Source: a virus
IMG/VR virus record: IMGVR_UViG_3300020421_000108
Location: 1-28,055 of that record
Reading direction: 5' to 3' (one strand)
DNA length: 28,055 bases
The notes under the pieces were generated by a model. That model was not told the DNA's origin and ran no database searches. It was given only the letters and a program-made list of their open reading frames with translations. Position numbers and translations under genes: made by a program. Shown in pieces: positions 1 to 28,055 of the stretch (positions are counted from its first letter, which is position 1; each line of letters begins with the position of its first letter).

Positions 1-711
1 GTGTACTCCCATGCCTTCCAAGGTCCTGGTGGTTGGTACATCGAAAACTCCCTGACTACACTCAACGATAAGGATCCAGTTGGTGAAGTCAATCGCCGCT
101 TGTGGAACAGCGGTGCTGATGAGGACAAAGAAACTGCTCGTAAGCAGAAGCGTAAGCTCTCTTACTACAGCAACATCTATGTCGTGAAGGATCCTAAGCA
201 CCCTGAGAACGAGGGTAAAGTATTCCTCTACAAGTATGGCAAGAAGATCCACGATAAGATCCTCGCTGCGATGCAACCTGAGTTCCAAGATGAGGAACCA
301 GTAAACGTCTTTGATCTGTGGGAAGGTGCTAACTTCAAACTGAAGATCAAGAAGGTTGCAGGTTACTGGAACTACGACAGTTCTGAGTTTGATAATGTCT
401 CTGCTCTTAGTGCAGACGATGATGAACTCGAAGCAACCTGGAAGTCACAGCACTCTCTGGAAGCATTCACTGCTAAGGAGAACTTCAAGTCCTATGAGGA
501 TCTTGAGCGTCGTCTGAACATGGTGCTTGGTATTGGGCAACGTCCTGTTACCCGCCCTTCTGTTGATGATGAAGAGTACGAACCAGTGGTAACGACTGGT
601 GGTTTCAACGACCCTGACATCACTGGATCTACACCTTCTCCTGTGAAGCAGGAAGCAGTTGTTGATGATGACGATGCACTATCATACTTCGCACGTCTTG
701 CGGAAGATTGA
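1..711 (+). CDS. 32: Single-stranded DNA-binding protein gp32, 5'-truncated by the window edge
   Basis: This is the central core and acidic tail of the T4-type ssDNA-binding protein, which coats single strands in replication, recombination and repair. The reading frame is already open at base 1, so the N-terminal cooperativity domain lies outside the window. The W-Y-I-E segment (residues 12-15), V-V-K-D-P with P-E-N-E-G-K-V-F (about 61-75) and W-E-G-A-N-F (about 107-112) match T4 gp32. The C-terminus ends in a run of Asp and aromatic residues (D-D-D-D-A-L-S-Y-F), like the acidic tail that contacts partner proteins in T4. Of the four T4 zinc ligands only the His (residue 4 here) remains; the three Cys positions are Ser17, Asp25 and Gly28. 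Base composition is richer in G+C than in the tail genes. The identity is secure; the true start is not visible. Confidence 0.95.
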   Translation: MYSHAFQGPGGWYIENSLTTLNDKDPVGEVNRRLWNSGADEDKETARKQKRKLSYYSNIYVVKDPKHPENEGKVFLYKYGKKIHDKILAAMQPEFQDEEPVNVFDLWEGANFKLKIKKVAGYWNYDSSEFDNVSALSADDDELEATWKSQHSLEAFTAKENFKSYEDLERRLNMVLGIGQRPVTRPSVDDEEYEPVVTTGGFNDPDITGSTPSPVKQEAVVDDDDALSYFARLAED

Positions 712-905
712 TGGGCAAAGTGCTAAGAGTTATCTTGCACCCTGTTACAATCCTAAACCTAACTTTTGTTGGGACCTTAGGATTGATACAGGTAGTCCAC
801 ACTAAAGCACATCATACTTTAGAAACTGATGTGCATGGTCATGTGCATCGAGCACTGAGAAAGAATCCAGAGTTGGCACGATCAGCTTGTTATGAACTTG
901 ACTAA
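711..905 (+). CDS. Small conserved-type protein with an N-terminal hydrophobic segment, function unknown
   Basis: A 64-residue protein starts at an ATG that touches the gp32 stop codon. I prefer ATG at 711 to TTG at 708 because the purine-rich stretch GCGGAAG is then at a workable distance. Residues about 5-28 are hydrophobic (ILHPVTILNLTFVGTLGLI) and could form one membrane segment. The remainder is rich in His, with H-T-K-A-H-H and H-G-H-V-H-R clusters followed by charged residues and a single Cys near the end. Its position implies co-transcription with gp32. I do not recognise the family. The His clusters suggest metal binding, but this is only inference. Confidence 0.6.
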   Translation: MGKVLRVILHPVTILNLTFVGTLGLIQVVHTKAHHTLETDVHGHVHRALRKNPELARSACYELD

Positions 906-1033
906 TGAAGAAAAAAGAAATGATCGAGGCACTACAGAAGCGTCTCGATCAGGTGGAGGCAGACAATCTAGTTCTCCTCACACGAGTAGCAAAACTAGAA
1001 ACAAAATTCGACAATCAAATTTGTGAAAAGTGA
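905..1033 (+). CDS. 42-residue coiled-coil-like peptide, function unknown
   Basis: A short frame begins with ATG overlapping the previous stop codon (TAATG) and ends at TGA 1031-1033. The peptide starts M-K-K-K-E-M-I-E-A-L-Q-K and has leucines and other hydrophobics at heptad-like spacing (L, L, V, L, L, V, L) among charged residues, so a single amphipathic helix or coiled coil is likely. The overlap with the upstream gene is the main support for it being translated. No family is recognised. Confidence 0.5.
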   Translation: MKKKEMIEALQKRLDQVEADNLVLLTRVAKLETKFDNQICEK

Positions 1034-1069
1034 AAAAAATATCCTGGCAAAATTTTACTAAAAAAGTCG
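1030..1069 (+). repeat. Intergenic AT-rich motif, copy 1
   Basis: The segment reads G, T-G-A-A-A-A-A-A-A-T, then T-C-C-T-G-G-C-A-A-A-A-T-T-T-T and ends in TAAAAAAGTCG. A second copy with the same blocks in the same order and spacing lies at 4850-4888. Each copy directly follows the end of a plus-strand gene. Here it fills the gap between the convergent 42-residue gene and gene 53. It could be a promoter element, a processing site or a weak terminator; the sequence alone does not decide. Confidence 0.6.
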
Positions 1070-1070
1070 A

Positions 1071-1706
1071 TCAGATTCTTGCTCTTTTTAATCTAGCAGT
1101 GATATAATCATCACTCTTTTTATATCTATTTGTTTTTCTAAAGTCATCTACAAATGATATAAAATAATTCTCTTTGAGAATAAAAATCTCACGTTTTTTC
1201 TCATTTTCCATAGTGTAGTGCTCCATAACAGTAACAGATTTTGAAACTTCGTTACCATTTTTAGTAACGTAATTACCATCAGAGAAAAGGAACTTGTGTT
1301 GACCCTCGTAAAAGGTCTTGTCAACATGGGTTCCTTTTTTGTATTGTCCATAATCATATGTCTCATAGTGATGAATGGTTCCATACGGATCATCAAACTC
1401 TGATTCAATTAATTTTGACAACTCATAGTTAGATACGGGCCAATCAAACTGTGCATTAATAATATTATTTGATAGTAGCACTACCCAATCATACGTTTCA
1501 TCACCATACACATTCTTTGCTACGTGTTCTGGTCTTTCTCTATCACCAATTTGATATAGATCAAAGAACACTGCGTTCTCGAAGATATTTTTGTTTAGTT
1601 CATATCTTCTAAAGAAATTTTTAGCAACGGTAATATCTTCTTGTGTGAATGGATACCCAATAGGTTTGATTGGATATTGTATATCTGGGATTAAAGAAAA
1701 ATACAT
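1071..1706 (-). CDS. 53: Baseplate wedge subunit gp53
   Basis: The 211-residue protein resembles T4 gp53 (196 residues), the wedge component that joins wedges around the baseplate hub. Visible family traits are the N-terminal F-x-x-I-x-Y segment, R-P-E-H-V-A-K-N-V-Y-G (about 58-68; T4 has R-P-E-E-L-A-N-A-I-Y-G), W-V-V-L-L-S-N-N (about 74-81) and the late E-N-E-K-K-R-E-I segment. It is the last gene of the leftward operon, and its ATG overlaps the gp48 stop codon (TAATG read on the minus strand), so translational coupling is likely. It converges with the small plus-strand genes near 1033. Codon use is AT-rich like the other tail genes. Confidence 0.9.
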   Translation of the reverse strand: MYFSLIPDIQYPIKPIGYPFTQEDITVAKNFFRRYELNKNIFENAVFFDLYQIGDRERPEHVAKNVYGDETYDWVVLLSNNIINAQFDWPVSNYELSKLIESEFDDPYGTIHHYETYDYGQYKKGTHVDKTFYEGQHKFLFSDGNYVTKNGNEVSKSVTVMEHYTMENEKKREIFILKENYFISFVDDFRKTNRYKKSDDYITARLKRARI

Positions 1707-3025
1707 TAGTGACCTCCGTGCAGAGCTTTATTTCCTTGTTTGAATGTACTTGGTCCGACTGGTCGAATGTCTTCTCTGTACACAAGTTTGAGTTCTTTGA
1801 ATGATAATCTTAGTTCAGTTGCAACAGGATAACCATCTCTTGTTACCACATATTGTCCATCAGTAGTGTAGTTAACATCAACACTAACTAATGCACATGT
1901 TTTATATTGTGGAAGGAATGGATGTAAACCTCCTCCCTGCATGAATGCAAACTTAACTACACTAGGAACAGAAATAAAACCAACTTTTGTTTCTGCTTTG
2001 CCTAATATATTAGCCGCCGCTCCTATAGGACCTGATGCTTTACGTCCTTGCTGTTTACCAGGAATACCAAACGAAGAGTGTAAGCACATTTTAAATGTTC
2101 TTACAATTTCAAAAATAATTTCTGCTTCAGCTTGGTTATTTGGAACCAATTTATATGTGAAGTCAATGGTTCTCATTTGTGGGTTTCTGAATAGCAGTTC
2201 AGTGTTAGGATTTAACACTACTCCTGCTGCTGACGAGAACAAATCATTTCTACTAAGTTGTTCGCCAGTTGCACTTGCAATTTGATTCCTAATAAAATCA
2301 CCACCACCAATTTCTGGCATTCTTCCTACTGCATTCCCTGCATTTTCTACTTGACCTTGCAATGCTCCAATTACATTACCATCTCTCAGTGCCATACCAC
2401 CTCTGATCTTAGCAACAGCTGTGTTACTAAAAGATTGATCAGACCACTCTGCTCCATATGTAGATGATACATCAGGTGGAACATATAATACAACTTGATT
2501 CAATTGAGTATCAACTTTTAAAGCACTAGTTGATCTATTATATTCTGAAAGGCTATCATACTCACCAGTACCCTCTCCTGTCAAATTTGCAGCAATACCT
2601 TGACCACCAAACGGTGGTTGATATCTAAAAAATTGGAACAGCATGTAATCTGTGCTTCCCAATATGGAATCGTTTGGATATCTCAGTGATGAATTGTGAG
2701 CATCGTTTCTATCGTTATCTCCTGTAATTGCTGGTGGTTTTACCGTAAATGAAATTGCATCAGGACCAATAATATCATCTTTTAGATCTCTAAGCGTTTG
2801 TTTGAGATCAGCAATTACATCTTCTAACAAATTACCAGCAGGACTATTCTCCATCCAAGTAATCACACCCTCTAGATCATCATCTAGACCTAGTGCTTTA
2901 GTTGGAGTTTTAACCCACCAAGGAAGTGCATCGAACCAATCGTTACTTTGTTTGTTCGGTTTTACTTCATCGTTGGTAGTAGTTTCCTCCTCTACCTGTT
3001 GTGCTACTGGTTTTGGATCTGCCAT
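1706..3025 (-). CDS. 48: Baseplate/tail-tube cap protein gp48
   Basis: A 439-residue protein, longer than T4 gp48 (364). In T4 gp48 binds the finished baseplate hub together with gp54 and starts tail-tube polymerisation. The N-terminal 50 residues are acidic and low in complexity (Glu and Thr rich). The C-terminal third has the pattern of this tube-like family: R-N-P-Q-M-R-T-I-D-F-T-Y-K-L-V-P, then P-Q-Y-K-T-C-A-L-V-S-V-D-V-N-Y, and a final T-E-L-R-L-S-F-K-E-L-K-L strand before the end. Its start codon overlaps the stop of the upstream 209-residue gene and its stop overlaps the gp53 start. The assignment rests on these motifs plus synteny with genes 4 and 53; confidence is good but not absolute. 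Confidence 0.8.
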   Translation of the reverse strand: MADPKPVAQQVEEETTTNDEVKPNKQSNDWFDALPWWVKTPTKALGLDDDLEGVITWMENSPAGNLLEDVIADLKQTLRDLKDDIIGPDAISFTVKPPAITGDNDRNDAHNSSLRYPNDSILGSTDYMLFQFFRYQPPFGGQGIAANLTGEGTGEYDSLSEYNRSTSALKVDTQLNQVVLYVPPDVSSTYGAEWSDQSFSNTAVAKIRGGMALRDGNVIGALQGQVENAGNAVGRMPEIGGGDFIRNQIASATGEQLSRNDLFSSAAGVVLNPNTELLFRNPQMRTIDFTYKLVPNNQAEAEIIFEIVRTFKMCLHSSFGIPGKQQGRKASGPIGAAANILGKAETKVGFISVPSVVKFAFMQGGGLHPFLPQYKTCALVSVDVNYTTDGQYVVTRDGYPVATELRLSFKELKLVYREDIRPVGPSTFKQGNKALHGGH

Positions 3026-3654
3026 TATTTACTTTGACCCGTAATTTTATCGTAGAAAGCGTCATCTGTATCTTTCCATACAGTTCTTTTATCTATAGGA
3101 AAGGTTACACCATTGACACTTTTCACAAATTCCTCTGTTGGTATGAGAATAGCACTATCCCACTCTGCTTGAGCAAGGTCAATGTATACTCCTTCTTGGA
3201 CATGGTTATGTAGGTATTTATGGAAACATGCTTTAGGTACGTCGATTCTTCCTTGTAATAATTTTTTGATAGCAATCATCCTCTTTTTTGGTGACAAATA
3301 GTGTAAATTTATTCCTGTAAATTCGCTACCCTTTGACTTGAGAACATATACTAATGGAAATCTGTCGTAGTAAGGCAACCATCTCATTTTTGCCTGATAC
3401 TCAAACATATAAAAATGTTTCTCTAATGTAGTATTGCGTAACTCATTGTTTGTTTGAGATACATCGGTACTACCTTTGTTATTAAAATTCTTTTGATATG
3501 CACCAGATTCTGACTTAACTGCTGCTCTATACCATTTTATAGATTTCTTTTGTCCTGAGCTTTTACTTTTTATTTTGTCAAATAGAGTTTGATATCCCTC
3601 TGGTATTTTATTTGTGGTTCTAATAGTTTGTGTAGAACCAAATCCTTTTGGCAT
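3025..3654 (-). CDS. 209-residue conserved T4-like virion-associated protein, possibly related to gp2
   Basis: The protein has a basic N-terminus and a central signature W-L-P-Y-Y-D-R-F-P-L-V followed by G-I-N-L-H-Y-L-S-P (about residues 92-121). I associate this pattern with a family found beside gene 4 in T4-like phages, but I cannot name it securely. The order in T4 is gene 2, 4, 53, so a gp2-like DNA-end-protector role is possible; a tail or neck role is equally open. It lies between genes 4 and 48 in the leftward operon, 4 bases after the gene 4 stop and overlapping the gene 48 start. No signal peptide or membrane segment is visible. Confidence 0.7.
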   Translation of the reverse strand: MPKGFGSTQTIRTTNKIPEGYQTLFDKIKSKSSGQKKSIKWYRAAVKSESGAYQKNFNNKGSTDVSQTNNELRNTTLEKHFYMFEYQAKMRWLPYYDRFPLVYVLKSKGSEFTGINLHYLSPKKRMIAIKKLLQGRIDVPKACFHKYLHNHVQEGVYIDLAQAEWDSAILIPTEEFVKSVNGVTFPIDKRTVWKDTDDAFYDKITGQSK

Positions 3655-3658
3655 TGTT

Positions 3659-4090
3659 CTATACTCCTAAATGGTCTTCGGTTAGTATTAAGAAGTTCAT
3701 CTGCCTGTCTTCACAATACTCACGCGCTGCTGACCATTTAGTTTGGTTTTTGGCGTATGTTAAAGCTGCATTACGATATGAGGCAGTTCGTTTATTTTTC
3801 TCATTCGGTGGTTGTGTTTGTTTTTTGGGTTTTACTTCAATAATATATTTGGTGATGTTACCAGATTTTTCGCGAACTTTTATGTAGAAATCTGGATAAT
3901 ATCTTCTTATCTTACCATCAGGAGCTCTGTATGGTATAATAATCTCTTCACTACCCCACTGTAATATACTAGGGTTATTGTCACAGAACACCATGAACTT
4001 TCGTTCCCATAGCGACCTGTAAACAACATTTGTCGGGTTGCCACGGTACTTCTGAGGGTTTTTAGGTTTAAAATACCCAGAGTACGCCAT
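3659..4090 (-). CDS. 4: Head completion protein gp4
   Basis: The 143-residue protein matches T4 gp4, which acts late in head maturation, after packaging and before tail joining. Motifs are Y-R-S-L-W-E-R-K-F-M (about 23-32), W-G-S-E-E-I-I-I-P-Y (about 44-53), R-R-Y-Y-P-D-F-Y-I (about 61-69) and I-E-V-K-P-K-K-Q-T (about 83-91). The P-D-F plus E-V-K-P-K arrangement is the acid/lysine core of a PD-(D/E)XK nuclease-like fold, known for this family. A longer frame reaching 4180 exists, but the extra 30 residues would overlap the divergent gene and do not resemble gp4. The ATG at 4088-4090 gives M-A-Y-S-G-Y-F-K-P and fits the family. It is the first gene of the leftward operon. Confidence 0.92.
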   Translation of the reverse strand: MAYSGYFKPKNPQKYRGNPTNVVYRSLWERKFMVFCDNNPSILQWGSEEIIIPYRAPDGKIRRYYPDFYIKVREKSGNITKYIIEVKPKKQTQPPNEKNKRTASYRNAALTYAKNQTKWSAAREYCEDRQMNFLILTEDHLGV

Positions 4091-4095
4091 AAATA
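4088..4095 (+). promoter_or_regulatory. Late-promoter-like octamer CATAAATA before the gp54-like gene
   Basis: CATAAATA fits the T4-like late-promoter form NATAAATA and lies about 26 bases before the GTG start at 4122. It overlaps the gp4 start codon on the opposite strand. Assignment is by motif and position only. Confidence 0.5.
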
Positions 4096-4113
4096 TAAAG
4101 AGACCAACATAGG

Positions 4114-4121
4114 TATTTAGT
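4114..4121 (-). promoter_or_regulatory. Late-promoter-like octamer ACTAAATA before gene 4
   Basis: Read on the minus strand the sequence is ACTAAATA, 23 bases upstream of the gp4 ATG. The identical octamer occurs on the plus strand at 4890-4897 before gene 26. With the octamer at 4088 it would make a compact divergent promoter pair. Confidence 0.45.
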
Positions 4122-4820
4122 GTGTCTATAGACAACTTTTTAAAGAAGATCGGTAATAGAGGTGGTATTGCTTCAAGCAATAACTTCGATGTGCAGTTTT
4201 ACTTAACACCAGAACTTAAAAAAGCGTTGGCATCGTATTTTATTGAAGAAGATATCAAAATTTTCTGTGATGAAGCACAGCTGCCAAACATTAGCACTGG
4301 AACTGGATCAATTACTGGAAGATACCTAGGTGAAAGTCAGGTAAACTATGCAACCAGTCGTGTCTTTAGCACATTTCAATTAGGTTGGATGTTAACTTCT
4401 GATCTACTTCCTCTGAAATTCATTCAATCATGGAATGATTATATTTTTGGAGAGAATATGTTGTCACAAAAACCAGGAAGTGGACTTGAAAGTATGCGAA
4501 CTACTGATAGATTGAATGCAAAACGTCCAGTTCGATTAGCATATCCCGATGAATATAGATGCAACATAAGGATTACTAAAACTGAAATGGGTCCAGAAAG
4601 TACACAAGAAAAAGCACCAATCACTTATGTAATGGAAAACTGCTGGCCAGCAGAGGTTGATGCTGTTCCTCTTTCATATGGTAATACTCAAGTAGTTAAG
4701 TTCACAGCACAGTTCCAATACGAAAGACATTATGTTGTGATGAATGATACTACACAACAAACCTTTAAGCAGGTTGATACCCTCTATGATGAGAACGGAC
4801 GATATATTGGTGTAAAATAG
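4122..4820 (+). CDS. 54: Tail-tube initiator / gp54-like baseplate protein
   Basis: A 232-residue protein of the tail-tube-like (gp19/gp54) fold. In T4 gp54 sits on top of the hub with gp48 and primes tube assembly. Shared traits are an N-terminal F-D-V-Q-F-Y-L, a strand with F-S-T-F-Q-L-G-W-M-L followed by the helix segment F-I-Q-S-W-N-D-Y-I-F (T4 has A-M-Q-D-W-V-N-S-V), and the C-terminal E-N-C-W-P-A-E-V-D-A-V-P-L-S-Y (T4 has G-C-I-P-I-S-V-S-A-P-E-L-S-Y). It is shorter than T4 gp54 (320). The start is GTG: an in-frame stop at 4110-4112 excludes anything further upstream, and no ATG fits. The gene opens the rightward hub block, divergent from gene 4. The separation from a gp19 paralogue is by context. 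Confidence 0.7.
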   Translation: MSIDNFLKKIGNRGGIASSNNFDVQFYLTPELKKALASYFIEEDIKIFCDEAQLPNISTGTGSITGRYLGESQVNYATSRVFSTFQLGWMLTSDLLPLKFIQSWNDYIFGENMLSQKPGSGLESMRTTDRLNAKRPVRLAYPDEYRCNIRITKTEMGPESTQEKAPITYVMENCWPAEVDAVPLSYGNTQVVKFTAQFQYERHYVVMNDTTQQTFKQVDTLYDENGRYIGVK

Positions 4821-4849
4821 GAAATTTGTAAACTCAATTCCATGAAAAT

Positions 4850-4888
4850 GGGAAAAAAATTCCCGCTAAATTTCGATTAAAAAAGTCG
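4850..4888 (+). repeat. Intergenic AT-rich motif, copy 2
   Basis: Copy 2 of the motif at 1030-1069: G-G-G-A-A-A-A-A-A-A-T, T-C-C-C-G-C-T-A-A-A-T-T-T, then TTAAAAAAGTCG. It starts 30 bases after the gp54-like stop and ends just before an ACTAAATA octamer. Confidence 0.6.
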
Positions 4889-4889
4889 C

Positions 4890-4897
4890 ACTAAATA
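4890..4897 (+). promoter_or_regulatory. Late-promoter-like octamer ACTAAATA before gene 26
   Basis: ACTAAATA lies 21 bases before the ATG at 4919 and immediately after the repeated AT-rich motif. It matches the minus-strand octamer upstream of gene 4 base for base. Confidence 0.5.
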
Positions 4898-4918
4898 ATA
4901 TTACTGAACGAGCATATT

Positions 4919-5632
4919 ATGTCACTACCGAAGATTGGTTATCCTATTTCTAGTATTACTGTGCCTTCTACAGGCAAAAATATTAAAATCAGACCATTTA
5001 CCGTAAAAGAAGAAAAGGTGCTTTTACTAGCATCAGAAGATGGGAACGAAAGTGAAATTAAAGATGCAGTAATTGACCTACTCCAAAACTGTATTACAAG
5101 CAGGGGAGTAAAAGTTGAAAATTTAGCATCTTTCGATTTAGAATACATTTACTTAAAAATCAGATCTGCCTCTGTTGGAAGCACAGTAGAATTTGTTGTT
5201 ACCTGTAAAGATGATGGCGAAACAACTACAACTGTAACAGTAAATCTTGAAGATGTGGAAGTTGAGTTTCCAGAAGGTCATGATAAAAAAATCATGCTTG
5301 ATGACAAAATCGGGTGTGTAATGAAATATCCTGGCATCGATACTTTTGTCAATGTTTCACTTTTAAAGAAATTTGAAGAGGATGAGGTAATTGACTTCAT
5401 CGCAGATTCTATCGATCAAATTTTTAATGATGATGAAGTATTTGACAGTTCAACTACTACAAAGGAAGAGTTTAAGGAATTTGTTGAAAATATGACCAGG
5501 GATCAATTTGATAAATTTTCTGAATTCTTTGCAACTGCACCAAAACTATCTCATACTTTTAAAGCAGAAAATCCGAAAACTGGTGTTGTTAGTGAGTATA
5601 TAATTGAGGGATTATCTAATTTTTTCGGGTAA
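4919..5632 (+). CDS. 26: gp26-like baseplate hub / tail assembly chaperone
   Basis: A 237-residue acidic protein starting M-S-L-P-K-I-G-Y-P. It resembles the T4 gp26/gp51-type baseplate hub proteins of cyanomyoviruses. Visible traits are an N-terminal beta segment ending K-I-R-P-F-T-V-K-E-E-K, a helical part with I-T-S-R-G-V and F-D-L-E-Y-I-Y-L-K-I-R-S, and a charged helical C-terminal half. F-x-x-K-E-E-K-x-L-L near residue 35 and D-x-E-x-x-x-L-K-x-R near 80 are typical of tail assembly chaperones of contractile phages. The gene ends AAT TTT TTC GGG TAA. The T-T-T-T-T-T-C heptamer there and the open -1 frame beyond suggest that a fraction of ribosomes produce a longer fusion. It directly precedes the large 1154-residue tail protein, the usual place for chaperones. 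Confidence 0.8.
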   Translation: MSLPKIGYPISSITVPSTGKNIKIRPFTVKEEKVLLLASEDGNESEIKDAVIDLLQNCITSRGVKVENLASFDLEYIYLKIRSASVGSTVEFVVTCKDDGETTTTVTVNLEDVEVEFPEGHDKKIMLDDKIGCVMKYPGIDTFVNVSLLKKFEEDEVIDFIADSIDQIFNDDEVFDSSTTTKEEFKEFVENMTRDQFDKFSEFFATAPKLSHTFKAENPKTGVVSEYIIEGLSNFFG

Positions 5633-5659
5633 GCCTCTTCCATATGACCCTAGAGGGGT
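5620..5659 (+). promoter_or_regulatory. Candidate -1 programmed ribosomal frameshift site
   Basis: T-TTT-TTC occupies 5620-5626 in the X-XXY-YYZ register of the gp26 frame. The gp26 stop codon follows after one further codon. A stem C-C-T-C-T (5634-5638) with A-G-A-G-G (5652-5656) starts 7 bases after the heptamer. A-C-C at 5647-5649 in its loop can pair with G-G-T at 5657-5659, giving a small pseudoknot, or alternatively A-C-C-C (5647-5650) can pair with G-G-G-T (5656-5659) as a simple hairpin. The -1 frame is open from 5626 to the stop at 5800-5802. Confidence 0.75.
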
Positions 5660-5802
5660 ACTATAAAACTAATTTTGCTTTGATCCAACACCATAAATAT
5701 AGCTTGACGGAAATTGAAAATTTAATGCCGTGGGAACGCGATGTTTACACTGCATTATTGCAACAATATCTTGACGAACTTAAAAAAGCACAAGAAAGCT
5801 AA
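5626..5802 (+). CDS. -1 frame extension of gp26 (lambda gpT-like), or 52-residue small protein from ATG 5644
   Basis: The frame holds a protein part beginning M-T-L-E-G-Y-Y-K-T-N at ATG 5644 and ending E-L-K-K-A-Q-E-S. It contains F-A-L-I-Q-H-H-K-Y-S-L-T-E-I, then M-P-W-E-R-D-V-Y-T-A-L, a pattern typical of the second, frameshift-encoded part of tail assembly chaperones (a helix, then a Ser-Leu-x-Glu-Ile turn, then Pro-Trp-Glu-Arg). In the -1 frame after the slippery site it would add 58 residues to the first 236 of gp26, giving 294. No stop separates 5626 from 5644. No clear ribosome binding site precedes the internal ATG. Its stop overlaps the start of the next gene (TAATG). The octamer CATAAATA at 5692 is inside the coding sequence and may be chance. 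Confidence 0.8.
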   Translation, partial: RVSLFHMTLEGYYKTNFALIQHHKYSLTEIENLMPWERDVYTALLQQYLDELKKAQES

Positions 5803-8800
5803 TGGCATCAGGATCTTACGCAATTAAAGGTTTACAACTAGGAAACGGTAAAAAACGTGACCGTCTTGGGTGGAAAGTTGAGGCTGATAAACAAAGTGTT
5901 AAAAGGGGTGATATTGTCACCTTTACGATTACTGCTAAAAATGGCAAGTTTCCAGATGGCACAAAGAGAAAGTTTGTAATATCTGAAAATTTTTCTGAAG
6001 CAGATATTGTTGATGGTAAGATCGCTGGTGAATTTGAACTTGTAGGTAATAAAGCAACTGTAGAAATTGGTATTGAGGAGACATACGAAAAACCACAAAA
6101 TGAAACTCTTAGGTTTGGTGTAACTTCTACTTTTGCCTCTGCATCTGTAAATGTAGAATCTGATGGTGGTGAAAAGGACTTAAAAAGATTAAGAGGTAGG
6201 GAACAAAAAAGATTACCTAGTAGACGAGAGCCTGTAAAAAGAGTAGTAGTTAGACAGTTAGAATTACCACCTGGAAAAGGATCTATTGTACCAAGATCTA
6301 GTGGAAGTATTACAAAAGGAGGCAGAAAAGCTTTACCTCCTGGTGGTCCTAGATTGCCTGGAACAGGTGGACCATCTATACGTATGCCATCCCGAACTGG
6401 TAGCGTAAAACCACAATCATCTGGACTTGGAGATTTACTTAATCAAGCTCAGAGTGGAGTTGGTGGTAGAGGTCAATACTTATCAAAACAAGAAAGAATT
6501 TCTGCATTTAGAAAAGCAAGAGTTCCTAGAGCATCAGCTGGCGTAAAACCAATCTCTTCTCTATCCAAAAAAGGTGGTGCTATTGGAAAGATTGGTAGTG
6601 CATTAACAAAATCTGTTGGTGGAGCAGCTACTAAAGGAGCTACTAAAGGAGCAGGTAAAGTAGTAGCAAAAGGAGCGGGTAAAGCAGTAGCAAAGAAAAT
6701 TCCTGGCGTTGGATTACTAGCAGGTGCTGCATTTGGTATCGAAAGATTGTTGAAAGGTGATATTGTAGGTGCTGTTGGTGAATTGGCATCTGGCGCTGCT
6801 TCTACTGTTCCTGGTATTGGAACTGCTGTATCTTTAGGCATTGACGGTGCGTTGATGGCTGGTGATATGGTAGGAGGACAAAAAGCACTTCCACCAGCAA
6901 AATTCAAAAAAGGTGGAACAATTATTCCTGGTATGACAAACATGCCATTTAGTATGCCTGGATTGAATGGCATATTTAATGAACCTGGAAATCCAGAAGT
7001 CATGAGTATTCAACCTCTCAAACCATTAAAAGATGCTCTTGGCGGTGGTCTTATGAGTATGCTCCCTGGTATGGGTCCTCTGGGTATGCTTGGTGGTATT
7101 GGTTCTGCCGTTGGTGGTGGTTTAAAAAATATCTTTGGTGGTAAAGAAAAGGAATATAAAGGTATTGCGAAAGCAATTGGTGCAGAGATGGAGCGTAGAG
7201 GTATTGGTGATCCACTTGGTTTGAAAGGTGGTAAATCGTTTGGTAATAGTGTTAGAGACCTCTTAGACAAAATTCCTGGTATCAAAGATATCTTTGGTAA
7301 GCGTGATGGTGGTGGTAATACACAAGGTCAACAACAGAGACCTAGTGGACAACAACAGATGATAGGTGGTGCAAGTGAACAATCACTTACAGAAGCATTA
7401 ATTGCTGGTGAAGAAGGAGTAAAAACTGAAGCCTATAAAGATAGTGAAGGTATTTGGACAATTGGATATGGTCAGACCACCATTAATGGTAGGGCAGTAC
7501 AGCAAGGCGATAAAATGACTCGTGAAGAGGCATTAGGTGGATTTAGACAAAATATTAGTGAACATCAAAAGAGAGCAATTGCTCAAGTTGGGGAAGAAAG
7601 ATGGGCACAAATGGATCCCAAGATGAGGGCAGTCCTAACATCCATTACATATAACTACGGAAGTATCCCAGATAGAATATTACCAGAAGCAAAATCTGGA
7701 ACTTCTGAAGATCTTGCTACTGCAATGAACAAGTTGTATGGAGATAATCGTGGTGATCTAAAAGGTAGAAGGGAAAGAGAACAATCTATTCTTAGAGGAA
7801 ATCTACAGGGATCTTCCGCTAATCCTACTAGATTAGATCAAGATTTTATGCCAGGTGGTCAATTTGCTGCACCACAGCAACAATCAAATCTTATCCCAAT
7901 GGGTGGTCCTCAAGGAACAGGTCAAACTGTTGTTCTTGCTGGTGGAACAAATACTGCTAATGATCCTGTTAGAGCAGGAAGAGATATGATGAACACCATC
8001 AAAAATCTCAAAGCGAAGGGATATAGAGTTGTTGTAGTTCCACCTAATCAAAAAGAATATGGTAGAGCTTATAGTGCAATTAAATCTGCTGCTTCAAATG
8101 AAGGTGCAATTATAGAAGAAGGAGTTTACGAAACTAGAGATCCTGCTCATCTTACACCACAATTTGCAAGTCAACTTAACTCTAAGTATGCTGGTGCTAT
8201 CTTCATGGGAGATAGTAATGCTGCAAGAATTGCTGGAGATCGTGGTTTAAAAAATGTTAGAAGAGAAGGTGCTGGAACTGGTGAAATCTTAAAGCAAGCA
8301 CAGCAAGCGCAGAGAGCACCACAAGCACCTTCTGCTAATAATCAATTGAACCCAGGTGTACAGCAGATGAGTTACTCACCATCTGCTGCTGGTACACAAG
8401 CTGCATCAAATGCAGCAGTTCAACCACAAACACCAATGCAACCAACTGCTGCTCTAGAGGGTGCTGGAACATTCATTCAAGGTAATACTGGAAATTCTCG
8501 TGGACCTCACTTCCATATTGGACCAGAACAAGAATTGTGGGGTAAACCAGAAGGTAAAGCAGAAGTAAGACGTGCATCATTTAAGATCGCAAAGGCTCTT
8601 ATTAATAAAGGAGAACATTTCTCGTTTACAAATGCAATGATTGATATTGATCCTAATAATCCACCTGATGATGCAACATTGATGAAATATGTTGAACAAG
8701 AACAAATAGCTCATGCTGGTAGAGATGGTGGTGGATCTTTTGGTGGTATTGATATTGCTGGAAAACCTGGATTAAGATTGCCTCTTGGTGTTTCTAATTA

Positions 8801-9266
8801 CAAAGAGTCATCTACAGGATTTGGAAATACTGCAACGATTGCTGGAACTAGAGCATTTGTTGCACATGGTATGACTGGATCTGGTAATACTCCTGGTGCA
8901 AATGCTTTAGCACCTGGTGGAGCTCCTTCTAATGGTGTACAGTTGATGAGTAATACATCACCAGCAGCACCAGCAGGAAACCCTGAAGATTTCTTCAAGT
9001 TCGCATTTAGTTCTCAAGGAAGGGAAAGTTCATATACAGCACCACCAAACGCTGCACCAACTGCTCTATTAGAGGCATCTTCTAATACAGCGATGGCATC
9101 AGCAGGACCAAAAGTTGCTGTTGTGAACAACCCAGTTTCATCTTCAACCAACGTCAGTAATGGTGGTGGATCTCAATCTCAACAATCAAGTAGAGGTTCT
9201 GATATGTCTGATGCTGGATTACTAGCATATATGGCTAAACAAAGATTATTAACCTTAGGAGCTTGA
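5802..9266 (+). CDS. Multi-enzyme tail protein: Ig-like domain, GH24 lysozyme, permuted SGNH and M23-like signatures
   Basis: An 1154-residue Gly-rich protein in the usual tape-measure position. Residues about 21-118 form an Ig/beta-sandwich domain similar to one in gp5 here. Residues about 225-370 are basic and Gly/Ala rich, with hydrophobic segments (G-V-G-L-L-A-G-A-A-F-G and later) that could cross a membrane. Residues about 525-670 are a T4-type lysozyme: Glu538, Asp547 and Thr553 keep the exact spacing of T4 lysozyme Glu11, Asp20 and Thr26. Residues about 708-835 carry SGNH-hydrolase blocks in the order G-G-T-N (714-717), D-P-A-H (780-783), G-D-S (803-805). Residues about 885-1025 carry M23-type elements with G-P-H-F-H (901-905) before H-A-G-R-D (971-975), G-I-D-I-A (982-986) and V-A-H-G-M (near 1022). 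Likely role: breaching the cell wall during infection. Start ATG overlaps the previous stop. Confidence 0.85.
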   Translation: MASGSYAIKGLQLGNGKKRDRLGWKVEADKQSVKRGDIVTFTITAKNGKFPDGTKRKFVISENFSEADIVDGKIAGEFELVGNKATVEIGIEETYEKPQNETLRFGVTSTFASASVNVESDGGEKDLKRLRGREQKRLPSRREPVKRVVVRQLELPPGKGSIVPRSSGSITKGGRKALPPGGPRLPGTGGPSIRMPSRTGSVKPQSSGLGDLLNQAQSGVGGRGQYLSKQERISAFRKARVPRASAGVKPISSLSKKGGAIGKIGSALTKSVGGAATKGATKGAGKVVAKGAGKAVAKKIPGVGLLAGAAFGIERLLKGDIVGAVGELASGAASTVPGIGTAVSLGIDGALMAGDMVGGQKALPPAKFKKGGTIIPGMTNMPFSMPGLNGIFNEPGNPEVMSIQPLKPLKDALGGGLMSMLPGMGPLGMLGGIGSAVGGGLKNIFGGKEKEYKGIAKAIGAEMERRGIGDPLGLKGGKSFGNSVRDLLDKIPGIKDIFGKRDGGGNTQGQQQRPSGQQQMIGGASEQSLTEALIAGEEGVKTEAYKDSEGIWTIGYGQTTINGRAVQQGDKMTREEALGGFRQNISEHQKRAIAQVGEERWAQMDPKMRAVLTSITYNYGSIPDRILPEAKSGTSEDLATAMNKLYGDNRGDLKGRREREQSILRGNLQGSSANPTRLDQDFMPGGQFAAPQQQSNLIPMGGPQGTGQTVVLAGGTNTANDPVRAGRDMMNTIKNLKAKGYRVVVVPPNQKEYGRAYSAIKSAASNEGAIIEEGVYETRDPAHLTPQFASQLNSKYAGAIFMGDSNAARIAGDRGLKNVRREGAGTGEILKQAQQAQRAPQAPSANNQLNPGVQQMSYSPSAAGTQAASNAAVQPQTPMQPTAALEGAGTFIQGNTGNSRGPHFHIGPEQELWGKPEGKAEVRRASFKIAKALINKGEHFSFTNAMIDIDPNNPPDDATLMKYVEQEQIAHAGRDGGGSFGGIDIAGKPGLRLPLGVSNYKESSTGFGNTATIAGTRAFVAHGMTGSGNTPGANALAPGGAPSNGVQLMSNTSPAAPAGNPEDFFKFAFSSQGRESSYTAPPNAAPTALLEASSNTAMASAGPKVAVVNNPVSSSTNVSNGGGSQSQQSSRGSDMSDAGLLAYMAKQRLLTLGA

Positions 9267-9267
9267 C

Positions 9268-10686
9268 ATGGCAGATACGATTCAATCACCTCAGGATTTT
9301 ATTCTAAAGAAAGCATCAATATTTCTTGCTGGCAATAAAAATCCTACTGATATATCTGGTATGATATATTCTATTAATTACTTTGAAAATATTACGAGTC
9401 CTTATGTTGCAGCAACGATGATTATATCTGACAATGCTGGACTTCTTACAGGAAGTAAAGAAAAGAAGAGAGCTCCTTTACAAGGTTCTGAAAGAGTTGA
9501 ACTTGTCATTAGACATTCATTTTCAGAAGAACCCACTGTCTATGTTTTTAGAGTTTGGAAAATTGCAAATAGAGTTTCTTCAAACAAAACTCAAGTGTAT
9601 ACTTTGGGATTGATTGCAGAAGAAGGATTGGTAAACGAAGCTTCGTTTATCTCTAGAACACTTTCTGGTAGATCTGAAAAAATTATTGATGATGTATTAT
9701 TAAAAGAAACATTAAAATCTGAAAAAGAATTCTTTAGTGAGGATACTTTGTTTGAGCATAAGATGACAACATCTAGACATAGACCTTTTGATATTGCTGC
9801 TACTCTTGCTCCCAAATCTGTGAGACAAGAATCAAATGGAACAGGAACAGCAAACAACTCTCAAGGTTCTACTAAAGAAAAAGTTGAAGGTAGTGCTGGA
9901 TATTTTTTCTGGGAAACTAATAAGGGATATAACTTTTTCTCTGTAGATTATCTTTGTGATAATAAAAATGATAAGGTAACAACTTGGGGACCGTACATTG
10001 AACAACATGCTAATCTAACTGATGATGAGGATACTAGAGATAGAATACAGGAAGCAAGTTTTACATCTGATGTAGATTTGATGAAATCTCTTAGAGAAGG
10101 TAAGTATTCTACATTAGTAGTATTCTTCAATCACTCAACAGGTCAGTATGAAGAATATGTTTATAGTTTAGATGAATCTTATGATAAGATGAAACATTTA
10201 GGTGGTCAAGAAAAAATGGAAGGTTTGAGGGTAACACAGGAAAAATTATCTGCGTTTCCAACTAGAACCATGAGCATTTATCTTGATCATGAAAGCTTTT
10301 ACAATAAAACTGGTATCGCATCGCCTAATGATACTGATGGATCTACAGATGCATCTAAATTTGCTGATTGGCAGAAGTTTTATGCAACTCAATCATTGAC
10401 AAGATATAGCATGATGAGAAATCAAGCAGGTATTATTGTAGTTGCAGGTAATCCACTAATATGTGCAGGAGACAGGATTGATATCAGAATTAGATCTAAG
10501 TTATCAGACAAAGAAATTGAGAAGCAACCATTTGATCTTGAGACCAGTGGACTGTATCTGATAGAAGAAGTTAATCATAGATATATGACTACAGCAGGAA
10601 CGAACGGTGAGGTAACCACAACAATTAAGGTTATGCGTGACTCTTTCGGAATGAAAGATGAAGGATCCTTGCGAGATGAATCCTGA
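9268..10686 (+). CDS. 27: Baseplate hub subunit gp27-like
   Basis: A 472-residue protein, longer than T4 gp27 (391). gp27 forms the trimeric torus of the hub on which the gp5 spike sits. The N-terminal part reads as a beta-rich hub domain: I-Y-S-I-N-Y-F-E-N-I followed by S-P-Y-V-A-A-T-M-I-I-S-D-N-A-G-L (about 33-55), then L-Q-G-S-E-R-V-E-L and a V-Y-V-F-R-V-W-K strand. This pattern (a flank with S-P-x-x-x-x-x-x-I-x-D-x-x-G, then G-x-E) is typical of gp27/gpD-like hub proteins. A low-complexity insertion rich in Ser, Gly and Asn lies near residues 190-212, and the C-terminus contains G-L-Y-L-I-E-E-V-N-H-R-Y. The gene starts one base after the stop of the lysozyme protein and lies upstream of gp5, as the hub partnership predicts. 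Confidence 0.82.
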   Translation: MADTIQSPQDFILKKASIFLAGNKNPTDISGMIYSINYFENITSPYVAATMIISDNAGLLTGSKEKKRAPLQGSERVELVIRHSFSEEPTVYVFRVWKIANRVSSNKTQVYTLGLIAEEGLVNEASFISRTLSGRSEKIIDDVLLKETLKSEKEFFSEDTLFEHKMTTSRHRPFDIAATLAPKSVRQESNGTGTANNSQGSTKEKVEGSAGYFFWETNKGYNFFSVDYLCDNKNDKVTTWGPYIEQHANLTDDEDTRDRIQEASFTSDVDLMKSLREGKYSTLVVFFNHSTGQYEEYVYSLDESYDKMKHLGGQEKMEGLRVTQEKLSAFPTRTMSIYLDHESFYNKTGIASPNDTDGSTDASKFADWQKFYATQSLTRYSMMRNQAGIIVVAGNPLICAGDRIDIRIRSKLSDKEIEKQPFDLETSGLYLIEEVNHRYMTTAGTNGEVTTTIKVMRDSFGMKDEGSLRDES

Positions 10687-10694
10687 TGTAGTAT

Positions 10695-10702
10695 AATAAA
10701 TA
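10695..10702 (+). promoter_or_regulatory. Late-promoter-like octamer AATAAATA before the CP12-like gene
   Basis: AATAAATA fits NATAAATA and lies 8 bases after the gp27 stop and 23 bases before the ATG at 10726. It may give the cp12-gp5 pair an additional late start. Confidence 0.5.
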
Positions 10703-10725
10703 CAGTGTATAGAGTTAATTACTAT

Positions 10726-10953
10726 ATGGAAAGCATCGAGCAACATATACAAAAAGATAAGGAAATCCTAGATAATCCTAGTATTTCCCCACAACAGCGC
10801 CGCCATATTGAAGGTGAGTTGCATGAGTTGGAAGAATATGCAGAGCATCACAAGAAAGAGATTGAGGAAGGAGATCATCATGATCCCACATACATTGAAC
10901 TCTATTGTGATCAAAATCCATCGGAACCAGAATGCTTAGTATATGAAGACTAA
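10726..10953 (+). CDS. cp12: CP12-like Calvin-cycle regulator
   Basis: A 75-residue acidic protein. Its C-terminus, D-P-T-Y-I-E-L-Y-C-D-Q-N-P-S-E-P-E-C followed by L-V-Y-E-D, matches the C-terminal redox module of CP12, with Cys61 and Cys70 in the C-x8-C spacing. CP12 links glyceraldehyde-3-phosphate dehydrogenase and phosphoribulokinase into an inactive complex. Cyanophage versions are thought to hold back the host Calvin cycle and favour NADPH for nucleotide synthesis. The N-terminal Cys pair of full CP12 is absent, and the helix R-R-H-I-E-G-E-L-H-E-L-E-E-Y takes the place of the core region. I chose ATG 10726 over GTG 10705 because the upstream codons follow directly on the AATAAATA element and look like leader. 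Its stop overlaps the gp5 start (TAATG). Confidence 0.82.
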   Translation: MESIEQHIQKDKEILDNPSISPQQRRHIEGELHELEEYAEHHKKEIEEGDHHDPTYIELYCDQNPSEPECLVYED

Positions 10954-13900
10954 TGGATAATGCGTTTTCTAATCTAATTCCAGAATATCGTATTGGAAGA
11001 GATAACTTCAATTGGTGGATTGGTCAGGTTGAAAAACCATCTAGGACTGAACCCAACATCAAAGGTTCCAATCGATATAAAGTTCGCATTGTAGGTGAAC
11101 ATCTCAAAGATTGTGAGATTGTCCCTGCTGACGATCTGCCGTGGGCATCTGTAATGATGCCTGTGAACTTACCATTTAGTGTTGGAAATGTAACAGGAAC
11201 GCATGCACAATTAAAGCAAGGATCATGGGTAATTGGATTTTACCTAGATCCAGAAAAACAAAAACCAATTATTATGGGGTCAATTGGCATGACCCCTGGT
11301 GCTACTACGGTAGTAAATGAGTTTCAACCTGGAGAATGTAATTCTTTTACGACATTTCTTGACCCAGATATTGATGTCATTAAAGATGGAATTCCAGCAC
11401 CAGCTAATAACAAAACACAATCATCATCACAAACTGAGGAGAAAACACCTAAAAGAGAACCAAAAAATACTAAAGACGGTGTACAAAGTGGATCAGTTCT
11501 CTTTGATGAAACATTAACAGCAGATTTCAATACTACTATAGACCTAGGTCTTGGTATCGATTATAGTCAGTTCCTTGGGAATGGTGATGGAACGTTTGCT
11601 ACATTTGCTACATCAGCTGAGGGTGCAGAAGGATTACAAACATCAGTGGAACTATCTGTTGGGTGCCCACATCCATGGTCTCCTCCTATACCAGGGTCAC
11701 AACTTTCTCCTCTCGCTGAAGGATCACCTGCATCAGAAGATTGGTGTCAAGAAAAAGCATCTAAATGTGGTCCTGAAGATCTGAAGACATCAACTACCCG
11801 TATTATGGGAGAGTTTCTTGCAGAAGTACAGAGAAACAATGGAAATATTGGTACTTACCTAGTAGGTGAAGCTACTGGAGGAATTTTTGATGCTGTTTAT
11901 ACTGCAAGAAAATATACAAATAAATTTGTTGCTGTCATTAAACACTTTATCGCTAAGATCAAAGGATTTATTATAGAAAAACTCACGGAAGGAGTTGAGG
12001 CATTAGTAAAAGCAGTGTTAAGACCAGATGGAACTGGAAATGTATTAACACCTGTAGTTGAGTGGTTTAACACCCAGATCAAAGATCTTGGTTGTAAAAT
12101 GGCGGACATTGGAGAAAGATTAGTTCAATGGGTAACAGATCTTTTGATGGGCATTATCAATGATGTTTACCAGAGTGTAGCATGTCAGATTGATGCCATG
12201 GTCAATGGAATCTTATCTAAACTAACTTCCCTTTTGGAAGATATTATTGAAAGTATTCTTGGACCACTACAAGATCTCTTGGGACCAATTGCTGGCGCTT
12301 TAAATTTAGTTGGTGGAGCAATTGCTAAGGTTTTAGATTTCTTGGGCATTACTTGTAGTGGACCTGAAGCAAAATGTAGTGAAGAAGATAGTGAATGCAC
12401 TAATGGTGAGGAGAAAAAGAAAGAAGGTGACTTCTTAGATGATCTATTAGAAAGTATTGATAATCTATTCCCAGACACTAGTGCTGATACTAATCAGTAT
12501 GTTTGTGAGGAAGCATATAATGGTAAGAAATTACAACCAACTCGTATTGGGTTCCGTGGTGGTGTATTTGATAGCAATTACGCAGATTCACCTAAGAACA
12601 ATCCAAACAGTAACTCATACAAGAAAAAGATAGTATATGATATTCAGGATATTGAGGTAGAAGAAGGTGATGATGCAGTATTCACAATCACTAGAAGTGG
12701 ATATGTAACTGAAGCATCTTCTGTAACTTTCAAAACAGTTGGTGGATCTACTGCAACTCCAAAGAAAGATTTTATTATGGTCACTGATATTGTTGGTTTT
12801 GCTGCGGGAGAGACATCAAAAACAATTGAAGTCAGAACAATCAATGATAATGATGATGACGAAAAAGACGAAATCTTTTTTGCTAGAATTAAATTAAACA
12901 GTCCTGATGCAACTAGTGATATTACTACTAGATTCAAGAATAACGTCGCGAAATGTATTATTAAGCAGAAAGTCAAAAATGATGTGGACAATTATGATCC
13001 ATATGATCCATATGAATATACTTTTGATGATATCTTAGATGAAATTGATGAAGGTCTTGATGATGGTATTACAACTATTGATGACGATACAGAAGATGAC
13101 TCTTCATCTACAGAACCTTCTTATAAAGTGGTTGCAAACAGAAGTTCTGTTAATGCAGGTGAATTTATCATTTACACTGTAACAACAAAAAATGTTCCTA
13201 ATGGAAGTGTTTTAGCTTATCGTTTATCACCAAACTTTACTCCTAATAACATTATAGGTGGAGTTGTTTCTGCTAGTTTTGTTGTAAGTAACAATTCAGC
13301 AAAAATTACTGTTGGAATTGTAGATGAATATGTATCAGAAACTGATGAAGTTTTAACATTTAGTATATCTTCTACAAATGCATCTGCAGATGTTTTAGTT
13401 CTATCGAATCAAGATATCAATGATGTAGATGAAGGTGTTGGTGATGATTCTGACAATGTGTTTACAGAACCAACTGAACCAATCGTTGATACAGGCGATA
13501 TTATTACTGATGATAGTGGAAAAATTATTGAAATTCCAGTAACTATTCCAGGTGGTCCATACACTGAAGCTCCATTTGTAACAGTTGGTGGTAATGGTAT
13601 TGGAGCATCTGCTACAGCATTGTTAGATAATGACGGATTTGTATCTGAAATCAGAGTAATCTCTGGTGGATATGGATACAGAAAAAATCTAGCATCTAAT
13701 AACGGCAAGAGATGTATCATTGATACATTTACTTTAATACGTCCTGGATTTGGATATCAAAGTGCTCCAACCATTTACATTAATGATGATCCAGATATTG
13801 TCGAAGCAGTCATTAATGATGATGGATTTGTTATAGGTGCTAGGGTATTAAATAGGCAGGTAACCTTTGATGCTATTCCTAAAGTTATTATTGTTGGTGG

Positions 13901-14012
13901 AGGTGGATATGGTGCAAAACTAATGCCATCACTATCATGTCTACCAGAAGAAAGATTGGTCGAAGTTGGTGCTACTAAGATTGGCACTGGTCGCTATGTA
14001 GATTGTCCGTAA
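10953..14012 (+). CDS. 5: gp5-like baseplate hub/spike protein without lysozyme, with Calx-beta and Ig-like domains
   Basis: A 1019-residue protein. Residues about 18-112 are the gp5 OB-fold domain: F-N-W-W-I-G-Q-V-E, Y-K-V-R-I-V-G-E-H, D-D-L-P-W-A-S-V-M-M-P and G-S-W-V-I-G-F-Y-L-D correspond to T4 gp5 L-N-W-F-V-G-V-V-E, V-R-V-R-V-V-G-L-H, E-K-L-P-W-M-S-V and so on. The lysozyme of T4 gp5 is missing. Residues about 320-475 are amphipathic helices rich in Leu, Ile and Gly. Residues about 557-660 form a Calx-beta domain (V-E-E-G-D-D-A-V-F-T-I-T-R-S-G, ending D-D-D-E-K-D-E). Residues about 719-813 repeat the Ig-like domain of the lysozyme protein. The C-terminal 150 residues have Gly-Gly-x-Gly-Tyr repeats with N/D-D-G-F-V turns. 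The start is coupled to cp12 by TAATG. Confidence 0.85.
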   Translation: MDNAFSNLIPEYRIGRDNFNWWIGQVEKPSRTEPNIKGSNRYKVRIVGEHLKDCEIVPADDLPWASVMMPVNLPFSVGNVTGTHAQLKQGSWVIGFYLDPEKQKPIIMGSIGMTPGATTVVNEFQPGECNSFTTFLDPDIDVIKDGIPAPANNKTQSSSQTEEKTPKREPKNTKDGVQSGSVLFDETLTADFNTTIDLGLGIDYSQFLGNGDGTFATFATSAEGAEGLQTSVELSVGCPHPWSPPIPGSQLSPLAEGSPASEDWCQEKASKCGPEDLKTSTTRIMGEFLAEVQRNNGNIGTYLVGEATGGIFDAVYTARKYTNKFVAVIKHFIAKIKGFIIEKLTEGVEALVKAVLRPDGTGNVLTPVVEWFNTQIKDLGCKMADIGERLVQWVTDLLMGIINDVYQSVACQIDAMVNGILSKLTSLLEDIIESILGPLQDLLGPIAGALNLVGGAIAKVLDFLGITCSGPEAKCSEEDSECTNGEEKKKEGDFLDDLLESIDNLFPDTSADTNQYVCEEAYNGKKLQPTRIGFRGGVFDSNYADSPKNNPNSNSYKKKIVYDIQDIEVEEGDDAVFTITRSGYVTEASSVTFKTVGGSTATPKKDFIMVTDIVGFAAGETSKTIEVRTINDNDDDEKDEIFFARIKLNSPDATSDITTRFKNNVAKCIIKQKVKNDVDNYDPYDPYEYTFDDILDEIDEGLDDGITTIDDDTEDDSSSTEPSYKVVANRSSVNAGEFIIYTVTTKNVPNGSVLAYRLSPNFTPNNIIGGVVSASFVVSNNSAKITVGIVDEYVSETDEVLTFSISSTNASADVLVLSNQDINDVDEGVGDDSDNVFTEPTEPIVDTGDIITDDSGKIIEIPVTIPGGPYTEAPFVTVGGNGIGASATALLDNDGFVSEIRVISGGYGYRKNLASNNGKRCIIDTFTLIRPGFGYQSAPTIYINDDPDIVEAVINDDGFVIGARVLNRQVTFDAIPKVIIVGGGGYGAKLMPSLSCLPEERLVEVGATKIGTGRYVDCP

Positions 14013-14021
14013 TATAGAATT

Positions 14022-14903
14022 ATGTCAGTAGGAAAAGGAGTTAAGTCAGCAGCAAAACTACCAACAGGGGTAGCAAAACCAAAAACCGCTCCAGAAACAC
14101 AATCTTTAGCGGACTGTTTAGATTTTAGTACCTTAATTAAAGCAGAAGGATCTCATATCTACACCAGAAAACTTCCTGGTGAAAATGGTAAGAAAACACT
14201 CAGAATTGAAGGACCAGGTGATAGTGCCATGGCACTTGATAGTGAAGGAACTATTCGTCTGATAACAGGTGTTCATGATCCAAACAGAGGCGCAGGAAGT
14301 GGTAAATTATGTATTAAATCTAATGGTCAGCAGCAGCTACACACAGAACCATCCATAATTCAATACAATGCTGGTGGAGAAAATAAAGATGCATTGAACG
14401 TTCTTTGTTATGGTGATGTTGTCACTGAAGCAAGAGGTTCTGAGTATACTGTTAGAGCAACTAAGATAACTTTTATCGCAGATGAGGAGTTAACCCTACA
14501 AGGTCATGGTGGTGTCAAAATCCAAGCAGGTCAAAGTGGTAAGGGAACCATTGATATGGTCTGTGGTAATTTAAATCAAAGAACCGTAAACTATAAAGAA
14601 GTTATTAGTGGTCAAAAAAAGACAGAAGGTGTGTCTGAAGAATCTGTAGTGCAATTTGATCCTAGAGCATCTGTAAACATTGTATCTGCTGGATCTATTA
14701 ACCACAAAATTATTGGCGACATGCAGCAACAGATTGGTGGTGCATATCATGTAGATATATTAGGTAAGAAAATTCCAGGTGGACTTCTTACAGGAGATGG
14801 TATATTAAATTCATACCAAGTCAAAACAGTAGTGGGAAATGCTGAAATTTCCGCAATTGCAGGTAACGTTAGCCTTAAAGGACTGTTGATATACTTGAAT
14901 TGA
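14022..14903 (+). CDS. Beta-helical spike-like virion protein (gp5 C-terminal/VgrG-like)
   Basis: A 293-residue protein begins 9 bases after the gp5 stop. From about residue 40 onward it reads as short alternating strands: L-R-I-E-G-P-G-D-S-A-M-A-L-D-S-E-G-T-I near 57, and V-R-A-T-K-I-T-F-I-A-D-E-E-L-T-L-Q-G at 144-161, then V-K-I-Q-A-G. It finishes A-E-I-S-A-I-A-G-N-V-S-L-K-G. Such strand repeats resemble the triple-stranded beta-helix of the T4 gp5 C-terminus and of VgrG spikes. Since gp5 here lacks a convincing helix of that type, this gene may supply the needle as a separate chain. The N-terminal 30 residues are Lys, Pro and Ala rich and probably flexible. Exact function is inferred from shape and position. 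Confidence 0.65.
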   Translation: MSVGKGVKSAAKLPTGVAKPKTAPETQSLADCLDFSTLIKAEGSHIYTRKLPGENGKKTLRIEGPGDSAMALDSEGTIRLITGVHDPNRGAGSGKLCIKSNGQQQLHTEPSIIQYNAGGENKDALNVLCYGDVVTEARGSEYTVRATKITFIADEELTLQGHGGVKIQAGQSGKGTIDMVCGNLNQRTVNYKEVISGQKKTEGVSEESVVQFDPRASVNIVSAGSINHKIIGDMQQQIGGAYHVDILGKKIPGGLLTGDGILNSYQVKTVVGNAEISAIAGNVSLKGLLIYLN

Positions 14904-14957
14904 TAAGTTAAGGTTATCACATCCATTGGATATCCGTATTGCCAACTGGCACAAGGG

Positions 14958-14980
14958 GGGTTGATTTTTGGTCTCAACCC
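14958..14980 (+). terminator. Hairpin after the spike gene, possible weak terminator
   Basis: G-G-G-T-T-G-A and T-C-A-A-C-C-C form a perfect 7-bp stem with a 9-base loop. No T run follows, so it is not a classic intrinsic terminator; it may protect the 3' end or be processed. The rest of 14904-15038 shows no gene or other motif that I recognise. Confidence 0.4.
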
Positions 14981-15038
14981 TGATAAATTAACTTTGTAGC
15001 AATCAGAGAAGGTGCTTCAACTAATCGCACCAACTCAC

Positions 15039-15067
15039 TTGACGCTTTCTGCATCATGTGCTATACT
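15039..15067 (+). promoter_or_regulatory. Sigma70-type promoter for the outer-membrane-type gene
   Basis: TTGACG (15039-15044) and TATACT (15062-15067) are separated by exactly 17 bases, close to the bacterial consensus. Transcription should start near 15075, about 75 bases before the coding sequence. It does not resemble the late octamers, so host RNA polymerase could read it early. Confidence 0.8.
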
Positions 15068-15075
15068 TTTAAAGC

Positions 15076-15139
15076 AGTCGGGAACAACCGACTCTCCATC
15101 TGCGGGTAACCACTCCGCAAGAAAACAAACAAACGAGGA
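15076..15139 (+). promoter_or_regulatory. Structured mRNA leader with two stem-loops and a strong ribosome binding site
   Basis: A-G-T-C-G-G (15076-15081) pairs with C-C-G-A-C-T (15088-15093) around a 6-base loop. T-G-C-G-G (15101-15105) pairs with C-C-G-C-A (15115-15119). The first loop begins at or next to the predicted transcript 5' end, as in stabilising leaders of outer-membrane protein mRNAs. GAGGA at 15135-15139 is 9 bases before the ATG. Confidence 0.6.
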
Positions 15140-15148
15140 AAAATTTCA

Positions 15149-15520
15149 ATGATCAAATCCGCATTCGCAGCCACCGCTGCTCTGTCCATGTCTGCTGGTG
15201 CCGCTTTTGCTGGTCCCTACGTTAACGTAGAAGCAAACTCAGGATTCACTGGATCCAGCTACAACGGAACCGCCACAGACCTTCACGTAGGTTACGAAGG
15301 CGCTCTTGGTGAGAACGCTTCATACTACGTCCAGGGCGGTGCTACTGTCGTCTCTCCTGACGGTGGCGAAAGCGACACCGTTCCTTCTGGTAAGGCAGGT
15401 CTTGGTATCGGTTTGACCGATGCTCTGGGTGCATACGGTGAAGTTAGCTTCGTCGGTTCTGGCGACAGCAACATCGACCGTGGTTATGGAACCAAGCTGG
15501 GTCTCAAGTACAGCTTCTGA
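15149..15520 (+). CDS. Secreted outer-membrane-type beta-barrel protein
   Basis: A 123-residue protein with a clear Sec signal peptide: M-I-K-S-A-F then an Ala/Leu-rich core and A-A-F-A at 18-21, giving a mature form of about 102 residues from Gly22. The mature part alternates hydrophobic and polar residues with many Gly and Ser, has strands such as A-S-Y-Y-V-Q-G-G-A-T-V-V, G-L-G-I-G-L and A-Y-G-E-V-S-F, and ends L-G-L-K-Y-S-F. A terminal Phe after an alternating strand is the usual beta-barrel insertion signal of outer-membrane proteins. The gene is visibly richer in G+C than the tail genes and uses host-like codons. With its own promoter, leader and terminator it looks like a moron. Possible roles are surface change or exclusion of other phages; neither is shown by the sequence. 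Confidence 0.75.
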   Translation: MIKSAFAATAALSMSAGAAFAGPYVNVEANSGFTGSSYNGTATDLHVGYEGALGENASYYVQGGATVVSPDGGESDTVPSGKAGLGIGLTDALGAYGEVSFVGSGDSNIDRGYGTKLGLKYSF

Positions 15521-15547
15521 TTCACGGATAGTGTGATATAATAACAA

Positions 15548-15569
15548 GGGACCTACGGGTCCCTTTTTT
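15548..15569 (+). terminator. Intrinsic terminator
   Basis: G-G-G-A-C-C and G-G-T-C-C-C form a 6-bp GC-rich stem with loop TACG, followed at once by six T residues. It lies 27 bases after the outer-membrane-type gene. Confidence 0.9.
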
Positions 15570-15571
15570 AT

Positions 15572-15579
15572 TCTAAATA
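15572..15579 (+). promoter_or_regulatory. Late-promoter-like octamer TCTAAATA before the small-gene chain
   Basis: TCTAAATA starts two bases after the T run of the terminator and lies 21 bases before the ATG at 15601. It resembles the ACTAAATA elements at 4114 (minus) and 4890. Confidence 0.4.
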
Positions 15580-15600
15580 ATCACGACTAATGAGAGGAAT

Positions 15601-15915
15601 ATGCTTTCTACTCAATACCGACTTCGATTAGAATTTATTTGTAAGAAAATTGCAAATGGTGAAGAAGTCAAATTAGACGATATGGTCTGGGCACAAAAAC
15701 TTGCAAAGGCACATACCACTGCTAGAGATTGGTTACAACAGGCACGGAGACAAGCTGCTCAAGACATTGAGGAGGGCAGTATTGATGATTTTATGAATAG
15801 GATGGGTTTAGGAGATCCCGATCCATCCAATCATAAAACGGGATTCGACAGTGCTGATGATATCAAAGATTGGTTTATGAGAGACAAACCTGATGACTGG
15901 AGGCAACGAGATTGA
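15601..15915 (+). CDS. 104-residue protein, function unknown
   Basis: The protein begins M-L-S-T-Q-Y-R-L-R-L-E-F and is largely helical: W-A-Q-K-L-A-K-A-H, then W-L-Q-Q-A-R-R-Q-A-A. It ends in an acidic, Asp/Pro-rich tail with D-D-I-K-D-W-F and D-W-R-Q-R-D. GAGAGG about 5 bases before the ATG is a good ribosome binding site. It is the first gene of a chain of overlapping small genes after the terminator. Family not recognised; the style is that of conserved cyanophage small proteins. Confidence 0.8.
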   Translation: MLSTQYRLRLEFICKKIANGEEVKLDDMVWAQKLAKAHTTARDWLQQARRQAAQDIEEGSIDDFMNRMGLGDPDPSNHKTGFDSADDIKDWFMRDKPDDWRQRD

Positions 15916-16211
15916 GTAGTAAGATGCTATTCCTGGTTGATATTGGTAATGGCAGATGTGTCAGTCATGATGGATATATTCAACTCGGTATCTTCTCTCA
16001 TACAGTAGAGAAACATCTTGAGTTATGTCCTGAACAAGAATGGCAGGTTACTTATTGGATGCCTGATCCATTTTGTATTAGGTATCCACGACCTAACTAT
16101 CAACATACTATGAAGGCGAATGAAGGTTCACCTAGAACTGACAATGCTGGTGATAGTAGACCAAGAGATTTCCCAGATCAAGCAATGAATAGATTGGAGA
16201 GAACATTATGA
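15912..16211 (+). CDS. 99-residue protein with TTG start, function unknown
   Basis: The start is taken as TTG at 15912, because GGAGG at 15899-15903 lies 8 bases upstream and the TTG overlaps the previous stop (TTGA). The first in-frame ATG (15924) would be 20 bases from that site. The protein has a beta-like opening M-L-F-L-V-D-I-G-N-G-R, a W-Q-V-T-Y-W-M-P-D-P segment, and a polar Arg/Asp/Pro-rich C-terminal third. No family is recognised. Confidence 0.7.
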   Translation: MSSKMLFLVDIGNGRCVSHDGYIQLGIFSHTVEKHLELCPEQEWQVTYWMPDPFCIRYPRPNYQHTMKANEGSPRTDNAGDSRPRDFPDQAMNRLERTL

Positions 16212-16474
16212 ATGATTTTCTAGACAACTTGGGTGCTAATCAATATCAAAAGATGCATCAACCCAAGAAGATTAAGATTACTCCCCAAACATATATTGAT
16301 ATGAATAAGGAGTTTGAGGAGGAAGATTATCCCTTCCGAATTGCTGTTCCTACTCAGGAAGCAATTGATAAATGGCAAGCAGAGATACCACCACATATTG
16401 GTGTTGTTCACGAACATGATATGGTACAAGAAATGTGGGACAAAATTGGAGGCAGACCTAATGGCGCTGGGTAA
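16208..16474 (+). CDS. 88-residue protein, function unknown
   Basis: ATG overlaps the preceding stop codon (ATGA) and follows a GGAGAG ribosome binding site. The protein starts M-N-D-F-L-D-N-L-G and contains a basic patch (Q-P-K-K-I-K-I-T-P), an acidic patch (F-E-E-E-D-Y-P-F) and a late H-I-G-V-V-H-E-H segment. It overlaps the next gene by 14 bases. No family is recognised. Confidence 0.7.
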   Translation: MNDFLDNLGANQYQKMHQPKKIKITPQTYIDMNKEFEEEDYPFRIAVPTQEAIDKWQAEIPPHIGVVHEHDMVQEMWDKIGGRPNGAG

Positions 16475-16652
16475 TCAAGTAGAAGAATCACTCAAAGAAG
16501 CAGAACAATCTCTTAGAAATGCACTTGCTTTTGCTGCTAGAGGCGAGAGACCAATTGTATGTAAGCAGATCTCTGAATTAATCACTGATATTACTTCAAT
16601 CTCATCCTTTGACTCTATTATGGATACTATTGAGGAGTATAAAAATGAGTGA
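16461..16652 (+). CDS. 63-residue helical protein, function unknown
   Basis: The start is ATG 16461, supported by GGAGG at 16448-16452 eight bases upstream; the longer frame from 16314 lies almost wholly inside the preceding gene. The product M-A-L-G-N-Q-V-E-E-S-L reads as amphipathic helices with one Cys. It overlaps the previous gene by 14 bases and the next by ATGAGTGA. Confidence 0.65.
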   Translation: MALGNQVEESLKEAEQSLRNALAFAARGERPIVCKQISELITDITSISSFDSIMDTIEEYKNE

Positions 16653-16806
16653 AGAGAGCAAAAAAGCAACTAATTTGTGCATAGCAAAAAATATGGTTTC
16701 TAGTTTGGAATCTTTACTCGATGGAAAGGCTACATATTACGAGTGCAGTGATTTAAAATCTAAGCACAAAAAAATTGTAATTGAATACGATCGCCAAAAC
16801 AAATGA
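16645..16806 (+). CDS. 53-residue protein, function unknown
   Basis: ATG 16645 follows GAGGAG at a 7-base distance and overlaps the preceding stop. The product starts M-S-E-E-S-K-K-A-T-N-L-C, is Lys- and Ser-rich, has two Cys and ends in a basic/acidic strand (K-K-I-V-I-E-Y-D-R-Q-N-K). An upstream extension to 16609 would be entirely within the previous gene and is not used. Confidence 0.6.
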   Translation: MSEESKKATNLCIAKNMVSSLESLLDGKATYYECSDLKSKHKKIVIEYDRQNK

Positions 16807-17045
16807 CAACAGCAGTAATCTATTCAAATGGTAGTCAAGAATGCGAGCGTATTGCTCAGCTTCTTCAATCCATCTCAACAGAATTTCATAAGTATGAACT
16901 CGGACGACACTTTGAGCAGCATCAATTTGAAATGGAATTTGGGGGAGATGCATCATACCCTCAAGTTTCATTGGGTAACAAGCATATTGGTAATATGCAT
17001 GATACACTAAACTACATGAAGAACATGCACATGCTTGACAAATGA
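16803..17045 (+). CDS. Glutaredoxin-like protein with altered active site
   Basis: The 80-residue protein fits the glutaredoxin fold: N-terminal strand A-V-I-Y-S-N, the active-site helix with S11-Q-E-C14, a second region, then S-Y-P-Q-V with the conserved cis-proline (Pro53), and N-K-H-I-G-N-M-H-D in place of the usual I-G-G-x-x-D. Classical members have C-P-Y-C; here the first, nucleophilic Cys is Ser11 and only the second Cys (Cys14) remains. Phage glutaredoxins supply electrons to ribonucleotide reductase, but without the nucleophile that reaction is doubtful. The ATG overlaps the previous stop (ATGA). A sigma70-type promoter begins inside the last codons of this gene. Confidence 0.75.
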   Translation: MTTAVIYSNGSQECERIAQLLQSISTEFHKYELGRHFEQHQFEMEFGGDASYPQVSLGNKHIGNMHDTLNYMKNMHMLDK

Positions 17046-17063
17046 CCAGGTGTCATATAGAAT
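17035..17063 (+). promoter_or_regulatory. Sigma70-type promoter
   Basis: TTGACA (17035-17040) and TAGAAT (17058-17063) are separated by exactly 17 bases. The -35 hexamer is perfect and lies at the end of the glutaredoxin-like gene; the start would fall about 15 bases before the ATG at 17085. Confidence 0.65.
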
Positions 17064-17084
17064 ATAAACACACAAAACCTCATC

Positions 17085-17282
17085 ATGAATTATAAACCTT
17101 ATAGTGTAGAATGGAATAGAAGGCGTTATCTAGCAGAAGCTATTAAAACCTACTTTAATGATGATGTTGACCCTAACACCATTGTTGATGACATTCGTGA
17201 TGTCCTTACAGAGGAGATCGATTACTATAGGGGACGTGCTAATGATTTGCAACAAGTAATGGATGGTATCCAAAATGACTAA
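17085..17282 (+). CDS. 65-residue acidic protein, function unknown
   Basis: The product starts M-N-Y-K-P-Y-S-V-E-W-N-R-R-R-Y-L-A-E-A-I and continues as mostly helical, acidic sequence with D-D-V-D-P-N-T-I-V-D-D-I. No ribosome binding site is obvious; the predicted transcript leader would be very short. It overlaps the next gene by 8 bases. No family is recognised. Confidence 0.65.
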   Translation: MNYKPYSVEWNRRRYLAEAIKTYFNDDVDPNTIVDDIRDVLTEEIDYYRGRANDLQQVMDGIQND

Positions 17283-17415
17283 AAAGACCCTTAAGAAGAT
17301 TGATAGACACGGACATGAAGAAACTTGGGAGTGGGAAGAAACACCAGAATTAAAACAGTTCATCAAACAGCAGTCAATCATTAAACTGTCTGCGCCACCC
17401 ACACGCCCCACTTAA
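17275..17415 (+). CDS. 46-residue protein, function unknown
   Basis: ATG 17275 lies inside the end of the preceding gene. The product begins M-T-K-K-T-L-K-K-I-D-R-H-G-H, has a W-E-W-E-E-T-P-E-L patch and ends in a Pro-rich tail. Overlap with the previous gene and the tight fit before the tRNA promoter support it. No family is recognised. Confidence 0.55.
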   Translation: MTKKTLKKIDRHGHEETWEWEETPELKQFIKQQSIIKLSAPPTRPT

Positions 17416-17417
17416 TC

Positions 17418-17426
17418 TGCTATAAT
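17418..17426 (+). promoter_or_regulatory. Extended -10 promoter before tRNA-Leu
   Basis: TGC directly before TATAAT forms an extended -10 element with a perfect hexamer; no -35 box is visible at 17 bases. It sits 60 bases before the tRNA-Leu gene. Confidence 0.5.
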
Positions 17427-17432
17427 AAAGGA

Positions 17433-17484
17433 GTTGAGAGGTAAACTACAATGTGTTTCCTTACGCGAAACCGCCTCTCACAAC
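17433..17484 (+). repeat. Inverted repeat in the tRNA-Leu leader
   Basis: G-A-G-A-G-G (17436-17441) can pair with C-C-T-C-T-C (17474-17479), extended by GTT with AAC after a two-base bulge, ending one base before the tRNA. An 18-codon frame (ATG at 17451) lies partly in the loop; I do not call it a gene. Confidence 0.4.
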
Positions 17485-17485
17485 T

Positions 17486-17568
17486 GCGAGTATGGCGGAA
17501 TCGGTAGACGCATCAGACTTAAAATCTGCTGACCATTGGTCGTGGGAGTTCAAGTCTCCCTACTCGCA
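17486..17568 (+). tRNA. tRNA-Leu (anticodon UAA)
   Basis: The acceptor stem GCGAGTA/TACTCGC is perfect over 7 bp and the discriminator is A at 17568. The D arm contains T-C-G-G-T-A-G-A-C, the anticodon loop CTTAAAA holds TAA at 17520-17522, a long class II variable arm follows (GACC-ATT-GGTC), and the T arm is GGGAG-TTCAAGT-CTCCC. CCA is not encoded. Confidence 0.95.
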
Positions 17569-17606
17569 TTCCTGTGTAAATAACATTACTAGGAAACGCT
17601 AACACA

Positions 17607-17870
17607 ATGATGAAGTTTACTATTAGTCGTCAACATTGTTTTGTTGACAATGAACCAGTAATGATGTATTTTATTCAGGGTATGCCATTTGCTTTTGATG
17701 TCCTAGAAAAGGAAGATAAAGAGGATAAATGGATTCTATCTGAATGTGCAATTAATCAAGAGTATACATTAGAGGACATCTTCAAATTTTCTGATTATCT
17801 CATTGCAGAAGAATGTCATCCCGTGTTATTTGAATTAGATCTTATTAATCCAGAACTTATACCAGAATGA
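17607..17870 (+). CDS. 87-residue acidic protein, function unknown
   Basis: Two ATG codons in tandem (17607, 17610) follow AGGA at some distance. The protein begins M-M-K-F-T-I-S-R-Q-H-C-F, has a hydrophobic central strand region (V-M-M-Y-F-I-Q-G-M-P-F-A-F) and an acidic C-terminal half. Its stop overlaps the cpeT start (ATGA), so the two are likely co-translated; whether it also touches pigment metabolism is unknown. No family is recognised. Confidence 0.65.
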   Translation: MMKFTISRQHCFVDNEPVMMYFIQGMPFAFDVLEKEDKEDKWILSECAINQEYTLEDIFKFSDYLIAEECHPVLFELDLINPELIPE

Positions 17871-18382
17871 GTTTCATTGAACTATTGGTTGGGACATTTG
17901 CAAACAAACGTCAAGCGCAATCCCACCCCACTCGCTATGCACACATTCGTGTTTCTCACCGTTTGATTGGAGAGAATCGTATATATGGAGAGCAAGCATA
18001 CAACTATCTACTCAATCGTCCATATCGTCAGTTCGTGATTGATGTGGTTCAGGATGGAGAAGAGTATCATCTCAAGAACTACGAGATTGCAAACCCGCTT
18101 CAGTTTGCACAATGTCAGCGTTTGGAAGAAATTACGGAAGACATGTTGACATATCGCGAGGGTTGTGATATTATTATGAGACAGACAGGTTCGCAGTCAT
18201 ATTTTGGCGGGACCTCAACCTGTAACTGCTACGTGAATTGGAATGGGACAGACACATATGTCCAAAATGAAGTCACCTTGACTGCAGATGAATACCACGT
18301 AGTAGACAAAGGTCTTCATACAGAAACCCATCAGAAAGTATGGGGTTCTGATTGGGGTGCTTTTAAATTTGTGCGGCAGTAA
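17867..18382 (+). CDS. cpeT: CpeT-type phycobiliprotein lyase
   Basis: The 171-residue protein matches the CpcT/CpeT family, which attaches or chaperones bilins on phycobiliproteins. Traits are L-V-G-T-F-A-N-K-R-Q-A near the start, then H-P-T-R-Y-A-H-I-R, G-E-Q-A-Y-N-Y with R-P-Y-R-Q-F-V (about 41-56), G-C-D-I-I-M-R near 100, and the end pattern K-V-W-G-S-D-W-G-A-F-K-F. A Cys pair lies in S-T-C-N-C-Y-V. cpeT is a known auxiliary gene of marine cyanomyoviruses and probably keeps light harvesting working, or changes it, during infection. It is a little shorter than typical host proteins of about 200 residues. The ATG overlaps the stop of the 87-residue gene. Confidence 0.88.
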   Translation: MSFIELLVGTFANKRQAQSHPTRYAHIRVSHRLIGENRIYGEQAYNYLLNRPYRQFVIDVVQDGEEYHLKNYEIANPLQFAQCQRLEEITEDMLTYREGCDIIMRQTGSQSYFGGTSTCNCYVNWNGTDTYVQNEVTLTADEYHVVDKGLHTETHQKVWGSDWGAFKFVRQ

Positions 18383-18392
18383 TGCTAGCACC

Positions 18393-18464
18393 GCCAAACT
18401 AGCTCAGTGGTAGAGCAGGGCTTTTGTAAAGCTCAGGTCGCAGGTTCAAATCCTGTGTTTGGCT
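18393..18464 (+). tRNA. tRNA-Thr (anticodon UGU)
   Basis: Acceptor GCCAAAC/GTTTGGC pairs perfectly, discriminator T at 18464. The D arm is A-G-C-T-C-A-G-T-G-G-T-A-G-A-G-C, the anticodon stem GGGCT/AGCTC carries loop TTTGTAA with TGT at 18425-18427, and the T arm is CGCAGG-TTCAAAT-CCTGTG. CCA is not encoded. It begins 10 bases after cpeT. Confidence 0.95.
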
Positions 18465-18466
18465 TT

Positions 18467-18490
18467 CGGTTAAGCTTATAGCTAAAACCG
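18467..18490 (+). repeat. Hairpin downstream of tRNA-Thr
   Basis: C-G-G-T-T pairs with A-A-C-C-G and A-G-C-T with A-G-C-T around loop TAT, with a small internal loop. There is no T tract. It could be a processing or stabilising element for the tRNA transcript. The bases from here to 18520 hold nothing else that I recognise. Confidence 0.45.
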
Positions 18491-18520
18491 ATATTCATGT
18501 ACTATTGCAAATTGAATTGA

Positions 18521-19504
18521 ATGTTATCATACGAAAAAATCATTCCAGGACAACTACCCCAAGTTTCTTGGTATGATAAATTGGAATTACCTGAAGGACG
18601 TACCTATATCGTTCGTAAGAGATCTGTCCATGCCCTTGATGAAGTATGTATTACTAATCATGCAGGACAAGAACTTAATGATGTCCGTTCTGTTGGAACA
18701 AACAGCGTTAACGTAGAGTTAATTAAGAACAATATGGCAGTACACGGACAGTTAGTCAGTGTGCAACCAGAATATCTTTATAAGTCCGCCCTATTTGATG
18801 GATTTAGTCGTTATGCTGCTAAGATGGAACTTGGATTAACCCATAGTGTCTTCAATGAACTTGAGTTAAAGCCAGGTTTTACCGAGCAGGAAATGCGTGA
18901 TGAGATTGGTCTAGGTGCCAACGATCATCCGCCTTCTAAGGGTGCTACTGTCAATGACTTTAAGAAGCGTCTTAACGGACATATTGCCTTGTATTTGAGC
19001 GAGCATAATGTACTCCCTTCTACTGGTTACTGCATTGATTGGGTGAATAATATTCCCCATTCATTTGTTCAAAAGCAAGTCATTGATTTGGTTGATCTAT
19101 GCCTTCAAAAGCAACGTTGCAATGGCAGTGTTGTTGCTATTGATTCTGCAAAGGCAAATGCATTTGCTGCTAAGCACTGTCCAAACAACATGAGGGTAAT
19201 TCCTCTTAATGTTTCCGCTCAAAAAGGCGGTGGTGTCAAAGGCACTTACTTTGATCGTGCTTTCATCAATGCATTTTATGCAGCAGGAGAACTATCTTTC
19301 ATCGGTTATACTCAAGGTATTGAAGCTGAAGAGGTTCCCTACTTTCGTTCTGTAGCACAGGAAAGAGTAGATGCTGCTAACTCTGCATTTGAGGAAGCAT
19401 TCCAACGACGTTTGGAAGAAGGTAAGAACTTCAAGATGTTTGAACTAGAGGGATTCGTTCCTCAGATCATCGGTCAAGAAGAACCAACTGAACTCATCAG
19501 GTAA
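18521..19504 (+). CDS. ParB-like domain protein, function unknown
   Basis: A 327-residue protein. Residues about 35-105 look like a ParB/sulfiredoxin-type domain: an early strand with D-V-R-S-V-G, then V-E-L-I-K-N-N-M-A-V-H-G-Q-L (64-78), and L-F-D-G-F-S-R-Y-A-A-K (91-101), corresponding to the N-I-x-x-x-G-L and D-G-x-R-R motifs of ParB. The basic residue pair is reduced to one Arg (Arg97). The remaining two thirds are not recognised; residues 185-200 have I-P-H-S-F-V-Q-K-Q-V-I-D, and three Cys lie between 170 and 225. No ribosome binding site precedes the ATG. The gene is flanked by tRNA genes and ends with a hairpin with a short T run. Role could be DNA binding, ATP/CTP binding or nuclease activity; undecided. 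Confidence 0.7.
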   Translation: MLSYEKIIPGQLPQVSWYDKLELPEGRTYIVRKRSVHALDEVCITNHAGQELNDVRSVGTNSVNVELIKNNMAVHGQLVSVQPEYLYKSALFDGFSRYAAKMELGLTHSVFNELELKPGFTEQEMRDEIGLGANDHPPSKGATVNDFKKRLNGHIALYLSEHNVLPSTGYCIDWVNNIPHSFVQKQVIDLVDLCLQKQRCNGSVVAIDSAKANAFAAKHCPNNMRVIPLNVSAQKGGGVKGTYFDRAFINAFYAAGELSFIGYTQGIEAEEVPYFRSVAQERVDAANSAFEEAFQRRLEEGKNFKMFELEGFVPQIIGQEEPTELIR

Positions 19505-19513
19505 TGATTTAAT

Positions 19514-19530
19514 GGGACTTCGGTCCCTTT
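19514..19530 (+). terminator. Hairpin with UUCG tetraloop after the ParB-like gene
   Basis: G-G-G-A-C, loop TTCG, G-T-C-C-C, then TTT. The stable tetraloop stem and short T run suggest a terminator or a processing boundary 3 bases before tRNA-Asn. Confidence 0.6.
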
Positions 19531-19533
19531 CAA

Positions 19534-19605
19534 TCCTCTTTAGCTCAGAGGTAGAGCGGTTGACTGTTAATCAATTTGTCCCTGGTTCGATCCCAGGAAG
19601 GGGAG
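19534..19605 (+). tRNA. tRNA-Asn (anticodon GUU)
   Basis: Acceptor TCCTCTT pairs with AAGGGGA with one G-T pair; discriminator G at 19605. The D arm is A-G-C-T-C-A-G-A-G-G-T-A-G-A-G-C, the anticodon loop CTGTTAA holds GTT at 19566-19568, and the T arm is CCTGG-TTCGATC-CCAGG. CCA is not encoded. Confidence 0.95.
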
Positions 19606-19669
19606 TTATGACAACATACAAAGAACAATTTGAATATATCTACATATGCTTTAGAGAAATATTTCTGAT

Positions 19670-20020
19670 ATGCCTTACAAAGATAAAGAGAAGAATCGTG
19701 AGTATCAGCGTGAGTGGGCGAGAAAGAATTCCAAAACTATTAAAGCAAATCAAATTGGTCATAAGAGGAGAATGCAGATAATTGAGGATGCTAAAGAACA
19801 TCCCTGTATCATCTGTAATAAACAATTTCATCCTGTACAAATGGATCTTATACATGTAGATCCATCACCCAAAAAACATAGTATATCAAAACTATTACAG
19901 CTAGCGAGTTACAAAACATTAAAAGAAGAAATTGACAAATGTGCTCCTATATGTGCAAACTGTAATAGATTACTGCAACATGGAATGGTAGATTTACCAG
20001 AACTCATTGTAATGCCTTAG
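19670..20020 (+). CDS. HNH-type endonuclease, probably a homing enzyme
   Basis: A 116-residue protein with a basic helical N-terminus (K-N-R-E-Y-Q-R-E-W-A-R-K-N) and a zinc-bound HNH core: C46-I-I-C49, M-D-L-I-H62-V-D-P, and C95-A-N-C98-N-R. The first catalytic His is His62. The final His of C-x-x-C-H-R is Asn99, giving an H-N-N-like variant. Free-standing HNH genes of this size are mobile and typical between tRNA or structural genes of T4-like phages, where they cut related genomes lacking them. It stands alone between tRNA-Asn and the late promoter of the giant virion gene. The frame at 19512-19781 that overlaps it is not used. No strong ribosome binding site is visible. Confidence 0.8.
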   Translation: MPYKDKEKNREYQREWARKNSKTIKANQIGHKRRMQIIEDAKEHPCIICNKQFHPVQMDLIHVDPSPKKHSISKLLQLASYKTLKEEIDKCAPICANCNRLLQHGMVDLPELIVMP

Positions 20021-20040
20021 GGTTCAAATCCTCATGCATT
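20020..20040 (+). other. Possible remnant of a tRNA 3' end
   Basis: GGG-TTCAAAT-CC followed by TCATGCATT resembles a T loop and 3' acceptor strand. It follows directly on the HNH stop codon, and no matching 5' half is found upstream. The T stem would hold only about three good pairs, so a tRNA trace is suggested, not shown. Confidence 0.3.
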
Positions 20041-20080
20041 GAAATCATAGAACCACACAGTATTTTCACTGGTTAACTGG

Positions 20081-20088
20081 TATAAATA
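20081..20088 (+). promoter_or_regulatory. Late promoter TATAAATA for the giant virion gene
   Basis: A perfect TATAAATA, the T4 late-promoter consensus, lies 39 bases before the ATG at 20128. It is the only perfect copy found in a promoter position here. Confidence 0.8.
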
Positions 20089-20127
20089 AACCCGAGGACA
20101 AAGTATCACCGCAGGGTCAGAGTAATC

Positions 20128-23100
20128 ATGCCATTAACACGTTTAGATAACCTTATTAGTTCAAAAACTGGTAAGTATCTTTATGTTTCGCCAGACGATT
20201 TCAACGCAACGGATGCGTTATCGAACCGAGGCAATTCACCAGTAACACCATTTAAGAGTATTCAGAGAGCATTCCTAGAGATTGCTAGATATTCTTATCT
20301 ACCTGGTTTCGGAAACGATAGGTTTGACCAGTTCAGCATTATGCTGATGCCTGGTATTCACTACATCGATAACCGTCCTGGTCTTGTAGATAATACTGGT
20401 ATTCCTGAATTTGGTTTTGATCAAGCAACTAATGCTTGGACAGACGATAGTATTCTTGATATCTCTAACCCAGATAACATTTTCTGGAAGTTTAACAACA
20501 CTGAGGGTGGCGCAATCATCCCTAGAGGTTCTTCACTCGTAGGTTATGACCTAAGAAGAACTGTTGTTCGCCCAATGTACGTTCCCGATCCTGCAACAAC
20601 GGAACGTGAAATTCCTCGCTCTGCAATTTTTAACGTAACAGGTGGTTGTTACTTCTGGCAGTTCACCATTAAGGATGGACAAACTACATCTGAATCTCCT
20701 CTCTATGATGTTGCCGCAGGTGAAGGTAAGGTTTACTACGATCCAAATGACTTTACCAAACTTGCAGCACCAAACTATTCTCACCACAAGCTAACTGTAT
20801 TTGAATACGCAGATACAGAAGAACTTAGCGTTTTCTATAGAAAAATTGCTAAGGCATTCAATAAGTATCAACCAACCATTGATGATCCTGGTGAATTTGA
20901 TTTCAGAATCCAGGAAAACCGTATTGTTGGTCCTCTATCTGACTCTAGAGTTATTGAGAGTTTAACACTTAGAGATGCTACTACTGTACCTAGTATTCCT
21001 GCATCAACTACTGAAGTTGAAGTAACAACTAAAGTTGATCACGGATACTTCCAAGGTCAGTTTGTTGCAATTTCTAATACAGAAATTGATGATGTCTTAG
21101 AAGGTATTTTCCAGATCAAATCGATTGATCAGAATGATGCCCGTAAATTTACATACGAAATTCCATTCGTTGCTACATCGATTGGAAACAATATCCAATC
21201 AGAGAAGACAGTTAGTGTAGATACTACTCCTGCATTAGGTCAGAACTCACAAACTCTTGCAGAAGTTGACTCTGTTGAATCTGCATCACCATATGTCTTT
21301 AACGTATCGATTAGATCTACGTGGGGTATTTGTGGTATCTGGGCAAACGGTCTTAAGGCGACTGGCTTTAAGTCAATGGTCATAGCTCAATATACTGGAG
21401 TTAGCCTTCAAAAAGATGATAGAGCATTCATTCGTTATGATGAATATACTAACACATGGAACCAAGCATCACTAGTTGATGCATTTGCTACTGTTCCTTA
21501 TCACACCAAAGGTGATAGCTATTGGAAGGATGAGTGGAGAAACTTCCACGTTCGTGCTTCGGATGATGCTTTCATTCAGAACGTTTCTATCTTCGCTGTT
21601 GGTTTTGCTGATCACTTCCTGATGGAAAGTGGTGGTGATATGTCTATTACCAACTCGAACTCTAACTTTGGTAATACATCACTTCATGCTATTGGTTTCA
21701 AAGGTTTCGCCTTTAACCAAGATAAAGGTGGTTACATTACTGATATCATCCCACCTTCAGTGGTTCTTGATAACTTAGCAAGCACCAAAAAGATTTCCTA
21801 CTATACTATTGATATTCAAGGAACTCTTAAAACTTCTCAGAATTATACCAAACTATTCCTTGGTAATGATGACATCATTGATCCGCTAACAAGACCTGCT
21901 GCTACTATTCAGGGTTACAGGTTAGGTGCTAAGACAGATGATCGTCTTAATGTAAAATTAGAAAATGGTCCTACAGGAGATGAATTCTTCTATGCAACTC
22001 TAGAACCAACTGGTTTTGTTAAGTATGTTGCTAAGGGTTCTATCCTTAATCCTTCTGGTGGAGTTGTTAACAGCACATATGCTGATGCTGCTAACCTCAT
22101 CGAATCTAACCGTCGTATGATTCAGGAGGAAGTATTTGGATATATTCTAGAAAAATATCCTAGATTACAAAATATTCCGTATGTAAATCCTGGTCTAAAT
22201 CCTGCAGGTAACAGATACTTTGATGCTCGTAACCTAATTGCTGCTAACCGTCAACAGATTGTTGACACAGCATTTGACGACATGATTGCAACCTATGGAT
22301 CTGGTGTGATCCAAGGTATTGGTGATGGTAAGTGTAAGCGTGACATCGGTTTAATTGTTGACGCTGTTGCAGAAGATCTTAAAGACGGTGGTAACGCAAA
22401 TGTTATTGCTGCAACCAGAACATACTTTGATGGTGATGGTAGTCCACTAGCTAATGGTTTAGTTGGTGAAGAAACATATGCAACCTATGCATTCCGCAGA
22501 GCTCGTGATCTCTGTAAACTTGCAATTGCAAACTTACTATCAAACACAGCAGATCTATATGATCCTGATCCTAACAGTAATCTTGCTCCTTATGGTATCA
22601 ACATCGGTAAGACAGGTTCTCAAGCAGAACTAGATGGTGATACAACTAATGGTGTAACAATTGACCTTGCACTTAAGGCAGATCCTGCATCTCGTTATAA
22701 AGATGCATCTAATAGAGTTGGAGAGAACCTTGACTTTATTGTTGATGCAGCACTTGCTGAGGTAAGTGTATATCATCCTGATTTCTATATTCCTGGTGAT
22801 AGTCAAACTAATGCTCAGTCACGACTTGCAGACGCATTCAGAATGATTCGTCGCAACTCTTCTGAGATTAGAGATAAGGCACTTGCATCTATCGTAGTTA
22901 ATCATCCTGATTTCTATATTCCTGGTGATAATCAGACAGATGGTGGATCTAGATTTGCTGATTCCTATCGCTTGATTGCAGAAAATAGAGATCAGATTGT
23001 TGATACAGCACTGGCACAAATTACTGTAGCACATCCTGACTTCTACATTCCTGGAGACCAGCAAACTGATGCTCGTTCTAGATATGCTGATGGTTATCGT

Positions 23101-26100
23101 TTAATTCAACAGAATAAGGCAGATATTGTTAACTCTGCTTGGGCAGTTGTTAACGCTAACCCACCAGCTTCTGCACCTACTGCTCTTGAAAGCAAGTGTA
23201 GAAGAGATTTGGGTATCTTTATTGATGCTGTATCACTTGACTTGTTTGTTGGTGGTAACAAGTATTCTCGTAAGTTCATCTCTGAATACTTTAATGCTGC
23301 TGGTAATGCATGGATCTCTGGTGGTCTCCAAGGAGAGACAACTGAGAGTATTGCTGCATTCAATGAAGCAAGAGATCAGATGAAACTTGCTGTTGCTAAC
23401 CAACTTGCTATTCAAGATCTTACAGTTACTGAGGGTCCTGCACAATATGGCGGCGGCGGTGGTGATGTATCCAGAACTAACTCTGGTGCATGTGATGATG
23501 TACAATCTGCTATTGTAACTCTTACTGATATTATTACAACTCAGATTGCTGCTGGTAATCTTACTGCTCTTCCTGCAGAAACATCATACATCTCTGGTCC
23601 TGGTGAGGATAAGTGCCGTAGAGATATCGGTATCTTCGTTGACTCTCTAGCACTTGACCTATTCATGCAGGGTAATGTCTATACTTATAGATTTGCTGCA
23701 GAATACTTCGAGAATGCATCTACACCTATTGCTAATGGTGTTACTGGTGAAGAAGCTCCAACGATCACTACGCTGAACAAAGCAGCAGAGATGATCAAGA
23801 AAGCAATCACTAACCAACTATATGAAAAGGATCTAACGATCACTGCTGATAATGCACCTGGATCTGCATATGGTAAGTTATCTAAGGATTACACACCACA
23901 TGGTGCAACTTATGATGCAGCGTCTGGTGAAATGGTTCTCAGTATTGCTAACCATGGTTTAAGCAACGGTGATTATGTTAAGTGTGTAGATAATTCTCTA
24001 ACATTTACTTGTACCTCTGATGGTAATGTTTCTAACGAGACATATCCACGTACATCTGATCCTGCATCTGGACAGTACCTTGAGATCACTGCATCTACAA
24101 CTGATACAATTACAATCAACGTTGGTGCATCTCCTGTTGGACAGCAATATGTACACACATTTGTAAGTGCTGCAACTAATGCTATTAACTTCGCTGGTAA
24201 CACTGCTAACCAATTAATTACTGCTCAGGCAGCACTTTGTTCTGATGTACAATCTGCTGTTGATTCTCTAACTAGCATTGCTACTACAATCATTGCTAAT
24301 GGCAACCTCAGCACTATGCCTATTGAGGTTAACTATGGCACAGGTATGGGTCCTGGTGAGATGAAGTGTGCTCGTGATATTGGATACTTCATTGATGCTA
24401 TCTCTGTTGACTTGTTCTGTGAAGGTAATAAGCACACCAAAGAATTTACTAGACAATATTTTACTGATGCTACCACACCTTTAAGCAATGGTCTTGTAGG
24501 TGAAGAAGCAGAAAGCGTTACTGCTTTCAATACTGCTATCAATGTAATGAAGCAGGCAATCACTAACCAATTATATTATAAGGATCTAACTGTAACTCCT
24601 GGTCCTACTGAATATGGTGGTGCTGGTGGTGATGTTTCTAATAATGACGTTACTGCATGTTCTGATGTACAACTAGCAATCGATACTTTAGGAACTATTG
24701 CTACTGATGCAATCACTGCTGGTAATATTACTGGTGGTATTTGGAACCAAGCTGATAACGCTGGAACATTCATTACTGGTGAAACTAAGTGTCGTAGAGA
24801 CCTTGAAATTGTTGTTAAAGCAGTTCAAAGAGACCTATGGTTTGGTGGTAATGAGTTTACTATTGCTGCAACTAAAGAATATTTCCAGAACAACGCTTTA
24901 ATTACTAACGGTGTTGATGCTGAAGTTGGACCTTCTATTACTGCATTCAAGCGTGCTGAAGATCTAATTCAACGTGCATTAAACAACACATATTACAAGC
25001 GTGACCTTAACATTACACTAGATCAGATTGGTGATCCACCAATTGTAGGTGACATTGAGTGTGATGCACACGACATGGTTGTATCTAACCTTGACTTCAT
25101 TGCTGAGGAAGCATATCTACGTATGCTTGCTGCATATCCTACTTACGAACCACAGGCAGATAATACTGCACAGGATTGTAAGGATGATGTTGTTAGCGTC
25201 CTCAAGGAAGTTATGTGGGACGTTAAGTTTGGTGGTAACTATAAGACATATGATTCTGCTAAAATTTACGTCACCAACTATGACTACAGAGACGGTACTA
25301 CTGTAGAAACATTCATCGATGCTGAGCGTGATGAAGCTGCCAAGGTAATGTTTGAAGCTAAGAACATTGCAATGCAGGTTATCAAAAACGAGACAGTATC
25401 TGTAACTGCTGGTAATACTTTTGCTCAAACAATTGACACCACTATTGTTGATGACTGGGATGCAGATGAACTACTACCTAAGTGTGGTTCTGCTGTTGCT
25501 GCTGTTGACACTCTTATGGGTGTTATCATTCAAGCAATCGGTAATGATGGCGGAGTTGGTAATCTTGACGGTGTAGTTAGAACCACTCCTGATGGTCCTG
25601 ATCCTGCATGGAATAAAGCACTTAATATTATTAGCACTACTGCTACTTCTATTACGGTTAATGTTGGTGCATCTGCATCACAAGATCAATATCCACACAC
25701 TTTTGTTGCTGCTGTAGCAGGTGCTGTAGTATCTGGTGGTGACTATGCTCACACATTTGTTAGTGCAAATGCTAACTCTGTTAGCGTACTTAATGGCGGT
25801 ACATTAACACCAACAAATGCTACCTATAATGCTACGAATGGTCAGTTTGTATTGTACTTTGGAACAGCACATGGTGTAACCGCCAGTGATGAAGTTTCCT
25901 TAGTTGATAATGCATTCACATTCTCATGTGACATGGGCAGAGATGCAACTACTAAAACATATCCACGTCCTGGAATTGATCCTTATGCTGGTCAAAACAT
26001 TGCAGTTGATTCCGTAACTGATTACAGTATCACTCTTAATGTTGGCACATCTCCTCTAGTTGAGCATAATGTATCTAATGCAGTATATGATCCTGCAACT

Positions 26101-28055
26101 GGTTCTGTTGCTCTAACAATTGGTGCTCATAGCTTAAGTCAAAATACTAGTATCAAAATTAAGGAAGAGTCCTTAATCTTTAAGTGTACTAAGGATGCAA
26201 ATGTAACAACACATGCATATCCTAGAGCATCTGGTAAGTACAGACCTACTGCATATGCAGAGGGCAACTGTTCTGATGTTCTTGCAACTGTCAACGCTTT
26301 AGTTGATATTCTTTGCAACTCTCTAAATGATGGCGACCTTGATAATCTACCACCACTAAGCACTGGTGAGTGGGATTGTGCTAACGTTCGTGGATCTATC
26401 GAAGTTCTCTTTGATATTCTACAGGATGCAATCGTTGGTGCTACACTTGATGGTTTACCTACACTAAACAAAGGTGACTTCACAGTTAATAATGAAGCAT
26501 CTAAGTGTTTCCGTGACGTTACTTACATCGTTGATGCTGTTGTTAATGACTTGAGATTAGGTGGAAACACTAACTCGGTACAGGCAGGTGAAGCATACTA
26601 TGTTGGTAATAACCTAGAATATATCGATGGAGAGAAAACAGAAACACTAGACGCATGGGATTACGTCGCACAGATGGCAACTGCTGCCATGAGAAACTTC
26701 GATGTCCTTGCATATAATTGTACTACATCTATCGGTTCTTCTATCATTGATGTAAACGATACTCGTGGCATCATCATTGGTATGAGTGTTACTGAATACA
26801 CTGCTGGTTCTTATCGTGATAACGATGGTGCTCCTGGTGTATTAGGAAGCAGTCCAACTGCAGTTTACTCTAACATTCCTGCTGGTACATATGTCAAGAA
26901 CATTATCAGTAATACACAGATTGAACTTGGTGTCAGAGGTTCTAGATTAACCGAGGGTGTCTCTGTAACTGCTCTACAAAATAGCACATCTGTTGATCTA
27001 TACTTTGTATATGAAAATGGTATTTGGGCAGACACTCTACCAACTACAGTAATTGTTGGTCCTGAGAATGAGGGTCCTGATGTTATTGCTGACACAACAA
27101 CTTCTTCTACCAATAGGGAATGTGCTAGCACTGCTGATGCTATCGAAACATTAGTCGGTTGTATTACAACTATTATTAATAGTGGTCTTGGCACAGTTAC
27201 TAGACAAGAGCAGACAGTTAACACTGCACTTCTTGCATCTAGAGCTACAGTATTTACTATTGATGTTTCTGGTAGTGGTCCTTCTAACCCACATGATTTT
27301 GAAACTGGTACACCCATTAGGTTAGTACCACGTCCTCGTTTTGATCAAGTCACAGGTAAATATGTTGACGTTGATAAGCGTCTTGTTCGCTTACCTAAGG
27401 GATTTGAAACTAACAGAACATATTATGTAATTGCACCAGGTAGAATAACACAACCAGAGAACTATGGTGGAACATCATTCTTCGATGGTAGCGATCAAAC
27501 TAGATTAATGCTTGCAACCTCTAAGGAGAATGCAGCAGCAGGTATCTATATCTACGCATCTGAAACAGATAGTATTGATAAGGATGTTGAAATTGATCTG
27601 TATCAGTTTGTTCTAGATGACAAGTACGATCTACACAATTATACAGGTAAACTCAGCGATTCAGTCATTGCTGGTATTGAGACAGATGTATCTCACATCT
27701 TTGACGTTCCTAATGCTGGTGTAACACCACAGAAAGCATTCATCAGAGCTGTTGAAGGTGGTGTTCTACCTCTAATTTCTCAGACATATGTTAATGATCC
27801 TAACGTTGCTGTTACTGATCCAAACAACTCTGCTATTGGTAGAATCAATCCTAATGTTGAATTCTTCACTCGTTATCAAAACAATAAGACATTCACACTT
27901 CACCTATCATATTCTGATGCGATTAACAATGTAAACCCAGTTACATTTGCATCTGGTCAATCAGGTCTTAAATTTGAGGTCTATGCTAACAAGCGTCGTT
28001 CGCCAATGCGATTCGATCCTAGTTTCACTGACGCTATTGCAACTAATGGTAAGTG
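20128..28055 (+). CDS. Giant modular virion structural protein, 3'-truncated by the window edge
   Basis: The frame is open from ATG 20128 to the end, giving at least 2642 residues, and begins M-P-L-T-R-L-D-N-L-I. The N-terminal 90 residues (Y-V-S-P-D-D-F-N-A-T, then F-K-S-I-Q-R-A-F-L-E-I-A-R-Y-S-Y-L-P-G) are those of a large virion protein family of T4-like cyanophages. From about residue 660 on it is built of recurring modules: three 43-residue repeats; seven Cys modules of the type K-C-R-R-D-I-G followed by D-L-x-x-G-G-N; six short modules of the type C-S-D-V-Q-S-A; and beta-sandwich-like units with a Y-P-R end. It is probably part of a baseplate-attached fibre or whisker-like structure that meets the host surface; this role is inferred. 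No catalytic motif was seen. Confidence 0.92.
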   Translation, partial: MPLTRLDNLISSKTGKYLYVSPDDFNATDALSNRGNSPVTPFKSIQRAFLEIARYSYLPGFGNDRFDQFSIMLMPGIHYIDNRPGLVDNTGIPEFGFDQATNAWTDDSILDISNPDNIFWKFNNTEGGAIIPRGSSLVGYDLRRTVVRPMYVPDPATTEREIPRSAIFNVTGGCYFWQFTIKDGQTTSESPLYDVAAGEGKVYYDPNDFTKLAAPNYSHHKLTVFEYADTEELSVFYRKIAKAFNKYQPTIDDPGEFDFRIQENRIVGPLSDSRVIESLTLRDATTVPSIPASTTEVEVTTKVDHGYFQGQFVAISNTEIDDVLEGIFQIKSIDQNDARKFTYEIPFVATSIGNNIQSEKTVSVDTTPALGQNSQTLAEVDSVESASPYVFNVSIRSTWGICGIWANGLKATGFKSMVIAQYTGVSLQKDDRAFIRYDEYTNTWNQASLVDAFATVPYHTKGDSYWKDEWRNFHVRASDDAFIQNVSIFAVGFADHFLMESGGDMSITNSNSNFGNTSLHAIGFKGFAFNQDKGGYITDIIPPSVVLDNLASTKKISYYTIDIQGTLKTSQNYTKLFLGNDDIIDPLTRPAATIQGYRLGAKTDDRLNVKLENGPTGDEFFYATLEPTGFVKYVAKGSILNPSGGVVNSTYADAANLIESNRRMIQEEVFGYILEKYPRLQNIPYVNPGLNPAGNRYFDARNLIAANRQQIVDTAFDDMIATYGSGVIQGIGDGKCKRDIGLIVDAVAEDLKDGGNANVIAATRTYFDGDGSPLANGLVGEETYATYAFRRARDLCKLAIANLLSNTADLYDPDPNSNLAPYGINIGKTGSQAELDGDTTNGVTIDLALKADPASRYKDASNRVGENLDFIVDAALAEVSVYHPDFYIPGDSQTNAQSRLADAFRMIRRNSSEIRDKALASIVVNHPDFYIPGDNQTDGGSRFADSYRLIAENRDQIVDTALAQITVAHPDFYIPGDQQTDARSRYADGYRLIQQNKADIVNSAWAVVNANPPASAPTALESKCRRDLGIFIDAVSLDLFVGGNKYSRKFISEYFNAAGNAWISGGLQGETTESIAAFNEARDQMKLAVANQLAIQDLTVTEGPAQYGGGGGDVSRTNSGACDDVQSAIVTLTDIITTQIAAGNLTALPAETSYISGPGEDKCRRDIGIFVDSLALDLFMQGNVYTYRFAAEYFENASTPIANGVTGEEAPTITTLNKAAEMIKKAITNQLYEKDLTITADNAPGSAYGKLSKDYTPHGATYDAASGEMVLSIANHGLSNGDYVKCVDNSLTFTCTSDGNVSNETYPRTSDPASGQYLEITASTTDTITINVGASPVGQQYVHTFVSAATNAINFAGNTANQLITAQAALCSDVQSAVDSLTSIATTIIANGNLSTMPIEVNYGTGMGPGEMKCARDIGYFIDAISVDLFCEGNKHTKEFTRQYFTDATTPLSNGLVGEEAESVTAFNTAINVMKQAITNQLYYKDLTVTPGPTEYGGAGGDVSNNDVTACSDVQLAIDTLGTIATDAITAGNITGGIWNQADNAGTFITGETKCRRDLEIVVKAVQRDLWFGGNEFTIAATKEYFQNNALITNGVDAEVGPSITAFKRAEDLIQRALNNTYYKRDLNITLDQIGDPPIVGDIECDAHDMVVSNLDFIAEEAYLRMLAAYPTYEPQADNTAQDCKDDVVSVLKEVMWDVKFGGNYKTYDSAKIYVTNYDYRDGTTVETFIDAERDEAAKVMFEAKNIAMQVIKNETVSVTAGNTFAQTIDTTIVDDWDADELLPKCGSAVAAVDTLMGVIIQAIGNDGGVGNLDGVVRTTPDGPDPAWNKALNIISTTATSITVNVGASASQDQYPHTFVAAVAGAVVSGGDYAHTFVSANANSVSVLNGGTLTPTNATYNATNGQFVLYFGTAHGVTASDEVSLVDNAFTFSCDMGRDATTKTYPRPGIDPYAGQNIAVDSVTDYSITLNVGTSPLVEHNVSNAVYDPATGSVALTIGAHSLSQNTSIKIKEESLIFKCTKDANVTTHAYPRASGKYRPTAYAEGNCSDVLATVNALVDILCNSLNDGDLDNLPPLSTGEWDCANVRGSIEVLFDILQDAIVGATLDGLPTLNKGDFTVNNEASKCFRDVTYIVDAVVNDLRLGGNTNSVQAGEAYYVGNNLEYIDGEKTETLDAWDYVAQMATAAMRNFDVLAYNCTTSIGSSIIDVNDTRGIIIGMSVTEYTAGSYRDNDGAPGVLGSSPTAVYSNIPAGTYVKNIISNTQIELGVRGSRLTEGVSVTALQNSTSVDLYFVYENGIWADTLPTTVIVGPENEGPDVIADTTTSSTNRECASTADAIETLVGCITTIINSGLGTVTRQEQTVNTALLASRATVFTIDVSGSGPSNPHDFETGTPIRLVPRPRFDQVTGKYVDVDKRLVRLPKGFETNRTYYVIAPGRITQPENYGGTSFFDGSDQTRLMLATSKENAAAGIYIYASETDSIDKDVEIDLYQFVLDDKYDLHNYTGKLSDSVIAGIETDVSHIFDVPNAGVTPQKAFIRAVEGGVLPLISQTYVNDPNVAVTDPNNSAIGRINPNVEFFTRYQNNKTFTLHLSYSDAINNVNPVTFASGQSGLKFEVYANKRRSPMRFDPSFTDAIATNGK
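22327..27200 (+). repeat. Dispersed Cys-module repeats within the giant gene
   Basis: Type A modules (K-C-x-R-D then G-G-N or G-N) have their Cys codons at 22333, 23197, 23614, 24367, 24790, 25177 and 26506. Type B modules (C-S-D-V-Q-S-A and similar) have theirs at 23491, 24238, 24658, 25483, 26269 and 27121. Type C beta-sandwich-like units begin near 23902, 25816 and 26077. A and B mostly alternate. All lie in one reading frame, which confirms that the gene is continuous. Confidence 0.85.
22774..23160 (+). repeat. Three tandem 129-bp (43-codon) repeats
   Basis: Units start at 22774, 22903 and 23032, each with H-P-D-F-Y-I-P-G-D followed by a helix containing R-x-A-D-x-x-R-x-I. The spacing is exactly 129 bases. 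Degenerate relatives (D-A-R-N-L-I-A-A-N-R-Q-Q-I-V-D) occur upstream near 22225. Confidence 0.95.

Follow-up and report, generated by a model that had tools for sequence, protein, structure and literature searches.

Analysis of a 28,055-nucleotide viral sequence (IMG/VR record IMGVR_UViG_3300020421_000108, positions 1 to 28,055, here called the window) supports the presence of a closed transcription unit, with a host-type promoter and a gene whose product is secreted and bears the signature of an outer-membrane barrel. An earlier note on this DNA had proposed such a unit; we found that the two leader stem-loops it had pointed out are a covarying two-hairpin RNA across relatives and are the most informative part of the unit. 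Unit conservation, RNA covariation, gene specificity, the terminator and the barrel signal were each computed for the cassette. The conserved cassette and its gene-specific leader RNA appear to be undescribed, as we found no description of them in the literature searched, a body outside which most subscription papers fall. All features of the unit described below lie on the plus strand.

Distribution and genomic context of the Phage_OMP gene

The gene of the unit is a 123-amino-acid open reading frame at positions 15,149 to 15,520. By its profile matches, it is a clear, full-length member of PF24653 (Phage_OMP; E value of 1.8e-50, 170.7 bits against a cut-off of 27, profile positions 1 to 122 of 122) and of PHROG 417 (phrog_417; E value of 7.7e-56), a family already known by sequence annotation only and labeled "DUF680" or T4-GC 241 in isolate genomes. 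The family has matches in 455 phage records, mostly from T4-like phages of Synechococcus and Prochlorococcus; T7-like podoviruses are also among them, and there the family gene adjoins psbA amid head genes. DUF680 was reported in 15 of 16 genomes (PMC3037559), and on these sequence records the gene is nearly universal in marine T4-like cyanophages. The nearly-core genes found in 15 of the 16 genomes are absent solely from S-PM2 (PMC3037559), and T4-GC 241 appears to be absent from S-PM2d.

The neighbors of the gene vary widely between phages. They include a baseplate lysozyme gene in the window and in ACG-2014j, a psbD-side gene and nrdC in Syn19, talC in P-HM2, a pstS-linked paralogue in P-SSM2 and S-SCSM1, glycosyltransferase genes in S-SSM7 and S-CAM9, tRNA-Gly and hli in S-H9-2, and the gp24 side in ACG-2014f. 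While these neighbors differ, the promoter and terminator of the gene persist. The earlier note had called the unit a moron, and the comparison holds for the cassette's own promoter and terminator, its apparent dispensability and its host-envelope-directed product. In contrast to morons, which are sporadic, the cassette is nearly universal in its group, has a dedicated RNA leader and often has an added late promoter.

We also made several observations on the surrounding genes. A diverged second family copy without the leader RNA lies immediately 5' of pstS (L092:4570-4929 and L085:4553-4909) and is a possible phosphate-linked paralogue. Within the window, positions 17,867 to 18,382 hold a gene for a CpeT-like antenna protein (PF06206), a known cyanophage auxiliary gene, and positions 5,802 to 9,266 encode a tail-region protein of 1,154 amino acids with an internal phage lysozyme domain at residues 537 to 644.

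Promoter, terminator and upstream boxes

The near-consensus sigma-70 promoter noted earlier is present, with a −35 element TTGACG (15,039 to 15,044), a 17-bp spacer and a −10 element TATACT with a TG extension (15,062 to 15,067), and an intrinsic terminator lies at 15,546 to 15,573. When the window is taken alone, neither signal rises above chance (11 promoter-like sites versus 16.7 expected from shuffles, and 2 terminators versus 2.3), so the claim was tested across relatives. Of 67 dereplicated relatives, 51 have a sigma-70 site with at least 10 of 12 matches and 17-bp spacing 5' of the gene, compared to 107 of 1,650 control windows (6.5%). In a wider sampling that was not dereplicated and allowed slightly wider spacing, the promoter was present in 77 of 88 close relatives, 73 of 100 divergent loci and 0 of 66 T7-like (podovirus-type) loci. 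Terminators were found within 120 nucleotides of the stop codon in 85 of 90 close, 93 of 109 divergent and 3 of 67 T7-like relatives, also not dereplicated, compared to approximately 1% of control windows, or 0.8% in the comparison with the close set; for both signals the divergent set takes in a few podovirus-type loci. Thus, the promoter and terminator are significant only through their conservation across relatives, and the T7-like relatives keep the open reading frame without the promoter, the RNA or, mostly, the terminator.

The upstream regions also contain a second type of promoter signal. Of 88 close relatives, 45 have an exact copy of the T4-type late motif TATAAATA 5' of the gene, compared to 18 of 2,079 control windows, and in 23 of these relatives it overlaps the −10 element; none was found near the gene in the window. 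For the middle genes of cyanomyoviruses, an overlap of early with late promoters has been proposed (PMC2984593). Since about half of the close relatives carry the late motif, the gene is probably expressed early plus late. The host-type promoter on which the earlier note based its proposal of expression apart from the late program is therefore there, but the separation itself is probably not so simple.

Two further boxes precede the promoter. The AACTGGCACAAGGG box is located at 14,944 to 14,957, and AACTGGCACA is found upstream of 39 of 189 family genes, compared to 0.3% of control windows. At other loci the AACTGGCACAAGGG box turns into a palindrome, AACTGGCAC-N2-GTGCCAGTT. We rejected the box as a genome-wide repeat because there was at most one copy in each phage genome searched. 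The CAACTAATCGC box, just 5' of the −35 element (15,018 to 15,028), is present in 36 of 189 family upstream regions versus 2 of 2,335 control windows, and is a possible regulator binding site. In some relatives the CAACTAATCGC box replaces the −35 element ahead of an extended −10.

Base composition and origin of the gene

As the earlier note had observed, the unit is richer in G+C than its surroundings, with 54% for the gene versus 38.7% for the window. Third-position G+C of the family genes in relatives ranges from 0.23 to 0.53, showing that a high G+C content is not general; because of this, it gives no argument for recent acquisition, and we rejected it as a mark of recent transfer.

The earlier note had also suggested a search of host genomes for close relatives, and we found none of bacterial origin in a scan of genome contigs and among the cellular Pfam matches inspected. 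The contig scan yielded eight loci, none of which was shown to be bacterial, and the Prochlorococcus locus among them is a cyanophage contig within a single-cell assembly. This same contig was the sole match when the RNA model was run against 151 host-family genomes. The inspected cellular matches above the Pfam cut-off included two T7-like phage contigs (L331 and L332) and a broken family copy near an integrase-like open reading frame (L330). The L330 copy (G116:C1, around 132,523) has two in-frame stops and lies on a 2.4-Mb contig, and it may be what is left of a phage in a cyanobacterial chromosome. Two other loci in host-family genomes (L328 and L329) encode histidine-rich outer-membrane-type proteins of about 330 amino acids that adjoin znuA-like and CobW-like genes and weakly resemble Phage_OMP in their C-terminal part; these were rejected as a source of the gene because they are too distant. 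The Pho-regulated S-PM2d169 was likewise rejected as a homologue, since it is unrelated (T4-GC 355).

A covarying leader RNA in front of the Phage_OMP gene

The predicted 5' leader extends from 15,074, a start placed 7 nucleotides after the −10 element, to 15,148. Its first hairpin (15,076 to 15,093) is a variant with stem AGTCGG/CCGACT and loop GAACAA. Across relatives the stem of this hairpin is highly variable and the loop is usually a constant GTCGA, a sequence missing from the variant group to which the window belongs. The second hairpin (15,101 to 15,119; TGCGG/CCGCA) is preceded by an invariant CATC. The ribosome binding site recognized in the earlier note, GAGGA at 15,135 to 15,139, sits 9 nucleotides 5' of the ATG in an A-rich stretch that the pairing profile predicts to be unpaired.

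The RNA is small, with only 11 pairs, and both stems covary. In an alignment of 37 sequences, 94% of the cells pair and 109 cells are double-changed, compared to 31.5 after shuffling, while pairing collapses in slid controls. At 95 loci, in an alignment fitted to the model, there were 325 double-changed cells versus 98.

In 11 of 15 phage records, a covariance model found the RNA once per genome, directly 5' of the Phage_OMP gene; the two podoviruses, ACG-2014f and S-PM2d lacked it. Among 100 divergent loci, 88 have the RNA immediately 5' of the gene, and no podovirus-type locus gave a significant score. Besides ACG-2014f, some freshwater relatives carry the gene without the leader RNA. A blind scan of viral contigs with the motif alone gave at least 80 sites, and in all 80 of those listed the next gene was Phage_OMP, within 25 nucleotides downstream and in one case frameshifted. 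One environmental phage (L409) has an intact leader and a frameshifted gene, which echoes the loss of the gene in evolved S-TIM4, described below. No Rfam family matched the leader at its gathering threshold, and a permissive Rfam search of the window and Syn19 returned chance matches only. The leader is thus absent from the RNA catalogues searched and, among the sites listed, occurs only in front of the Phage_OMP gene. The structured cyanophage leaders PhotoRC-II (RF01717), wcaG (RF01761) and manA (RF01745) also precede host-directed genes, but none of these models matches the Phage_OMP leader; in S-TIM4, PhotoRC-II lies 5' of psbA as a separate element.

Features of the encoded protein

The secreted, beta-barrel-like character proposed for the product in the earlier note agrees with both ends of the protein. 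A signal peptide is predicted at 15,149 to 15,211, with cleavage after AFA and low pLDDT values at residues 1 to 18, and a C-terminal barrel signal, YGTKLGLKYSF, is encoded at 15,485 to 15,517. In the family, phenylalanine at position −1 and an aromatic residue at −3 are found in 71 of 71 sequences, with a hydrophobic residue at −7 and a mostly hydrophobic one at −5. The protein therefore combines the two features by which outer-membrane beta-barrels are recognized, a signal peptide and a C-terminal barrel signal.

AlphaFold predicted six amphipathic strands in two members that are about 30% identical (pLDDT of 81 and 79, pTM of 0.71 and 0.63). The best structural matches of these models are small outer-membrane barrels of the OmpX/OmpA type, and they are weak, with a best Foldseek E value of 0.017 and, for OmpX, a Z score of 9.4 with an rmsd of 4.0. 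A sequence search of solved structures returned nothing at E values up to 1. The known small natural barrels have eight strands; because the models have only six, a free-standing barrel is not assured, and the predicted product may be either a barrel of six strands or one subunit of an oligomer.

Proposed role of the leader RNA

A stable hairpin opens the predicted transcript in 86 of 99 distinct leaders, compared to 35% of shuffles and 50 of 166 other promoter-like sites, with transcript starts taken at their predicted positions in each case. This 5'-terminal hairpin is hairpin 1 in short leaders, including that of the window, and an extra hairpin in long leaders. In addition, the region from −20 to +6 is more often unpaired (0.61) than in shuffled sequences (0.50). 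In the aligned leaders, what follows hairpin 2 is mostly A-rich and has no U-run, and so the leader does not contain the terminator hairpin of a transcription-attenuating riboswitch. Because the RNA keeps its position whichever promoter is used and no U-run follows it, the leader most likely acts after transcription has started.

The predicted stem-loop at the transcript start and the unpaired ribosome site are the marks of an ompA-type leader. The Escherichia coli ompA 5' untranslated region is an mRNA stabilizer (Emory 1992 and Arnold 1998, as cited in PMC3997798), and like the cyanophage leader it has a 5'-terminal stem-loop, one or more internal hairpins and an unpaired ribosome site on the mRNA of an outer-membrane protein; the likeness is one of anatomy alone, with no sequence relation shown. 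When the T7-like cyanophage P-SSP7 infects Prochlorococcus MED4, the host gene for RNase E, rne, is induced (PMC10989914), and a MarR-type factor from a cyanophage raises the expression of host RNase E (PMC9692554). Given the ompA-like anatomy and these reports of RNase E induction, mRNA protection is our preferred reading, and the leader is most likely a 5' element that protects the mRNA and exposes the ribosome site.

Alternatively, the leader might be a riboswitch-like element that senses a ligand or protein and sets translation by a signal such as phosphate status. With CATC invariant and the GTCGA loop nearly so, the sequence next to the covarying stems looks like one that is recognized, the cyanophage leaders wcaG, manA and PhotoRC-II are candidate regulators (PMC2864571), and a related paralogue lies immediately 5' of pstS in P-SSM2 and S-SCSM1. 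We consider such a switch possible but unlikely, since hairpin 2 has no U-run after it, no alternative fold that hides the ribosome site was seen, the structure is small and the loop sequence is lost in the window's group. Very improbable, in our judgment, is the more far-reaching proposal of a new gene-specific RNA class that responds to a signal of infection or nutrients and sets when a six-stranded, surface-remodeling outer-membrane protein is made; this protein would be the smallest natural barrel known or part of an oligomeric one.

Proposed function and location of the protein

In S-TIM4, ORF224 gained 13 mutations, many of them disruptive, which rose to about 100% of populations, and this solely in those evolved on Synechococcus WH8102 (PMC6224464). 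ORF224 is a 39% identical family member (PF24653) that carries the same RNA, and because disruptive mutations swept on WH8102, S-TIM4 can apparently do without the gene, which seems to carry a cost on one host. In S-SZBM1, the 35% identical family member S-SZBM1_90 was detected in CsCl-purified particles by 2 peptides (emPAI of 1.06; PMC9146016), which would fit a virion component instead of a host-envelope protein. That assignment seems quite improbable to us, as S-TIM4 ORF224 was classed as nonstructural after mass spectrometry of particles (PMC6224464), DUF680 was set apart from virion structural genes (PMC3037559), the signal peptide and barrel signal point to export, and particle preparations are open to host-membrane contamination. 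The evidence on virion association of the family thus conflicts, and the earlier note's expectation that the protein is not part of the virion agrees with the S-TIM4 data and not with those from S-SZBM1.

Envelope modification is the best fit for the function of the protein, and two more specific forms of it can be weighed. A phosphate-related or other nutrient porin, or porin accessory, could raise uptake in infected cells; this would agree with the paralogue immediately 5' of pstS, with the over-representation of DUF680 cluster T4-GC 173 together with pstS at BATS (PMC3686209) and with the tolerated loss in nutrient-replete medium (PMC6224464). We regard this as somewhat unlikely, because a mature protein of 101 residues with six predicted strands has no evident pore unless it is oligomeric, and because the window's gene belongs to T4-GC 241, a cluster distinct from the pstS-linked one. 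The protein might instead block adsorption of competing phages. Such superinfection exclusion would suit the outer-membrane signature and early-type promoter, and the loss (PMC6224464) would be explained if the gene carries a cost but brings no benefit when the phage is passaged in monoculture, but the outer loops predicted from strand ends in the AlphaFold model, of about 2, 5 and 9 residues, are very short, and we find this role rather doubtful.

Taken as a whole, we think it fairly likely that the unit is an autonomous envelope-protein cassette of marine T4-like cyanophages with an mRNA-protecting leader and an outer-membrane product; mRNA protection, the membrane location and the envelope effect are what we infer. 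In the proposed sequence of events, host sigma-70 RNA polymerase would read the cassette early, and in many relatives, because a phage late promoter overlaps or adjoins the sigma-70 promoter, the cassette would be read again late. The transcript would open with a stem-loop, followed by or contained in the two-hairpin RNA, and then present an unpaired A-rich ribosome site. As in ompA, this leader would shield the mRNA from 5'-end-dependent decay by RNase E and keep the ribosome site open. The exported protein, carrying its barrel-assembly signal, would most likely insert into the infected cell's outer membrane and, depending on the host, may alter the cell's surface or permeability. The terminator would insulate the unit, and because of this insulation the unit could sit among different neighbors.

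The hosts of T4-like cyanophages are the most abundant photosynthetic cells of the ocean, and nearly every such phage examined retains this separately controlled envelope gene, the loss of which was favored on one host in an evolution experiment (PMC6224464). The covarying, gene-specific leader offers a new, precise and testable entry to the control of a widespread gene with no assigned function. If the leader protects its mRNA, it would show a phage profiting from host mRNA decay while sparing one of its own messages.
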